A stretch of 64,000 nucleotides of DNA, taken from positions 248,001-312,000 of the forward strand of contig NZ_CAIT01000010.1 in NCBI RefSeq assembly GCF_000296815.2, written 5' to 3'. The number at the start of each line of letters is the position of its first letter. The first letter of the stretch is position 1. Positions 1 through 64,000 of this stretch are shown here, one piece after another. Source of the stretch: Fibrisoma limi BUZ 3 (GTDB lineage: Bacteria > Bacteroidota > Bacteroidia > Cytophagales > Spirosomataceae). The position numbers and the translations under genes were made by a program. Below the pieces are notes generated by a model, which searched no databases, had not been told where the DNA came from, and worked only from the letters and a program-made list of their open reading frames with translations.

Positions 1-156
1 CAGTTGATCGACCTTATTTTTCTACAAATTTAGTTCATTATAACCGTACTACAACAAGGAGAGTGGTTTCGGAATGTACCTTACCGTATGGACTCTACGT
101 TTTAGAAATAAACTACTACTTTTGCGAATCAAATATTGGCCCAATGGCCAACATTT

Positions 157-2529
157 ATGTGTATCAAAGACAAATTGTCACATTATCACTTTACTACCCG
201 CCAATTCATCGTACTTACATGGTTACTACTGACAGGCATTGGTTTGGGATATGCGCAAAGACCCTCTACCCGTGTAGATCAGTTGAGCGACGACCAGGTA
301 GTTGAATTTTATCGCCGGGCACAAGCCAGTGGGCTAAGTGAAGCGCAGATTGAGCAGGCGGCCATGTCTCAGGGGTATACATTAGATGATATTGCCAAGA
401 TGCGTCGACGGATCGCAGAGATTCGGTCAAAGGTTAACCGGACCGGTGGACAAACTGTAACGGATACCAGCATTGGCCGGACATTGCCTAATGATCTTTC
501 ACGACGACTCCCTGATTCTTTACGATTTTATAAGCGGGACACAATACGTCGTCCTGTCGTGTTTGGGGCATCACTTTTTGAAAACGCCAATCTATCGTTT
601 GAGCCTAATCTGCGGATTGCGACCCCTCGTAACTACGTTGTTGGTCCGGACGATGAGATTACGATTGATATTTCAGGCGCGGCATCTGACAACTTTCGGC
701 TGAAAGTTAGCCCGGAGGGAGCCGTCAAGGTGCCAAATGTACCGCCCATTCTGGTGAGTGGACTGACTATTGAGCAGGCCGAACAGCGGATTATCGATCG
801 ACTACGCAAAGCAGGATATCAAGGCTTAGGTACGCCTGGTAGCGGAACATACGCTAATGTCACACTGACAAACATTCGCAGTATTCGGGTCACATTGGTC
901 GGCGAAGTCGTTAGGCCGGGTACGTATACGATCTCATCACTTGGTACTGCTTTTAACGCTCTATACTTAGCGGGTGGTCCAAATCCGGAAACGGGCTCGT
1001 TCCGGCGCATCAGCATCATTCGTGGAAATCGGGTAGTACGTACCATTGATCTCTACGACTTCATCCTGCGGGGTGACCGGAAAGACAACATCCGGCTTCA
1101 GGACGATGACGTAATTCGAGTCGCCGATTATAACACACGGGTTGAGATGGCGGGCGAAGTGCGTCGACCCGCAATTTTTGAGGTTTTGCCAGGCGAAACG
1201 CTAAAGGACGTACTAAGTTTTGCTGGAGGTTTTTCCGATGAAGCGTACCGGGCTACCATTACCCTTCGGCGTAATACGGATCGCGAGCGTCGTATCGTTA
1301 CAATAACCGAAGATCAACTGGCAGGTTTTGTTCCTCAGCCGGGTGATAAGTTCACAGTTGGACGAATACTGAATCGGTACGAAAACCGTGTTCAGGTAGT
1401 TGGAGCGGTGATGCGCCCGGGGGATTATGCGCTGGAACCAGGCGTTACTACCGTTCGCGAACTGATTAATCGGGCCGAGGGCCTACGGCAGGATGCATTT
1501 CGGAATCGCGCTAATATATTCCGTGAGCGGGGCGATATGGAACGGGAAAACCTTGCGTTTGATCTGGGAAAGTTGATGAAAGGAGAGGCTGCTGACATCC
1601 CGTTGATGCGGCAGGATAGTGTAGTGATTCAATCTATTCGCGATTTGAGAGAAGCTTATTATGTGATGATTGAAGGTGCCGTAAATAGACCGGATACGTT
1701 CGATTTTGTCCGTAATATGAGTGTATCTGACCTAATTGCTCAGGCCGGAGGATTTCAGGAGGGAGCTACCGCCAGCCGCGTAGAAATTGCCCGGCGTATC
1801 AGGCGGGATTCGGCCTCGACGCCTGATAATGTCATCATATTTCGCTTTAATCTAGATCGTGATCTACGGCTAAACCCTCAGGATGCAGGATTTATATTAG
1901 AACCGTTCGATATAGCCTATGTCCGGACGGCGGCTTATTACGAGCCGCAGCAGCAGGTCTATATTGCTGGCGAGATAAGGCATCCAGGCAATTATGCAAT
2001 TCTTAACCGAACAGAGCGTATATCAAACCTGATTGAGCGTGCCGGTGGACTCAAAGCAGGGGCTTATTTACCAGGTGCTCAATATCGTCGGTTCGGGGAG
2101 CTAGTAGCCACAGATATCAGAATGGTTCTGGAAAATCCTAACATAGAAGAAAATTTGCTACTGAAAGGGGGAGATACCCTCTACATACCTGGTCGATCGG
2201 AGATTGTAAAGATTGAAGGAGCGGTCCTAAACCCATCGGCTACCAGTTTCGAAACTGGTTTTACTTTCAATGATTACATATCGCAGGCAGGCGGGTACAC
2301 AGATAATGCAAGGCGTAGCAAAGCCTACGTTATATACCCAAGTGGCCGAAAAGATCGGACTCGCCGTTTTTTATGGATTAAAAGCCGCCCGAGTATAGAG
2401 CCGGGGTCAATAATAATGGTTCCGTTTAAGCCGCTGGATACCACTAAAACAACCCCAGGCGAACGAGTAGCACTCTTTTCTCTGGTTGGAACCATGTTAA
2501 TTGCGACGCTTAACTTAGTATTCAGATAA
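157..2529 (+). CDS. Polysaccharide export outer-membrane protein, SLBB repeats (Wza type)
   Basis: Likely forms the outer-membrane exit channel for the exopolysaccharide made by this locus. An N-terminal signal peptide ends near residue 33 (GYA/QRP). A polysaccharide-export domain begins around residue 159 (NYVVGPDDEI), followed by several SLBB beta-grasp repeats recognisable by recurring V-x-G-E/A-V-x-x-P-G/A-x-Y/F motifs. A hydrophobic helix lies at the extreme C terminus. At about 790 residues it is roughly twice the size of E. coli Wza, as is common for Bacteroidetes multi-SLBB members. I chose the ATG at 157; the frame also opens at a TTG at 136. The next gene, a Wzz-type protein, starts 12 bp downstream, giving the classic export/chain-length pair. 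Family assignment is firm; the polymer exported is not known. Confidence 0.88.
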   Translation: MCIKDKLSHYHFTTRQFIVLTWLLLTGIGLGYAQRPSTRVDQLSDDQVVEFYRRAQASGLSEAQIEQAAMSQGYTLDDIAKMRRRIAEIRSKVNRTGGQTVTDTSIGRTLPNDLSRRLPDSLRFYKRDTIRRPVVFGASLFENANLSFEPNLRIATPRNYVVGPDDEITIDISGAASDNFRLKVSPEGAVKVPNVPPILVSGLTIEQAEQRIIDRLRKAGYQGLGTPGSGTYANVTLTNIRSIRVTLVGEVVRPGTYTISSLGTAFNALYLAGGPNPETGSFRRISIIRGNRVVRTIDLYDFILRGDRKDNIRLQDDDVIRVADYNTRVEMAGEVRRPAIFEVLPGETLKDVLSFAGGFSDEAYRATITLRRNTDRERRIVTITEDQLAGFVPQPGDKFTVGRILNRYENRVQVVGAVMRPGDYALEPGVTTVRELINRAEGLRQDAFRNRANIFRERGDMERENLAFDLGKLMKGEAADIPLMRQDSVVIQSIRDLREAYYVMIEGAVNRPDTFDFVRNMSVSDLIAQAGGFQEGATASRVEIARRIRRDSASTPDNVIIFRFNLDRDLRLNPQDAGFILEPFDIAYVRTAAYYEPQQQVYIAGEIRHPGNYAILNRTERISNLIERAGGLKAGAYLPGAQYRRFGELVATDIRMVLENPNIEENLLLKGGDTLYIPGRSEIVKIEGAVLNPSATSFETGFTFNDYISQAGGYTDNARRSKAYVIYPSGRKDRTRRFLWIKSRPSIEPGSIIMVPFKPLDTTKTTPGERVALFSLVGTMLIATLNLVFR

Positions 2530-2541
2530 TCAACATCATTA

Positions 2542-3633
2542 ATGTCAGTCATAGAAAATACTCGACAAGCCAGTCAGTCAGATGATGAGACAATCGAGAT
2601 TCGGCTAAGTGATGTCATTCAATTTTTGAAAGAGAGCCGTCGAACGGTTATCATTGGGGCGATTATCGCTGCTATGATGGGTACCTTGTATTCATTTACC
2701 AAATCTAACCAGTACATTTCCCAAGTTTCAGTTATGCCAGAAATACAAGCTAAAGGGGTAGGTGGTTTAGGAAACCTAGGATCTCTAGCTGGTTTGGCAG
2801 GCATTAGTCTCGATAATGCAGGCGGAGGGGGGGAAACTATTCGTCCTGATCTTTATCCAAATATATTACAAAGTGTTCCGTTTGGGCTGCATATGCTAAA
2901 ACAACCAGTTTACTCACAATTACTTAATAAAAAGCTAACAGTAGAAGAATTTTACAAGCAATTCAATGAGCAGACCTTGTTAGGGAAATTTATAGGAAAG
3001 GGAATAGGCGAAAAAGAATCTGAAACAAAAAATACATATAATAATAACATAAAGACACTTCAATTAACAAAAAAGCAGGAAGGGCTAATTTCTATAATTC
3101 ATAATAGTGTGACCGCAACTTTTGACAAAAAGACGGGTATAATGTCAATCAGTGCAGAAATGCCCGATCCAGTCGTAGCTGCTAGCACTGCTCAATTGGC
3201 TTTGGAGTATTTGACGAACTATGTTACTAGTTATCGAACCGAAAAAGCCCGTCAGCAGGTATTTTTTCTAACGCGACAGTTACGTGAAGCTAAAAATCGA
3301 TATCAAGCCTCCGAGTATGCTTTGTCAAGTTATCGAGATCGCAACCGAAGTTTATACCTAAACACAGCTAAGATAGAAGAGCAACGTTTACAAGCAGATT
3401 TCATATTAGCGCAAGGGGTGTATAACGACTTATCCAAACAATTAGAACAGGCAAAGATAAAGGTTGCAGAAGAAGCACCAGTATTCAAAACGCTGGAACC
3501 TCCTCGTGTTCCATTAATCAAGAGTAGCCCAAAGAGAACACTAATTATAATTGGTTTGACCGTTTTTGGCGCTTTTTTGGGATTGATAGTGCATTTTACT
3601 CGTAAAGTCATTTTAGGAAAATCACACAGATAA
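2542..3633 (+). CDS. Chain-length determinant protein (Wzz family)
   Basis: An inner-membrane co-polymerase predicted to set polysaccharide chain length and to couple to the export protein upstream. It has the standard layout: a cytoplasmic N terminus, TM1 at about 35-52, a large periplasmic region with a long helical segment (about 230-310), TM2 at about 333-352 and a short basic tail. There is no C-terminal tyrosine-kinase domain, so it is the kinase-less type. The glycine-rich stretch around residues 70-95 is unusual but is seen in Bacteroidetes members. Its stop codon TAA directly abuts the ATG of the next gene, so translational coupling with the dehydratase gene is likely. Confidence 0.87.
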   Translation: MSVIENTRQASQSDDETIEIRLSDVIQFLKESRRTVIIGAIIAAMMGTLYSFTKSNQYISQVSVMPEIQAKGVGGLGNLGSLAGLAGISLDNAGGGGETIRPDLYPNILQSVPFGLHMLKQPVYSQLLNKKLTVEEFYKQFNEQTLLGKFIGKGIGEKESETKNTYNNNIKTLQLTKKQEGLISIIHNSVTATFDKKTGIMSISAEMPDPVVAASTAQLALEYLTNYVTSYRTEKARQQVFFLTRQLREAKNRYQASEYALSSYRDRNRSLYLNTAKIEEQRLQADFILAQGVYNDLSKQLEQAKIKVAEEAPVFKTLEPPRVPLIKSSPKRTLIIIGLTVFGAFLGLIVHFTRKVILGKSHR

Positions 3634-4593
3634 ATGAAGAAAGCTCTTATATGTGGAGTATCTGGGCAAGATGGGGCCTATTTGGCTCAACTGTTGTTAG
3701 ATAAGGGATACCAGGTATTTGGAGGATCACGCGATGCACAAATGGCTTCATTTCGTAATCTGGAAAAACTGGGAATTCGGAAAGATGTATCACTAGTATC
3801 TATAAATATCAACGATTTTAGGAGTGTGCTACAAACACTTCAAAAAATCAAGCCCTACGAAGTTTATAATTTGGCCGGCCAAAGTTCGGTGGGATTGTCA
3901 TTCGAGCAACCAGTTGAAACGCTCGAAAGCATAAGTGTAGGAACATTAAACTTGTTGGAAGCTATTCGCTTTAGTGGGTTACCAATTAAGCTATATAATG
4001 CCGGCTCAAGCGAGTGTTTTGGCGATACGGGTAGTGCGCCTGCTGATGAAGAAACCCCCTTCAGGCCACGTAGTCCATATGGTGTTGCAAAAGCTGCTGC
4101 ATTTTGGCAGGTAGCTAATTACCGAGAAGCATATCAGTTATTTGCTAGCACTGGTATACTTTTTAATCACGAGTCCCCACTTCGACCTGAAAGATTCGTT
4201 ACGAAAAAAATTGTGGCTGCTGCTTGTCGGATCGCAAAAGGCTCGCAGGAAAATCTTAAGTTAGGCAATATTGACATCGCCCGTGACTGGGGATGGGCTC
4301 CAGATTACGTAGAAGCCATGTGGCTTATGCTTCAGCAGTCGCAACCAGATGACTATTTAATTGCGACCGGACATACATGTAAGTTAAAAGATTTTATTCG
4401 GGTTGTATTTGAATGCGTTAATCTCAACTGGGAAGACCACGTAGTTACAGACGCATCGTTTTTTCGACCGACCGATATAGCCGAGGGACACGCTAATCCC
4501 CGGAAAGCTAAAGAAAAGCTAGGTTGGGAAGCTCAACATAAAATGGAGCATGTCGCTAGACTCATGGTAGATGACCAACTTGCCAGTATGTAA
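3634..4593 (+). CDS. gmd: GDP-mannose 4,6-dehydratase
   Basis: Converts GDP-D-mannose to GDP-4-keto-6-deoxy-D-mannose, the precursor of fucose, rhamnose and related deoxysugars. It is an extended SDR: NAD(P)-binding GVSGQDGAY at residues 8-16, a GSSE active-site segment at about 124-127, the YxxxK pair at Y149/K153, and the GMD-type NHESPLRPERFV and ARDWGWAPDYVEAMW stretches. At 319 residues it is somewhat shorter than the usual 340-370. It starts on the base after the preceding stop codon. No GDP-fucose synthetase (fcl/wcaG) or GDP-4-keto reductase is visible in the window, so the final sugar cannot be read from here. Confidence 0.9.
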   Translation: MKKALICGVSGQDGAYLAQLLLDKGYQVFGGSRDAQMASFRNLEKLGIRKDVSLVSININDFRSVLQTLQKIKPYEVYNLAGQSSVGLSFEQPVETLESISVGTLNLLEAIRFSGLPIKLYNAGSSECFGDTGSAPADEETPFRPRSPYGVAKAAAFWQVANYREAYQLFASTGILFNHESPLRPERFVTKKIVAAACRIAKGSQENLKLGNIDIARDWGWAPDYVEAMWLMLQQSQPDDYLIATGHTCKLKDFIRVVFECVNLNWEDHVVTDASFFRPTDIAEGHANPRKAKEKLGWEAQHKMEHVARLMVDDQLASM

Positions 4594-4654
4594 ACTTCAT
4601 TTAAGCAGCTCTAAAAATAGGTACCCGCTTTAGAAAGGCTGCCTTAACCCTATT

Positions 4655-5932
4655 ATGAATGTCCTGCTATTTAAGCAAATGCTCAACCGAGACCGGAAGT
4701 TTTACGGAAACTTGGTGGCTTTAGGAGTTGTTCAGGCTACTAATTTTATTATACCACTCCTTACTTTTCCTTATTTAATACGTACGATCGGTCTGGAAAA
4801 ATTTGGCGTAGTTTCCTATGGCCTGAGTGTTATGACTTATTTAAATGTCATAGTTGACTTTGGTTTTATTGTGTCAGCTACTAGATCAGTGACACTTGTA
4901 AAAAATGATTCTCAAAGACTTTCTGATTTGTACTCATCTGTTACCTGGACTAAACTGTTCTTGTTCATATTAAGTACCATTATCATCTTACTGTTAACTG
5001 TATTCTCTGATCGTTTCAATAAAGATCAGCCATTATACTTTTTTAGCACAATATTTGTACTAGGTATAGCCATGATGCCAACCTGGCTTTATCAAGGAAT
5101 GGAGCAAATGCGACATATTACCTATATAAATTTTGCCACAAAGATTATACTCATTGGTGCTCTGTTTACGGCAGTTACAAAGGAAGAAGATTACATCTAT
5201 GTAATAGGGATTTATGGTGTAGCAAATTTAATAACAGGTTTATATGGCAACTGGCAAGCAATCAGGCTATATCAGATACGATTGTTTTTCCCTAAGCTTA
5301 GTCAGATAAAACAGCAGCTTAGTCAAGGTCTTAACATCTTTATTACCAACTTGGTTATCGTGCTTCTAAATAGTTCAAACTTATTGATTCTGGCTTTTTT
5401 TGTTAATGATAAAGCTTTGGGAAGTTATGGGTTGTCTGAAAAAATAGTAATTGCTTTATGGCAGGTTTTAACTGTATTCTCACAAGCCATCTACCCAGTC
5501 TTATGTCGGCTTGCCCAGAATTCGCATGAACAGCTAAAACAATTTATTGCCCGTACGTTCTTGCCGTTTGCTCTGGGAATTTTCATCGTTTGTTTAGTGA
5601 TTTATATTAAGGCTGAATATATTGTAAGATTTTTGACAGGCCATATTGATCCCGAAGCAGTCAGAGTGCTTAAGATTATGATATGGGTTCCTTTTGCGGT
5701 ATGCCTAAATATACCTGCTTACCAGACGCAATTAGCTTATTCGGTAACTGGAACAAACACTAAACTGTACGCAATAGCCGCTGTAATCAATCTGGCATTA
5801 TGCTCATTTTTGTCTTATACATGGGGCGCTATTGGAGCTGCTATAGCAATGATTTGTGCGCAATTAATAGTGACAATTGGCTTGTACGTTATAACGGAGT
5901 ATAATTTCAAGCAGTATTCTGTATTGCGATGA
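4655..5932 (+). CDS. Polysaccharide flippase (Wzx, MOP superfamily)
   Basis: Predicted to flip the undecaprenyl-linked repeat unit across the inner membrane. The 425-residue protein consists almost entirely of hydrophobic segments, about 12 predicted by eye, with the MATE/MOP-like N terminus (FPYLIRTIGLEKFG) that is characteristic of O-antigen and teichuronate transporters. It sits between the nucleotide-sugar gene and a GT2 gene, typical for a Wzx/Wzy-dependent locus. The 61-bp gap before it has no obvious terminator, so co-transcription with gmd is plausible. Sequence divergence prevents naming the transported unit. Confidence 0.85.
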   Translation: MNVLLFKQMLNRDRKFYGNLVALGVVQATNFIIPLLTFPYLIRTIGLEKFGVVSYGLSVMTYLNVIVDFGFIVSATRSVTLVKNDSQRLSDLYSSVTWTKLFLFILSTIIILLLTVFSDRFNKDQPLYFFSTIFVLGIAMMPTWLYQGMEQMRHITYINFATKIILIGALFTAVTKEEDYIYVIGIYGVANLITGLYGNWQAIRLYQIRLFFPKLSQIKQQLSQGLNIFITNLVIVLLNSSNLLILAFFVNDKALGSYGLSEKIVIALWQVLTVFSQAIYPVLCRLAQNSHEQLKQFIARTFLPFALGIFIVCLVIYIKAEYIVRFLTGHIDPEAVRVLKIMIWVPFAVCLNIPAYQTQLAYSVTGTNTKLYAIAAVINLALCSFLSYTWGAIGAAIAMICAQLIVTIGLYVITEYNFKQYSVLR

Positions 5933-5963
5933 TCAGTCACAGCACTAAAACCACGTTGTAAAA

Positions 5964-6884
5964 ATGGATAAGTCAGTATCGATAGCATTGGCTACTTACA
6001 ATGGGGCTGCTTATTTGAAGGAACAACTTGACTCATTACTAGCGCAGTCATATCCAATCAAAGAAATCATAGTATGTGATGATCGTTCGACTGATGATAC
6101 AGTAAAAATCCTATATACCTACAATGATCGGTTGCCGCTAAAAATCTATGTTAATAGCCAATCACTTGGAGTAACCGAAAACTTTAAGAAGGCAGTATCA
6201 TTATGTACTGGTGACTACATCGCACTTTGTGACCAGGATGATGTATGGCGTTCAGACAAAATAGAGAAGAGTGTAGTAGAACTTAGAAAGATTGATGTTG
6301 ATTCCGAATTACCCGCCTTGATATATACCGACTTGGAAGTAGTTGACCAAAACCTCGCTACTATTGCTCCATCGTTCTGGAAACTCACTGACAGAAATCC
6401 CTCAAAAGTTAATTTTGTGAAACTTTTGCTCAGTAACGTTGTAACCGGATGCACTGTACTAATGAACCGACGTATGGCTGAGGAAATGCAAAAGATGCCA
6501 GAAGGGGCTGAGATGCATGATTTCTGGTTGGCTTTAATTGCTTATGGGATAGGTAAGAGTAGTTTCATAAAGCAGGCTACTGTTAAATACCGCCAGCATG
6601 GACGCAATGTTACGATTACAAAGAAGGTGAATCTTTGGACGAGGTTAGTCGAACTTGTAGAATTCATTGTTAATCTGGGTGATGATAAGAGTTATAAGAT
6701 GGATGCGATACGTCAGGCGGATGTATTTTTCTCGTTGTATGGATCTCAGTCTCGCCTACCCCCTCTTTACCGGCGGGCTTTAGAACGTATTGTCACATTA
6801 AAAAACAAACCCCCCTGGATTCGTAAGGTCCATGTTCTTGCAATTAAATACTCACGTTGGAAGGTCACAGACGTAGCTAGCTAA
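5964..6884 (+). CDS. Glycosyltransferase family 2
   Basis: A GT-A fold sugar transferase expected to act at the cytoplasmic membrane face on the lipid-linked repeat unit. The N terminus has the GT2 opening motif VSIALATYNG, then CDDRSTDDT near residue 38, and the metal-binding acidic motif CDQDDVW near residue 88. The C-terminal half lacks transmembrane segments. It resembles rhamnosyl/galactosyl transferases of the RfbG-like type, but donor and acceptor cannot be deduced. It starts 31 bp after the flippase, so it is probably in the same transcript. An AT-rich gap follows, with the next gene starting 136 bp later. Confidence 0.85.
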   Translation: MDKSVSIALATYNGAAYLKEQLDSLLAQSYPIKEIIVCDDRSTDDTVKILYTYNDRLPLKIYVNSQSLGVTENFKKAVSLCTGDYIALCDQDDVWRSDKIEKSVVELRKIDVDSELPALIYTDLEVVDQNLATIAPSFWKLTDRNPSKVNFVKLLLSNVVTGCTVLMNRRMAEEMQKMPEGAEMHDFWLALIAYGIGKSSFIKQATVKYRQHGRNVTITKKVNLWTRLVELVEFIVNLGDDKSYKMDAIRQADVFFSLYGSQSRLPPLYRRALERIVTLKNKPPWIRKVHVLAIKYSRWKVTDVAS

Positions 6885-7019
6885 CAAATAACAGTAAATG
6901 TTCAACTGTAAGCCGAAATTTTATTTGATTTTTTTTAAATTGGTAAACTTATTTAATTTGATTAGTTTTTAAGTTTAAAATTATAAAAACTAATGGTCTT
7001 AGACTTAAACTTATCCAAC

Positions 7020-8822
7020 ATGATAAGAAATTTCCTAAAAACATCATTAGTAGCATTTGCCGCTTCTACGGCTGCACTCGCTCAAAACAATCAGACAAAC
7101 TTAGTTGTCACATCGCCATCTTCATCGTCGCCTGGTTCCGACAACACCCTTGTCGGTGTTGGAGCCGGTAATACAAACATGAGTGGTTCCGGTAATCTAA
7201 TCATTGGAAAGGGAGCAGGTACGCAGAACATGGCTGGTACTCAAAACTCTTTTGTTGGGACCACCACTGGCCAGCAAAACAGCTCTGGAAGTTACAACAC
7301 GTTTCTGGGTTACGAAGCCGGTAATAAGAACACGGCCGGCAACAATAACACCTTTTTGGGTAACGGTGCGGGGTTTACCAACACAGATGGATATAGTAAC
7401 TTATTTTCTGGCTATAGAGCTGGATACTTCAATAAGACTGGAGCGAACAATGTATTTCTAGGAACAGGTACAGGGTATAGTAACGTGTCTGGTAACGACA
7501 ATACTTTTGTTGGAGCTGATGCAGGGGGGGGGAATACCGTGGGAGAATCAAATCTATTTGTTGGCTCTCTAGCAGGAGCATCAAATAGTATAGGTAATAG
7601 AAACACGTTTCTTGGAGTAAAATCTGGCCTAGAAAATACAAATGGGTATAAAAACACATTTATTGGTTATGGAACAGGAGCTAGTAATCAAAGTGGCTAC
7701 CACAATACTTTTATAGGTAATGAATCAGGAATGGCAAACATAAACGGAGACCATAACCTTTTTGTTGGACATTTGGCAGGTTACTCTAATACAGTGGGAT
7801 GCTGCAATGTATTGATGGGTAATGCAGCGGGAAGATTGAATCAATCTGGTACTTATAATGTGTTTATAGGTAACTCTGCTGGCGAACTTAACGCGAGTGG
7901 AAAATTTAACACGTATATAGGTGATGGAGCGGGATACAGAGGTTCTACAGCTAGCTATAATCTTTTCATTGGAACCCATGCTGGTTTTGAAATAACAACC
8001 GGAGGGCGAAATGTATTCATTGGAAATGAAAGCGGTAATAAAATTACTAATGGTACGTTGAACACATTCATTGGAGAAAATGCGGGAGGGGGAGCGGCAA
8101 AAACCACATTGACTAATGCTACTGCAATAGGAGCGAATGCTACAGTCACAAACGACAATAGCCTGGTTTTAGGAAATAACGTTAATGTGGGCATTGGTAC
8201 TACAGCACCACAGGCAAAACTTGATATAGTTAACGGAACAAACGGACAAAGTGGACTACGTTTAAGCAGTCTAACCAATGCAGTTGTACCTTCGGTAAGT
8301 AGTAGTAAATTTTTGACCGTAGATGCACAGGGTAATATTATTCTCGCAAATTATGCTGCTGGTGGTCGTAGTGCTGCAGCAGATGTAGCGTCTGCTGGCT
8401 GGCAAACGGAAGGTACCAACCTACGTAACACTAATACAGATGGGGTAATAATTGGATCTGCCATCAAACGTACACCCACTGGGTATAAGTTATATGTTGA
8501 AGATGGAATATTAACTGAAAAAGTCAAGGTTGCTATCAAATCAACAGATGAATGGTCCGATAAGGTTTTTGCTCATGATTATCAGTTACGATCACTAACG
8601 GATGTAGAGCGTTACATTAACAAAAATCATCATTTACCTGGTGTACCATCCGCTAAGCAAGTACTAGAAGAAGGAGTTGATGTCGGTAAGATGGACGCTA
8701 AATTGTTAGAAAAAATTGAGGAACTTACTTTGTATATAATCGCTTTGAAAAAGGAAAACGAAATTATAAAAAAACAAGTAGAAAAATATGTAAAGCGTTC
8801 TTCTCACAACCCGCAGAAGTGA
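7020..8822 (+). CDS. Secreted 17-residue-repeat adhesin/tail-fibre-like protein with S74-type C terminus
   Basis: A signal peptide (MIRNFLKTSL...ALAQ) is followed by 18 consecutive 17-residue repeats plus a partial nineteenth. The consensus is N-T/L/V-F-x-G-x-x-A/S-G-x-x-N-x-x-G-x-x, a beta-solenoid pattern like YadA-type heads (DNA about 7143-8093). A linker follows, then a C-terminal segment with DYQLRSLTDVERYI, HLPGVPSA and a terminal coiled coil (KLLEKIEELTLYIIALKKEN). That tail is common in Bacteroidetes tail-fibre proteins and resembles peptidase_S74-like chaperone ends. The ATG at 7020 is preferred over a longer start at 6993 because it places the signal peptide at the N terminus. It is probably a trimeric surface fibre; the ligand is unknown. 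Confidence 0.8.
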   Translation: MIRNFLKTSLVAFAASTAALAQNNQTNLVVTSPSSSSPGSDNTLVGVGAGNTNMSGSGNLIIGKGAGTQNMAGTQNSFVGTTTGQQNSSGSYNTFLGYEAGNKNTAGNNNTFLGNGAGFTNTDGYSNLFSGYRAGYFNKTGANNVFLGTGTGYSNVSGNDNTFVGADAGGGNTVGESNLFVGSLAGASNSIGNRNTFLGVKSGLENTNGYKNTFIGYGTGASNQSGYHNTFIGNESGMANINGDHNLFVGHLAGYSNTVGCCNVLMGNAAGRLNQSGTYNVFIGNSAGELNASGKFNTYIGDGAGYRGSTASYNLFIGTHAGFEITTGGRNVFIGNESGNKITNGTLNTFIGENAGGGAAKTTLTNATAIGANATVTNDNSLVLGNNVNVGIGTTAPQAKLDIVNGTNGQSGLRLSSLTNAVVPSVSSSKFLTVDAQGNIILANYAAGGRSAAADVASAGWQTEGTNLRNTNTDGVIIGSAIKRTPTGYKLYVEDGILTEKVKVAIKSTDEWSDKVFAHDYQLRSLTDVERYINKNHHLPGVPSAKQVLEEGVDVGKMDAKLLEKIEELTLYIIALKKENEIIKKQVEKYVKRSSHNPQK

Positions 8823-8879
8823 AATCATACATTCAGTCTTTGAGTAACATATAAATACCTTTCACGACTATCAATCATC

Positions 8880-8930
8880 TATAGCCAGTCACTCCATATA
8901 TACATAGTGAAAAGGAAGTGGCTGGCTATA
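8880..8930. terminator. Hairpin between convergent genes
   Basis: A 14-bp stem (TATAGCCAGTCACT paired with AGTGGCTGGCTATA, one G-T wobble) encloses an AT-rich loop of about 20 nt. It lies between the stop of the repeat adhesin and the end of the opposing membrane-protein gene, as expected of a bidirectional terminator. No long T-run follows on either strand. Confidence 0.5.
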
Positions 8931-8950
8931 TGAGTCTACAAAATGCATAG

Positions 8951-9148
8951 TTATTTTCGGTGATAAGACAAATGATAACGCAATAAAATACTATCACCTT
9001 TCATTACCAAACCAGGATCTTCGGGAAAAAGTACTTTACTAAGTCTTATATCAGTTTTATTTGAAACGAGATCAGTTTTATGTTGAAGTAAAGTTCGATT
9101 CTGAGTGATAAAATTTACTACATTACGTAAGTTACTCAACATAAACAA
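8951..9148 (-). pseudogene. C-terminal tail of the adjacent membrane protein, displaced by a frameshift
   Basis: This 65-residue frame begins inside the end of the 9136-10359 gene and has no credible start or RBS of its own. Adding one T to the T6 tract just before the upstream stop would fuse the two frames, giving a continuous hydrophobic end (LSVFLFMLSN) followed by a hydrophilic tail. The best reading is that it is the true C terminus of the upstream membrane protein. The shift may be a real mutation, phase variation or a homopolymer sequencing error. Confidence 0.55.
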
Positions 9149-10359
9149 AAAACAGATAAAAAAAATGAAAAGAGAATCTTATTTGATAATCGAAGCAAAT
9201 TTTGCCGAATAAGAAAATATAAAACTACTACTAACCAAATCCAATACAGATTACTTATTGTTACATATCGACTCGATGTGGCTTGTAGCAAACCAAACCC
9301 GCAACGAGCTGATGCAGTTACAAAATCGCTTAGCAAGGCATAGATAAATAAACAATTCCAAAATAGAAAAGTAGTAGAATTTAGTCCTAACTTATGCCAA
9401 TATCGAATTAAGAATGTAAGTCCAACAGCTAAACCCGCGCTGCCAATCAGGAAAATTATCAAAATTTGAACTTCATTAACTGGATGTAGCAGAAATCGGA
9501 AAATTGAAGTCCCTAAATATGTATTGAAGTAAATAATGAATTTGTGGGGATGCTTTAGTGCATATGCAAGTGGTGGATGGTGGCCAATTGATTTAAAATC
9601 ATAAAAATAGCTATATAAAATAGCTACAGTTCCAATGCTCCAGCTAATTATATGCAAAATTGACCAATGTCGGTTTTTAATGAAAGATACAAGTAGAACT
9701 CCAAAGGATATAAACCAATACAATAAACCATTAGCAAAGGAGTATGTCGCAATTACACCACAAGCAAAGGCAACTAACCAAGACAAATTACGATTGAAAG
9801 GAGTAAGACATAATACATAAAATCCGCTAATGGTGCATAAAATATTCATAAATACCGTCATCTGCCACCCCCACATCCAATTTTCAACTTGAGCTAATGA
9901 GAATATCAAAACTGAAAAAGCAGTGTATAATGTGTAAGGCTTTAATGGTTTAGCAGATTTACCAACTTCACTAAATTGTTTTGTGGCCGCTTTACACAAA
10001 ACTAATAGCGTAACCACAGCAAGAATAATATTTGCAAAGATCTCTACTCGAATGTTCCAATGCGTCCAATGGGCGAAAATTAACATAATTAATTTAGGGA
10101 AAATACAGCGATGTTCATTATGCTGAGCCCATAAGTCAATTATAGTTAGCTTGTTTGTTTTAGCTAAATGAATTAATTGAATAAACCTCCATTGATCATA
10201 AAAAGGAATATCGACAGCAAGTAATGAAATACAAAAGATAACACTTATTGGAGCAAAGAAAAATAGTATTATTTGCCAGAAAGTGGGTTTATACTTTGGA
10301 GGACAGAAGATTTGGTTTTTAGACCAGAATAAAGATTTACTAATAAAGTCGTCACTCAT
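9136..10359 (-). CDS. Polytopic membrane protein of the EPS locus, probably frameshifted at its 3' end
   Basis: A 407-residue hydrophobic protein with roughly ten to eleven membrane segments, opposite in strand to the surrounding transferase genes. The first periplasmic loop contains DIPFYDQWRFI and a later HNEHR motif, a pattern resembling GT-C-like membrane proteins of unknown function in Bacteroidetes surface-sugar loci. I do not recognise a named family. The reading frame ends abruptly in SVFCLC within a T-rich tract, and a well-formed 65-residue continuation follows in another frame (see 8951-9148). Possible roles are a membrane glycosyltransferase or polymer-modifying enzyme; this is inferred from context only. 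Confidence 0.6.
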   Translation of the reverse strand: MSDDFISKSLFWSKNQIFCPPKYKPTFWQIILFFFAPISVIFCISLLAVDIPFYDQWRFIQLIHLAKTNKLTIIDLWAQHNEHRCIFPKLIMLIFAHWTHWNIRVEIFANIILAVVTLLVLCKAATKQFSEVGKSAKPLKPYTLYTAFSVLIFSLAQVENWMWGWQMTVFMNILCTISGFYVLCLTPFNRNLSWLVAFACGVIATYSFANGLLYWFISFGVLLVSFIKNRHWSILHIISWSIGTVAILYSYFYDFKSIGHHPPLAYALKHPHKFIIYFNTYLGTSIFRFLLHPVNEVQILIIFLIGSAGLAVGLTFLIRYWHKLGLNSTTFLFWNCLFIYALLSDFVTASARCGFGLLQATSSRYVTISNLYWIWLVVVLYFLIRQNLLRLSNKILFSFFLSVFCLC

Positions 10360-10718
10360 ACATTATAAGATATAAGAATGGTTATCAACTTAAAACAAAG
10401 TTACAATGTTATATGTATAATTTGTACAATATTCTAAATTTTAACTTTCTGTCACTTGGGGGCCGCCTGTGATGTTGTAGTGATGTCTACGAATTACGCG
10501 CTTACATATATTGTGTAGCTCAGCGCTGATAAAGTAGTGATTGTTTTAATTAAGAAAATTTGGTCGTTTCGTAAATCTCCCTCTTATCTTAAAAAAATTT
10601 TTACCAGATAATTTGCCTTTGTCATATCATAATTATATTTATTTAAAATAAACTTAAATACAACAAAATGGATTCGGAGTCTATCCAATTTTAAAATTGG
10701 AAGAGGTTTATTACTGAG
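10360..10718. other. AT-rich intergenic stretch without a gene
   Basis: About 360 bp between the start of the minus-strand membrane protein and the end of an IS630 remnant. No coding frame with family similarity was seen. It contains a 16-bp perfect palindrome, CCAATTTTAAAATTGG, at 10685-10700, close to the IS630 terminus. The promoter for the minus-strand membrane gene is presumably here, but no clear motif stands out. Confidence 0.5.
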
Positions 10719-10725
10719 CAGTGAG

Positions 10726-11351
10726 TTAGTCTGTAATGAAGGCTACCTCCTCATCATGGAAGAAGGCCTGTCCTAACTCAGGATCGGCTTCTAATCGCTT
10801 CACTTCTGCTAGAAGGGCCGTCAGTTCCTCCAAATTCGTAAAGGCCTGGTTCTTCAACAGCGACCTTTCAAGTAGCTCCACACTAACTCGACCAGGTTGA
10901 GTTGGGGACTGTAAGCGAGTAAACGCTCCAAGTGAATCCGACTTGGACGCTCGCTCAGAAAGGCCTTGACGGCCTGGCTGCGATGGATAGCCGCCCCATC
11001 CCAGATCACTAGTATGTCCCGCTTGCGATAGCGACTACATAGGTTAGCTAGAAACCACGCTATATCTTCTCCAGTAAAAGCTCGGTCCTGACCTGCTACA
11101 TAGATAGATCCGTCCATTGGGCGCAATAGCGGCTATCAAGCTTAGATGGGCTCGGCCAGCTTGTTCAACCACAACGGGCGTTTGACCACAGGGCGCCCAG
11201 GTATGGGCTAGTAAAGGTAACAAGTAACAGGCTGATTCATCGATGTATAATATAACTCGGCCTTCATCTTGGGCTTTTTTTGAGCTGAGGTAAGTGCTCC
11301 TCTCGCTAGTGAGCCACCGCTTGTGGGTCTTGCTGTTTGGCTTGGCGCTGC
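10726..11351 (-). pseudogene. IS630-family (DDE) transposase fragment
   Basis: Reading minus-strand frames in order gives a degraded IS630 transposase C-terminal half: a QQDPQAVAH segment with an internal stop, then YIDESACYLLP (first catalytic Asp), VAGQDRAF, LVIWDGAAIH (second Asp), and LVELVWSYLKG (final Glu region). The end is FTNLEELTALL...FITD. The 90-residue open piece is 10854-11126. Lesions include an in-frame stop, a 4-bp tandem duplication (CTAT) near 11108-11120 that breaks the IAPNGRIY/VAGQDRAF junction, and a frame change after WSYLKG. The 5' half was lost at the boundary with the IS3-family element, so this copy is certainly inactive. Confidence 0.78.
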
Positions 11352-11418
11352 TGAAAGCTTCCCCAGAACTAGTAGCGACTAAAAATAGAAATTAGTAGCT
11401 AACTTTAATGGGAAGACC

Positions 11419-11763
11419 ATGAAAAAGAACAAGTTTACCGAGTCAAAAATCAACGGGATTTTGCAGCAGCAGGAGACAGGTAAGTCTGTGGTTGACATTT
11501 GCCGCGAACATGGCATCAGTCAAGCCACCTACTATCAATGGAAAAGTAAGTACTCCGGCTTAGAAGTGAACCAGTTGAAACGGCTGAAGGAATTAGAGCA
11601 TGAGCTGGCTCAGTGTAAGCGAATTGTAGCCGAACAAACCCTACAACTGACAGTTTTGAAGGATGTGATCGAAAAAAGCTCTAACGCTACCGGCTTAGTT
11701 TGCGGCAGGTCTGTAAGTTGTTCAGCATTCATGCTTCAGTGTTTTACTATCAACCAAAGCTGA
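11419..11763 (+). CDS. IS3-family transposase OrfA (HTH, transposase_8 type)
   Basis: The DNA-binding half of an IS3-type transposase: helix-turn-helix (VVDICREHGISQATYYQWKSKYSG, about residues 24-47) followed by a leucine-zipper-like coiled coil (about 50-85). Family members normally end just after VLKDVIEKK. Here the frame reads on for about 25 residues of atypical sequence, and the usual N-terminal segment of OrfB is not found between EKS and LSLRQVCK. This suggests a small deletion or base loss near the A6 tract at 11672-11677. It overlaps orfB by 64 bp. Confidence 0.7.
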   Translation: MKKNKFTESKINGILQQQETGKSVVDICREHGISQATYYQWKSKYSGLEVNQLKRLKELEHELAQCKRIVAEQTLQLTVLKDVIEKSSNATGLVCGRSVSCSAFMLQCFTINQS

Positions 11764-12443
11764 GTCAGGATGAGCCAATTCGGGAACAATTAGCTCAGTT
11801 GGCTGAGCTCCATAGCCGGTGGGGCTTTTGGATGATGCATCATCATTTGCGAAATCTGAACCGGACCTGGAACCATAAGCGCGTATATCGGATCTATACT
11901 CAGATGGGGCTGAATCTAAGGCGGAAGTATAAAAAACGGCTGCCAGCACGAGTGATCGAACCTTTGGTTCAACCATCAGCAGCCAATTTGACCTGGTCGA
12001 TGGACTTCATGCAAGATGGGTTAGCCAATGGAGTACAGTTCCGTTCGCTAAATATCATTGACGACTATAATCGAGAAGCCTTAGCCATCACGCTGGATAC
12101 CAGCCTGAGCAGTAAACGAGTGATTCGCGAGTTAGATCAACTCATTGCCTGGCGGGGTGCCCCCGAGAAAATCCGGGGGGATAATGGACCGGAATTTATT
12201 GCCCAGACGATGAGTGACTGGGCAGATTCGCGAAACATCGACTTAAAGTTCATTGAAAAAGGCAAGCCTTATCAAAATGGGTACATGGAACGCTTTAATC
12301 GCAGTTTTCGAGAGGAAGTATTAGACGCCTACTGGTTCACCCGTTTGAAGGAGGCTCAGGTAATGGCCCATGCTTGGATGTGGATTTACAATAATGAGAG
12401 ACCCCACCAATCCACCAATCATTGGGCTACAAAGCACCGGTAG
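11700..12443 (+). pseudogene. IS3-family transposase OrfB (rve integrase core), 3'-frameshifted
   Basis: The catalytic half of the transposase: an HTH_21-like segment, then the DDE core with WSMDFMQDGL (D), RGDNGPEFIA (D), and the YMERFNRSFREEVLDAYWF region carrying the final E. The frame stops at 12443 in RPHQSTNHWATKHR, an abnormal ending. Removing one copy of the 8-bp tandem repeat CACCAATC (12405-12412, 12413-12420) restores RPHQSLGYKAP and a continuing tail to a TAA at about 12539-12541. The start at 11700 is TTG and probably not the native one, since OrfB is usually made by frameshift from OrfA. Confidence 0.75.
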
Positions 12444-12623
12444 TTTTTCTTCAAGAACAGGAGCCAAATCAACCTTTGCCAACATTCATGAATGATCAGT
12501 TTATTGATTGGAAATCTCTGGTTCTAAGTGCTACTAATTAAGGGAAGCTTTCATTGTCATCAGAGGAATAAGCTACAACCATTACAGACTTACTCACTGA
12601 CCAATAAGATACAACAAACTATT

Positions 12624-13967
12624 TTAAAATTTTTTATACGGGTGAAGTCCATCAACAATTTTATTCTTTGTTACATTGTCTTTCAAAACAAAATAAGCGG
12701 CATTTAATAAGCCTATGTGTACCCACAAGTAGGGTCTTAATATAGTTTGGTTAAAATTTAGTATAAACAACTCAACAATTAACCCAGCTAACAATGCTTT
12801 TAACAAAAACATCCGTTTAAAATCTCCATATTTAATTAGTTTGTATACACCTCTTAAAAGACAAAACCCAAAAAAGAAGAATAAAATAAATCCTAATAAG
12901 CCAGAAGAAGCAAGTACTTCTGCGTAAACATTCATACCTTCAAATTCCTTTGCTTCATCTTGAGTTTGGATATAAAATCCGCGTAAAGCGCCTATGGCAG
13001 ATGGTAATCCTCCTAAGCTAACGCCAATTAGTGGATTATTCCAGAAAACTGTAAGCGTATCAATGAAGCCGTCAATGCGTTGGGAAGAAGAATGATCAAT
13101 ATTACTGACGTATGCTATCCCGACCAACATAAATTGAAACTGCTCTAAATGTGTAATGAAAAAGATAACAGCTGTCACTACACCTGAAATAAATATTACT
13201 ACGAGACGTAAGTTTTGAAAAGATAAACGACCACGCCTTAAATCCTTAAGAGGTTTAGAAAAGACGGTAGTAGCACTTGCAATAAGCATTACTAAGATGC
13301 CCATTCGAGATGAAGATAATACAACAATCGCAGTAATAAACCAAAATGTATACCAAGATCGATATGGCGTGGATAGCAATGATAGGGCAGTCCCCCATCC
13401 CAATAACATGTACATCGCAAAATAAGATGGCTCATATGAAAATCCATTTATTCTGGCTAAGTTATCATGCCACGTTTGTTGAGTTAATAATGAGATACCA
13501 AAAAGCCCTGCTATAAATTGAGTTAATCCGAATAAACCGACAAATAAAAAACTACGCAAATACCATTTTAAAGTCCATTGTATATGACTTTCTGTCTTTA
13601 TATAATGTGGTACTACTGATATAAAAATTACTAATATTGTCAGCCAGACCATATAACCAATGTTTCGGCCTAGTAATGTAGTATTTGGGATAAACAAAAA
13701 TAAAAATAACATCCAGCCTAGTAGGTAATTATGACCTAAAAGCTTTAGCTGAAATGGACGCTGGTTACTCCATAGTTCATAAAATAGTAAAAGTGCTAAT
13801 ATTAGAATTAAAAGGAACACGAAGCGGAATGAATAACCACCTATTCGTAAATTCATAAAAACGTCAAATGATGATGTGTGCATTATTAACACAATAATGC
13901 CCCTTCCTATATCTTTTATGTGAAAATTTTTATTCAAACCCATCTGATAACAACACTTTTTGAGCAA
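12624..13967 (-). CDS. O-antigen/exopolysaccharide polymerase (Wzy) or ligase-like membrane protein
   Basis: A 447-residue protein with about 11-12 hydrophobic segments and the large loop before the last helices typical of the Wzy_C/O-antigen ligase superfamily. The segment NGFSYEPSYFAMYMLLGWG is a recognisable Wzy signature. It is predicted to polymerise repeat units at the periplasmic face in a Wzx/Wzy system, partnering with the Wzx and Wzz genes near 2.5-6 kb. The N terminus is uncertain: later in-frame ATGs, for example MNLRIGG, could be the real start. The gene lies on the opposite strand to its partners and between two IS630 remnants, so it was probably displaced or acquired by IS activity. 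Confidence 0.78.
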   Translation of the reverse strand: MLKKCCYQMGLNKNFHIKDIGRGIIVLIMHTSSFDVFMNLRIGGYSFRFVFLLILILALLLFYELWSNQRPFQLKLLGHNYLLGWMLFLFLFIPNTTLLGRNIGYMVWLTILVIFISVVPHYIKTESHIQWTLKWYLRSFLFVGLFGLTQFIAGLFGISLLTQQTWHDNLARINGFSYEPSYFAMYMLLGWGTALSLLSTPYRSWYTFWFITAIVVLSSSRMGILVMLIASATTVFSKPLKDLRRGRLSFQNLRLVVIFISGVVTAVIFFITHLEQFQFMLVGIAYVSNIDHSSSQRIDGFIDTLTVFWNNPLIGVSLGGLPSAIGALRGFYIQTQDEAKEFEGMNVYAEVLASSGLLGFILFFFFGFCLLRGVYKLIKYGDFKRMFLLKALLAGLIVELFILNFNQTILRPYLWVHIGLLNAAYFVLKDNVTKNKIVDGLHPYKKF

Positions 13968-14236
13968 AATTAATCTACTTTCTGTAAGTACCCTAAAATT
14001 CAGACAATCACAACCTATTGATCCGTGAGTAAGTCCGTAAACGTCTGTACTTTGCTTAGGCTATGGCAAAATACAGACAAGCTGATTATGAAGTGCTACG
14101 CCAACGTTGTGTAGATCTCAGAAACCTGGGCTGGAAACAAGCCGATATAGCTCAAGCTTTAGGCTTAACGTCTGGCTGGGTAAGCTGAGATGGTCCAGGT
14201 TTGCCGGACAGTTGAGTTGCTTAACTTCGCTGAATC

Positions 14237-14530
14237 ATGGCCAAAACTCCCAACTCGGCAAAGCCACGCCGAAAGTATGACGAAGACTTCAAAAACGAAG
14301 CGGTTCGCCTAGTTACTACTGGGCAACGAAGTGTCCCTGATGTAGCCCGCTCTTTGGGCATCTCTGAAAATATCTTGTATCGTTGGAAAGGGCATACGAA
14401 CAAGGTTGATAGCAGTCCAAACGGCATCTCCCAGCAAGATTATGACCAGTTGCGTGAGCAATTGCGCCGAACCGAGCAAGAGCGCGATATATTAAAAAAA
14501 GCCTTAGCCATTTTCAGCCGTATGACTTGA
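14237..14530 (+). CDS. IS3-family transposase OrfA
   Basis: A 97-residue DNA-binding protein: N-terminal basic segment (KPRRKYDEDFKNEAVRL), HTH (VPDVARSLGISENILYRWKG, about 35-54), then a helical coiled-coil region ending in RDILKKALAIFSR. The run of seven A followed by G at 14494-14501 lies in the DILKKA codons. It matches the A-AAA-AAG type slippery site by which IS3 elements produce the OrfAB fusion through a -1 shift. It overlaps orfB by 4 bp and appears intact. Confidence 0.88.
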   Translation: MAKTPNSAKPRRKYDEDFKNEAVRLVTTGQRSVPDVARSLGISENILYRWKGHTNKVDSSPNGISQQDYDQLREQLRRTEQERDILKKALAIFSRMT

Positions 14531-15423
14531 CGCTCTCTTACCAGGTAGTTACCGAGCTAACGGCCGATTTTCCAGTAGAAAGGCTTTGTAAAACGCTCGG
14601 TATCAGTCGCAGTGCTTATTATGCTTACCAGGCTGGCCAAAGCCATCGACTGACAGAGGGGAAAGAAAAATTACGGCAGGCAATGTTAGACAGTTTCGGA
14701 AACCATCGTCGGCGCTATGGCAGTCGTCGGTTGTTGACCGAGCTACAGGAGCAGGGCTTTGCAGTGGGACGCCACCAGCTTAGGCGGCTCATGCAAGTAG
14801 AAGGGCTACGGGCCATTCAACCCCGCAGCTTTATCCCTCGTACCACCGATAGCAATCATAGTGGCCCATTCAGTCCCAATCTGTTACTGGAAGAGGATTT
14901 TCCAACGGCGCCGGGTAAAGTGCTGGTTGGCGACATCACTTACATACCGTTGGCGGGTAGCGAATGGGGCTATTTAGCGGCTTGGATGGATCTATTCAGT
15001 CGTAAAATCAAAGGCTGGTCAGTGGCCGACAACATGGAAGAAGTGTTGGTGCATAGTGCTTTACGAAAAGCCATTAGCTCCAGTCATTTAACAAGGGGTA
15101 GTATTGTCCATTCCGATCGGGGCGGGCAGTATGTTGGCAAAGCGTTTCGACAAACGCTGGCTGATCATCAATTTCGACAAAGTATGAGCCGGGCTGACGA
15201 CCCTTACGACAACGCCTTTATGGAGTCCTGTTGGTCGAGATTGAAGGCCGAATTATTTGAAAACGGCGTGTTCCGATCATTGGATGATGCGCGTACAGAA
15301 TTGTTTGACTACATTGAATGCTATTACAATCGGAAACGGCGACATTCGTCGCTGGGCAACATTAGCCCTGAGCAATTTGAAGAGAACTACTATTTAACTT
15401 TGAATCAAAACTTGCCTACTTAA
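14527..15423 (+). CDS. IS3-family transposase OrfB
   Basis: The catalytic half with an intact rve core: GDITYIPL (first Asp), VHSDRGGQYV (second Asp) and FMESCWSRLKAELFENG (catalytic Glu), plus the N-terminal HTH_21 segment (HRRRYGSRRLLTELQEQG). At 298 residues it is full-length for the IS3 group. The listed start is a TTG overlapping the orfA stop; native expression is probably as an OrfAB fusion after the -1 shift at 14494-14501. No inactivating lesions were seen. Confidence 0.9.
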   Translation: MTLSYQVVTELTADFPVERLCKTLGISRSAYYAYQAGQSHRLTEGKEKLRQAMLDSFGNHRRRYGSRRLLTELQEQGFAVGRHQLRRLMQVEGLRAIQPRSFIPRTTDSNHSGPFSPNLLLEEDFPTAPGKVLVGDITYIPLAGSEWGYLAAWMDLFSRKIKGWSVADNMEEVLVHSALRKAISSSHLTRGSIVHSDRGGQYVGKAFRQTLADHQFRQSMSRADDPYDNAFMESCWSRLKAELFENGVFRSLDDARTELFDYIECYYNRKRRHSSLGNISPEQFEENYYLTLNQNLPT

Positions 15424-16160
15424 CTGTCCGGCTAAATAAGACCACCCCAAGCCGTACCTTTAAAAGCTATCAAGAGCAGGAACAAACGGCTCTGCTTTGG
15501 CGCAAACGCACGGGGGCACCTACTCGCTTATCGACGGAGCAACTCGCTCAACTCATTGACGAGCTGAACAAAGGGGCTGAATATCATGGCTTCCCGGGAC
15601 AGGTTTGGACCAGCCCCCGAGTAGATGATGTTATTAAAAAAGCTCTTTTGGGCCAGTTATAATCTCTCGTAAATAGGCCGACTACTGAAAAAGGTAGGCT
15701 GGACTCGTCAAAAGCCACAGACAAAAGCCAGTCAGCAGGACCGCGAGCGAGTCCAGCACTGGCGAAGTAAGGGCTTGGCCGAACTCAAAAAAAGTCCAAA
15801 TTGAGGGAAGGGTCGTTCTGTTTGTGAATGAATCCGCCTGTTACTTATTACCCATGCTGGCTCATACATGGGCTCCTCGCGGGCAAATTCCGGTTTTAGT
15901 GGAACAGGCCGGTCGAGACCGCCTAAGTCTAATTGCCGTTATTGCACCCAACGACCGCCTGTATGTGGCTGGTCAAGATCAGGCTTTTAGTGGGGAAGAG
16001 GGGAAGATATTGTATGGTTCTAAAGCAAACTGTGTAGCCGATACCGCAAGGAAGAGCTACTCATAACTTGAATGGCGCTTCGATTCACCAAAGTGAAGCG
16101 GTCAAAAGCTTCTTAAAAGAGCGGTCGGGTCGTGTTCACTTAAAACGGTTACCGGTCTAC

Positions 16161-16198
16161 AGCCCTGATTCAACAGCCGACGCTGTTGAATCAGGGCT
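16161..16198. repeat. Perfect 17-bp inverted repeat with 4-nt loop
   Basis: AGCCCTGATTCAACAGC (16161-16177) is followed by CGAC and its exact complement (16182-16198). It sits in the IS630 remnant where the family would encode the SPDLNPVE motif, and looks like a hairpin insertion or templated-repair product. Just after the second arm the host sequence resumes with CTGAATTAG. Confidence 0.8.
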
Positions 16199-16385
16199 GA
16201 ATTAGTTTGAGGTGATATCAAACAGGGGCTCAAGAATCGAGTGTTTGTTATATTGGCCATCCTACGCAAGGGGTTCTTGAGCAGCTTATTTTATTACGGA
16301 AAGACGCAAAAATGACACGAGCATTCTTTCAGAAGCAAGAGTAGCCTTCTTTATAGAAAAATTTACAGATCAATAATAATCAAGA

Positions 16386-19331
16386 TTATAGCGCATTTAT
16401 TACTCTTACAAAAATGTTATTTTGCGAATTGCCATCATAACTTTGGCTTGGATCGTCAAAAATATTAGTAGTAACGGAAGAAACGCTACCACTATTTGCT
16501 CCTATACGTGTAAGTGTAAAACCAAGAAAGGAACTGCCGTTAGCAGGTATAAATTGGCCAGGTTTAATATTTAATACAATTTGAGAGCCATTAGTTACGT
16601 TTGATGTAACTACCCACTTCGTATTATCAATAGCTACAGTTCCGCCACCTGAAACATCAATACTAGTGAGCGTACTATTATAAGAAAGAGAATATCCTGC
16701 AGGAGCAGTAACAGCTATAACAACATTTCCGCTCGAAGTGTTTTGTCCAGCACCCTCATATATCCTTATTGTTAAATTTTTACTTGTGTCAATTCCTGAA
16801 GGACTAAAGTTAGCTGCAGGCAATGTAATAATTGGGGTTAAATCAGGAGTCGTATTGCGCAATAAAACTACAGAAGTAAATGGAGCTAATGTTACTTCTC
16901 CTCGATACAATTGATTTCTAACATCTTTATAAGTTGCATCAAGACTTACTGTTTTGCTCTCATAAGACGGATTATATACTAACTTAATCAAATTATCTGG
17001 ATTGCTCTCGGTAATATCAACTTGTTTAAAACTAATGTTGTCTAACCAAAGTGGTTGATTATTTTCGTAAGCATGAAACACTAAATAAGCGTTTGTCTGG
17101 CTAGAGGTTGCCCGTAGTATAAGTTCATATTTTTGTTTATTTGTACCTATTAACACACCAGGAGTTGTGTTGACAATTCTTACAAATGGTGGAGAAGATG
17201 TTTGAAGAAATATTTCAACTACACGGTTTGGTGAATCGCTTACAGCTTCAAACTGGATTAAATAATCTTTATCTCTCTCTACACTAACCGATCTAGCTGC
17301 ATTAAGGGAGGCTCCTGGTGCATTAGTTAATGCCGAAAAACTTAATTTCAAACTTCCGCCGTTTATCTTGTTACTGTTATCGTAAGTACCTTGACCATTG
17401 TTATAATCGCTAAAAACAAAAAAGTTTCCTGTATTATCGTTAAAGCTGCCTTCTGGTATCTGCTCGTTGTTACTTGTAGCATTTACAACATATCCTTTGT
17501 AAGTTACTGGCGAATTTTTCGAATTGAGATCTTTACCATACCTACTTTGCCACTCAGTTAGTGGTTGTATATTAGAAAAACCAGCAGGTGAAGGGTATGA
17601 CAACTGAAGTTTTAGAATGTCGTCTAAAGGGCGAGCGTAATAATTATCATTAAATGAGCCAAAGTTACTTAGATTAGTCGAATAGCCTTGATAGCGGGCA
17701 GTGAGTTGTGTTTTTAGTTTAGCTACAAATACATTATTTTGAGTATTGTTATTATTAGAGCTGCAGGTCCCGTTATCATCTATTGCAAATTGCACTTCGT
17801 TATCAAAACTAGTATTTCCTCTAACCGTTATTCTCTGTGCATCAAGTAGATATATACCTAAGCCGAAACATTTGAATACTGTATTGTTTTCAACGGTGAT
17901 ATCACGCGTGCAGGCATCAAGATAAATACCATTAGCTCCTCTAAACCTACTTGCAGTTCCTTCAGGTGCGCCTACTCCGTGAGATATAATATTCTCTTGT
18001 AAAATAATATTACCAACAGTATTGTTGGGTGATCCTGCTCCAACTATATATAATCCACCACCATCACTTTTGGTAAGGCAAAAATTAGAAATAATGTTTC
18101 GACGAACCGTGGCATTTACAAACGGAAAATTGAGAGCAATATATCCAATACTATCCAATGTGTTCCCTTCAATTATCGTATTATTGATAGTAGTAGCACG
18201 AAAGCCTATATATTGAGCATCACCTGAGTTGCCACGTCCAGGTTCTATCCCGTTCCTTTTTATAGTGTTATTAATAAATTTAAAATTGCTGTATTCTGAT
18301 ATTTGGAATGCGTTGTTATTAGTGTTGACAATTTGATTTTTCTCTATTACAATGTCACTACCTGTACCAGTGATATTGATACCATCTAATCCAGAATTGG
18401 TAATATCACAATTTGAGACTATTAGACTTGAAATATTAAATGGATTTAATCCTACAAAAAGACTTTGGGTAATATGAATGTTATATATACTGATGTTTGA
18501 TAGTGATTGGCCTCCTTTATTAATTTCTATACCTTTATCATAAACTGTCGCCGTAATTTGGGTATTATTAGGATCAGTATTAGTGTAAAGAGTAATTTTC
18601 TTGGTATTTTTGTCATAAAACCACTCACCATTTTTATCCAGTGTGTTAGGATGATTTTGAATGAAAAACCCGTAGCCATCAGCGATATTATATGAAGAAT
18701 TATTTGAAATGTAAATAGTATTACCATTCTGCTGATTAATGGTTGCTCGATCTAATATCCAGTCCGCGGGTCGAATTACTACTTCTCCACCTACCCAGTT
18801 AGTGGTAAGTGACTGTTGGCTGGTAAATTGTGTTTTACCTACATGTGACTGTACCGTTAAGTAGCCTCTATTCGAATCTGTTTCGTTAGGGTATCTACCT
18901 AGTGGCTGCGAGATCGAATTGATATATACACCTGTAACTATGCTCCCGCATTCAGAGCAGATAGCCTGCCACTTGTTATTGCCAATATTTGTCCAATTGA
19001 TAACAGGTACAGAACCAGCTATTACTGGTTTACTGCCTGAGCCATATGCATCAACAATAATTGGATTATTCGGAATACCAGACTGATTAATTGAAAGTGT
19101 TCCCCTGAACGTATCTCCGCGCCGGAGAAAGATTTTATCTCCAGGTTTTAGATTAAGAGTGTTTACTTTAGCAAGGGTTCGAAATGGCGTCGTATTTGTT
19201 GTACCGTTATTTAAATCATTACCGCTACTTGCGACATAATAAGTTGTCTGACTATAAGTTTGAATACAGCAAAATAAAATGCAAAGCATTGTTACAGTGC
19301 TGAAGATGATATTTTTTTGAAAGATATTCAT
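16386..19331 (-). CDS. Secreted right-handed parallel beta-helix protein
   Basis: A large exported protein (981 residues) with a signal peptide (MNIFQKNIIF...TYSQ). It opens with the DUF1565-like start TYYVASSGNDLNNGT and LKPGDKIFLRRGDTFRG, then a right-handed beta-helix (about 230-520) rich in NNTI, NTV and ISN turns, resembling pectate-lyase and alginate-lyase folds. A carbohydrate-binding-like jelly roll follows (about 640-760, ending in WLDNISFKQVDI), and then an Ig/DUF11-like C-terminal region. No T9SS sorting signal was recognised at its end. In an exopolysaccharide locus it may act as a polysaccharide lyase, epimerase or binding protein; catalytic residues cannot be assigned by eye. 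Confidence 0.75.
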   Translation of the reverse strand: MNIFQKNIIFSTVTMLCILFCCIQTYSQTTYYVASSGNDLNNGTTNTTPFRTLAKVNTLNLKPGDKIFLRRGDTFRGTLSINQSGIPNNPIIVDAYGSGSKPVIAGSVPVINWTNIGNNKWQAICSECGSIVTGVYINSISQPLGRYPNETDSNRGYLTVQSHVGKTQFTSQQSLTTNWVGGEVVIRPADWILDRATINQQNGNTIYISNNSSYNIADGYGFFIQNHPNTLDKNGEWFYDKNTKKITLYTNTDPNNTQITATVYDKGIEINKGGQSLSNISIYNIHITQSLFVGLNPFNISSLIVSNCDITNSGLDGINITGTGSDIVIEKNQIVNTNNNAFQISEYSNFKFINNTIKRNGIEPGRGNSGDAQYIGFRATTINNTIIEGNTLDSIGYIALNFPFVNATVRRNIISNFCLTKSDGGGLYIVGAGSPNNTVGNIILQENIISHGVGAPEGTASRFRGANGIYLDACTRDITVENNTVFKCFGLGIYLLDAQRITVRGNTSFDNEVQFAIDDNGTCSSNNNNTQNNVFVAKLKTQLTARYQGYSTNLSNFGSFNDNYYARPLDDILKLQLSYPSPAGFSNIQPLTEWQSRYGKDLNSKNSPVTYKGYVVNATSNNEQIPEGSFNDNTGNFFVFSDYNNGQGTYDNSNKINGGSLKLSFSALTNAPGASLNAARSVSVERDKDYLIQFEAVSDSPNRVVEIFLQTSSPPFVRIVNTTPGVLIGTNKQKYELILRATSSQTNAYLVFHAYENNQPLWLDNISFKQVDITESNPDNLIKLVYNPSYESKTVSLDATYKDVRNQLYRGEVTLAPFTSVVLLRNTTPDLTPIITLPAANFSPSGIDTSKNLTIRIYEGAGQNTSSGNVVIAVTAPAGYSLSYNSTLTSIDVSGGGTVAIDNTKWVVTSNVTNGSQIVLNIKPGQFIPANGSSFLGFTLTRIGANSGSVSSVTTNIFDDPSQSYDGNSQNNIFVRVINAL

Positions 19332-19949
19332 ATGATCAAATTTTTAAAGAGAATTGTGGCACAGCTCTTATTATACAAATCAATTAAACTTCATAGGCGA
19401 GAATGTTAACTTTTAAAAGATAAGGAATGTTTTAATTGCCTTAAAGATTTTACTTTGACTGAGGTCAACCCGTACATAAATGATTCAACGGGAGTTTTCG
19501 CGACGAGAGTGTCTAAATGCTCACTGTTTTATCGATGGAAGAGGCTTGAGAAAAGACTCGATCGTTGTTTTACTTGTTTTGATTTCACAATTCACTTGGC
19601 GGGCTGGCACCATAGGTGATTAACAAGGGTGGTAAAAATAGCATATGATAATTTTATCATTATATGTATAATTAATCGTGTATTCGGAGCAGATCAGATT
19701 AGCTGCACTTGCAAGTAATACTATTACTACCTTTGGACGAACGAGATTTAGTGTTGACCAAGCGTTTTCAAGCTGTTATGCTACAATTGTGAATCTCTTT
19801 GAGCTTTGTGTAAAGGTAAATGGCAGTATTAAAGAAGTATACTTCATTCACAACTTATCGCCTATTGGTTATACTCTATTTGCTCTAACATACAGAGCAA
19901 TTATACAAGAGGTGCGTATAATGTGTTATTCCCTATTGAGTATTCTAGT
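19332..19949. other. Intergenic stretch without a convincing gene
   Basis: About 620 bp upstream of the beta-helix gene and before the third IS element. It is AT-rich and contains short degenerate open frames only. A 95-codon frame starting at a GTG (19678) runs into the IS end but has no family likeness. The sequence may contain the promoter of the minus-strand beta-helix gene and remnants of older insertions. Confidence 0.5.
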
Positions 19950-19961
19950 TGCGGTTAGAGC

Positions 19962-20780
19962 CTAAGCCGCTTGTTTGTATTCCACTGGCGTTAAAAAGCC
20001 TAATGCTTGGTGCGGACGTTTGGTGTTATAATCCTCCAGCCACTTCTCGACGACCTCACGAACCTGGGCTAAGTTTGCGAACGAGTAAGCATCTAGCACT
20101 TCGCGTCGAAAACTACCATTGAATCGCTCACTATAAGCGTTCTGAGTGGGCTTACCCGGCTGAATCCAGCACAGTTCAATACTCTGCTGCTCACACCATT
20201 CGCTCAAAGCCCCACTGATGAACTCAGGACCGTTATCACAACGTAGTTTGGCGGGTTTGTCATACGCTTCTACTAAACGCTGCAACAGACGTATCACTCG
20301 TCCGGCGGGTAGTGAGTAGTCAATCTCTATCCCTAAGGCCTGCCGATTATAATCATCCAGGACGTTTAACGTCCGAAAACGTCGTCCATCTCGCAAGGCG
20401 TCGCTCATAAAGTCTAGTGACCAGGCCTGGTTCATTGCCGTAGGCTGAGCCAGTGGCTGACGAAGCCGGGCTGGTAGCCGTTTGCGCTTGCGCTGGGGAA
20501 GGTTCAGTTTCATCTGACGGTACACCCGCCATACCCGCTTGTGGTTGTAAGGATGGCCTTGCCGACGTAAGCGGTGGTAGACTTTCCAAAAACCCCAACC
20601 TGGATGTTGTCCCGTAACAAAAGTAATGGCCTGCTCGACGGCTTGGTCCGGCTGACGCTTGGTTTGACGGTCATAACTGCGTCGAGTCAGCCCAGCGATT
20701 CGACAAGCTCGGCGCTGACTAAACGCTTTGGCTTTGACCATCCACTGCGCCAACTGGCGTCGGTCGGCAGGCCTTACCAC
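19962..20780 (-). CDS. IS3-family transposase OrfB
   Basis: A 272-residue integrase-core protein with an intact catalytic triad region: WSLDFMSDAL (Asp), RCDNGPEFIS (Asp) and SERFNGSFRREVLDAYSF (Glu), ending in HQALGFLTPVEYKQAA as in full-length relatives. The upstream HTH_21 region (HPGWGFWKVYHRLRRQGH) is present. It begins at a GTG overlapping the orfA stop at an A7G run. Although OrfB looks intact, OrfA is interrupted, so autonomous transposition is doubtful. Confidence 0.88.
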   Translation of the reverse strand: MVRPADRRQLAQWMVKAKAFSQRRACRIAGLTRRSYDRQTKRQPDQAVEQAITFVTGQHPGWGFWKVYHRLRRQGHPYNHKRVWRVYRQMKLNLPQRKRKRLPARLRQPLAQPTAMNQAWSLDFMSDALRDGRRFRTLNVLDDYNRQALGIEIDYSLPAGRVIRLLQRLVEAYDKPAKLRCDNGPEFISGALSEWCEQQSIELCWIQPGKPTQNAYSERFNGSFRREVLDAYSFANLAQVREVVEKWLEDYNTKRPHQALGFLTPVEYKQAA

Positions 20781-21056
20781 TTTTTTTGTAAGGCTTCTTT
20801 GATGACTTCGTTCTCCAGACTCAACTCCGCGTACATTTTCTTCAACCGCTGATTTTCTTCTTCTAAGGCTTTCAACCGCTTTACGTCGGCTACCTGCATA
20901 CCGCCGTACTTACTCTTCCAGTTGTAGAAGCCGGGCGGCCGGTGCCGTGGCCTCACTAATGCCATGTTGTCGAACGATTTGAGCAACCGTCAAGCCTGTC
21001 TGTTGTTGGTTGAGGATGGCCACGATCTGGGTCTCACTGAATCGCTTTGCTTTCAT
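20774..21056 (-). pseudogene. IS3-family transposase OrfA interrupted by a 16-bp insertion
   Basis: Starting at ATG 21056 the frame reads MKAKRFSETQIVAILNQQQ, then VAQIVRQHGISEAT, and is then thrown out of frame. Deleting the 16 bases at 20930-20945 rejoins it to FYNWKSKYGGMQVADVKRLKALEEEN and an 88-residue protein ending QKKW. The inserted block is very GC-rich (GCCGGGCGGCCGGTGC) and does not duplicate its neighbours. An ATG-less downstream frame covers 20774-20986. Confidence 0.78.
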
Positions 21057-21292
21057 TTTTCTTCTCCTTTGTGAAAAGTTGAACAGAATCCTCTACTTTT
21101 CACTGGTATACCCTAAGGGGAAGTTTACATTATAAAGGCATGAATGCTGAGAAAGCAGAATTAAGTAAGGCAAATCATTGTTTCAAAATGCTTACTTTTG
21201 CATAACCCAATGCAAATACCGTTATATACTGTAACTCCGTTACATAAAGAGGGACATGAATTTAGTAGGGAAAGGTAAACACTTTTGTATAA

Positions 21293-22324
21293 ATGGATGA
21301 TGTATTTGTCAAGCCACACGTTAGTATTATTGTGTTAAATTATAACAGATGGCTTGATACTATTTGTTGCCTGGAAAGTTTACTCCGGTTAACATACCAA
21401 AAATTTGAGGTGATAATTATTGATAATTGTTCTTCCGACGATTCATGGGGAAAGTTTAAGGAATGGAGTGTAGGTGAATATGTTGTTAAAGTTAACGCCA
21501 GTTCATTGTCTTACTTGCAAGAGCCTCCATTTCCTAAGCCTATAGACTGTAAGTTTCTGTTAGAACAAGAGATGGAAAGTGACAAAAGTCAATTTAATCA
21601 TGGGCAACTTACCTTCATTCGTGCGAATAAAAACAGAGGATATAGTGCAGGTAATAATATAGGTATTAGATATGCGCAGCTTCAAAATCAGAGCCAGTAT
21701 TTTTGGATTCTAAACAATGATACACTAGTAACCGAAAATTCTTTAATCGAATTATTAAAATGTCATCAATATTACAAATTTGAAGATAAGATAGGTATTA
21801 TTGGTGGTAAAATACTTTATTTTGATGAGCCAAATATAGTCCAATGTTTAGGAGGAGCGACGTATGATCCATACTTAGGAGCGGTAAGGCAATTAAACAA
21901 TGGTCAACATAGTAATGAAGTTATTTACGAAGGTAAGCCAGTAGATTATATATGTGGTGCTTGTATGCTGGTTACCTCTGATTTTGTTAAAGAAGTTGGC
22001 TTATTATCCGAAGAATTTTTTCTATATTATGAAGAACTAGATTGGTGTATTAGAGGTAAAAAAATGGGATGGAATTTAGCTTACACTGATACATGTAAGA
22101 TATTTCATAAAGAGGGCTCTACAACTGGTTCGAATAGAAAGCATAAGAATAAGTTAGTAGATTATTACTCTCTTAGGAATAGAATAATGATTTTAAAAAG
22201 ATATTATTCAAGAAAACATTTAATAGTATTTTATATTGTCTTAATATTTACAGCATTAAATCAGTTATTAAAAGGTAATACTTTTAGAATATCCAATTTA
22301 TGGAAGCTGGTCACTAAAACGTAA
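21293..22324 (+). CDS. Glycosyltransferase family 2 (rhamnosyltransferase-like)
   Basis: A 343-residue GT-A enzyme: HVSIIVLNYNRWLDT at the N terminus, IIDNCSSDDSW near residue 45, the insertion NKNRGYSAGNNIGI (about 114-127), the DxD-like motif WILNNDT near 143, and FFLYYEELDWCIRGKKMGW near 244-262. These features match the GT2 RfbF/WbbL-like rhamnosyltransferase group. The C terminus is basic with one short hydrophobic segment. It starts a plus-strand stretch that resumes the polysaccharide locus after the IS cluster. Donor sugar remains a guess. Confidence 0.85.
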   Translation: MDDVFVKPHVSIIVLNYNRWLDTICCLESLLRLTYQKFEVIIIDNCSSDDSWGKFKEWSVGEYVVKVNASSLSYLQEPPFPKPIDCKFLLEQEMESDKSQFNHGQLTFIRANKNRGYSAGNNIGIRYAQLQNQSQYFWILNNDTLVTENSLIELLKCHQYYKFEDKIGIIGGKILYFDEPNIVQCLGGATYDPYLGAVRQLNNGQHSNEVIYEGKPVDYICGACMLVTSDFVKEVGLLSEEFFLYYEELDWCIRGKKMGWNLAYTDTCKIFHKEGSTTGSNRKHKNKLVDYYSLRNRIMILKRYYSRKHLIVFYIVLIFTALNQLLKGNTFRISNLWKLVTKT

Positions 22325-22417
22325 ATATTTATTTACAATAATCGAGATAATCAGCTATTAAGCGTTAAATAATTTATTGCGACAGTTTTTTTCGTCTTTA
22401 AAAAAAAGTAAAACCCA

Positions 22418-23530
22418 ATGCACATTTGCGTAGATGCACGTATGATTACTAATTCAGGTATAGGGGTTTATATTTACCAGTACGTGAATAGACTTATCGC
22501 CAGTAAAATGTTTGAAATTACTTTACTGGGCAATAGAACAACCTTAGTAGGTTATTTTGGACACTATAATAATTGGAACTGTATAAATGCAGAATTTCCA
22601 ATTTACTCTATTGAAGAACAATTAAAATTGCCTAGGCTTATACCGGTATGCGATATTTTCTGGTCACCACATTACAATATACCATTGTTACCAATACGGG
22701 CAAAGAAACATCTTGTTACAATACCAGATATGGCTCATCTGGCATTCGCTAAATTGTTATCTCCATTGCAACGATTGTATGCAAATATCGTAATGAGATT
22801 TGCAGTTAAAAAGGCAAATAAAATATTAACTATATCTTTTTTTTCAAAAAATGAAATTATAAAATATACCGGAGTAAAATCAGATAAAGTAGATGTAATT
22901 TATCTAGGATTAGATACTAAAATATTTAGGGTTATTAATGATCCGATCAAAATTAGTGAGGTTTATAATAAGTATAAACTACCCGAAAGATACTTAATTT
23001 TTGTAGGCAATGTTAAGCCTCACAAAAATCTTCGTAAACTAGTAGATGCATTCTCTGACATTAGTAAGTTATATCCAGACTTATATTTATTGATTGTTGG
23101 TAAAAAAGAAGGATTTATTACAGGCGATAAAGAACTTTTTGAGTTTATTGAAGACGACACGTATTTGAAAGAACGTGTACGTTTCACAGGTTATGTTGAA
23201 TTAAATGATTTACCTTTGATATACGGACAAGCTGATTTATTTGTTTTTCCGTCTTTATATGAAGGCTTTGGCTTCCCTCCACTTGAAGCAATGGCATGTG
23301 GTTGTCCTGCAGTTGTATCTTCTGCAGCAAGTATGCCTGAAATTTGTGGTGATGCTGTGGAATACGTTAATCCAAATGATAGTAAATGTTTTGTAAAAAC
23401 AATAACTAAAATTCTTGATCAGCCTGCTCTCCGTAATGAACTTGTTGAAAAAGGCTCATTTCAATTTAAAAAATACAATTGGCAGGATTCTTATAACTTG
23501 TTTATTCATGTCATTAAAAATTTACAGTAA
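22418..23530 (+). CDS. Glycosyltransferase family 4 (GT-B)
   Basis: A 370-residue GT-B enzyme: N-terminal MHICVDARMITNSGIGVY, mid-protein FVGNVKPHKNLRKLVDAF (start of the nucleotide-binding domain, about 195), and the retaining GT4 signature EGFGFPPLEAMACGCPAVVSSAASMPEICGD near 285-315. This pattern is common in mannosyl transferases of surface-polysaccharide loci. It lies about 90 bp after the GT2 gene and is followed within 40 bp by the 3' end of an opposing beta-helix gene. Coding sequence is strongly AT-rich. Confidence 0.87.
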   Translation: MHICVDARMITNSGIGVYIYQYVNRLIASKMFEITLLGNRTTLVGYFGHYNNWNCINAEFPIYSIEEQLKLPRLIPVCDIFWSPHYNIPLLPIRAKKHLVTIPDMAHLAFAKLLSPLQRLYANIVMRFAVKKANKILTISFFSKNEIIKYTGVKSDKVDVIYLGLDTKIFRVINDPIKISEVYNKYKLPERYLIFVGNVKPHKNLRKLVDAFSDISKLYPDLYLLIVGKKEGFITGDKELFEFIEDDTYLKERVRFTGYVELNDLPLIYGQADLFVFPSLYEGFGFPPLEAMACGCPAVVSSAASMPEICGDAVEYVNPNDSKCFVKTITKILDQPALRNELVEKGSFQFKKYNWQDSYNLFIHVIKNLQ

Positions 23531-23568
23531 TCTGGACGTATAAGAGATATACTACATAACTTTTCTTA

Positions 23569-25131
23569 TCAAAACGACTTAGCCGGATAATTGCCATAAT
23601 AATAATCAGCAATTTGCCTGAGTGTAATATAAGCTTTGAGGTTTTTTGAAGAAGATGCATAATTTGGGTTCGTAACCGTCAATCGGCCAAAGCTATCAAT
23701 ATTGAATGTTGGTTTACCATAACCAATACTATTAAACTCTTTAGTAGTTGCCAAGATTGTAACACTACCTTTTCCATTATTGCCACCGCTGGAATCTATA
23801 ATTAAAATATACCTGTAGTCATAATTGTCACCAATAATTGTTAATGCTACTTGATATATTGCTCCATTCAAATCACTTAAAACAGTTGATGAAGATTTTA
23901 TATCAATTTGTCCGTTCCACCTTAATCCATATGGAGTCGTACTATTATTTTGATTAATTACCAACGCATCACATTGGTACAGTAACCCACTTGTAACAAA
24001 GTCACCTAGAGCTTGAATACCTCCTGTAAAAAAAACTTTGTTTTTAGTTGCTAAGGTTAGATTTCCTCCAAAATGCTCAAATGTAATATTACCGTTAAAA
24101 TAAGGCACCGCTGCGCTTTTACTATTATTCTCGATGAATGCTGAATTTTGCTTAAACCAAACTTGTGCATTTAGAGGAGCATTATAGGGAAAGCAGTCTT
24201 CTCCAATCAAAACAGCAGCCTCTCCGCTAGCATTGATATAATTAACCCCCACTAATCCTGAGCCATGAAATGAATTATTTCCTTTTGTTCTTTTATATGA
24301 AATAGCATATCGACACGAGGAGGCAAAGGAACAGAAAGAACCTGTGTTCCATTCAGAGAATGTATTAGTAGCTTCATTATGAAAGAGAATGCCAGTGAAA
24401 TTAGTTTCGAAATTGCAGTGGGTAATTGTTTGTCCACATTGTCCAGCTATTTCAATACCTGTAGTATTACGATTACCTCTAAACGTAATTCCTGAAATTG
24501 ATGCTTGGCAAATTTTACCTGATCCACCAATGATCTTTATACATGCCTGAGAGCCTTTTATTGAAGAATAATCGAAAATGGTATTGTTTCCTGCCGAACG
24601 AATATTTATTCCAAGAAAGCTTTCTGTTTTAATGAGAGGACTGCTAATTTTATATAAGCCATCTGGTATAGTGAGTGTAAAATTATTTTTTGATGCATAA
24701 TTAATTGCCTGTTGAATAGCAACATGATCGTCAGTACCATCATTTGGGCTTGCTCCAAAGTCTGTTACGCTAATTGTATCCTTTGGTTTGTAAACCCAGC
24801 GTCCTTTTCCTTTGCCGCTAGCAAGAATGACAGTACCATTATTTGGTGGTGTGTTGCTTGAAGCTTCATAAGTCCAAAAGCGCCCATCTATGGTAGAAAG
24901 TTGCGTTGCAGGTCCACTATATGTTTGCAATTCTGATACACCTCGCACTAAAATAATTCGATCGTTGACAATAAGTAATGCCTCAGCTAAAGCCTGAGAT
25001 GACTTTTTTTGATCCTTTTGGGGCAGAACTTTTTGGTTTACTATGCTTTTAGGTACATTGTAATTGGGGACTTGTGCCTGTAAGGCTCGGGAAACTAGTA
25101 AAAGTAGTATGACTGTTTTCTTCATGGTCAC
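23569..25131 (-). CDS. Secreted pectate-lyase-like beta-helix protein
   Basis: A 520-residue exported protein with signal peptide (MTMKKTVILLLLVSRALQAQ). The N-terminal region includes WTYEASSNTPPNNGTVI, then the pectate_lyase_3 opening VTDFGASPNDGTDDHVAIQQAINYA (about 123-147), and beta-helix coils through about residue 420. This fold occurs in polysaccharide lyases, GH28-like hydrolases and phage depolymerase tails. No catalytic set can be assigned by eye. It opposes the transferase genes, so it has its own promoter, presumably in the 356-bp gap to 25487. It may trim or modify the exported polymer. Confidence 0.75.
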   Translation of the reverse strand: MTMKKTVILLLLVSRALQAQVPNYNVPKSIVNQKVLPQKDQKKSSQALAEALLIVNDRIILVRGVSELQTYSGPATQLSTIDGRFWTYEASSNTPPNNGTVILASGKGKGRWVYKPKDTISVTDFGASPNDGTDDHVAIQQAINYASKNNFTLTIPDGLYKISSPLIKTESFLGINIRSAGNNTIFDYSSIKGSQACIKIIGGSGKICQASISGITFRGNRNTTGIEIAGQCGQTITHCNFETNFTGILFHNEATNTFSEWNTGSFCSFASSCRYAISYKRTKGNNSFHGSGLVGVNYINASGEAAVLIGEDCFPYNAPLNAQVWFKQNSAFIENNSKSAAVPYFNGNITFEHFGGNLTLATKNKVFFTGGIQALGDFVTSGLLYQCDALVINQNNSTTPYGLRWNGQIDIKSSSTVLSDLNGAIYQVALTIIGDNYDYRYILIIDSSGGNNGKGSVTILATTKEFNSIGYGKPTFNIDSFGRLTVTNPNYASSSKNLKAYITLRQIADYYYGNYPAKSF

Positions 25132-25487
25132 TTAAGGTTGATTGTTGATATATTTTTAATTAATCCTCAATTATTGCAACTTAATTTAATCATTTCTGTT
25201 TACCCATAAAAGTACTATATTATTAATCTATTTCTTTATAAGATGAGCAGCGGAAGCTTTATTAAAGACTATTAACTGGATAAGTTAGCATTCCCTTTAT
25301 TTGTTTTAGGCAGGCACTTTGCCAATTATGTAGTAGAAAATTGTTATTTAACCACCAGTCTCAAAACACTGACTTAAGGTCAGATAATTTAATACTGAGG
25401 TAATACGCCACTAACTTTTCAATAAAATAATAAATATTAAAGCGTACTACCTTATACATTTGTATTGTATATACACCTATTATACTC
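25132..25487. other. Divergent intergenic region, no gene seen
   Basis: An AT-rich 356-bp stretch between the minus-strand beta-helix gene and a plus-strand GT4 gene. Promoters for both are expected here. No RNA fold, repeat or coding frame could be supported. Confidence 0.5.
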
Positions 25488-26630
25488 GTGAAAATTGCTT
25501 TAGTACAAGATGGGCTGATGTGTCGGGCAGGAGGGGAGCAAGTAGCTCTTTGCTTTCATAAGGCTTTCCCCGACGCGCCGATATACACCCAATGTTATCA
25601 GCCACATTTAACGTTTCCGGAATTTAAGGAATGTGACATCCGCACAACGTGGCTACAAAACATTGCCAAGACCGACAACGTAATGAAGAAGCTCTTCTTC
25701 CCACTCGGTATTTGGGCCATGCAGTCACATGATCTGACAGATTATGACGTTGTCTTGATGTCAGGTACTCACTGTGCCAAATACGTGAAATTGAGCCCTA
25801 AGTCATTGATAATCAGCTACAGTTTTACCCCTTTCCGCTTGGCCTGGGACCCCACGTCTTACGCACAGTATGCCGAATCAGGCTTGTTGAAGCAAAAAAT
25901 GTTTGATATTGTTCTTGGCACTTTACGCGAAATTGATCTCAAGGCCGCTCAGCGACCTGATTTCTTTATTGGTATGACTGAAGAAACGGCTGGGCGATTA
26001 CGTGACACGTATAGGGTAAAAGAGCCAATCGAGATTATAAATCCGCCGGTCACTGTAAATAATTTCTATGTGTCTGAACAACCAAAGTCCTATTTTCTGG
26101 TCGTTTCCCGGCTGGAATACTATAAGAAAGTAGATTTGGTAATCGACGCCTTTAATGAACTTGGTTACCCATTGATTATAGTGGGTAAAGGTCTCCAGGC
26201 TGAGGAAATAAAGGCTCGCGCTAAGAGTAACATTACATTTCTGAGTGGTTTATCGGCTTCGGAACTGGCTGATTTATACGCCAACTGCCGGGCGTTTATC
26301 TTTCCTCAACATGAAGATTACGGTATTACACCGTTAGAAGCCAATGCATCCGGTAGACCTGTAATTGCATACGGAGCAGGTGGTGTATTAGCTACCCAAA
26401 TCCCCGTGGAAAATGATCCATCTGTCGCTACAGCTTTGTACTTTAAGGAACAGACTGTATCTGACCTTGTCGACGCAGTGCATCAGTTCGAACAAGTAGA
26501 ATCTTACTTCGACCCTTATTTTATCAGAAGGCATGCTGAAAAGTTTGATGAACGTATTTTTATAGAAAAAATTCGCAATTTTGTAAAAAACAAGTATTCG
26601 CTCTTTAAGCGGCAGTCTACTTACTCATGA
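25488..26630 (+). CDS. Glycosyltransferase family 4 (GT-B)
   Basis: A 380-residue GT-B transferase starting at GTG (KIALVQDGLMCRAGGEQVA). The second Rossmann domain begins near YFLVVSRLEYYKKVDLVIDAF (about 204), with the donor site region FPQHEDYGITPLEANASGRPVIAYGAGG around 282-309. The E-x7-E arrangement of retaining GT4 enzymes is present (E in QHEDYG and in PLEAN). Base composition is closer to the core genome than the preceding two transferases. It is followed 17 bp later by a small T9SS cargo gene and is probably co-transcribed with it. Confidence 0.86.
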   Translation: MKIALVQDGLMCRAGGEQVALCFHKAFPDAPIYTQCYQPHLTFPEFKECDIRTTWLQNIAKTDNVMKKLFFPLGIWAMQSHDLTDYDVVLMSGTHCAKYVKLSPKSLIISYSFTPFRLAWDPTSYAQYAESGLLKQKMFDIVLGTLREIDLKAAQRPDFFIGMTEETAGRLRDTYRVKEPIEIINPPVTVNNFYVSEQPKSYFLVVSRLEYYKKVDLVIDAFNELGYPLIIVGKGLQAEEIKARAKSNITFLSGLSASELADLYANCRAFIFPQHEDYGITPLEANASGRPVIAYGAGGVLATQIPVENDPSVATALYFKEQTVSDLVDAVHQFEQVESYFDPYFIRRHAEKFDERIFIEKIRNFVKNKYSLFKRQSTYS

Positions 26631-26647
26631 TAATTTTCTAAAAAATT

Positions 26648-27184
26648 ATGATAAAGCGTCTTATCCTCTCAATGAGTATGGTAGCTATCACTTGCGTAGC
26701 AGTAGCACAGGCGGTTCAGCAGGAAATTTCGGAGGTTGTACGTTCTGGTTTGTCAATTGAAAAAAGGGCTGCTTCCTATTTAGCTGCTTCTAACGAGGTA
26801 CAGTCAGGTGCTAATGCCCATTACGTTGCCGGGCAGGCTGTTACATTGGCACCTGGGTTTTTAGCCAGGGCAGGTTCCGTTTTCAAAGCCACAATTGTAC
26901 AGTCACAACAGTATGCAAATACTGAGAATGCATTTGCTGTGACGGCTTATCCTAATCCTTTTATTGATAAAACATCAATTGAATATTCGTTAAGTCAGAG
27001 TGGGAGGGTGATTCAGACGTTAACTAACCTAAAGGGTGTAGTATTGTTTGAGCGTGCTGAAGAGCAACGAGCCGTCGGGCGAAATACGATGTTGGTTGAA
27101 GGTCATGACCTTCTGCCAGGTGTTTATTTTTTGAAACTGAATTCTAATGGAGTAACAAGAGTAGTTCGGTTAATTAAGCAATAA
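26648..27184 (+). CDS. Small T9SS type A sorting domain protein
   Basis: A 178-residue exported protein: signal peptide (MIKRLILSMSMVAITCVAVAQA), one short repeat region of the coathanger type (GQAVTLAPGFLARAGSVFKATI, about 58-79), and a C-terminal type A sorting domain beginning AYPNPFIDKTSIEYSL and ending GVYFLKLNSNGVTRVVRLIKQ. The sorting domain directs secretion through the type IX system and attachment to the surface. The cargo portion is very short, so it may be a minimal surface protein or a truncated one. It follows a glycosyltransferase by 17 bp. Confidence 0.8.
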   Translation: MIKRLILSMSMVAITCVAVAQAVQQEISEVVRSGLSIEKRAASYLAASNEVQSGANAHYVAGQAVTLAPGFLARAGSVFKATIVQSQQYANTENAFAVTAYPNPFIDKTSIEYSLSQSGRVIQTLTNLKGVVLFERAEEQRAVGRNTMLVEGHDLLPGVYFLKLNSNGVTRVVRLIKQ

Positions 27185-27196
27185 AGACTGATACGT

Positions 27197-27250
27197 CATA
27201 AATGCCCGGTGGATCGGTAGTATTTATTACCGATTTACCGGGCATTTATG
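27197..27250 (+). terminator. Long hairpin after the T9SS cargo gene
   Basis: A 23-bp stem (CATAAATGCCCGGTGGATCGGTA against its complement with two G-U pairs) and a short loop, starting 13 bp after the stop codon. The symmetric flanks CATAAA/TTTATG and absence of a T-run suggest a bidirectional or processing hairpin as well as terminator function. Confidence 0.6.
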
Positions 27251-27386
27251 TTAAAGCCACGGGTCAAAAATATGAGATAGGTGCTATGGTACTAATTATA
27301 CATCATCTATGAAGAATTTACTAAGGCAATGTCTACTTCAATGAAAGCGTTATTTTTACAGCTTCTCAACTGTGGATAGACTACTG

Positions 27387-28904
27387 ATGGTGAATAAAGT
27401 AAGGGTCTTAATAAGAGTTTGTGCTGTTCTGTGCATGATCAACGTATCTCAGGCACAAAATTCAAGTATTACACCAGATCATTATACAGTTGAGTTAGGG
27501 GCGTTTACTTCTTCCTCTTATAAAACACCCTTCTGGTTACGATCAAATCAGTACGGGATTGTGCCTTACAACTCGCCGACCTTTACATTGCGGCTTGGAG
27601 CTTACGCTGATTATGACTCATCACTTGACAAACGTAAGTTTGATGTCGGGTATGGCCTTAACGTAGTGGGCAATCTAACTCAGAAGCCTTTCCCCTACGA
27701 GCGGCAGGTCCTGTTGCCAGAAGCCTATCTTAAAGTACGAAAAGGTGTGTTTGAAGCCTATGTGGGCCGTCGACGAGAGAAGTTTGGATTGGCTGATTCG
27801 ACTTTGTCAACAGGATCTTATGCCTGGTCGGGCAATGCCATCCCCATCCCCAAAATTCAGGTATCTATTCCGACGTTCGCGCCGATTGGTTTTACCAAAG
27901 GCTGGGTAGCCATTCAGGGTACTTACGCTCATGGATTTCTGGGAGCAACGGGTTTTGTGCGGAATACCATGCTGCATCAAAAAACGTTTTATGTGCGACT
28001 TGGCCGGCCAAAGGATGTAGTTCGTGTGTATGGTGGCTTTAATCATCAGGTCGTTTGGGGTGGGCGTACAGACTATTTAAAGGGCACAGGGCTTGTACCG
28101 GACGATGGACGATTGCCGTCCAGTTTAATTGATTACTATTACGTTGTGGTTGGTGATCGTTTCAGCCGAACAGATTCTAGCGCTTATACGACTTTTGAAA
28201 TAACTAACCGGGTTGGTAATCACCTCGGGACGCTGGATGTGGGCTTGGAACTGGATTTGGTTAAACACACATTGTTTTTTTATCGACAGAATATTTACGA
28301 AGACGGCTCCCTGTTTTACCTGATTAATATCGCGGATGGCCTGAATGGGTTGCGTATTCGCCGGAACGATCCGGATGCGATTGTCCGGGATTTTGTCATT
28401 GAATTTTTAAATACTACCAGTCAAGGTGGACCGCTTTTTGTCTGGGGCGATCCCTCTCTGCAAGGAAAGGATAATTATTTCAATCATCAGCAATACCGCG
28501 ATGGCTGGGCCTACCGACAGCATACGATAGGTACGCCATTTATACCACCGGCTCTTGGACCAAATGGCGAGTACCCCTTTGGAACATTCACCGCCAATAA
28601 TCGCGTGCGTGTTATGCATGTAGGTATGGCAGGAAGTTTGCCGGAATTTAGATGGCCTGTATTGGATGGCCGAATAACCTATCAGCTAAAATTATCGTAC
28701 AGTAGAAATCTGGGAACCTACGATCAACCGTATTTACCCATCCGGAATCAGTTTTCCGGCTTTGCTAATGTAGTGGTTCCATTGACGCTTCTAGGTGGTA
28801 TGCAACTGACAGGCGCTCTGGCAACCGATACGGGAACATTGTATACCAATGGTGTGGGTGTATATTTGGGACTTCGTAAAGTTTTTTCAACCGAAGCGTA
28901 CTAG
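27387..28904 (+). CDS. Wzi-family capsule assembly outer-membrane protein (copy 1)
   Basis: About 505 residues with a signal peptide ending ...VSQAQ and an outer-membrane beta-barrel of the capsule assembly Wzi family. Landmarks are TPFWLRSNQYGIVP near the start, a GRRREKFGLADS segment, YAWSGNAIPIPKIQVSIP, and GGFNHQVVWGG. In Gram-negative capsule systems Wzi-like barrels help anchor or organise surface polymer. I chose the ATG at 387 bases into this region (27387) rather than the GTG at 27372. A second, more diverged copy lies at 30507-32063, with the initiating sugar-phosphate transferase between them. Confidence 0.85.
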   Translation: MVNKVRVLIRVCAVLCMINVSQAQNSSITPDHYTVELGAFTSSSYKTPFWLRSNQYGIVPYNSPTFTLRLGAYADYDSSLDKRKFDVGYGLNVVGNLTQKPFPYERQVLLPEAYLKVRKGVFEAYVGRRREKFGLADSTLSTGSYAWSGNAIPIPKIQVSIPTFAPIGFTKGWVAIQGTYAHGFLGATGFVRNTMLHQKTFYVRLGRPKDVVRVYGGFNHQVVWGGRTDYLKGTGLVPDDGRLPSSLIDYYYVVVGDRFSRTDSSAYTTFEITNRVGNHLGTLDVGLELDLVKHTLFFYRQNIYEDGSLFYLINIADGLNGLRIRRNDPDAIVRDFVIEFLNTTSQGGPLFVWGDPSLQGKDNYFNHQQYRDGWAYRQHTIGTPFIPPALGPNGEYPFGTFTANNRVRVMHVGMAGSLPEFRWPVLDGRITYQLKLSYSRNLGTYDQPYLPIRNQFSGFANVVVPLTLLGGMQLTGALATDTGTLYTNGVGVYLGLRKVFSTEAY

Positions 28905-28963
28905 TACGGTGGAGTTAAAAACTTAACTTTTAGAATATTATATTTTATCATGTGAGCAGGAAC

Positions 28964-29010
28964 GGGTTGAGCCGTAGGATAATTTTAAGTTAGCCGGTCA
29001 TGCTCAACCC
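28964..29010. terminator. Possible hairpin between wzi copy 1 and the transferase gene
   Basis: GGGTTGAGC (28964-28972) pairs with GCTCAACCC (29002-29010) across a 29-nt loop. The stem is only 9 bp and no T-run follows, so the assignment is weak. Confidence 0.3.
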
Positions 29011-29084
29011 TCTATCTTAGTGTCGACGTTCTGCTTCTTAATAAAATTGAGAGTTGTGCGTCGATCTATAATGCCAATAAGTAA

Positions 29085-30464
29085 ATGAGACATCGGTATT
29101 CCATACTACTCTTTCCGCTTCATGTGTTCTTTGACTTACTAAGTCTGAATGCGGCTTTTGTAGGGGCTTACTGGATTAAGTTTCGAACGTTAGATGCCGT
29201 TGCTGAGCCTCCCTACGCCATGCTTTGGGCTGTATTTAACCTGGTGTGGCTGGCGGACATTCTGCTGTTAAAACCGTATACCTTTCCCCGGCAATTATTC
29301 AAAGCCTATCATCTGATTCAGAAACTGATGTTGCTTACGGCGATTCACGTGGCTATCGTTTCGGTTTTTTGGGTAATTGTTAAAGGATACTATTATTCTC
29401 GCGAACATCTCCTAATTACGTATTTCCTCTTTCTCATATTTGGATCACTGTTTCGGATTGGCGGATTAATTTTTCTACGTGAATATCGAGCCAGAGGGTA
29501 TAACAACCGGCGCTACGTTATTGTGGGGTATGGTAAACTGGCAACCATGATTAACCGGTTTTACGAAGCGCATCCGGAAATGGGTTTTCATTTTTTTGGA
29601 TACTTCGATCAGCCAAATGAGGATAACCAGCATCTGCTTCGGGGCAACTATGACCAGCTGCGGGAGTATGTTAGGCAGAACAGAATTGACTGTGTTTATT
29701 GCTGCCTGCCCTATATTGATAATAGCCGTTTGAAAAGTATTGTTGACGACGCTGAAGATATTGACTTCCAGGTTAAGCTTCTGGTGGATTTTCGAGGTTT
29801 TTTGGCAAAAGGAGCGTCGGTCGAATACCATGATTTTTTGCCTGTTCTGAATCTGTCGTCACAGATGCTGGCCGACTTTCGGGTGAACATCTTTAAGCGG
29901 ACGTTTGATATAGTCTTTTCTTTAAGTGTGCTGGTATTTGGCTCGCCGGTATTCTTGTTAATGGCTCTCGTCACCCGGGTGACTTCGCGGGGGCCGGTGC
30001 TATATGCACAGGAACGGATTGGTCGTGAAGGAAAACCTTTCACTATCTATAAATTTCGGAGCATGTATATTAACTCCGAAAAGTCAGTACCCTTATTGTC
30101 AAAAGGCCAGTACGATAGCCGTATTACACCTTGGGGGCATTTTATGCGGCAAACCCGTCTGGATGAACTGCCGCAGTTTTATAATGTGCTCATTGGCGAC
30201 ATGTCGGTGGTAGGTCCTCGGCCGGAACGACAGTATTTTATCGATCAGATTGTAGAAATTGCCCCAGAGTACCGTAATCTGCTTAGAGTGAAGCCTGGAA
30301 TAACCTCGATCGGACAAATTAAGTTTGGCTATGCTGCTAATGTAGAGGAAATGGTACAACGTTTACGCTATGATCTGCTATACCCGGAGCGTCGTTCTTT
30401 TTTGCTCGACATGTGGATTATCGCTCAGACAGTCCGGGTCATGGTGCAGGGACGCGGTAAATAA
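29085..30464 (+). CDS. Undecaprenyl-phosphate sugar phosphotransferase (WbaP/WcaJ type)
   Basis: Predicted to start repeat-unit synthesis by transferring a sugar-1-phosphate (typically glucose or galactose) to undecaprenyl phosphate. Layout: four N-terminal TM segments (about 10-125), a Rossmann-like CoA-binding_3 domain (about 145-250, YVIVGYGKLATMINRF), a reentrant hydrophobic segment (about 275-300), and a C-terminal bac_transf catalytic domain with ERIGREGKPFTIYKFRSM, RQTRLDELPQFYNVL and MSVVGPRPE. Length (459) is normal for polyprenyl glycosylphosphotransferases. It is bracketed by two wzi-like genes. Confidence 0.9.
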   Translation: MRHRYSILLFPLHVFFDLLSLNAAFVGAYWIKFRTLDAVAEPPYAMLWAVFNLVWLADILLLKPYTFPRQLFKAYHLIQKLMLLTAIHVAIVSVFWVIVKGYYYSREHLLITYFLFLIFGSLFRIGGLIFLREYRARGYNNRRYVIVGYGKLATMINRFYEAHPEMGFHFFGYFDQPNEDNQHLLRGNYDQLREYVRQNRIDCVYCCLPYIDNSRLKSIVDDAEDIDFQVKLLVDFRGFLAKGASVEYHDFLPVLNLSSQMLADFRVNIFKRTFDIVFSLSVLVFGSPVFLLMALVTRVTSRGPVLYAQERIGREGKPFTIYKFRSMYINSEKSVPLLSKGQYDSRITPWGHFMRQTRLDELPQFYNVLIGDMSVVGPRPERQYFIDQIVEIAPEYRNLLRVKPGITSIGQIKFGYAANVEEMVQRLRYDLLYPERRSFLLDMWIIAQTVRVMVQGRGK

Positions 30465-30506
30465 TACCTTCAAAACACGTTCGATGAAGAAACGTGTTGA
30501 GCACTT

Positions 30507-32063
30507 ATGAGCATTTCTCAATTCAGATATCAATATTGCTTTGTCGTATTGCTGGTTACAGCTACGACTGTCTTCGGGCAGAAACTAACTGAGTATCACG
30601 TTGAAGTGGGTGGTATGGCGGCCTCTGACCAGACGCCGTTCTGGTTACGGGCCAATCAGTATGGTACTGTGCCACTCAAATCGTCTTTTTTTCGGCTGAA
30701 CGCAGGTATCCGCTCGGATTATTTACAGCGGGATAGTACCGGCTACCGACCTAAGTTGGACTGGGGATATGGTATAAATGTAATAACTAACGCTGGTAGT
30801 GGCGACAACAGCCAATTTTTGTTACCTGAAGCCTATATCAAAGGCAGGTTCGGAGCCTTTGAGATTTATGGTGGTCGACGACGCGAAATCGTTGGCCTAG
30901 TTGATACACTGCTGACCACCGGCGCTTACGTCTGGTCGGGAAATGCACTGCCGTTTCCAAAGGTTCAGATTGCTATTCCTGAATTTACTCCTATCCCGTT
31001 CACTAAAGGGATTCTCTCTGTAATGGGGGCGTATGCCCACGGTTGGTTTGAAAACGCCGACCGATTAGTTAAGGGATCTTATCTGCATCAAAAATATCTT
31101 TATCTACGGTTGGGTAAACAAGCATGGCCAGTTCGATTTTATGGAGGTGTGAATCACCAAGTAATGTGGGGTGGACAATCACAATTTATTGATCCAAGGT
31201 TCACGAATCAAGGAGGTAAGTTACCTGCCAATTTTCGAAATTACTTAGCATTAGTGTTTGGAATTAGAGGGAAAGAATCAGACAAAACAATATCTTCATT
31301 CGAATGGAATCGCATTGGTAACCATCTTGGATCAGTAGATATTGGTGCAGATATTAATATAGGTGATATGAATCTACTTATATATAGAGAGTTCTTATAT
31401 GACGATGGTTCATTGTATTATGGTACAAATCTTAAAGATGGTGTAAATGGACTATGCTTAAAAAAAGTAAATCAGAATTATTACGATATAATATCTTTTA
31501 AGCGACTAACAGTTGAATATGTATACACTGGTAGTCAAGGAGGGGCTACCTTTGATATACTTAATCCGGATCTGAGGGGGCGTGATAACTATTTTAATCA
31601 TACTCAATTTCTTGATGGTTGGACTTACTTTGGTCGTGTTATTGGTACCCCCTTCTTCACCACTGATGCTGAAACCTCTAAGTCATTACCACGTTACGGC
31701 GCAGGAATTGCCAACAACCGCGTCCGCGTTTTCCATTTTGCAGTGAACGCTTTAGCCTTTTCAAAACTGGATCTGACGGCTCGCCTGTCATTTAGCCGGA
31801 ATTTTGGAACATATAATATTCCGTTCCCGACCAGCCCAAACCAGTTCTCAGGGATGCTGACGGCTTCGTTGCCAATCAATCTGCTGGGAGGGGCGGTGGT
31901 CAACGGTTCGGTGGCGCTGGATAGCGGAGAGTTACTACCAAACAGTGCTGGCTTTTACCTCGGCTTGCGCAAGACAGGCTTCTTCGGCAGGGCGCGTCAA
32001 TCAATACCTGATCGCCCCCGTTCGACCCCGGCTCCCACTACACCAAACTATCGCTGGCCTTGA
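30507..32063 (+). CDS. Wzi-family capsule assembly outer-membrane protein (copy 2)
   Basis: A 518-residue paralogue of the gene at 27387, with signal peptide (MSISQFRYQY...TVFGQ) and the same landmarks: TPFWLRANQYGTVP, GGRRREIVGLVDT, YVWSGNALPFPKVQIAIP and GGVNHQVMWGG. It ends in a Pro/Arg-rich tail. The central third (about 31,230-31,545) is markedly AT-rich compared with both ends and with the paralogue. The gene follows the sugar-phosphate transferase by 42 bp and is probably co-transcribed with it. Confidence 0.85.
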   Translation: MSISQFRYQYCFVVLLVTATTVFGQKLTEYHVEVGGMAASDQTPFWLRANQYGTVPLKSSFFRLNAGIRSDYLQRDSTGYRPKLDWGYGINVITNAGSGDNSQFLLPEAYIKGRFGAFEIYGGRRREIVGLVDTLLTTGAYVWSGNALPFPKVQIAIPEFTPIPFTKGILSVMGAYAHGWFENADRLVKGSYLHQKYLYLRLGKQAWPVRFYGGVNHQVMWGGQSQFIDPRFTNQGGKLPANFRNYLALVFGIRGKESDKTISSFEWNRIGNHLGSVDIGADINIGDMNLLIYREFLYDDGSLYYGTNLKDGVNGLCLKKVNQNYYDIISFKRLTVEYVYTGSQGGATFDILNPDLRGRDNYFNHTQFLDGWTYFGRVIGTPFFTTDAETSKSLPRYGAGIANNRVRVFHFAVNALAFSKLDLTARLSFSRNFGTYNIPFPTSPNQFSGMLTASLPINLLGGAVVNGSVALDSGELLPNSAGFYLGLRKTGFFGRARQSIPDRPRSTPAPTTPNYRWP

Positions 32064-32182
32064 TCTAGAAAGGGTTTTTGTAATTTATAAGCAAATTTTT
32101 AGGAAGCGAGTTGACAGGCATAGGGCAATGTTTATTTTTGCGTTAGTTAGTTGGTATAGTAAAGGGGATTTGTAGCGAAAGG

Positions 32183-33439
32183 ATGGTGCGAATAGCGAAT
32201 ATGCGTCGTTGGATTGCAGGCTTGTTAGTACTGAGTGTAGTCGCTTCGTGCGGACAGGGTGATCAAAAACAACTGAAGCGTTCAGCCGACGCGCTTCGTA
32301 ACTGTGCGGGCGATCAGGTGCTGTCATCAGCCGAACAGCAAGCCATCCGGGCAGAAATTGAAGCCGACGAGAAAACGCAAAAGATTGCTCAGGTTATCGA
32401 GCAGAAGGTGCGAGCCGGCTTTAATGGCAACGTACTGGTCGCTCAGAAAGGTCTTGTTCTCTACAAAAAATGCTTTGGCTACGCCCATTTCGAGCGTCAT
32501 GAGCGCGACTCGCTGGTTGAGGATTCAAAGTTTCAACTGGCCTCCCTGTCAAAAACTTTTACCGCAGTCGGCGTTCTCAAATTGATCGAGGCTGGTAAGC
32601 TGAGTTTTGAAGATACAATCCAGCATTTCTACCCTGATTTCCCATACCACGGCATTACAATCCGTGACCTGCTCTGTCATCGTAGCGGGCTGCCTAACTA
32701 CGCCTATGCCTTTGATGACAGCATGAAGGTGAATTTCTATAAACGTGAAAAGCCTTATCCGACCAATGCCACTATCATGCATTGGTTCGCCACGGTAAAG
32801 CCAACCCCAAAGCGCTACAACGTACCGGGCCGCCATTTCAGCTATAGTAATACGAACTATATGGTGCTGGCATCAATCATTGAAAAGGCGACTGGGAAAA
32901 GCTATGAAGCATTTATTCGGAAAAATATCTTCGAGCCGCTAGGTATGCATAACACGTTTGTGGCTACTACCCAAAGCGATTCGATCAACATGCATCGAAC
33001 CGCCGGGTATCAGTGGAATCGGCGGTTACCCAAGGATTATTACGACGATGTGGTGGGGGACAAAGGTATCTACTCAACTACCGGCGATCTGTTCCGCTGG
33101 TATCGGGCGCTGAATGGCGATTGTGTCTTGCAGCGAAAAACCCTGGCTGAGGCTTTCTTACCCCGTAGCTTTGAAAAGAAAGGGACAAAAAACTACGGAT
33201 ACGGTTTCCGGATGTTCGTTAATGAAATGAATCAGCCCGAAGCCATCTACCACTCTGGGTGGTGGAAAGGGTATAACACCATGTTCTGGTTCAGCCCTAA
33301 AGACGAGTACGTTATTATTTTGCTTTCCAATCGATACAACAAGTCAGTGTACCGTGTAAAGGAGCTGATCGACGTACTGCAAAGCCATCAAAACACGTCT
33401 GGAGTTGGCACAGATGAAGATGGCGAAGTCGAAATATGA
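32183..33439 (+). CDS. Beta-lactamase-family serine hydrolase lipoprotein (class C fold)
   Basis: A 418-residue periplasmic lipoprotein: signal region with lipobox VVASC (Cys23), then a class C beta-lactamase/PBP4-like hydrolase domain. The catalytic SxxK is SLSK at 121-124; the YxN-type second motif is in FSYSNTNY near residue 221; the third motif is HSGWWKG (H-x-G instead of K-T-G), usual for this family of esterases and peptidases. Substrate is not predictable: these enzymes include D-aminopeptidases, esterases and lactamase-like hydrolases. The following esterase gene begins 78 bp downstream on the same strand. Confidence 0.85.
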   Translation: MVRIANMRRWIAGLLVLSVVASCGQGDQKQLKRSADALRNCAGDQVLSSAEQQAIRAEIEADEKTQKIAQVIEQKVRAGFNGNVLVAQKGLVLYKKCFGYAHFERHERDSLVEDSKFQLASLSKTFTAVGVLKLIEAGKLSFEDTIQHFYPDFPYHGITIRDLLCHRSGLPNYAYAFDDSMKVNFYKREKPYPTNATIMHWFATVKPTPKRYNVPGRHFSYSNTNYMVLASIIEKATGKSYEAFIRKNIFEPLGMHNTFVATTQSDSINMHRTAGYQWNRRLPKDYYDDVVGDKGIYSTTGDLFRWYRALNGDCVLQRKTLAEAFLPRSFEKKGTKNYGYGFRMFVNEMNQPEAIYHSGWWKGYNTMFWFSPKDEYVIILLSNRYNKSVYRVKELIDVLQSHQNTSGVGTDEDGEVEI

Positions 33440-33517
33440 GTAGACTTGCGTTTAGGGCAGACTTTTGAGTGAGATCGTTTTCGTTTTAAAACGTGGTATC
33501 TGCTGGCCCTTGTTCTT

Positions 33518-34447
33518 ATGCGTCGAATCGCTACTACTCTGCTGTTAAGCGCTGCGCTCACTTACCCCGCCATGTCGCAGGAAGTTATTAAACTATGGCC
33601 TGATAATGCCATTCCGAACGCTATTGCAGGCGTAAACCTAACCGAAAAGTCCGTTACAACTGATGGCATCCTCAGAATTAGTAACGTAACCGTCCCCACC
33701 CTGACAGCGTATCCGGTTCCCAAAGATAAGGCTACCGGTGTGGCTGTGATGATTTGCCCCGGTGGTGGCTATGGGATTCTGGCAGCCAGCCACGAGGGTG
33801 AGGACGTAGCACGATGGTTTAATACGATGGGAGTAACGGCGTTCGTGCTGAAGTACCGCTTGCCTGACTCGACAGCAATGACCAATCCTCACGAAGTACC
33901 GTTGATGGATGCTATGCAGGGGATGAAACTTATTCGGCAAAACGCGGACCGCTATGCTATTGATCCGAATAAAATTGGCGTGATGGGATTTTCGGCTGGA
34001 GGACACCTCGCGTCGACCTTATCCACGCACTACTTTCGAGGCCCGCAGGCCAGTGAGCAGGCAAAACCCAATTTTGCTATTCTTCTCTATCCCGTTGTAA
34101 CATTTGGCGATAAAGCCCATACCGGTTCCCGCGATAAGCTCCTGGGCAAATTGTCAAAGTCGCCGGAGATGATTGCGTACTACTCCAACGAGCAACAGGT
34201 CACGAACCTGGCACCGCCGACCTTTCTGGTGCATTCAATGGACGACAAGGCGGTTCCGGTCGAAAACAGCATCAATTATTACATGGCGTTGTTGAGGGCC
34301 GGTATACCGGCCGAAATGCACCTTTATCCAACCGGCGGGCACGGATACGGAATGCGAACGGATAAATTTGGCTCACTGAAAACCTGGCCGGTAACATGTC
34401 AGGCATGGCTTCAGACCTTTTTTAAATCGTCAAACTCTATAAAGTAA
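33518..34447 (+). CDS. Secreted alpha/beta hydrolase (acetylxylan-esterase/BD-FAE-like)
   Basis: A 309-residue exported hydrolase with signal peptide (MRRIATTLLLSAALTYPAMSQ). The oxyanion motif PGGGYGIL lies near 83-90, nucleophile elbow GFSAGGH near 162-168, and the acid/His pair fits HSMDDKAVP and GGHGYG in the C-terminal third. The overall pattern matches secreted deacetylases and feruloyl esterases acting on plant or bacterial polysaccharides. No carbohydrate-binding module is attached. It could be co-expressed with the serine hydrolase just upstream. Confidence 0.85.
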   Translation: MRRIATTLLLSAALTYPAMSQEVIKLWPDNAIPNAIAGVNLTEKSVTTDGILRISNVTVPTLTAYPVPKDKATGVAVMICPGGGYGILAASHEGEDVARWFNTMGVTAFVLKYRLPDSTAMTNPHEVPLMDAMQGMKLIRQNADRYAIDPNKIGVMGFSAGGHLASTLSTHYFRGPQASEQAKPNFAILLYPVVTFGDKAHTGSRDKLLGKLSKSPEMIAYYSNEQQVTNLAPPTFLVHSMDDKAVPVENSINYYMALLRAGIPAEMHLYPTGGHGYGMRTDKFGSLKTWPVTCQAWLQTFFKSSNSIK

Positions 34448-34601
34448 ATAGATAAGTGTAGAGGTGTGCCCTCATAACCGGGAAAAATAGTAGTCAAAAA
34501 AACTATCTGCCAAAAGATAAACTACTGTTAATTAGTGGCTTAGGTCGTAGATTGCAGCGTGGCACCTTTTTTATGCTATTACAGGTAACTAACCAAATGT
34601 A

Positions 34602-35651
34602 ATGGCAATGGAAAATTCTCCTACGTATCATCGGTATCGTGAACCAGTTTACCGTAGTCAGACCGTCGTTGACACGGGCCTGGCAGCTTTGAAGCGTATT
34701 TCATGGAGCGCCATTTTTGCCGGTGTTCTCATCGCAATTGTAACCCAACTAGTTTTATCCTTATTAGGTTTTGGCATCGGTCTGGGAACTATCGACCCAG
34801 TTGAAGAACAGAATCCCGTTAAGGGACTGGGGGTTGGCGCTGCTATCTGGTACGTACTCACTAGTTTGGTTGCACTTTTTGCTGGTGGCTGGGTAGCTGG
34901 TCGACTGTCAAGTGCTCCACGGTCATTCGACGGGTTTATTCATGGTGTTCTGACCTGGTGTCTGGTTACGCTGATTACATTCTATATGCTCTCAACTGCC
35001 ATTGGCCGCATTATTGGGGGAGCTACAAGCTTAGTGAGCAACGTACTGAGCGCGGCCGGGCAGGGAGTTGCGCAGGTAGCTCCTGAACTGAGTAATGTAA
35101 CAGACAATCAACAGAGCCTCAACCTCAATAACCTACGGGCGGAAATCGAACAGTTACTGCGGGATACAGGAAAGCAAAGTTTACAACCCAATAACCAGGA
35201 GCAGCAGGTTGATCGTGCTCAAAACAGGGTTAGCGATGCCGCTGAACGAGCGGCTGCTAATCCGCAACGGGCCGATGATGTAGCACAGAACGTACTGAAT
35301 CAAATTTTACGTCAGGGGGGAAATGTTATGGATGCCTTCGACCGCGAAGCAGCCGTAAACGTAATTGTTGAACGTACCGGCAAAAGCCGGGTTGAGGCTA
35401 ATCAAATCGTTGATCGTTGGATCAGCACCTACAACCAGGCAGTAACCGAATGGAATCAGACGAAACAGCAGGCGGCAACCCAGGCCCGACAGGTAGCCGA
35501 TCAGGCAGCTTCGTCGGCGTCAACCGCTTCAATTCTTGCCTCGCTGGGCCTAATACTCGGCGCGGCTGTAGCAGGCTATGGTGCCAAAATGGGCACTGAT
35601 TCTAAGGACAACGACAACACCCATGACCGACCGGTGGAACCGACTGTTTAG
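34602..35651 (+). CDS. Membrane protein of unknown function with amphipathic middle region
   Basis: A 349-residue protein with hydrophobic segments at about 34-58, 84-101, 113-134 and 313-331. A long charged, Gln/Asn-rich helical region (about 165-305) lies between the third and last, with a repeated V-E/D-R-x-x-K/N type pattern. The first half resembles small integral membrane proteins annotated as PhnA-like or TIGR04086-like in Bacteroidetes, but I do not assign a function. An alternative start ATG is at 34608. It ends just before a strong bidirectional hairpin. Confidence 0.6.
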   Translation: MAMENSPTYHRYREPVYRSQTVVDTGLAALKRISWSAIFAGVLIAIVTQLVLSLLGFGIGLGTIDPVEEQNPVKGLGVGAAIWYVLTSLVALFAGGWVAGRLSSAPRSFDGFIHGVLTWCLVTLITFYMLSTAIGRIIGGATSLVSNVLSAAGQGVAQVAPELSNVTDNQQSLNLNNLRAEIEQLLRDTGKQSLQPNNQEQQVDRAQNRVSDAAERAAANPQRADDVAQNVLNQILRQGGNVMDAFDREAAVNVIVERTGKSRVEANQIVDRWISTYNQAVTEWNQTKQQAATQARQVADQAASSASTASILASLGLILGAAVAGYGAKMGTDSKDNDNTHDRPVEPTV

Positions 35652-35679
35652 CCAGCCAGTTGTGTGCTCAGTACATCTG

Positions 35680-35719
35680 CGAAGAATCCCTTCCCTGACG
35701 TTAGGGAAGGGATTCTTCG
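35680..35719. terminator. Strong bidirectional terminator hairpin
   Basis: A 17-bp perfect stem (CGAAGAATCCCTTCCCT / AGGGAAGGGATTCTTCG) with a 6-nt loop lies between the convergent membrane-protein gene and SPFH gene. A pyrimidine-rich tract with TTTTTTATTTTT follows on the plus strand. Confidence 0.8.
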
Positions 35720-35739
35720 TTACAAAGCTGCCCTCTTTT

Positions 35740-36645
35740 TTATTTTTCGTTTAAGATCAAAGGAGTATTACTCCGGCTGCCCATAATGACAATCTTGGCA
35801 TTGGGGGACGCGGCCAGTTCACGCTGTGCCTTGATCTGTTCATATTGCAACTGCCGGTCCGACAAGCCGGTAGACAGAATTTTCTGGTAGTCGGCAATGC
35901 CCTGCGCTTCGACTCGCTTCCGTTCCGCTTCCTGACGTTCTTTCTGCAATACAAACTGCATTTTTTGAGCCTCCTGCTCCGCGTTGATCTTCGATTCGAT
36001 GGTTTGCTTAACCGAGTTGGGCAAGTTAATGTTACGGATCAACAGCTGCTCTAGCAGTAAACCCCGCTTTCTAAAATCACTGTCGATGGTTTTGTAGATT
36101 CGATTTTGAAATTCATCCCGGCGCGTCGAGTACAGAGCAACGGCATCGTAGTAAACGGCATTATCACGAATGCGGGTGCGGGTGATGGGGCGCACGATTT
36201 TATCGGTATAATCCGTACCAATTTCCCGGAAGATTCTTGGCGCATCAGCCGGAATCATCCGATAAAGGACTGTCAGATCGATCACCACTTCGAGACCGTC
36301 GGCGGTGAGTACCCGGATTGCGTCATCGCCAATTTTCTGCCCTTCATCATTTGTTGCCGACATGGTGTAGTTCTGCGTTTTGATATCGAACTCGGTTACG
36401 CTGGCTAACGGATTCACCAGATTCAGGCCCGAGTTCAATGTACGGTCGCTGACATTACCAAAAAGTGAAACTACGCCCACACGACCGGCGTCGATCTGTC
36501 GGACACTGGCCGTAAGGAAACCGAAAACAAGTAAAATAACGCCGACCACTTTAACGGGGCGGGCATAGCGGGAGAACGCCAACGATGGCGTATTGATGGC
36601 AAAACCGGCGATCAGGGCCAGTGTACCAAGAATTAGAAGAAACAT
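35740..36645 (-). CDS. SPFH/prohibitin-family membrane protein
   Basis: A 301-residue protein with two N-terminal hydrophobic segments (about 2-22 and 33-46) and an SPFH (band 7) domain starting at DAGRVGVVSLFGNV (about 52-65), followed by a long helical coiled-coil tail rich in Glu/Arg (about 210-270). Prohibitin-like proteins form large rings at membranes and modulate proteases or membrane domains. The upstream region of this minus-strand gene runs to 36810 and shows no coding frame. No partner such as NfeD or FtsH is adjacent. Confidence 0.85.
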   Translation of the reverse strand: MFLLILGTLALIAGFAINTPSLAFSRYARPVKVVGVILLVFGFLTASVRQIDAGRVGVVSLFGNVSDRTLNSGLNLVNPLASVTEFDIKTQNYTMSATNDEGQKIGDDAIRVLTADGLEVVIDLTVLYRMIPADAPRIFREIGTDYTDKIVRPITRTRIRDNAVYYDAVALYSTRRDEFQNRIYKTIDSDFRKRGLLLEQLLIRNINLPNSVKQTIESKINAEQEAQKMQFVLQKERQEAERKRVEAQGIADYQKILSTGLSDRQLQYEQIKAQRELAASPNAKIVIMGSRSNTPLILNEK

Positions 36646-36913
36646 GGTAGTATGTGGTTAAGATACGGTGTGCGATAGGCTCAACCATAACCATACGTTG
36701 GTTGTATCGCAACAAAAGGTAAGGAAAAGGCTGTAGATAACAACCGGCAGCAGAGAGGTGCCGAAATTTAACGGCGAGGTGGCGGAATCATAGTCGCTTA
36801 AGTCAGAAGACGGCTCAAATGTATAAAAGTCGGCAGCGGCTAGGTAGCTGTTTTACAGGAGTGGACGCCGGCTATTTAATTAGGTCGGGAGGCCTGACAA
36901 TCGGGAGGGTACT

Positions 36914-36949
36914 AAAAAAGGCATCCGGTAAACAACCAGATGCCTTTTG
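36914..36949 (-). terminator. Rho-independent terminator for the DUF1573 gene
   Basis: On the minus strand, GGCATCTGG pairs with CCGGATGCC (one wobble) and is followed by TTTTTT, the classic intrinsic terminator. It lies 28 bp after the DUF1573 stop codon. Confidence 0.85.
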
Positions 36950-36976
36950 GGTACTATCAATTAACCCTTCAGCGCA

Positions 36977-37426
36977 TTACCGTGAAGTCTTGGTACCTTT
37001 TTTCTTGTCTTTCGATTTATCGACCGGAGCAACCGTTGCCTGGCCTGCGTCTTTCTGAGCTACAACCTCACCTTTCAGGAACAGCGTAATCTGACCGCCT
37101 TCTGCGTTGCTGGTTACGGTTACTGATTTATTGAAGGGGCCTGATGCCAGTGCGTTATACGTAGCTGATACGCTGCCCGTTTTGCCCGGCAGAACCGGCT
37201 CCCGAGTCCAACTTGGTTTGGTACAGCCGCAAGAGGCCGTAGCGTCGTTGATAATAATCGGGTCAGAGCCTGAGTTCTTAAACTCAAACACGTAAGTAAC
37301 AGGCTTACCTTGCTCCACTTTGCCAAAATCGTGTGTCTCTTTGGCAAACTTCATCACCCCCTTTTGCGCGTAGCCAACTGCAACAAACACAAATAAAGCT
37401 ACAAATAGTGAAAAAAACTTTTTCAT
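36977..37426 (-). CDS. DUF1573 exported protein
   Basis: A 149-residue periplasmic protein with a signal peptide (MKKFFSLFVALFVFVAVGYAQ) and a single Ig-like DUF1573 domain. Hallmarks are THDFGKVEQGKPVTYVFEFKNSG and ASCGCTKPSW (the conserved CGC pair, around residues 64-67). The C-terminal tail is Lys/Asp-rich and low in complexity. The family is very common in Bacteroidetes and its biochemical role is unknown. A clear terminator follows. Confidence 0.88.
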   Translation of the reverse strand: MKKFFSLFVALFVFVAVGYAQKGVMKFAKETHDFGKVEQGKPVTYVFEFKNSGSDPIIINDATASCGCTKPSWTREPVLPGKTGSVSATYNALASGPFNKSVTVTSNAEGGQITLFLKGEVVAQKDAGQATVAPVDKSKDKKKGTKTSR

Positions 37427-37668
37427 TGGACTGGAGAAAATTATGGTTTGGTTGTTTAATAGACCGACCTTATAAACACAAACTCAAGCAAAGATTTAGC
37501 CAAATAGTTGTTGGCCATCGTCCGCTTAACAAAGAAACGTAAAAAATCGTTTTTTTGAAAGGTGAGTTGTTTTATATTATTTTTACTTTCGCTTGATTCC
37601 GATTTTCAGGTCTCGGCGACTTCATCAATGAACAGACATGTTGAACGCTTTCAATCAATGGCAGCGCT

Positions 37669-40080
37669 GTGATAGCAAACGAACAACTCCGCTCGACTGA
37701 TATTCTCTCCCGCGAAAAAATCCTTTCCGACTATCGTGTAGCCTGCGAAAGTCGACAGGCCAGTTTGCTGGGTCGGAGGGACGTAATGGGCGGGCGTGCC
37801 AAGTTTGGTATCTTCGGCGATGGTAAAGAACTGGCGCAGATTGCTGCCGCCAGCGCTTTCCGACGAGGGGACTTCCGCTCCGGCTATTATCGTGATCAGA
37901 CCTTCGTGGCTGCGCTGGGTGAACTACGCTGGACCGAATTCTTCGCGCAACTGTATGCCGATACCGACGTCACGCGTGAACCTAATACGGCGGGCCGATC
38001 TATGAATGGCCACTTTGCCACCCGTTGGCTCGACGAAAACGGGTTGTGGCGAAATCAGACCGAATTCTTCAATTCCGTCTGCGATATTGCTCCCACGGCC
38101 GGGCAGCTTCCGCGTTCGCTTGGGCTGGCTTATGCGTCGCGGCTGTTCCGGCAGAACCCCGAACTGAGTGAACTGACCAACTTTTCCCGGCATGGTAATG
38201 AAGTTGTATTCGGTACGATCGGCGATGCCTCCACGTCGCAGGGAATGTTTTGGGAAACCATGAATGCGGCCGGGGTACTGCAAGTGCCACTATTGATGTC
38301 TGTCTGGGACGATGGGTATGGTATCTCTGTGCCGGTTGAGTATCAGACAACAAAAGGTAGCATCTCTAAAGCTATGGCTGGTTTTCAGCGGGATGCTATT
38401 GATGACAAAGGCTTCGAACTGTTTACGGTAAAAGGCTGGGACTATGTGGCCCTCATCGAAACGTATCAGCATGCCGCCCGCATCTGCCGCGAACAGCATG
38501 TTCCCGTACTTGTTCACGTACAGGAACTGACTCAGCCACAGGGACATTCGACCTCCGGTTCGCACGAACGCTACAAGTCGACTGAGCGGTTAGCCTGGGA
38601 GGTTGAGCACGACTGCAACCGGATGTTCCGGCTGTGGATTCTGGAGAATGGCTATGCCAGCAGCGATGAGCTGGATGCTATCGAAGCCGAGGCAAAACAG
38701 GTTGCCCGTGAGGCTCGTGTCGATGCCTGGAACGCGTTTCAGGCGTCTCTACAGGGCGATCACAACGAAGTTGTTGATCTATTGCAGCAGACCGCCCGGA
38801 ACCATCCAAAATCGGCCGAACTGATGGCGATTCGTGAGGAACTTCGCCGGATTGTCAATCCTCTGCGCCGTGACGATGTGGCGGCTGTTCGTAAAGCCCT
38901 CCGGTTAGTGCGGAACGATACAGGCAACGCTAAAGAAAATCTCCGAAATTGGCTCATCCGCACAAGGTCAGAAAACGACGATCGGTTTAGCTCACACTTA
39001 TACAGCCAATCGCCCGAGTCGCCGATGCTGGTGAAGGAGATACCGGCGCATTATCCGGAAGATGGCCCGGTGGTTGATGGCTACATACTCATGCAGCGTT
39101 ACTTTGATAGCCTCTTTGCCCGTGACCCGCGTGTGGTAGCGCTGGGTGAAGACGTAGGCCGGATTGGTGACGTAAACCAGGGGTTTGCCGGTTTGCAGGA
39201 GAAATACGGGGAAGAACGTATTACGGACACCGGCATTCGCGAAACAACCATCATTGGGCAAGGTATTGGACTGGCTATGCGGGGGCTGCGCCCAATTGTG
39301 GAGATTCAATACTTCGACTACATATTTTACGCGCTGGCAACCCTGACCGACGATCTGGCCACGCTGCTGTACCGAACCAAGGGTGGACAGAAAGCTCCGC
39401 TTATTGTTCGAACGCGCGGCCACCGGCTGGAAGGTATCTGGCATTCCGGGTCGCCAATGGGGGCTATGCTCAGCAGCCTGCGGGGTATGCACGTTCTGGT
39501 GCCCCGAAACATGACCCAGGCGGCCGGATTTTACAACACACTAATTAAAAGCGACGATCCGGCGCTGCTGATCGAGTGTCTCAACGGCTACCGGCTCAAA
39601 GAGCGACTTCCTGATAATTTAGACGAATTCTGCCTGCCGCTCGGCGTTCCCGAGGTGCTTCGTGAAGGCGCAGATGTAACCGTGGTTACCTACGGATCGA
39701 TGTGCCGAATCGTGATGGAAGCAGCCAGTCATTTGGCGGACATGGGCATCAGTGTGGAGGTAATCGACGTACAGACATTGCTACCTTTCGATGTGCATCA
39801 TTCAATTGTCGAGTCGATCAGAAAAACCAACCGGGTGGTGTTTGCCGACGAAGACGTACCGGGTGGGGCATCGGCCTACATGATGCAGCAGGTAGTAGAG
39901 GAACAGAAAGCGTATCAATACCTTGATTCGGTTCCGCGTACGCTGACCGCAAAAGCACACCGACCGCCCTATGGTTCGGATGGGGATTATTTCTCAAAGC
40001 CGAATGTAGATGACGTGATCGAAACCGTGTATGCGCTGATGAGCGAAGCCGAACCATCGCGCTTTCCGGAATTGTATTGA
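37669..40080 (+). CDS. 2-oxoacid dehydrogenase E1, fused alpha and beta subunits
   Basis: An 803-residue thiamine-diphosphate enzyme decarboxylating a 2-oxo acid, with E1-alpha (about 20-410) and E1-beta (about 450-800) in one chain. The alpha half carries the TPP/Mg region GDASTSQGMFWETMN (Gly-Asp with Asn 13 residues on). The beta half shows ALGEDVGRIGDVNQGF, TDTGIRETTIIGQGIGLA and the transketolase C-terminal ADEDVPGGASAYM. The fusion type is common in Bacteroidetes and probably serves branched-chain or pyruvate oxidation. The start is GTG; no upstream in-frame ATG exists before a stop. E2 and E3 genes are not in the window. Confidence 0.86.
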   Translation: MIANEQLRSTDILSREKILSDYRVACESRQASLLGRRDVMGGRAKFGIFGDGKELAQIAAASAFRRGDFRSGYYRDQTFVAALGELRWTEFFAQLYADTDVTREPNTAGRSMNGHFATRWLDENGLWRNQTEFFNSVCDIAPTAGQLPRSLGLAYASRLFRQNPELSELTNFSRHGNEVVFGTIGDASTSQGMFWETMNAAGVLQVPLLMSVWDDGYGISVPVEYQTTKGSISKAMAGFQRDAIDDKGFELFTVKGWDYVALIETYQHAARICREQHVPVLVHVQELTQPQGHSTSGSHERYKSTERLAWEVEHDCNRMFRLWILENGYASSDELDAIEAEAKQVAREARVDAWNAFQASLQGDHNEVVDLLQQTARNHPKSAELMAIREELRRIVNPLRRDDVAAVRKALRLVRNDTGNAKENLRNWLIRTRSENDDRFSSHLYSQSPESPMLVKEIPAHYPEDGPVVDGYILMQRYFDSLFARDPRVVALGEDVGRIGDVNQGFAGLQEKYGEERITDTGIRETTIIGQGIGLAMRGLRPIVEIQYFDYIFYALATLTDDLATLLYRTKGGQKAPLIVRTRGHRLEGIWHSGSPMGAMLSSLRGMHVLVPRNMTQAAGFYNTLIKSDDPALLIECLNGYRLKERLPDNLDEFCLPLGVPEVLREGADVTVVTYGSMCRIVMEAASHLADMGISVEVIDVQTLLPFDVHHSIVESIRKTNRVVFADEDVPGGASAYMMQQVVEEQKAYQYLDSVPRTLTAKAHRPPYGSDGDYFSKPNVDDVIETVYALMSEAEPSRFPELY

Positions 40081-40093
40081 TCGTAATTCAGTT

Positions 40094-40176
40094 TAAACGC
40101 AAAGGGCGCAAAGGAAACGCTGGGATCGCAAATTATCTTTGCGGTCTTTGCGAGAGCTTAGCGCCCTTTGCGTTTA
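40094..40176. repeat. Inverted CGCAAAG-type repeat upstream of nuoI
   Basis: TAAACGCAAAGGGCGC (40094-40109) and its exact complement (40161-40176) flank a stretch that also contains TTTGCGGTCTTTGCGAGAGC. This kind of CGCAAAG-rich block occurs dispersed between genes in Cytophagales genomes. Here it lies in the leader of nuoI and could fold as a long hairpin. Confidence 0.65.
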
Positions 40177-40189
40177 TTACCTTTGTGAC

Positions 40190-41719
40190 ATGTCCTATTT
40201 TCAAGACATACAGGATGGCATCCGGACAACGCTGAAGGGCCTCAGTCTGACACTGCAGCATTTGCGTCACGCTACGCAGCGTCGGACACCAGTCGGTGTT
40301 GCCAGCGAAAACTACTTCGAGCAACAGAACGGCCTCGTTACGTTGCAGTACCCGCATGAGCAATTGCCCATCCCAGACAATGGGCGATACCGGCTCTACA
40401 ACGAGATCGACGATTGTATTGTCTGTGATAAATGCGCCAAAGTATGCCCCGTCGACTGCATCACGATCGATGCCGTCAAAGCTACGGAGGAAGTAGGCCG
40501 GGCGTCCGACGGCTCCCCCATTCGTCTGTATGCGGCCAAGTTTGACATCGACATGGCCAAATGCTGTTATTGCGGGCTTTGTACGGTCGTGTGCCCTACC
40601 GAGTGCCTGACGATGGAGAAAACCTTCGATTATAGTGAGTTTGAACTCGGAAAGCTTACGTATCATTTTGCGAATCTGACGCCCGAACAGGCCGATGAAA
40701 AGCGGGCTCTCTACGAGCAGTTCGTTCGGGAGAAGGAAGAACTTAAAGCGCAGAAAGCCCCCGCTCCCCAGTCGACCGAAGCAGCGCCAGCGGCCAAACG
40801 GCCCGTTTTCCGGCCTACCGCCAAACCTGCGGCTACGCCACCTGCCGAAACGACCGTCCCGGCCGAACCGGAGCAAGTTGCATCGGCCGAGTCCGCAGCG
40901 ACTCCACCAGCTCCTAAACGGCCGGTGTTCAAACCGACGCTGAAGCCAACAGCAAAAACAGAGACATCTGACGAGCAGAAACCCGCCGAGCCAGCTCCAG
41001 CAGTTCAGTCGGAGGTAAAGGCTGAAGAAGCAGCGCAAAAAACAGCCGCTCCCAAACCGGCCTTCCGACCGACCATGAAGCCACCGGCGGCTAAATCAGT
41101 GGAGCCGGGTAATTCGGAAGACAAGGAACTAAAGAAACCGATCGACAAACGTAACTCAGTAGGGTCAGCGTTGGAGCACCCGGTTACTGACGCTACCCCC
41201 GACGAAGCGGGCCAGATTGCGTTGGAGGCTCGTCAGGATGCGGCCGATCGGGGGGAGGTACAACAGACGGCTCCGGATGCGCCAGCGCCGGACGCACCAA
41301 AACCGCGCCCGGCGTTTCGACCCACAATGAAACCGGCTGCACCAAAGCCCGACAGTACGTCGACGGAACTAGCAAAAGCCAATGAGGAAGCGGCTGCTCC
41401 TGAACCGCCCAAACCGAAGCCAGCGTTTCGTCCTACGATGAAGCCTACTCAAGCGGCTAAGCCAGCCGAAGCGGCTTCGGACAAGTCGGCCGGTGTTCCT
41501 GAACAGCCGACACCCGAACCAGCTAAGGCGAAACCGGTTTTCCGGCCTACGATGAAGCCAACAATCCCAAAGCCGGAAGAGAGTTCTAGTGATTCCGCAA
41601 AGCCTGATGGAGAAGCGGTTGTTCCGGAACTGCCCAAACCGAAGCCAGCTTTCCGGCCAACCATGAAGCCCAAACCGAAACCGGACGAGACGGCTGACAA
41701 CTCGGGTGAAACAACGTAA
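40190..41719 (+). CDS. nuoI: NADH-quinone oxidoreductase subunit I with a long repetitive C-terminal tail
   Basis: Carries electrons within complex I through two [4Fe-4S] clusters: C76-C79-C82-C86 and C125-C128-C131-C135. The core ends at about residue 185. Beyond it lies a tail of more than 300 residues rich in Pro, Lys, Ala and Glu with seven repeats built on P-A/V-F-R/K-P-T-x-K-P, separated by acidic linkers. Normal NuoI is 160-230 residues. The start at 40190 is preferred because the frame upstream lies within the inverted repeat block. nuoJ starts 27 bp downstream. The tail could dock to other subunits or the membrane, but this is speculative. Confidence 0.88.
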   Translation: MSYFQDIQDGIRTTLKGLSLTLQHLRHATQRRTPVGVASENYFEQQNGLVTLQYPHEQLPIPDNGRYRLYNEIDDCIVCDKCAKVCPVDCITIDAVKATEEVGRASDGSPIRLYAAKFDIDMAKCCYCGLCTVVCPTECLTMEKTFDYSEFELGKLTYHFANLTPEQADEKRALYEQFVREKEELKAQKAPAPQSTEAAPAAKRPVFRPTAKPAATPPAETTVPAEPEQVASAESAATPPAPKRPVFKPTLKPTAKTETSDEQKPAEPAPAVQSEVKAEEAAQKTAAPKPAFRPTMKPPAAKSVEPGNSEDKELKKPIDKRNSVGSALEHPVTDATPDEAGQIALEARQDAADRGEVQQTAPDAPAPDAPKPRPAFRPTMKPAAPKPDSTSTELAKANEEAAAPEPPKPKPAFRPTMKPTQAAKPAEAASDKSAGVPEQPTPEPAKAKPVFRPTMKPTIPKPEESSSDSAKPDGEAVVPELPKPKPAFRPTMKPKPKPDETADNSGETT

Positions 41720-41746
41720 GACAAATCTGTGTAATCTGCGAAACTT

Positions 41747-42298
41747 GTGGCTCAACTTGCATTCTACGGCTTTGCAGCCCTGACTATCGGCGGTGCGTTA
41801 GCCGTGTTATTAACGCGAAACGTACTGTATGCCGCTTTTTTTCTGTTACTGACCCTGTTGGGGGTAGCCGCTCTCTTTGTGCTGGCCGGTGCCGATTTCC
41901 TGGCCATTGCGCAGATCATGATCTACGTGGGTGGGGTGCTGGTGCTGGTCATCTTTGGTGTTATGCTTACGCACAAACGTGACCCACAAGCCAGTACGGA
42001 CAGCCAGCAGCCAAACCGCATTCTTACGTTGAACCGAAATTGGGTAGGGGTCCTTCTGGTGGCAGTGCCCTTGTTTCTGGGCTTGTACACCCTACTGGCG
42101 CGGACCAACTTTACGATTCTTAATCAGCCAAGCCCAAATTGGCAGACAACAATCGATACGATCGGTAAGCAGCTCATGACCGAGTACGTTGTGCCGTTCG
42201 AGATTGTTGGCATATTGTTGCTGGCGGCTCTGGTGGGTGCTACGTACCTGGCTTCGCCCCGTTCTAACCCGCTTACCAAACATGGAAACCGTACCTAG
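41747..42298 (+). CDS. nuoJ: NADH-quinone oxidoreductase subunit J
   Basis: A 183-residue complex I membrane subunit with five hydrophobic helices and the NuoJ signatures NVLYAAFFLLLTLLGVAALFVLAGADFLAIAQIMIYVGGVLVLVIFGVML in TM1-3. Start is GTG. It overlaps nuoK by 17 bp, an arrangement expected for translational coupling of these small subunits. Confidence 0.92.
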   Translation: MAQLAFYGFAALTIGGALAVLLTRNVLYAAFFLLLTLLGVAALFVLAGADFLAIAQIMIYVGGVLVLVIFGVMLTHKRDPQASTDSQQPNRILTLNRNWVGVLLVAVPLFLGLYTLLARTNFTILNQPSPNWQTTIDTIGKQLMTEYVVPFEIVGILLLAALVGATYLASPRSNPLTKHGNRT

Positions 42299-42593
42299 TC
42301 AGTTATATCTTATTGTCGGCGCTGCGCTCTTCAGCATAGGATTAGCCGTTGTGTTGCTTAAGCGCCACGTTATCATGGTGCTGATGGGCATTGAATTAAT
42401 GCTCAACGCCGTTAATCTGAACCTGGTTGCCTTCAGTCGGCATGATCCCGACCGCCTGCAGGGCCAGATGCTGGCGTTGTTTGTGATGGTGGTAGCCGCT
42501 GCCGAATCGGCGGTGGCGCTGGCAATCGTGCTGCAAGTGTACCGACATTTCCGCACGGCCCAGTTGGATGAGTTGAATGAATTGAAACAGTGA
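42282..42593 (+). CDS. nuoK: NADH-quinone oxidoreductase subunit K
   Basis: A 103-residue, three-helix complex I subunit. Conserved Glu residues sit in helix 2 (MGIELMLNAVNLNLVAFSR) and helix 3 (VAAAESAVALAIVLQVYR), both known to be needed for proton translocation. The ATG at 42282 lies inside the end of nuoJ. It is followed after 4 bp by an oxygenase gene rather than nuoL. Confidence 0.93.
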   Translation: METVPSQLYLIVGAALFSIGLAVVLLKRHVIMVLMGIELMLNAVNLNLVAFSRHDPDRLQGQMLALFVMVVAAAESAVALAIVLQVYRHFRTAQLDELNELKQ

Positions 42594-42597
42594 TGGT

Positions 42598-43218
42598 ATG
42601 GACGAGCGTTTTGAACCCATCATAGAGGGTATTCTGGCCGATGGATACGGTGTACTTGATAATTTTCTGACTGCCGACGAAGTGGTAGCGCTGACAGCCC
42701 GGCTTCACGAACGCCGGGCACAAGGTCAGTTCCGGCCGGCCGGAATCGGGAATCAGCAGGTTGCAGTTGAAAAGCAGATCCGGGGTGATGAAATCCTGTG
42801 GCTTGAAAAAGACACCGCTGTTGCAGAAGAAGCAGCATTTCTGGCAAGGATAGAGCAGTTCATGGACTATGTGAACCAGACCTGTTACCTGGGACTACGT
42901 GATTTCGAGTTTCATTATGCGGTGTATCCGCCCGGTACGTTCTACAAACGCCACCTCGATCAGTTTCGCAGCGATTCCCGCCGAAAACTGTCGGTGATCT
43001 GCTACCTGAACGATAACTGGCAGGAAAGTGACGGCGGTCAGTTGACCTTGTTTCTACCGGGCACCCAACCCGGCCAGGCCGAACAGAACATCACGATCCA
43101 GCCGATTGGGGGGCGCCTGGTGTGTTTTGAAAGTGGACGGCTGGAACATGAAGTCCGACCGGCCGCTCGCCAGCGATTGAGCGTAACGGGATGGCTGAAG
43201 ACGCAGGGTGTCTTCTGA
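42598..43218 (+). CDS. 2OG-Fe(II) oxygenase (prolyl hydroxylase-like)
   Basis: A 206-residue double-stranded beta-helix dioxygenase. Iron ligands are H119-x-D121 (YKRHLDQF) and H184 (RLEHEV), with R193 (RQRLSVTGW) as 2-oxoglutarate binder. The sequence resembles SM-20/EGL-9-like P4H proteins that hydroxylate prolines in elongation factors or unknown proteins. It starts 4 bp after nuoK and ends in a 128-bp overlap with a convergent gene. Its insertion in the complex I cluster may be chance; an attractive but untested link is with the proline-rich NuoI tail. Confidence 0.87.
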   Translation: MDERFEPIIEGILADGYGVLDNFLTADEVVALTARLHERRAQGQFRPAGIGNQQVAVEKQIRGDEILWLEKDTAVAEEAAFLARIEQFMDYVNQTCYLGLRDFEFHYAVYPPGTFYKRHLDQFRSDSRRKLSVICYLNDNWQESDGGQLTLFLPGTQPGQAEQNITIQPIGGRLVCFESGRLEHEVRPAARQRLSVTGWLKTQGVF

Positions 43219-44131
43219 GCAGCTGGTGCAGAACCGAGCGACACCAGTTGCGCGCCAACTGCGGCAATGACTGACGGCATACCGCCCCCCAATACGCCAC
43301 CTGCATCCCCGCTTTGGGAAACGTCGACAGCAGCGGCATCAGCGTTTTGGCGTTGCCCTGGCAATGCAGCGACCGCAGCCGAATGAGCCGACCTTCATAC
43401 GTAGCAAATGGCACGCCCTGCTGCCAGATGATCCGTTTGCCCAGCCCATGGCCCGCCAGAAACCCGCTGGCATCGTTGACGTTGTCGTCATGAACGGCCG
43501 TGTCGGTCTCACGCCGTTTCAACAAACTAACCGTTCGCTCGGCATACTGCCGCTGATACAGCTCCAGCAGGGTCATGTCCGATACGCCCACAAAGCTGGC
43601 ATGGCTCCCCTCCAGGTACTCAAAGTACAGCTCTTCCAGGAGCCGCAACCGGCTTGTGTCCAGGTAGTGCTGCTCGATGAACCCACACCAGTGCTGAAGC
43701 GCAGCCTGGCTGCCTACGTACAGCACATGAGGAATCCAGTGTACGAAACCTAGGGTGTCGGCATTGGCTGGGTAGTCATCCTCGGTATCCAGCCGGTCAA
43801 AGAGCAACACGTCCGAATCGAGATGGATGCAGTTGGCCAGTTGCTGGTCCTGCATGAACTCGAGCAGCACAAACCAGCGCTGCAAACAGAAGAGTTCGTA
43901 GGTGTAGGGTCGGTCGGACAAGTGCTTGTAGAGGTACATGAACCGCTCGGCCTTGGCCCAGTAGTGTAGAATCGGGAAGTGGAAAATGCCCTGGGTGGCC
44001 AAGTGGCGGTTGGTGTCATCGCCCAGAAGACAGATGCTGGCCTGCGGGTTGGTGTAGCGGGCCTGTCGCAGGCAGTAGGCTAGGTAGTAAGGATTGCCCC
44101 GGTGAACGATGATGATGGTCGCTGGTGCCAT
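43091..44131 (-). CDS. Glycosyltransferase-like protein (DxD type), convergent overlap
   Basis: A 346-residue protein with a nucleotide-sugar transferase layout: N-terminal beta-strand ATIIIVHRGNPYYLAY, then CIHLDSDVLLFDRL near residue 100-114, whose D105-x-D107 fits the metal-binding DxD motif. The acceptor side carries WIPHVLY and FATYEGRLIRLRSLHCQG. I recognise no narrow family. The last 43 codons lie antisense inside the oxygenase gene, so the normal domain probably ends near residue 300 and the extension may be poorly conserved. Confidence 0.65.
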   Translation of the reverse strand: MAPATIIIVHRGNPYYLAYCLRQARYTNPQASICLLGDDTNRHLATQGIFHFPILHYWAKAERFMYLYKHLSDRPYTYELFCLQRWFVLLEFMQDQQLANCIHLDSDVLLFDRLDTEDDYPANADTLGFVHWIPHVLYVGSQAALQHWCGFIEQHYLDTSRLRLLEELYFEYLEGSHASFVGVSDMTLLELYQRQYAERTVSLLKRRETDTAVHDDNVNDASGFLAGHGLGKRIIWQQGVPFATYEGRLIRLRSLHCQGNAKTLMPLLSTFPKAGMQVAYWGAVCRQSLPQLARNWCRSVLHQLLRRHPASSAIPLRSIAGERPVGLHVPAVHFQNTPGAPQSAGS

Positions 44132-44347
44132 AGCGTCTGATCTATGATTTTGTAATTCGATTGAGCTGAATTGTTTACATCGAGGTGTTTTTCTTAATAA
44201 GAGCAGCGATCAAAAGGTAAGTGGGCAACTGATGCTATTGGCCGGAGCGCCAACTAAACATGTAATACGGACTGACAACCGGCCAAAATACGAGTTTGGT
44301 TAAAGACAGCAGATTCGGGATATTTGCGGCCAAATTCATTGCTGCGA

Positions 44348-46261
44348 ATGCCCGACGACGTACCACCCATTTTACCTTTGCTGACGGCTGCGATTCTGCT
44401 CACGCCCTTTGCTGGATTCCTGGTGCTACTGAGGGCCGGGCATCGCTCGGCTGGTCGCATCGCCGTATTATTGACGGGCCTGGGCTTAGTCGCTTCCGTC
44501 GTATTGGCAATGAGTATGCCAGTGCAATCTATTGCCTTGCGAATCAATTGGGTAGCCCTGCAGCACATCACTTTCGACGTAGGGTTCCGGCTCGATACAT
44601 TGACCGCCCTCATGCTGATGCTTGTACACGGCGTAGCCTTGCTGGTACAACTATATTCGATTTCCTACCTGCACGACGAGCCGCGATTGCCGCGCTATTT
44701 TTCGTACCTGCAATTGTTCGTCGGGGCCATGCTGGGCATTGTGCTGGCTGGTGATCTAATTATCATGTACGCGTTCTGGGAGCTGGTAGGGCTCGCGTCA
44801 TACCTGCTCATCGGCTTTTATACGGAGCGGCCATCGGCGGTGCGGGCGGCTAAAAAGGCATTTCTGATGAACCGGATCGGCGACGTTGGCTTTCTGATCG
44901 GTATCTTCCTGACGTATTTCTACACGAATGCTACGGAATTGCCTACCGAGGGGGCTTCGGCCTTGCCTACGGTCGTTGGCTTGTGTCTGTTCATGGGCTG
45001 CGTGGGTAAGTCGGCGCAGTTTCCGCTGCTGACCTGGCTCCCGGATGCGATGGAAGGCCCCACGCCCGTTTCGGCGTTGCTCCACGCAGCTACGATGGTG
45101 GCCGCCGGTATCTTCCTGCTGCTACGGATCTATCCGATCTTATCGCCTGATGCGTTGAGCATTATTGCACTCGTGGGTACCATTACGGCCATGTGGGGTG
45201 GATACTCCGCCGTTTTTCAGCATGACATCAAGAAAGTGCTGGCTTTCTCAACCGTTTCGCAACTGGGATTGATGGTGGCCGGGGTAGGGACGGGTAATCC
45301 GACGGGCGCTCTGTTTCACCTGCTGACCCACGCATTTTTCAAAGCAGGGTTGTTTTTGAGTGCGGGCGCTGTCATTCACGGTGTAGAAACGCAGGATATG
45401 CGGCACATGGGTGGTCTGCGAAAAACACTGCCTGGTACGTTCGTGGCCTATACGGTTTGTGCCGCAGCGTTGGCTGGTTTACCACTCTTGTCCGGTTTTT
45501 TATCCAAGGAAGTGATTTTAGCCGGTGCCTTTCAGTGGGCAGACGTACAGGATAATGGACTGGCCTATGCCATACCCGCGTTGTTACTGCTATCATCTGG
45601 CCTGACGGCGCTGTACATGGTTCGGCAGTGGCAGATGGTTTTCTTCGGCCCGTACCGAAACCACGCATTGCCGCTTCAGCAGGTCCACGAACCCGATGCC
45701 CTGATGCGCATACCTGTTGGATTGCTGGCCTTATTATCCATTGGCTTCTGGTTCTCGCTCAATCCATTTCACGCGCAGGATAGCTGGTTTTTCGATGTGT
45801 TTGCCCCAGCAACCGAAACGGCCGAAGTAAGCTGGCTGGCACCCGTTTCCATTGCTCTGGTAGCGTTGGGGGGATACGTTGGTTTCCTCCTGCGTAACCA
45901 CGATAATAATGCTGGAGCCATGACCCGCAGCTACGTCCGGCTGTCGGTCGAGTACGGATTTCTGGATGCCATTTATCAATTCATCATTATTAAGCCAATT
46001 CGTCAACTGGCTACGCTGTTGTACCGGACCGACCAACGCGTGGTGGATGGCGCTGTTAACGGACTCGGAGTTGGTTCGGTCGTAACGGCGCACCTGACCA
46101 ACCTGCTGGATCGGTGGGGCGTCGACGGTGTCGTTAATGGTGCAGCCTGGGTGGCCGGGCGCTTGGGTCGGCTGGCGCGTTCGGTGCAGAACGGCCGCGT
46201 ACAATCGTACATTACAGCGGCCGTAGTGGGGCTACTACTAATGTTGTGGTGGCTCCTGTAA
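44348..46261 (+). CDS. nuoL: NADH-quinone oxidoreductase subunit L
   Basis: A large proton-pumping complex I subunit (637 residues) with the proton_antipo_M core and C-terminal amphipathic helix. Landmarks include FDVGFRLDTLTALMLMLVHGVALLVQLYS, YAFWELVGLASYLLIGF (conserved Glu), AQFPLLTWLPDAMEGPTPVSALLHAATMVAAG and HAFFKAGLFLSAGAVIH (Lys in TM8). The ATG at 44348 is taken; the frame is open from a TTG at 44324. It follows a divergent region after the opposing glycosyltransferase gene, so it is separated from nuoK by about 1.75 kb. Confidence 0.92.
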   Translation: MPDDVPPILPLLTAAILLTPFAGFLVLLRAGHRSAGRIAVLLTGLGLVASVVLAMSMPVQSIALRINWVALQHITFDVGFRLDTLTALMLMLVHGVALLVQLYSISYLHDEPRLPRYFSYLQLFVGAMLGIVLAGDLIIMYAFWELVGLASYLLIGFYTERPSAVRAAKKAFLMNRIGDVGFLIGIFLTYFYTNATELPTEGASALPTVVGLCLFMGCVGKSAQFPLLTWLPDAMEGPTPVSALLHAATMVAAGIFLLLRIYPILSPDALSIIALVGTITAMWGGYSAVFQHDIKKVLAFSTVSQLGLMVAGVGTGNPTGALFHLLTHAFFKAGLFLSAGAVIHGVETQDMRHMGGLRKTLPGTFVAYTVCAAALAGLPLLSGFLSKEVILAGAFQWADVQDNGLAYAIPALLLLSSGLTALYMVRQWQMVFFGPYRNHALPLQQVHEPDALMRIPVGLLALLSIGFWFSLNPFHAQDSWFFDVFAPATETAEVSWLAPVSIALVALGGYVGFLLRNHDNNAGAMTRSYVRLSVEYGFLDAIYQFIIIKPIRQLATLLYRTDQRVVDGAVNGLGVGSVVTAHLTNLLDRWGVDGVVNGAAWVAGRLGRLARSVQNGRVQSYITAAVVGLLLMLWWLL

Positions 46262-46316
46262 AGCGGGCATACGTCCGCTTCGTGCATTAATTGTGGGTTT
46301 ATACCCGCTTATATCT

Positions 46317-47996
46317 ATGGTGTTAACATTACTTATTTTCATACCCATCGCCGGATCGTTACTGGTCGCTCTGTTACCCGACCAGCGGGCTGCACTGTTC
46401 AAATGGATAGCCCTGGGTGTGGCTATTCTTGAACTGGTACTGAGCGGCCTGGCTTATATTAGCTTCAATACAAAGCAAGTGGGGTACCAACTCCTCGAAC
46501 AGGCTGACTGGATAACCGTTCCGCTGGGTAATCTCGGGATTGCCTCGATTGATTACGTCGTTGGGGTGGATGGCATCAGCCTGCCGCTGGTGGTACTATC
46601 GGCAGTTGTCCTGCTGGCGGGCGTTATTTCGTCGTGGACCATCGATCATCGACAGAAGGCCTACTTCGCCTTGTATCTGCTCCTGACAGGTACGGTTATG
46701 GGGTGCTTCGTAGCGCTGGATTTCTTTCTATTCTTCCTGTTTTTTGAGTTCATGCTCCTCCCAATGTACTTTCTCATCGGGCTTTGGGGCGGTCCCCGGC
46801 GTGAATATGCGTCCATAAAGTTCTTCCTGTATACATTGCTGGGATCGCTGCTGATTCTGCTGGTCATGATTGGCTTGTATCTGTCGGTGATCGATCCGAT
46901 CAGCACGGCCGTAGCAGTTGGTTTCATCAGTGACCCGTCGGAGGCAACGGCCGACGTAGTACGGCTTATTCAGAATCAACTCCGCTACTACCAACTGAAT
47001 CCGGCTATGGTCGTGCATACATTCGACATACGGTACCTGGCCGACGGAGGTAACTACCTGCCCAATGCTTTCCTGAGCCTGACCGGCGAACCGATTGTAC
47101 TGGGGCTGCCGGCCCGATTGCTGGCTTTCTGGGCGGTGTTCATTGGCTTTGCCATCAAACTGCCGATCGTTCCGTTGCATACATGGTTGCCCGACGCCCA
47201 CGTTGAAGCGCCAACTCCCGTATCGGTCGTTCTGGCGGGCGTATTGCTCAAAATTGGTGGCTATGGATTCCTGCGTATTGCCTGGGGGCTATTCCCCGAT
47301 GGAGGTGCTGAGTTTGCCCGGACATTGGCTGGCCTGGGTACGTTGTCGATTGTGTACGGTGGCCTGAATGCATTGGCGCAGTACGACGTCAAGAAAATGA
47401 TTGCTTATTCGTCGGTGTCACACATGGGCTTCGTACTGCTGGGTGTAGCTTCCTTAACGGCCGAAGGGATCAACGGCGCTATCTATCAGATGGTGAGCCA
47501 CGGCGTTCTGTCGGCTATGCTGTTTCTGATCGCGGGGGTGGTGTATGACCGGACCCACGACCGACGTATCGACTCATACCGGGGATTAATGCAGCCCATG
47601 CCCCAATACGCTACGTTGACGGCCGTTGCGTTTTTTGGATCACTGGGCCTACCGGGTTTTTCAGGTTTTGTTGGTGAGTTGTTCACGCTGATGGGCAGTT
47701 TCCAGTCGCTTTGGTTGCCGGGCTGGTACACGGCGGTTTCGACGCTGGGTATAGTGCTGGCAGCCGCCTATTTTCTCTGGACGCTGCAGCGGATGTTTTT
47801 CGGGCCATTCTGGTCGCGGCACGAAACAAGTACCCAGAATGGCGTTTCCGTATTAACCGACCTGACCGCCCGCGAAAAACTCTTACTCATTCCGCTGGGT
47901 ATTCTGGCGCTGGTCCTTGGTCTTTTCCCTAATCTGATCTTCAACCTGACAAGCACTACGGTGGCGCAGTGGCTGGAGAAGTTCATGGTGCAGTAA
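46317..47996 (+). CDS. nuoM: NADH-quinone oxidoreductase subunit M
   Basis: A 559-residue antiporter-like subunit of complex I: FFEFMLLPMYFLIGLWGGPRREYASIKFFLYTLLGS, KLPIVPLHTWLPDAHVEAPTPVSVVLAGVLLKIGGYGFLRI and SSVSHMGFVLLG are all standard. Start ATG 46317 is 55 bp after nuoL. nuoN, usually next, is absent; instead the convergent gldG gene begins its 3' end 71 bp later. Confidence 0.92.
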   Translation: MVLTLLIFIPIAGSLLVALLPDQRAALFKWIALGVAILELVLSGLAYISFNTKQVGYQLLEQADWITVPLGNLGIASIDYVVGVDGISLPLVVLSAVVLLAGVISSWTIDHRQKAYFALYLLLTGTVMGCFVALDFFLFFLFFEFMLLPMYFLIGLWGGPRREYASIKFFLYTLLGSLLILLVMIGLYLSVIDPISTAVAVGFISDPSEATADVVRLIQNQLRYYQLNPAMVVHTFDIRYLADGGNYLPNAFLSLTGEPIVLGLPARLLAFWAVFIGFAIKLPIVPLHTWLPDAHVEAPTPVSVVLAGVLLKIGGYGFLRIAWGLFPDGGAEFARTLAGLGTLSIVYGGLNALAQYDVKKMIAYSSVSHMGFVLLGVASLTAEGINGAIYQMVSHGVLSAMLFLIAGVVYDRTHDRRIDSYRGLMQPMPQYATLTAVAFFGSLGLPGFSGFVGELFTLMGSFQSLWLPGWYTAVSTLGIVLAAAYFLWTLQRMFFGPFWSRHETSTQNGVSVLTDLTAREKLLLIPLGILALVLGLFPNLIFNLTSTTVAQWLEKFMVQ

Positions 47997-48067
47997 AAGT
48001 GTTGGCTATTGACAGGGCACGCCAACGGCGTTTGGGCTGGTTTTACAGTTTATTCAAACCGAGCCCG

Positions 48068-49732
48068 CTACCGGGCGTATTGCCGTCTGCGTACAAATTG
48101 CCACACTACGCCTACAAGGCCAACCAGTATCAGAGGGGCCAGCAGGTTCAATACTTGCCAGGTCGTCCGTTCGCTTTTCAGACGAATGGTGTCCAGTGGC
48201 CGAAGCGTAACCGTCCGGTTGCGGGCCGAAATAACGCCTTCTGGGTCGATCAGATAGTCAATGGCGTTCAGCGTAAAATCTTTATTGGCAAACGTAGTAC
48301 GCGTGAAGCGGTCATAGCCTAGTGGCAGTGGTGCATTCCGTTTGTAGTCAACGTCGTTAACAACCAGATCGCCGTCAGAGCAAACCATCACCCGCGATGC
48401 TACCCCTTCGGCCTTGAAACCATTGGCACGCGGGTCGCCGGGGAGGATACGATTGGCAAACAGTGACTGAAACCGGCCTTCCATCAGGCAACCAATAATG
48501 CGAACTCCACCGTCGTAGGTGCTCGGGTCAGGCTGCTGTCGGGCTTCATTATAGGCAACAACGGCCGGAGCCTGCAAAATTTTGGTATATGGTGACGTGA
48601 GGAGCAAGGGAGTTTTCTGAATACCTGGCGACCGTACGGTATCGAGCGTACTGGTGAAACGTGCCCAAACCAGGTCGAGGTTACGGACAATCGGGTTGCG
48701 TGAGTTGCCGAAATTGTTGATGATCGGGTAAAACCGCCAGGGGAGCAATTGAATGTTGGGTTTGTCGCCCAGGTTCCCAACGTTAAGCGGAATAGAGGCA
48801 CAGCGCAAATCCTTCACGATGTCGCGGTTGACCCGAACGCCCCAGCGAAAAAATAGGTTGTCGAGGTTCAGGTTCAGCGGTTGAGCGAACGTACCTTCCG
48901 CCCCAACGCTATCGACCCGCTGGCCATCCACAAAAAACAACGCCCGGCCGCCGTTGACGACAAACTGATCCATTTTGAAGACCTCATCGTCGGAGAAGGG
49001 CTGGTCGGGTTTGGGAACCAGAATCAGGTCAAGATCGGAGATGGGACCGGGTTTACTCATGTCTACGAAAAACAGGTCGTAGTTCTCCTGCACCGATGCC
49101 AGCAGGTCAGAAAAGCGGGAGGGCGGTACGTTCGTATGCGCAACCAGACCCACGCGCCGGCGACTGCCTTCCGGCTGTGTCAGCTTCCGAATGGCCGCTG
49201 CCAGTTGAAATTCAACCCCTTCGTACGACTGGTTCAATTGTTCCTGGGGCGAACTGGCTTTATTGCCTTTCAAGAGCAATACGGCCGTTTCTTTGCCCTT
49301 ATATGACACCAGCGCCCCCGGGAAAATCAGTTTTTCGACTCGTTTTCCGCCTTCGTTGTTGATCACATTGGTCGGCAACAGACCCTGCTGCTGGAGCCGG
49401 TCAAACAGCTTGTTCTTGGCGTCTGTGTTGGTAATGGCATCCGGATCAATAAAGCGATACGTTACGTTCTTACCTGCCCGTGCCTGAAACTCCTCGAGGG
49501 TTTCGCGGACCGCGTTTTCCAGCCGTTTGAAGCCGGCCGGGAGTTCGCCTGTCAGGTATACGTTCACGTGAACATCGTCGTCCAGTCCTTCCAGCAGATT
49601 GCGGGTAGCGGTCGAAAGCGTGTACCGCTTCTCTTCCGTGAGGTCAACGCGAAAAAAAACAAATGCCGAAACGATATTAACAACCACTAAAACGGCCACA
49701 ATCAGGCCGGTGCGTAACAAAGCAGATTTCAT
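48068..49732 (-). CDS. gldG: Gliding motility ABC transporter component GldG
   Basis: A 554-residue membrane-anchored protein of the Gld ABC complex, with one N-terminal TM (about 7-28), an extracytoplasmic ABC_transp_aux domain and a C-terminal TM (about 525-545) ending in basic residues. Signature segments are FFRVDLTEEKRYTLSTATRNLLEGLDDDVHVNVYLTGELPAGFKRLENAVRETLEEF. In Flavobacterium johnsoniae GldF/GldG are needed for gliding. No gldF lies next to it in this window; divergent downstream of its start is an SRPBCC gene. Confidence 0.85.
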   Translation of the reverse strand: MKSALLRTGLIVAVLVVVNIVSAFVFFRVDLTEEKRYTLSTATRNLLEGLDDDVHVNVYLTGELPAGFKRLENAVRETLEEFQARAGKNVTYRFIDPDAITNTDAKNKLFDRLQQQGLLPTNVINNEGGKRVEKLIFPGALVSYKGKETAVLLLKGNKASSPQEQLNQSYEGVEFQLAAAIRKLTQPEGSRRRVGLVAHTNVPPSRFSDLLASVQENYDLFFVDMSKPGPISDLDLILVPKPDQPFSDDEVFKMDQFVVNGGRALFFVDGQRVDSVGAEGTFAQPLNLNLDNLFFRWGVRVNRDIVKDLRCASIPLNVGNLGDKPNIQLLPWRFYPIINNFGNSRNPIVRNLDLVWARFTSTLDTVRSPGIQKTPLLLTSPYTKILQAPAVVAYNEARQQPDPSTYDGGVRIIGCLMEGRFQSLFANRILPGDPRANGFKAEGVASRVMVCSDGDLVVNDVDYKRNAPLPLGYDRFTRTTFANKDFTLNAIDYLIDPEGVISARNRTVTLRPLDTIRLKSERTTWQVLNLLAPLILVGLVGVVWQFVRRRQYAR

Positions 49733-49897
49733 ACTGGACTATAAACGAACGAGTCGGGCAAGTTGGTAGCCTGAAGGCAAAAAAACGAATTGTCTGCCAA
49801 TTAATCGTAGAGGATTACTGCCAATAGAGCCAGTCGACCGAATCCATTCGCTCATAATTCGTAACATCCGAATAGTAGACAAGTTTTCATATAGACT

Positions 49898-49927
49898 AGC
49901 GCGAGTCTGATGGCCCGCGCTTTTTTT
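49898..49927 (+). terminator. Terminator-like hairpin in a leader region
   Basis: AGCGCG pairs with CGCGCT across a 12-nt loop and is followed by TTTTTTT on the plus strand. It lies upstream of the SRPBCC gene, 43 bp before its ATG. It could be an attenuator or the end of a short transcript. Alternative pairing AGACT/AGTCT is also possible. Confidence 0.35.
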
Positions 49928-49969
49928 ATGGACAGTAAAACTCATCAAACAACGTAAACCTCAATCATT

Positions 49970-50845
49970 ATGGCAAGAACAGCAAATTTAGCGCAGGCCG
50001 GGGTACTGGACATCGCGCCTGTCGACCCGATTCCAAGCGGGTCAAGTAAAATCAATGTCGGCAAGAATGAACGCTGGCTATCCGTCGGTGCCGGTTTGTT
50101 GATAGCCAACATCGGTATTCGTCGGGGCGGGATTGGTGGCGTGTTGCTGACAGCTGTTGGTACGTCGCTGGCGCTGCGGGGTGCCTCAGGCTATTGCCCG
50201 ATCAACGAAGCGCTTGGTCGCGATACGTCCGACGACAAAACCGAAACTAACGTACTGGAAATCTCAAAGTCAGTAACGATTAACAAACCCCGTGAGGAGG
50301 TTTACCAGTTCTGGCGGAAGCTGGAAAATCTGCCGAAGTTCATGCGCCATCTGGAAGATGTTAAGCAGATGGACGACCGCCGGTCGCACTGGGTAGCGCG
50401 GCTCGATAGCGAAAACCCTGCTGCCAAAGCCTTGCCGAAAGTGGAGTGGGATGCCGACATCGTTGAGGAAGAAGAAAATAGCCGGCTGGTCTGGCGGTCG
50501 GTCCCCGGAGCTACCATCGACAACTCGGGTGAGGTTCGCTTCGTGGACGCTCCCGGCAATCGCGGCACTGAGGTACACGCAACCATCAAGTATCGCCCAC
50601 CGCAGGGCATTGTAGGGGAGGCCGTACTGAAACTGCTCAACCCGGCTTTCAAACAGATGGTTAAAGAAGATATCCGGCGGTTTAAGTGGCTCATGGAAAC
50701 CGGTGCAATTACGACCAACGAAGGACCGTCGGGCCGCAAGCCGGAAACAACGAACCCTGCCCTACGTCAACCGATGCAAAACCCTGCAGAAACACCTCAA
50801 AATAAAACAAAACCCTCAATCACCGATGAGAGCATTGTGTTATAA
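49970..50845 (+). CDS. SRPBCC-family protein with N-terminal DUF2892-like membrane segment
   Basis: A 291-residue protein: an N-terminal segment with two short hydrophobic helices (WLSVGAGLLIANIGI, GGVLLTAVGTSLALRGASGYCPINEALG), like the DUF2892/YgaP membrane module, then a START-like SRPBCC domain from about residue 92 (VTINKPREEVYQFWRKLENLPKFMRHL) to about 235. Such proteins are often stress-induced lipid- or cofactor-binding proteins. It overlaps the dehydrogenase gene by 20 bp, which suggests co-expression. Confidence 0.8.
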   Translation: MARTANLAQAGVLDIAPVDPIPSGSSKINVGKNERWLSVGAGLLIANIGIRRGGIGGVLLTAVGTSLALRGASGYCPINEALGRDTSDDKTETNVLEISKSVTINKPREEVYQFWRKLENLPKFMRHLEDVKQMDDRRSHWVARLDSENPAAKALPKVEWDADIVEEEENSRLVWRSVPGATIDNSGEVRFVDAPGNRGTEVHATIKYRPPQGIVGEAVLKLLNPAFKQMVKEDIRRFKWLMETGAITTNEGPSGRKPETTNPALRQPMQNPAETPQNKTKPSITDESIVL

Positions 50846-51995
50846 CGGTCGCAACGACCTGCGGGTCGAGCGCGTTCCTGACCCTGAAATTGTAAACCCG
50901 CAGGATATTATCCTGCGAGTTATTATGTCGTCGGTGTGCGGTTCAGACCTGCACCTGCTTAACGGCTACGTACCGACGATGCAGGAAGGCGATATCATCG
51001 GCCACGAATTCATTGGCGAGGTCGTGGAGATCGGGCCGGAAGTTAAAAAACTACGCCGGGGCGACCGCGTGGTGGTTGGTTCTATTCTGGGGTGTGGCGA
51101 GTGCAGCTACTGCCAGTCGCAGTCGTGGTCACTCTGCGACAACTCGAACCCGAACGCCTACATGGTTAAACCGCTCTATGGCTACTCACCCGCTGGTATC
51201 TTCGGCTACTCGCACGCGTTTGGCGGCTACGCCGGTAGCCATGCCGAATACATTCGCGTACCGTTTGCCGACCGTGGCTGTTTCCTGATTCCGGAAGGCG
51301 TAAAAGATGAGTCGGCGGTTTTCTGCTCGGATGCATTCCCAACGGGCTTTATGGGAGCTGATATGGCCGACATTCGGCCGGGCGACACGGTGGCAGTTTG
51401 GGGGTGTGGAGCCGTCGGGCAGATGGCGATGCGGAGTGCTTACCTGCTGGGTGCTGAGCGTGTTATTGCCATGGATCGGCACAAACACCTGCTCGAACAG
51501 GCTAAAAACAACAGCAATGCCGAAGTGCTGAGTATTGATGAAATCGACATTCAGGAAGCGCTCAAGGAAATGACGGGTGGCCGTGGCCCCGACCGCTGCA
51601 TCGATGCTGTAGGGATGGAAGCCGTCAGCAGCAGCCCGCAGTACTACTACGATAAAGCCAAGCAATGGGTACGGCTCGAAAACGACCGGCCTATCGTTCT
51701 GCGCGAAGCCATCAAAGCCTGCCGGAAGGGCGGTACGATCTCAATCATCGGCGTCTATGGTGGCTTTGTCGATTCGATTCCTATGGGCGCGGCTATGAAC
51801 AAGGCACTGACGTTCAGGATGGGGCAGATGCACGCCCAGAAATACATTCCCCGGCTGCTCGACTACGTGGCCAACGGTCAGGTGGATACATCCGACCTAC
51901 TGACCTACAAGATGCCGCTGGAAGAAGGTCAGCGCGGCTACAACTATTTCAATTCGAAGTCGAACAATACAACCCGGGTTGTTTTCACACCGTGA
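50826..51995 (+). CDS. Zinc-dependent alcohol dehydrogenase (formaldehyde-dehydrogenase-like)
   Basis: A 389-residue medium-chain dehydrogenase. Catalytic zinc ligands fit C38, H60/E61 and a later acid; the structural zinc loop has C90, C93, C96 and C104. The Rossmann motif is WGCGAVGQMAM near 197. The sequence resembles the glutathione-independent formaldehyde/zinc alcohol dehydrogenase group. The ATG at 50826 is used; a longer open frame upstream lies within the SRPBCC gene and is not supported. It ends just before a G-rich repeat. Confidence 0.87.
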   Translation: MRALCYNGRNDLRVERVPDPEIVNPQDIILRVIMSSVCGSDLHLLNGYVPTMQEGDIIGHEFIGEVVEIGPEVKKLRRGDRVVVGSILGCGECSYCQSQSWSLCDNSNPNAYMVKPLYGYSPAGIFGYSHAFGGYAGSHAEYIRVPFADRGCFLIPEGVKDESAVFCSDAFPTGFMGADMADIRPGDTVAVWGCGAVGQMAMRSAYLLGAERVIAMDRHKHLLEQAKNNSNAEVLSIDEIDIQEALKEMTGGRGPDRCIDAVGMEAVSSSPQYYYDKAKQWVRLENDRPIVLREAIKACRKGGTISIIGVYGGFVDSIPMGAAMNKALTFRMGQMHAQKYIPRLLDYVANGQVDTSDLLTYKMPLEEGQRGYNYFNSKSNNTTRVVFTP

Positions 51996-51999
51996 AAGG

Positions 52000-52050
52000 G
52001 TAGGGGGCGTGGGGCTAAGGGCGTGGGGCTAAGGGCATGGGGCGTAGGGA
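52000..52050 (+). repeat. G-rich tandem repeat with quadruplex potential
   Basis: The segment contains repeated GGGGCTAAG and GCGTGGGG units with G-tracts at 52004-52008, 52012-52015, 52024-52028, 52033-52035, 52039-52042 and 52047-52049. Four or more runs of three or more Gs spaced by short loops meet the G-quadruplex pattern on the plus strand. Confidence 0.65.
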
Positions 52051-52079
52051 ACTACTATCCCGAGCCCTTAGCCCCACGC
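52021..52079. terminator. Perfect 16-bp hairpin between convergent genes
   Basis: GCGTGGGGCTAAGGGC (52021-52036) pairs with its exact complement (52064-52079) between the alcohol dehydrogenase and lptD ends. It probably acts as a bidirectional terminator; one stem arm is part of the G-rich repeat. Confidence 0.65.
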
Positions 52080-52083
52080 GCTA

Positions 52084-55000
52084 TTACCGCCCGTAGAAAC
52101 CACCGTAGTCGTAGAAGCTCCGACGACGGCTCAACTTCAATTCCTGAAGGATTGATGACCGGGCCCGCAGGTCGAACGAGTAGTTACCGGCGCGTTGGTT
52201 ACTGCCTGCGTAGGGTGTCCAGTTGAACGACATATCCCAGCAGTGGAGGTCGCGGGTGATGCCGATGGTGGTTAGGGTTGGGCGCTTGAACTGGAAATCA
52301 TAGCCTGAGTTAACGGTTATTTTCCACTTGGGCGTCAGGCTCAGATCTCCCGTCAATGTCAATGCCTGCACTACCTGACTAAGTTCGGGTGTCAGGCGCG
52401 TATAGCTGAATGTGTAGCTAACGTTAATCGACCAAGGGATGTTAAAATCAACGTACAACTCCGGATTGGTATTTATCGCCCGCATGGTCGCGGCAGACGC
52501 TCCGTTGCTTTGCTTAGGTCGGTCGGCCTGCTTGGGGGCCAGACGAGTGCTGATGTAAGCCTGCAGGTTCGTCAGACGTAACAAACCCTGCCCCTCCTGA
52601 AAAGCAAAGCGGTTCGGTACACGGATGTACTGCTGATTTTCGTAGCTGAGCGGATTAAGAATATACGGCGAATAGCTGATGGGCGGGTAAGGTGTTATGC
52701 CGGTAGCCGCTACGGGCAGGCCATAAACGGGCGTTCCGCCATAGGCCCGGGTGGCATAGGGATCGAACGTTGACGAGAAGTTAAAGCTGACGTTCTTAAG
52801 AATCTGCGTGTTCGCACTAACGGCAATGGGCGACAGTTTGTAGTCGGGCGCGAGGAAGTTGTAGCTGCCCGTAATACTCAGGTTGTCGAAAATCGAAATC
52901 TTCTTGAACTCCTGCCCGGCCGAATCGCTGCGCGTTCGCACCTTCATCTCCAACTGGTTGACGATACCGAAGGAAATAAAGGCCGATGCCGTGCTGCTCG
53001 CGCTACCACCACTGCCCCCTAAGCCCCGGAATACGGAGAGCGTCCGGCGGTACTCGGGTAACCCCTGTAAGCTGCCAACGCTATCCAGTCTGACGAACTG
53101 ACCAAAAATCGGATTGGTGAAATTCGGGACGTAGCTGAACGAGATAGAGGGCGCTACGGTATGCCGGATCGCTTCAACGCGTTTCCCCCGGATGAAGTAA
53201 GTGCCGTAAAAGCGCGTGTTCATGCTGAGGTTGGTCGAAAAGTTATAGGATGGAAAAATGCCTCGACTGGTGTCAACCCGCACCGCGTTACTGTCTGCAA
53301 CATACACGTAATTAAGCTTCTTCGTGTATAAATCCCCCTGCAACGAGAAACCTGGCGTTAAGTTGATGTATCGGAGAATCTTAAAATTAGGCAACGAGAT
53401 AGGAATACTGTAACGAGCCTGAACCTGTCGGTTTTCCCAGATGCGCTGTAGATTTTGAAAGTTAAAATCAACCAGATTCGGGTCAGCAATGGTACGTCCA
53501 TCACGAACAGCATTGGCGCGATTGGTACTATCAATAATGCGAGTTATGGCACTAACTGGTTGTAAGTCGGTAATTACCGGGAAGCCCAATCCAGTTGTAT
53601 CAACCTGCGTCCGGATGGTATTGCTGATGCCCAGCGAACCGCTGACATCCAAACCGACCCGGAAGCTTTCGTACCAACGGCCCGAACCACCCCGTAGGGC
53701 GAAGGGCGCAATCTGGTTAAGACCAAAGTTGAAATCCGTCGACGCGTCGGTCTTGCCGTTCTCCCGGACGTTTGTTATCCGGTTAACCTGCCCAAACTGC
53801 TGGTTAACGCGCACGTTTGCCCCTGCCCGGGCGTACTGCCCAAAGGTGCGGCTGTACTGCACCGACGACCCCGCTACGTTGGAGGTATACTGTTGGGTGT
53901 TATAGGCATTGAACTGATTGTAGCTGTTGCTGCTGACATTGACGTTGGCTGAAAACGTACCGCGACCACGCGGCACCGGCGAATGCGACCACGTAACAGC
54001 AAAGTCATTCCGGGCAGGAGTAACATCGACCGGGTCGCCGGTGCGGTTGCGGTTGAAACGCAGGTCGATACCGCCACTGTACCGGTAGCGCTTGTTGTAG
54101 GCCGACGAAACACCAAGTCCCCAGCTACCCCGCGAGTAAATCTGCCCCCGGAACTGGATACCCAGGTTTTCGTTGACCGCCCAGTAATAGCCACCATCGC
54201 GCAGGTAGTAGCCCCGGCCGTTCGGTTCTTCACCGTATTGCGGTACCAGAACTCCGGAAACGCCAATATCTTTCTTTTTCGGAAACGGGAAAAAGCCGAA
54301 CGGCAATCCAATGGGCAGCGGCACCTGGTTGACCACTAAATTAAATGGGCCGGCCACAACCTGCTTGTTGTGTATAACTTTCAGCTTGCTGGCGTTAATA
54401 TGGAAGTGGGGCGTGGCCAGGTTGCAGGTCGTGTAGATAGCCTTGCCGATGTACAGGTTCTCGTCGGCATCTTTCTTCACGTTCTGACCGCGGATGTTGC
54501 CTTCGCCCTGTTGGGTAATAACTCCCTGAATTTTACCCTTTTTGGTCTTAAAATTGTAGCGAATCTCTTTGGTGTCGTACTTGTCGGCTCCGTCCTGAAA
54601 AATAGGTCGTCCGACGTACTTCTGGGCTGTTGAATCGTAGCGCCCTTTGGCATAGACCTCGTTGGTCAGGTAGTTCAGCCGGATGTACTCGGCTTTTAGT
54701 GAAATGTCGCCGTAGGTGACCTGGGCATCGCCGAATAGCTCAACGGTCTGGCCGTCGGCGGAGTAGATGGTCGAGTCTTTCGACGTATACTCAACCGTCG
54801 TGCGGAAGGCAGCGTCGGCCGAGGCCGAATCGGCCCGAATGGAGTCTGATGTCGCTACCTGGCGGCTGGTCGTATCACGGCCTTCGGGTCGGACAATATT
54901 GGGCGTAACCAGCCCCGGACGTAACCGACCGGGCTGATTTGGCGTTGTTGTTTGTGAAGAGGGGGGCGTAACAGGGCTTATAGCTGAGTTGGCCGGCGAA

Positions 55001-55128
55001 GCCGGAACGCGCTGCGACGGTACCGTAGCGGGCGGAATACCACCTTTCCCAGGCTGTTGAGCCGGTGTGTTCTGCCCCAGTGCGCTGAGCGCCAGTAAAA
55101 TCCAGATGAAGCAGCTAAATGCCCCCAT
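52084..55128 (-). CDS. LPS-assembly protein LptD-like outer-membrane protein
   Basis: An outer-membrane protein of 1014 residues for final LPS insertion. The start at 55128 yields a signal peptide (MGAFSCFIWILLALSALGQ); the frame extends upstream to 55173. After a Pro/Thr-rich linker (about 25-110), an OstA/LptD-type N-terminal domain begins (STIYSADGQTVELFGDAQVTYGDISLKAEYIRLNY, about residues 116-150), and the rest is a large beta-barrel. Bacteroidetes versions are long like this one. Its promoter would overlap the divergent amidase gene leader. The LptE partner is not seen in the window. Confidence 0.82.
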   Translation of the reverse strand: MGAFSCFIWILLALSALGQNTPAQQPGKGGIPPATVPSQRVPASPANSAISPVTPPSSQTTTPNQPGRLRPGLVTPNIVRPEGRDTTSRQVATSDSIRADSASADAAFRTTVEYTSKDSTIYSADGQTVELFGDAQVTYGDISLKAEYIRLNYLTNEVYAKGRYDSTAQKYVGRPIFQDGADKYDTKEIRYNFKTKKGKIQGVITQQGEGNIRGQNVKKDADENLYIGKAIYTTCNLATPHFHINASKLKVIHNKQVVAGPFNLVVNQVPLPIGLPFGFFPFPKKKDIGVSGVLVPQYGEEPNGRGYYLRDGGYYWAVNENLGIQFRGQIYSRGSWGLGVSSAYNKRYRYSGGIDLRFNRNRTGDPVDVTPARNDFAVTWSHSPVPRGRGTFSANVNVSSNSYNQFNAYNTQQYTSNVAGSSVQYSRTFGQYARAGANVRVNQQFGQVNRITNVRENGKTDASTDFNFGLNQIAPFALRGGSGRWYESFRVGLDVSGSLGISNTIRTQVDTTGLGFPVITDLQPVSAITRIIDSTNRANAVRDGRTIADPNLVDFNFQNLQRIWENRQVQARYSIPISLPNFKILRYINLTPGFSLQGDLYTKKLNYVYVADSNAVRVDTSRGIFPSYNFSTNLSMNTRFYGTYFIRGKRVEAIRHTVAPSISFSYVPNFTNPIFGQFVRLDSVGSLQGLPEYRRTLSVFRGLGGSGGSASSTASAFISFGIVNQLEMKVRTRSDSAGQEFKKISIFDNLSITGSYNFLAPDYKLSPIAVSANTQILKNVSFNFSSTFDPYATRAYGGTPVYGLPVAATGITPYPPISYSPYILNPLSYENQQYIRVPNRFAFQEGQGLLRLTNLQAYISTRLAPKQADRPKQSNGASAATMRAINTNPELYVDFNIPWSINVSYTFSYTRLTPELSQVVQALTLTGDLSLTPKWKITVNSGYDFQFKRPTLTTIGITRDLHCWDMSFNWTPYAGSNQRAGNYSFDLRARSSILQELKLSRRRSFYDYGGFYGR

Positions 55129-55286
55129 ATGCCGGGGCCGTAAAATAAAGTATGCTTTTTTCAGTTCTATCAAAAAAATTACATTTGCCTGAACGGCCCG
55201 AAAACCTCAGGCTTACAAAGGTATTACGAACCGTTTATCTCCCTATCGCTTTGGAACGATTTAGGCTGTTAAAAATTATTAAATCG

Positions 55287-56138
55287 ATGGGCGATCATAT
55301 TAAAGGCGCAGGTCCCGGAAAAGTGACAACCATCGTAGTCGGGATGTTTCCGCTGCTGGCCCTGACCCTCGATCCGGTTCAGCAATTGCCGCAGGACACG
55401 ATTGCGGCCCGTCAGGCAGAAAGTGCGCCCAATCAGATTCGGACGGTCGTGCTCGACGCCGGTCACGGTGGTAAAGACCCCGGTTGTATCGGTCGGCGGA
55501 CGCGCGAATCGCGGGTGGTGCTGAAAATTGCGCTGGCGCTGGGGCGTCGGATCAAAGCCGAAATGCCTTCGATGCGGGTTATTTACACGCGGGCGTCGGA
55601 CCGGTTTATCGAATTAAGCGAACGGTCGGCCATTGCCAACCGCAACCGGGCCGATCTGTTTATTTCCATTCACTGCAACGCCAGTCCATCGTCCAGTCGG
55701 GTTTATGGCACGGAGACCTACACAATGGGGCTGCATAAAACGGAGGGAAACCTCGACGTAGCAAAGCGCGAAAACGCCGTTATTCTGAAAGAAGACAACT
55801 ATCAGCAAACTTATAAGGGTTTTAACCCGAACTCACCGCTGGCGCATATCATGTTGGCCAACTACCAACATGCATTCATGGGCAGCAGCATCAATTTTGC
55901 CGAGAAAGTGGAACGTAGCTTCCGGCGCAATGCTGACCGAACCAGCCGGGGGGTTAAGCAGGCCGGATTTCTGGTGCTATGGCGTACAACCATGCCGAGT
56001 GTCCTGATCGAAACCGGCTACCTGACCAATCCCGACGAAGAGTTATTTCTGATGTCGGAAGATGGGCAGGCCGAAATTTCCAATGCGATTTTCCTGGCTT
56101 TTCAGCAGTACAAGGAAGAAATCGAATCAGCAAATTGA
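55287..56138 (+). CDS. N-acetylmuramoyl-L-alanine amidase (Amidase_3)
   Basis: A peptidoglycan hydrolase of 283 residues with an N-terminal hydrophobic segment and Amidase_3 domain. Zinc ligands fit the motifs VLDAGHGGKDPG (His), RESRVVLKIA (Glu) and ISIHCNAS (His); the catalytic Glu is in VLIETGYLTNPDEE. The frame opens from 55152, but the ATG at 55287 gives a better N terminus. It is involved in cell separation and wall remodelling. The next gene encodes an MCE protein. Confidence 0.85.
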   Translation: MGDHIKGAGPGKVTTIVVGMFPLLALTLDPVQQLPQDTIAARQAESAPNQIRTVVLDAGHGGKDPGCIGRRTRESRVVLKIALALGRRIKAEMPSMRVIYTRASDRFIELSERSAIANRNRADLFISIHCNASPSSSRVYGTETYTMGLHKTEGNLDVAKRENAVILKEDNYQQTYKGFNPNSPLAHIMLANYQHAFMGSSINFAEKVERSFRRNADRTSRGVKQAGFLVLWRTTMPSVLIETGYLTNPDEELFLMSEDGQAEISNAIFLAFQQYKEEIESAN

Positions 56139-56327
56139 AAGGTTATATGATAGTTGGAGCAGGTAGTCAGGTTAATGGATAGGCCGTTTTCTAAGCCGTT
56201 CACCTAATTACTGATACCAACCAATAAGCAAATTAACCAACTTTGCGGCACAAACGCCCCCGTATGTTGGTTATACGTACGGCCAGCACAGTTGGCGCGG
56301 CCTGGTAGGTCGTTCATTCTCACACGC

Positions 56328-57335
56328 ATGAAATTTTCTCAGGAAGTAAAAGTAGGTTTGCTGGCAGTCGTTGCGCTGCTGATGTTCTACTTCGGATTCA
56401 GTTTTCTTAAAGGTTCTGACTTCTTTTCGTCGTCGCATCGGTACGAAGTGGTGTATGACAACATCGACGGCCTGACGGTTTCCAATCCGGTCCGTATTAA
56501 TGGTCTGTCGGTCGGTCGCGTTGGACGAATTGATATTTTGCAGGATCAGGGCAACAAACTGCTGGTTACACTCGATCTGAATAAGGAAATCAAGGTTTCG
56601 CAGGGGTCGAGAGCCGTGCTGGCCGACGATGGGCTGCTGGGTGGTAAGGCGATTCAACTGGTGATTCAGCCGGGAGCCCCGCTGCTTGACGAAGGCGGTC
56701 GCCTTGTAGCTGAGAAGGAAACCGGCTTAACCTCACTGATCCGGGAGAAAACTCTGCCTGTGCTGAATAATGTTGATTCGCTCACCCTACAACTCAATCG
56801 GGTGGTGGCTCAGTTTGACCAGACAGGGGCCGTGCTGAACCAGACGCTACGGAGTGCTAACGCGGCCGTGGGTACACTTGACCTGACCATTGCCGAAAAC
56901 CGCGCGGGCCTGAAAGAAACGCTCGGTAACGTAAATCGGCTGTCGGCATCGCTGGTTGAGACTGAAAAGCAATTGAAACCCATTCTGGCCAAAGCTGATA
57001 ATATCGTTGATTCGCTCCGTGGTTTGCAGTTGCGCCAGACGCTGGCGAGTGTGAACCAGGCTGTGGGCAACCTTCAGCAGATACTGGCCGACATTGATCA
57101 GGGCAAAGGATCGCTGGGCAAGCTAACCTCCGACGAAGCCCTGTACCGGAATGTCAACAACACTACGGTTAGCCTCGAACGACTGCTGACGGATTTGCGC
57201 CAGAATCCAAAGCGGTACGTCCATTTCTCGCTGTTTGGCCGCAAAGAAAAAAACAAATCCAGCGAACCGGAGTCCGTTACTATAACGGCTTCGCAATCGC
57301 CCGGCACGGCCAGCGATACGAGTCGCCAGCAGTAA
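56328..57335 (+). CDS. MCE/MlaD-family lipid transport protein
   Basis: A 335-residue protein anchored by an N-terminal TM (about 9-30), with an MCE domain (about 34-115: YEVVYDNIDGLTVSNPVRINGLSVGRVGRIDIL) and a helical tail probably forming a hollow channel or needle, as in MlaD/PqiB-like lipid transporters. The ATG at 56328 is used rather than the upstream frame at 56292. The ATPase and permease genes of the Mla system (MlaF/E) are not in the window. Confidence 0.85.
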   Translation: MKFSQEVKVGLLAVVALLMFYFGFSFLKGSDFFSSSHRYEVVYDNIDGLTVSNPVRINGLSVGRVGRIDILQDQGNKLLVTLDLNKEIKVSQGSRAVLADDGLLGGKAIQLVIQPGAPLLDEGGRLVAEKETGLTSLIREKTLPVLNNVDSLTLQLNRVVAQFDQTGAVLNQTLRSANAAVGTLDLTIAENRAGLKETLGNVNRLSASLVETEKQLKPILAKADNIVDSLRGLQLRQTLASVNQAVGNLQQILADIDQGKGSLGKLTSDEALYRNVNNTTVSLERLLTDLRQNPKRYVHFSLFGRKEKNKSSEPESVTITASQSPGTASDTSRQQ

Positions 57336-57358
57336 GAATTTGACATAAACTGGTTTTG

Positions 57359-57386
57359 CAAGCGGGCGACATATGTCGCCCGCTTG
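57359..57386. terminator. 28-bp perfect palindrome after the MCE gene
   Basis: CAAGCGGGCGAC pairs directly with GTCGCCCGCTTG around an ATAT centre, giving a fully self-complementary 28-bp sequence 24 bp after the MCE stop. It likely acts as a terminator. Confidence 0.65.
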
Positions 57387-57419
57387 TGTAAACACCAAAG
57401 CATTATCATCAACAGACCC

Positions 57420-59069
57420 ATGACCACCACGACGAATCATCCATTACAAGCGCTACTTGATGAACTGAACCGCCGGACCGCTGAAACGAAGCTTGGCGGA
57501 GGCCCTAAAAAAATTGAAGATCAGCACCGCAAAGGCAAGCTGACTGCGCGTGAACGTATCGACTACCTGACCGACGAAGGAAAACCATTTACAGAAGTTG
57601 GCCTGTTTGCCGGAGAAGGCATGTATGCCGAGCATGGTGGTTGCCCATCCGGGGGCGTTGTGACGGGCATTGGCTACGTGTCGGGGCGGCAGTGCGTGAT
57701 CGTGGCCAACGACGCCACCGTAAAAGCCGGTGCCTGGTTTCCAATTACAGCTAAAAAGAACTTACGGGCGCAGGAAATTGCGATGGAAAACCACCTGCCC
57801 ATCATTTACCTGGTCGATAGTGCGGGCGTGTACCTGCCTTTGCAGGATGAAGTATTTGCCGATAAGGAGCATTTCGGGCGGACATTCCGCAACAACGCCA
57901 TGCTGTCGTCGATGGGGATTCTCCAGGTGGCTGCTATTATGGGCAGTTGCGTAGCCGGTGGGGCTTACCTCCCAATCATGTCCGACGAAGCGTTGATCGT
58001 GGAGGGAACCGGTTCTATCTTTCTGGCCGGGCCGTATCTCGTCAAAGCATCCATTGGCGAGGATGTGGATGCCGAGACGCTGGGTGGTGCTACAACGCAT
58101 ACGGAAATTTCGGGCGTAACGGACAACAAATATCCTGACGACAAAAGCTGCCTGGATGCCATCAAGCGCATCTTTGACAGACTTGGCCACCGCGAAACGG
58201 CCGGTTTCGACCGGGCTGAACCGGCCTTGCCCGCAAAAAATCAGGAGGAGATCTATCAACTACTGCCGATCGATCGGGTAAAACCGTACGATATGGTGGA
58301 AATTGTGGAAAGACTGGTGGATAAGTCGGAATTTGATCCATATAAACCTGGCTACGGTCAGTCGTTGCTGTGTGGCTACGCCCGCATCGATGGCTGGGCC
58401 GTTGGTATTGTCGCTAACCAGCGTAAAGTTGTAAAGGCAAAGGGACGTACCGGCCAGCCCGCCGGAACGCCGGCCGTCGAGATGCAGATGGGGGGGGTAA
58501 TTTACGGCGATGCCGCTGATAAAGCTGCCCGCTTCATCATGAACTGCAACCAGAAACGCATACCGTTGGTGTTTTTGCAGGACGTAACGGGGTTCATGGT
58601 CGGGAGCCGGGCCGAGCAGGGCGGAATCATCAAGGACGGGGCTAAGATGGTGAACGCCATGGCCAATTCCGTGGTGCCGAAATTTACGGTGGTGGTTGGG
58701 AACTCCTACGGGGCCGGAAACTACGCTATGTGTGGCAAAGCTTATGATCCGCGCCTGATTGTGTCGTGGCCGACAGCCCAGATGGCGGTAATGAGTGGTG
58801 CTTCGGCCGCTAAAACCCTGCTTCAGATCCAGGTGGCGGCTATGAAAGCCAAAGGCCAACCCCTGACACCCGAACAGGAGCAGGCTCTGTTACAAAAGAT
58901 CACCGACCAGTACAACGCCCAATTATCGCCGTATTACGCAGCCGCCCGGCTCTGGGTCGATGCCGTTATTAATCCGCTGGCAACGCGCCAGATTATTTCA
59001 GAAGGTATTGCGGCTGCCAACCACGCGCCCATCACGCGGCCGTTCAACGTCGGGGTGATTCAAACGTAG
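57420..59069 (+). CDS. Acyl-CoA carboxylase beta subunit (carboxyltransferase)
   Basis: A 549-residue carboxyltransferase of the propionyl-/methylcrotonyl-CoA carboxylase type. Signature pieces are RERIDYLTDEGKPFTEVGLFAG, GGCPSGGVVTGIGYV, VDSAGVYLPLQDEVF, GSCVAGGAYLPIMSDEALIVEGTGSIFLAGPYLVKA, FLQDVTGFMVGSRAE and VVVGNSYGAGNYAMCGKAYDPRLIVSWP. With LPLQDEVF next to the oxyanion segment it resembles methylcrotonyl-CoA carboxylase beta subunits (leucine degradation). The ATG at 57420 is used. Its last 26 bp overlap the end of the opposing WD40 gene. Confidence 0.88.
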   Translation: MTTTTNHPLQALLDELNRRTAETKLGGGPKKIEDQHRKGKLTARERIDYLTDEGKPFTEVGLFAGEGMYAEHGGCPSGGVVTGIGYVSGRQCVIVANDATVKAGAWFPITAKKNLRAQEIAMENHLPIIYLVDSAGVYLPLQDEVFADKEHFGRTFRNNAMLSSMGILQVAAIMGSCVAGGAYLPIMSDEALIVEGTGSIFLAGPYLVKASIGEDVDAETLGGATTHTEISGVTDNKYPDDKSCLDAIKRIFDRLGHRETAGFDRAEPALPAKNQEEIYQLLPIDRVKPYDMVEIVERLVDKSEFDPYKPGYGQSLLCGYARIDGWAVGIVANQRKVVKAKGRTGQPAGTPAVEMQMGGVIYGDAADKAARFIMNCNQKRIPLVFLQDVTGFMVGSRAEQGGIIKDGAKMVNAMANSVVPKFTVVVGNSYGAGNYAMCGKAYDPRLIVSWPTAQMAVMSGASAAKTLLQIQVAAMKAKGQPLTPEQEQALLQKITDQYNAQLSPYYAAARLWVDAVINPLATRQIISEGIAAANHAPITRPFNVGVIQT

Positions 59070-60654
59070 TGGCCTGGGCGGCTTTAGGGATATCTTTACG
59101 GTTTTCAGCTAACCAGATCATAGCGCCTTCCGGCGTAAACCAGCGTTTAGCCGTACCATCGTCTGAAGCGGTCAGGAGGTAGCGTCTGTCATTTGAAAAT
59201 ACGGCCGAAAGTACCGGGCCTCGGTGAGGCAGCGTAGCCAGGGGTAGTCCTTTGTCGTCCCACAGTCTGGCCGTACCGTCAGCCGAAGCCGTCAGCATCT
59301 GACAACCGTCTTTTGAAAAAACTGCCGACCGGACCGGTCCCTTGTGTGTCAATGTAGTCAGCAGCGTTCCATCGGCATTCCATACCTTAGCTGTCATATC
59401 GGCCGAGGCTGTCAGCAGGCGTTTACCATCGGCTGAAAAGACGGCCGAATAAACCGGACCATTGTGGGCGAGAGAAGCCTGGAGCTCGCCATCGATAGTC
59501 CAGAGCCTGGCCGTACCGTCTGCGGAAGCGGTTAATATCCTGGTTCCGTCATCTGAAAAGACGGCTGTGCGAACCAGACCCTGATGTTGTAACGTAAGCA
59601 GGAGTTTGCCGTCGGCAGACCAGAGCCTGGCTGTACTGTCGGCCGAAGCGGTTAGTACCTGGTTTTCGTTGGGTGAGAAGACGGTTGAGTAAACCGGTCC
59701 CCGATGCAGGAATGTCGCTAGAGACTTGCCGCCAACGTCCCAGAGCCTGGCGGTACCATCCGCAGAAGCTGTCAGTATTCGGCTGCCGTCGGCAGTGAAG
59801 GCGGCAGACCGGACCAGGCCTGTATGTGGCAGGGTGTTGAGTAATTGTCCTTTGTTGTTCCAGAGCCTGGCGGTACCGTCGGCCGATACCGTCAGCAGGC
59901 GGTTACTGTCCTTTGACATGACTGCGGACATAACCCGCCCCTGGTGTTGTAGTGTGGTGGTCAGCCTGCCATCCGTATCCCAGAGTTTGGCACTACCATC
60001 ATCCGAAGCCGTCAGCATGTAAGCTGCATCCGCTGAGAAAATTGCCGATCTGACCGGAGCTTGGTGAGGTATGCTGAGCTTTACAAATAGTGAGTCGCCT
60101 TCATTGAACCGCCGAAAGAAACGTTCGTACACGGGAGTTTCATCCAGTCCGAGTTTGGCGGCCGAGTCCAACAATTGAATTGCCTCCAATGACGGTTTAT
60201 TGTCGCTTTCGCTGGCTAAATACAGGGCCTGTGCTCGTTGGGCGTCGCGCACTGCCTGTTTTTGAGCCGCAATGGCTACTTCCTGCGCCTTTACGGCATT
60301 TTCTTTTTGCTGCTGCGCAGTATCGGCTGATGCCTTAGCTAAGCGTGTTTGTTCGTCAGCCAACTTTTTAAGCCTGAATGCTGCGTTCTTCTGTCGTACA
60401 GCTTCGTCTTTTTCTTTCTCAATCGCTCTGAACACCTCACTGATTTGCTGGTCAATTAATTGAGTACTGTCTGGTAGACATAGTTTGGCTGCGTTAAATT
60501 TATCAAGGGCTTCTTTGAATTTCTTATTCTTTATATAGGCTTTGCCATCGATCATCAATTGAGGATATTCAGGGCAGATCGGCGCCTGTTGAGATTGGGC
60601 GGCCAAGGACAGGATTAGTAGCCCGCAAACAATGAATAGAGTGAAGCGGGTCAT
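59044..60654 (-). CDS. Secreted WD40 repeat protein of the CHAT-STAND operon
   Basis: A 536-residue protein: signal peptide (MTRFTLFIVCGLLILSLAAQSQ), a short TPR-like region (about 28-60), a helical coiled coil (about 65-145) and eight 40-residue WD40 repeats (about 197-520) closed by a short C-terminal segment. Repeats follow H-x-G/A-x-V-x-S-A-x-F-S...L-T-A-S-A-D-G-T-A-x-x-W and are unusually similar. In fused relatives a WD40 propeller follows a STAND NTPase, a TM and a coiled coil; here the repeats are separately exported. It overlaps the end of the NTPase gene by 4 bp (ATGA), so it is translationally coupled. Role inferred as sensor; ligand unknown. Confidence 0.82.
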   Translation of the reverse strand: MTRFTLFIVCGLLILSLAAQSQQAPICPEYPQLMIDGKAYIKNKKFKEALDKFNAAKLCLPDSTQLIDQQISEVFRAIEKEKDEAVRQKNAAFRLKKLADEQTRLAKASADTAQQQKENAVKAQEVAIAAQKQAVRDAQRAQALYLASESDNKPSLEAIQLLDSAAKLGLDETPVYERFFRRFNEGDSLFVKLSIPHQAPVRSAIFSADAAYMLTASDDGSAKLWDTDGRLTTTLQHQGRVMSAVMSKDSNRLLTVSADGTARLWNNKGQLLNTLPHTGLVRSAAFTADGSRILTASADGTARLWDVGGKSLATFLHRGPVYSTVFSPNENQVLTASADSTARLWSADGKLLLTLQHQGLVRTAVFSDDGTRILTASADGTARLWTIDGELQASLAHNGPVYSAVFSADGKRLLTASADMTAKVWNADGTLLTTLTHKGPVRSAVFSKDGCQMLTASADGTARLWDDKGLPLATLPHRGPVLSAVFSNDRRYLLTASDDGTAKRWFTPEGAMIWLAENRKDIPKAAQATTFESPRR

Positions 60655-62375
60655 GGTCGGCTCGGTTTAGGTATAGCTGATGGTTGCAGTTTTGCTTTTA
60701 GTTGCGCCAGATTACGCCTGGCTTCCTGTTGCTCATCATATGGGAAGTTTGGAGCAGGCGGCAATTGATTAATCAGGGCGGTTGCTTCCCCGAATGATTT
60801 TTTAGCCAGGTTGGGCTCGTTATATTCTGCATAACGTAATCCTTTTGAGTAAGCGGCCCTGGCTCGTTGAAGTGTAACTGAGTTCAGGGCTGCTTCCGCT
60901 TGCTCTTTTGCTTTATCCGCATCGGATTTTTGTTTTAAAGCAAAACCCATGGCAATCACAGCCAGTATCAATAGGGCCGTTACACCAATTATTGTCAGTC
61001 TGAGCCGGTTGTTTTTTCGGCGCTGCTCGTCTACTTCGGCCAGCCGCTTTTGCTCCAGGTACGAGATGCTTGCCGTTATGAATTGAAGGATGCCAGCGCC
61101 GTTTGGTGCGCTCCGTTCAAGTTCAGTACGAATAGCGATTTCGTAAAGTCCGATTTCAGCCAGTCGGCGCTGCGGCAGCAACAAGTCTTGTGCTCCATGA
61201 TTAACTACGTACTCCTGATAAGCCTCTTTCAGTCGTTTCAGAATGTCGTTGATCTGCCGCTGTTCGGTTGAGCGGCCCTGGTCGATCACCCTGGCGAGAC
61301 TGTCGTGGGCTAATTCGTAACTACCATCTTCAAACTGCACAATCCGGGCGGCTTCCAGTGCTTCGCCAATCTGATGGATAAAGACTGGCCGATAGCCTGT
61401 CTCATTGACCAGCATATCCACTGTACACTCGCGCCGGGTGCCCTCATAGGTAACCAATGCTTCAAGAATGGCTTTTACCGCCGATTTTTCATCGTCAGCC
61501 AGTTTGTCGCTGATCTCTTCGCTTTGTTCAGTAACAAACTGGGCCAGTACGTCGTCAATTTTACCAACCTGACTAACCAGTTCAGGACTGAAAATTACAG
61601 GCTGTGCGTTCTGGTTATTTATGGCCTTTCGCCAGAGACGGTCCAGATACACCTGCAAATAGGGTAACTGAAAGGGATTTTTAGAACTTTGGTTAGTAGC
61701 AATAATGGCGGGTACGGTCTGATCAGGATTGTTAATCCGGATGCCGGCTACTTCACATGTACCCACAATTACGGCGCGTAGGTTCTTCTCGCTCATCGGT
61801 TCCAGCCGTAGTCTGAAATCAAACAGGGTCGGAAGGTTATCCTCGAAAGGATAGAGGTACGCAATGTACTCTTCCCGCATCACGAGCAATAGTTTGAACT
61901 GGCCCGGCGACGTGTACAAGGCTTTGAGCAATTCAAAAAACTGAATCTGCTCGGGGCGGTCCCCGCTGATAAAGATTTCTTCAAATTGATCGAAAATCAG
62001 GTAAACCGGGCGCATCAGATACCCCGACAGGCGGTTTAAGGCGTCTATGGGGTCGGTTTCATCATTGTGGTCAAGCAGGGTGCTGAGGGATACCTGAAGG
62101 GATTTTATGAAATTGGATCGCCGACGGACAATGAGTGGAAAATAGTCGGTGGAGGGCATTACGCTGGCCAGGCCACACTGCACCAGGCTGGACTTACCCG
62201 TTCCCGACTGTCCGTAGATGAGCAAAAGCTTCGAACGGAAAATAAGTTCGACCAGCCGTTGCTGTTCGAGTTCGCGGCCAAAAAAGCAGTCTTTATCCTG
62301 AGCGGTGTAGGCGTCAAGGAACTTAAAAGGACTTTTGGTGACCGGCTTATGAACCTGTGGAGGTGTGGCAGTCAT
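60651..62375 (-). CDS. Membrane-anchored STAND-type NTPase (nSTAND1-like)
   Basis: A 574-residue P-loop NTPase. FLDAYTAQDKDCFFGRELEQQ precedes Walker A GQSGTGKS (55-62); Walker B is VYLIFDQFEEIF (about 124-135). A winged-helix/ARC-like region follows, with sensor-type MREEY (about 176-180). Near the C terminus is one TM segment (about 460-480, LTIIGV...MGFAL) preceded by Arg/Lys residues, so the NTPase domain is predicted inside the cell and the final 94 residues, helical and coiled-coil-like, outside. The CHAT gene stops 2 bp upstream of its start, and the WD40 gene starts in its stop codon. It is predicted to act as NTP-driven switch and signal-transfer unit. Confidence 0.85.
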   Translation of the reverse strand: MTATPPQVHKPVTKSPFKFLDAYTAQDKDCFFGRELEQQRLVELIFRSKLLLIYGQSGTGKSSLVQCGLASVMPSTDYFPLIVRRRSNFIKSLQVSLSTLLDHNDETDPIDALNRLSGYLMRPVYLIFDQFEEIFISGDRPEQIQFFELLKALYTSPGQFKLLLVMREEYIAYLYPFEDNLPTLFDFRLRLEPMSEKNLRAVIVGTCEVAGIRINNPDQTVPAIIATNQSSKNPFQLPYLQVYLDRLWRKAINNQNAQPVIFSPELVSQVGKIDDVLAQFVTEQSEEISDKLADDEKSAVKAILEALVTYEGTRRECTVDMLVNETGYRPVFIHQIGEALEAARIVQFEDGSYELAHDSLARVIDQGRSTEQRQINDILKRLKEAYQEYVVNHGAQDLLLPQRRLAEIGLYEIAIRTELERSAPNGAGILQFITASISYLEQKRLAEVDEQRRKNNRLRLTIIGVTALLILAVIAMGFALKQKSDADKAKEQAEAALNSVTLQRARAAYSKGLRYAEYNEPNLAKKSFGEATALINQLPPAPNFPYDEQQEARRNLAQLKAKLQPSAIPKPSRP

Positions 62376-62377
62376 GG

Positions 62378-64000
62378 TCAGATCCGGGCTAAAACGTCAG
62401 CATCATCGTCAGAGGGCGTAGTAACCGAGAGCACAGATTCCTCGTCGGTCAGAGTCAGCAACGTTCGTAAGGTCCCGAACTGTTCACGCAGCACACTGAA
62501 ATCCTGTTTGCTGAATGGGTCGCTATCTTCCTGGGGAATGAGCAAAAGTGGTCCGTCGGGGCGGCTGATGTGCTGATAACGTAATTGTCCGGATTGACTG
62601 GAATGAAAGCTGTACAGATCAAATACGCTGTTGTCACTCTTGAGAAATACGTTTTTGTCGATCACAAAGGGAGCCAGGCTCAAAAAGCCACCCGGTGCCA
62701 ACTCTTCTATTGATCCACTCTCGCTAAGCCGTCGTTGAATCCTGACCAGCAGCACCGACTGGCAATCCCAAAGATCAGGCAATGGAATTTCTTCAAAAGA
62801 TGACTCACTTGTATCCAAACCTTGACTGGCCCGGAGGATAACCATCTCATGACGGTACGCGGGCGGTTGTCGGTAGAACCGGACCGCCCGAATGTTTTTA
62901 AACGACTGTAGTCGGTAAATTGACCAGAAACCAGCCTGTTTCAACCATTCGCTCAAATGCTCTTCCCCAAGTCTACAAAGCGATACAATATTGCTGATAC
63001 CGAGAGGAGCAGCAATCCGTGCTTTAAGGCTAAACAAAAATTGCAGGGTGTCCGTCAAGCGGGAATCGGTCCCGAACGTATCAAGCCAGTCTTTTAACTC
63101 CGTGATAAAATACGGAATTTGTTGCCGGTTCGTAAACGTTCGCATCGTTTGAATTGCTGCGACCAATTGATCACTTTCCCAGTGGTCCCAACCAGCAGTC
63201 ATCGTTTCCTGAATGAGTTGTTTGGTGGGCGCATCCATCAGGTTTCCAGCAGGTTGTACTTCTGACTCCTGCAGCCAGTTGCGTATCTGAGAGAGCAGAA
63301 TACTCATCAGCAGATCGATCGATGAGTCAAAGAGTGACACGTAATACTTGAGCCGGTCCTGAGTAGCGGTTGGCTCGATCAACTTGTTGTCGTCCGAGAT
63401 ATGACGGCAAAAGAGTTTACGCAGATGCTCTGAAATAGGGTATGGAAGCCGCCGTAGTATTTCAAGCTGTAGCCAGCCACGCAGACTCGTGTCATCATTA
63501 ATTCGGGCGGCTTTACTGGTTAACAGTTGCTTCAGCGTCGGATCAAACTTGACGAGCGTAGTGTATAGCGATTTCCGCAGTACGTCGTTGGCAACGTATT
63601 GCGAAGTGTCATTAACAGTAGCCGTTGGGAGTTCCCAGCGGGCCGTGTCATCGTCGGGGCAGTAGAAGTACCATTTGTCCTGGCTTACCTCGTTCTGAAG
63701 CCTGGCCCCTCCCCGGTCAATGCGTTGTACGGTAGTGGGTACAGTTACCTGAATGGTCAGCCGGGCAATGTCGACGGCTTCCTGCAACGAGTACTGGTTA
63801 ACCAGGGCCTGGTAGAAAGCTATGGCGAACTCTTTGGCCACAGTATCATTGACGGGTGCACGGGTAGCGATAACGGCCGCCTTCACGTTTTGATCAGCCA
63901 GTAGCCTGATGTGATTGAGTGTCGAGCAGCCGTTCAGAAACACCAGCCGAAGTTCGGGACAGCGCGCCAGCAGTTGAGCAATGCCAACGCCCCGGGCGGA
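62378..64000 (-). CDS. CHAT-domain caspase-like protease, 5' end outside the window
   Basis: At least 540 codons, open at the right edge. The visible N-terminal part reads ...QLLARCPELRLVFLNGCSTLNHIR, and the NGCST segment carries the catalytic Cys of the CHAT (caspase HetF-associated with TPRs) fold; the dyad His would lie upstream, outside the window. Downstream come AVIATRAPVNDTVAKEFAIAFYQAL and AVDIARLTI, also usual for CHAT domains. The remaining 400 residues form a predicted mostly helical, then beta-rich region (PDGPLLLIPQEDSDPFSK near the end) that I do not recognise. First gene of the operon as seen; probably the protease effector. Confidence 0.78.
   Translation of the reverse strand, partial: SARGVGIAQLLARCPELRLVFLNGCSTLNHIRLLADQNVKAAVIATRAPVNDTVAKEFAIAFYQALVNQYSLQEAVDIARLTIQVTVPTTVQRIDRGGARLQNEVSQDKWYFYCPDDDTARWELPTATVNDTSQYVANDVLRKSLYTTLVKFDPTLKQLLTSKAARINDDTSLRGWLQLEILRRLPYPISEHLRKLFCRHISDDNKLIEPTATQDRLKYYVSLFDSSIDLLMSILLSQIRNWLQESEVQPAGNLMDAPTKQLIQETMTAGWDHWESDQLVAAIQTMRTFTNRQQIPYFITELKDWLDTFGTDSRLTDTLQFLFSLKARIAAPLGISNIVSLCRLGEEHLSEWLKQAGFWSIYRLQSFKNIRAVRFYRQPPAYRHEMVILRASQGLDTSESSFEEIPLPDLWDCQSVLLVRIQRRLSESGSIEELAPGGFLSLAPFVIDKNVFLKSDNSVFDLYSFHSSQSGQLRYQHISRPDGPLLLIPQEDSDPFSKQDFSVLREQFGTLRTLLTLTDEESVLSVTTPSDDDADVLARI

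Follow-up and report, generated by a model that had tools for sequence, protein, structure and literature searches.

A conserved array of basic motifs on the second NuoI of Fibrisoma limi, possibly a docking tail of an apparently headless complex I

Why should the small iron-sulfur subunit of a respiratory complex carry a tail longer than its own folded part? The question is raised by a window of 64,000 nucleotides of the Fibrisoma limi BUZ 3 genome (the whole stretch of DNA that was analysed; NZ_CAIT01000010.1, positions 248,001 to 312,000), in whose numbering coordinates are given below. On its plus strand an uninterrupted frame runs from an ATG at 40190 to a stop at 41719 and encodes 509 residues, of which residues 1-185 (40190..40744) are a NuoI-type core and residues 186-509 (40745..41716) the tail; we call this protein NuoI'. 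The preliminary description of the locus had taken 40745 for the beginning of the gene, which had to be corrected, as it is the tail that starts there. Its main observation, a NuoI core with eight cluster cysteines that continues in frame into seven repeats, was confirmed by the intact frame and by alignment. It had also suggested that NuoI of relatives be aligned and disorder be predicted, and had named a frameshift or an assembly artefact as what might separate the tail from the core. No such break was found, and the tail is present and open in 103 of 103 family relatives.

The core has two CxxCxxCxxxCP motifs (C76, C79, C82, C86 and C125, C128, C131, C135), and in the 40 proteins aligned all eight of these cysteines are kept without exception. 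These motifs and the NuoI fold place the protein in the NuoI/NdhI family, and the genomic context, with nuoJ', nuoK', nuoL' and nuoM' following nuoI', agrees with this assignment. The AlphaFold2 model of the whole protein has a mean pLDDT of 57 and a pTM of 0.38, with ten-residue means of 60-93 across the core except for one block at 44. When this model was searched with Foldseek at E 0.001, 48 of the 50 matches listed were subunit I chains of complex I or NDH, and the other two belonged to formate hydrogenlyase; the best E was 4e-8, the top fold match was a subunit of canonical complex I, and TM-scores were low because the model includes the tail. By sequence, the core matched chloroplast NdhI best in the PDB (65 bits), a chain of a complex that has no NADH head, with a small lead over an NADH-quinone oxidoreductase subunit I (8qby, 60 bits). 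The canonical NuoI of the same genome matched Thermus Nqo9 best, with 133 bits. Against TIGR01971 NuoI' scored 81.4 bits, below the cut-off of 113.05 for canonical NuoI, and the other NuoI of the genome (187 aa) scored 131.9 bits. The nuoI' core is 96% identical in the other Fibrisoma genome. A further locus, on a record titled Flavobacterium sp. SUN052 (NZ_JAPQNS010000016.1), has a nuoI' 83% identical to the window gene in a Spirosoma gene order; its Flavobacterium label is probably wrong.

The preliminary description had regarded NuoI' as the ordinary NuoI of the cell with an odd extension. This had to be abandoned, since the genome encodes a second, canonical NuoI of 187 residues and NuoI' belongs to a second nuo set, apparently without NuoF. 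The canonical genes nuoA-B-C-D-E-F-G-H-I-J form an operon on contig C5 (157-165 kb), whose nuoI encodes no tail, and the canonical nuoK-L-M-N lie on the same contig at 7-12 kb. NuoI' shares 26-33% identity, over the matched part, with the canonical NuoI of its own genome or genus. By sequence, it is a paralogue of that protein and a predicted subunit of a second complex I.

The second set is scattered. Within the window nuoI' is followed on the same strand by nuoJ' (41747..42298) and nuoK' (42282..42593), and by nuoL' (44324..46261) and nuoM' (46293..47996); nuoD' and nuoN' lie apart on another contig. Neither C5, nor the parts of C6 that were read, nor the surroundings of nuoD' and nuoN' yielded genes for A', B', C' or H', so that D' and I' to N' are the subunits found for a complex of A, B, C, D, H, I, J, K, L, M and N. 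In three loci of other Cytophagales nuoH' to nuoN' are contiguous, and in a fourth they are arranged likewise, with a gene resembling TPR histidine kinases between nuoH' and nuoI'. At least two NuoD-type matches occur in 40 of 41 family genomes, the exception being 63% complete. In eight Runella loci nuoK was not found within about 10 kb upstream or 7-10 kb downstream, and nuoI' seems to be separate there from the rest of its complex. NuoM' matches the antiporter domain in separate pieces, as though some 50 residues had been inserted, and it is 75 aa longer than the canonical NuoM. In NuoN' (L223:8319-9917, minus strand) there is an in-frame stretch, SPPALLLGEERGGSS...VGERGGERS, which resembles the translation of a dispersed repeat that has entered the gene. 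An ORF of 346 aa (43091-44131, minus strand) lies inside the nuo cluster on the opposite strand and overlaps the end of a 2OG-oxygenase ORF; it had no Pfam match.

The genome has a single PF01512 (NuoF) match, and it is located in the canonical operon. The second complex I appears, from gene content, to have no NuoF of its own and to be NuoEFG-less, or headless, and the two complexes may share one NuoEFG in this species. A survey of 291 genomes of the order, in which the NuoI' search was compared with a PF01512 search and each genome was classed by its best PF01512 match, points the same way. NuoI matches were obtained in 230 genomes, of which 46 belong to the family, 83, 51 and 48 fell into the classes below and two were left out as weak or partial; some of the genomes are incomplete, and relatedness among them makes the counts non-independent. 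A strong NuoI' match was present in 134 genomes outside the family, 51 of them with a second NuoI and 83 with NuoI' alone. Among the 51 with both, the PF01512 match was NuoF-sized in 48 and of unlisted span in one, and there was none in two. Among the 83 with NuoI' alone there was no match in 59, a shorter one in 16, one of unlisted span in four and a NuoF-sized one in four. A third class of 48 genomes, with only a weak, canonical-type NuoI match, had NuoF-sized matches in 43, short ones in two and none in three. The four short matches tested were all RnfC, and the one long match tested was NuoF. Because the genomes with NuoI' alone mostly lack NuoF, NuoI' seems to go with a complex I that has no NADH module.

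Several reports bear on the electron donor of such complexes. For the headless NUO of Bacteroides fragilis, the available portion of the source reports mutants that did not indicate any use of NADH, and describes the donor as unknown (PMC7002350); the available text on the NDH-I of Prevotella, also NuoEFG-less, likewise holds that the donor is thought not to be NADH (PMC6560451). Ferredoxin is discussed as the donor of an 11-subunit complex in the portion available of another report (PMC11238625). In a cyanobacterial headless enzyme, as far as the accessible text goes, a positive surface on NdhI and its neighbours is where ferredoxin docks, with small subunits assisting (PMC7021789). We ruled out a POR-type ferredoxin oxidoreductase as a general source of electrons: the domain PF01558 of 2-oxoacid:ferredoxin oxidoreductases is absent from this genome and from 246 of the 291 genomes of the order, being matched in 45 (44 over the cut-off). 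Outside the family it was more common in genomes with NuoI' alone (21/83) than in those with two NuoI (2/51).

The tail itself consists of 324 residues rich in proline (19.8%), alanine (18.8%) and lysine (11.4%). It contains seven copies of the motif P-[AV]-F-[RK]-P-T-[AML]-K-P, located by pattern match: PVFRPTAKP (40802..40828), PVFKPTLKP (40922..40948), PAFRPTMKP three times (41057..41083, 41309..41335 and 41420..41446), PVFRPTMKP (41534..41560) and, close to the C-terminus, PAFRPTMKP again (41645..41671), all on the plus strand. A degenerate DNA pattern for the motif, which misses the first copy (...PTAKP), had six matches in the whole 7.6-Mb genome, all within this tail, and its reversed control had none. 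No further copy of the tail was found in the genome at E 10, and no solved structure matched it by sequence at E 1. A second element, HPVTDATPDE (residues 330-339; 41177..41206, plus strand), leads into the sole helix that is predicted beyond residue 190 (residues 338-353), and is present in some form (HPLTDATPDE) in 30 of the 103 family relatives. Through the tail pLDDT is mostly below 50, and the tail is probably disordered, low model confidence being an indication and no proof. Two long open frames lie opposite the tail (40133-41038 and 41369-41755, minus strand) and are perhaps only shadows of its codon composition.

How far this tail extends among relatives was judged from 103 distinct complete NuoI' proteins of the family; NuoI' was sampled from 44 of 200 family genomes, from 80 named loci, from 39 other genomes of the order and from 20 genomes of Bacteroidota outside it, and five proteins were excluded as cut or masked. 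Family tails measure 39-595 aa (median 273) and have a median of six motif matches (range 0-17), against a mean of 0.2 in residue-shuffled tails. Only two relatives, both Runella, had no match by the exact pattern, and one of them has the variant VFVPKKP. Around the 663 F[KR]P sites of these tails the consensus is [KR]-P-[AV]-F-[RK]-P-[TS]-[MF]-K-P-K, with K or R at -3 in 88% and P at -2 in 80%, and, after the P of the site, T or S in 72%, M in 57%, K in 89% and P in 80%. These family tails contain one Cys, no Trp and five Tyr among 27,195 residues.

Elsewhere in the order the array is less regular. In 38 relatives outside the family the tails measure 8-311 aa, four of them under 20 aa, and a loose form of the motif was found in 24 of 35, in some as a single copy near the C-terminus; of the 17 among these 35 that come from NuoF-less genomes, 9 matched it. 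With tails under 20 aa in 4/38 and the loose motif in only 9/17, headless complexes as such do not, on these sequences, require the motif array. In the 20 sampled Bacteroidota outside the order, with tails of 3-275 aa, the family motif is absent. Six of them carry one to three closely spaced copies of another basic repeat, approximately KLSPMMAAKLAAKK, so that a motif array seems to have arisen on this subunit a second time, independently. The preliminary description had called the tail a lineage-specific extension: a genuine and conserved extension it is, and the narrow limit does not hold, as the tail is family-wide and often shorter in the rest of the order, and sampled Bacteroidota outside it have other tails.

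In a codon comparison of the window gene with nine relatives (pS 0.4-0.9), pN was 0.03-0.18 in the motif, 0.02-0.14 in the core and 0.14-0.49 in the linkers, the procedure aligning motif to motif and being thereby biased towards a low motif pN. The motif value was below that of the core in four of the nine comparisons and above it in five. Compared with one another, the seven window copies show differences at 80% of synonymous sites and at 10% of non-synonymous ones, and no DNA tandem array was detected in the tail by TRF. The tail is, on this codon evidence and its distribution, an old and selected feature, in which motif codons are constrained about like the core and linkers much less. A disordered context, a conserved motif and divergent linkers are the marks of a short linear motif array, and the tail has all three.

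The best explanation overall, which we put forward tentatively, is that the tail is a flexible multivalent docking array for an electron donor or its carrier on a headless complex I. NuoI' would be the exposed electron-entry subunit of a complex I without NuoEFG, and its tail a flexible string of basic motifs (KPxFRPTMKP) with slightly acidic linkers between them. Each motif would be a linear docking site for one partner surface, the repetition would raise avidity and local concentration, and the array would gather the electron donor, either a soluble carrier or a dehydrogenase, or a protein that brings the donor. That the tail docks a partner in this way is probable, because it combines predicted flexibility, conserved repeated motifs and freely diverging linkers, and tethering or binding, already put forward in the preliminary description, would be its most plausible class of function. 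As the array sits where electrons would enter when NuoEFG is missing, this partner is possibly the electron donor or its enzyme. It counts against the docking reading that a basic tail suits acidic proteins generally, or lipids, equally well.

A bolder form of the proposal, which we consider doubtful, is that the tail serves as an inbuilt antenna in place of the NADH-oxidising head and collects donor proteins, or dehydrogenase complexes as a whole, where the iron-sulfur entry site is exposed, different lineages of Bacteroidota having evolved different docking motifs. Whole dehydrogenase complexes are candidates because a fused 2-oxoacid dehydrogenase E1-type gene (37669..40080, plus strand) sits immediately upstream of nuoI' in the window, and 34 of 80 named loci are arranged likewise; these 80 are the best of 440, all counted as family although one is labelled Flavobacterium. 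If the docking reading is true, this would be an unusual core respiratory subunit with up to 17 copies of a docking motif. A peptide-sized, repeated motif on the entry subunit would be a ready-made bait for the partner of a headless complex I, and the tail thus a handle on the donor of the Bacteroidota enzyme.

The position of the last motif agrees also with a role in assembly or architecture: the C-terminal motif would fasten to some other subunit of the complex, to an assembly factor or to a different respiratory complex, and the additional copies would stabilise complexes or gather them into clusters. Of the 101 family relatives with a motif match, 94 have the start of the last one no more than 25 residues from the C-terminus, several short homologues retain the terminal copy alone and the number of motifs is freely variable. 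However, a single copy would do for such a clip and up to 17 occur; moreover, in AlphaFold2 models of two homologues, one long and one short, no motif was docked with confidence, which says little as both models were weak (pTM 0.38 and 0.26). We regard this role as rather unlikely.

Binding to membranes or polyanions seems improbable; on this view the basic motifs would anchor the arm at lipid head groups or attach without specificity to nucleic acid or acidic polymers. The motifs average a charge of +3.2 and contain aromatic and aliphatic residues besides, while the linkers have -6 per 100 aa; and the other basic motif of the six Bacteroidota outside the order may mean that charge outweighs sequence. 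Nevertheless, further positions around the 663 sites are kept too, and the motif pN is near that of the core, where non-specific electrostatics would tolerate more change.

Growth of a functionless tail by replication slippage is very improbable, and we rejected it on the codon contrast and the absence of a TRF array. The wide range of tail lengths in one family would fit such drift, as would the longest tail (L073, the same gene as L136), which to the eye seems recently duplicated; yet the window copies are saturated at synonymous sites with the motif kept, linkers diverge far more than motifs and no family relative has lost the tail.

The preliminary description had also raised the idea that the tail prolines are modified by the product of a gene close by. 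This gene (42598..43218, plus strand), which adjoins nuoK', encodes a PHD-type 2OG-Fe(II) oxygenase whose closest solved relative by sequence is 4IW3, the PPHD of Pseudomonas putida, which according to the available part of the source hydroxylates EF-Tu (PMC7864055). It is a neighbour in part of the family only: among the 66 named loci that have nuoK, and within the locus itself, a 2OG gene follows nuoK in 23 (19 by a strict rule, plus four in which it abuts the end of nuoK). The tail, 20% proline, is most improbably a substrate of this enzyme, as its median length is 279 aa in the 43 loci without the gene there and 290 aa in the 23 with it, and the solved relative acts on EF-Tu.

The docking array now favoured can be compared with several known systems. 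NuoI' has the fold family and the eight cluster cysteines in common with the NuoI of the canonical 14-subunit enzyme (Nqo9, NDUFS8), but differs from it in scoring below the TIGR01971 cut-off, and the canonical copy of this genome has no tail. Its core resembles cyanobacterial and chloroplast NDH-1 in having NdhI as its top PDB match, by a small margin. That enzyme, according to the accessible text, has no NADH module and receives ferredoxin at NdhI (PMC7021789). The NdhI chains matched, of 163-196 aa, are too short for such a tail, and ferredoxin binding to NDH-1 is aided by the separate small subunits NdhV and NdhO. The headless 11-subunit complexes of Bacteroidota, the B. fragilis NUO and the Prevotella NDH-I, likewise have a NuoI-type subunit without NuoF, and no repeat tail is mentioned for them in the available portions of the reports (PMC7002350, PMC6560451). 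The second set of Fibrisoma differs from these in that it accompanies a canonical complex I, is encoded at scattered places and has a conserved motif array on subunit I.

No repeat tail or motif array on NuoI was found in the literature searched (titles and the beginnings of abstracts), and to our knowledge no such array is present on a core subunit of complex I. The tail is a conserved variant feature on a known kind of enzyme, of which that literature yielded no earlier description. A general parallel is with arrays of linear docking motifs in disordered tails, which likewise combine a short conserved motif with divergent linkers and a variable copy number, and in which the terminal copy is usually kept, as it is in the tails of NuoI'.
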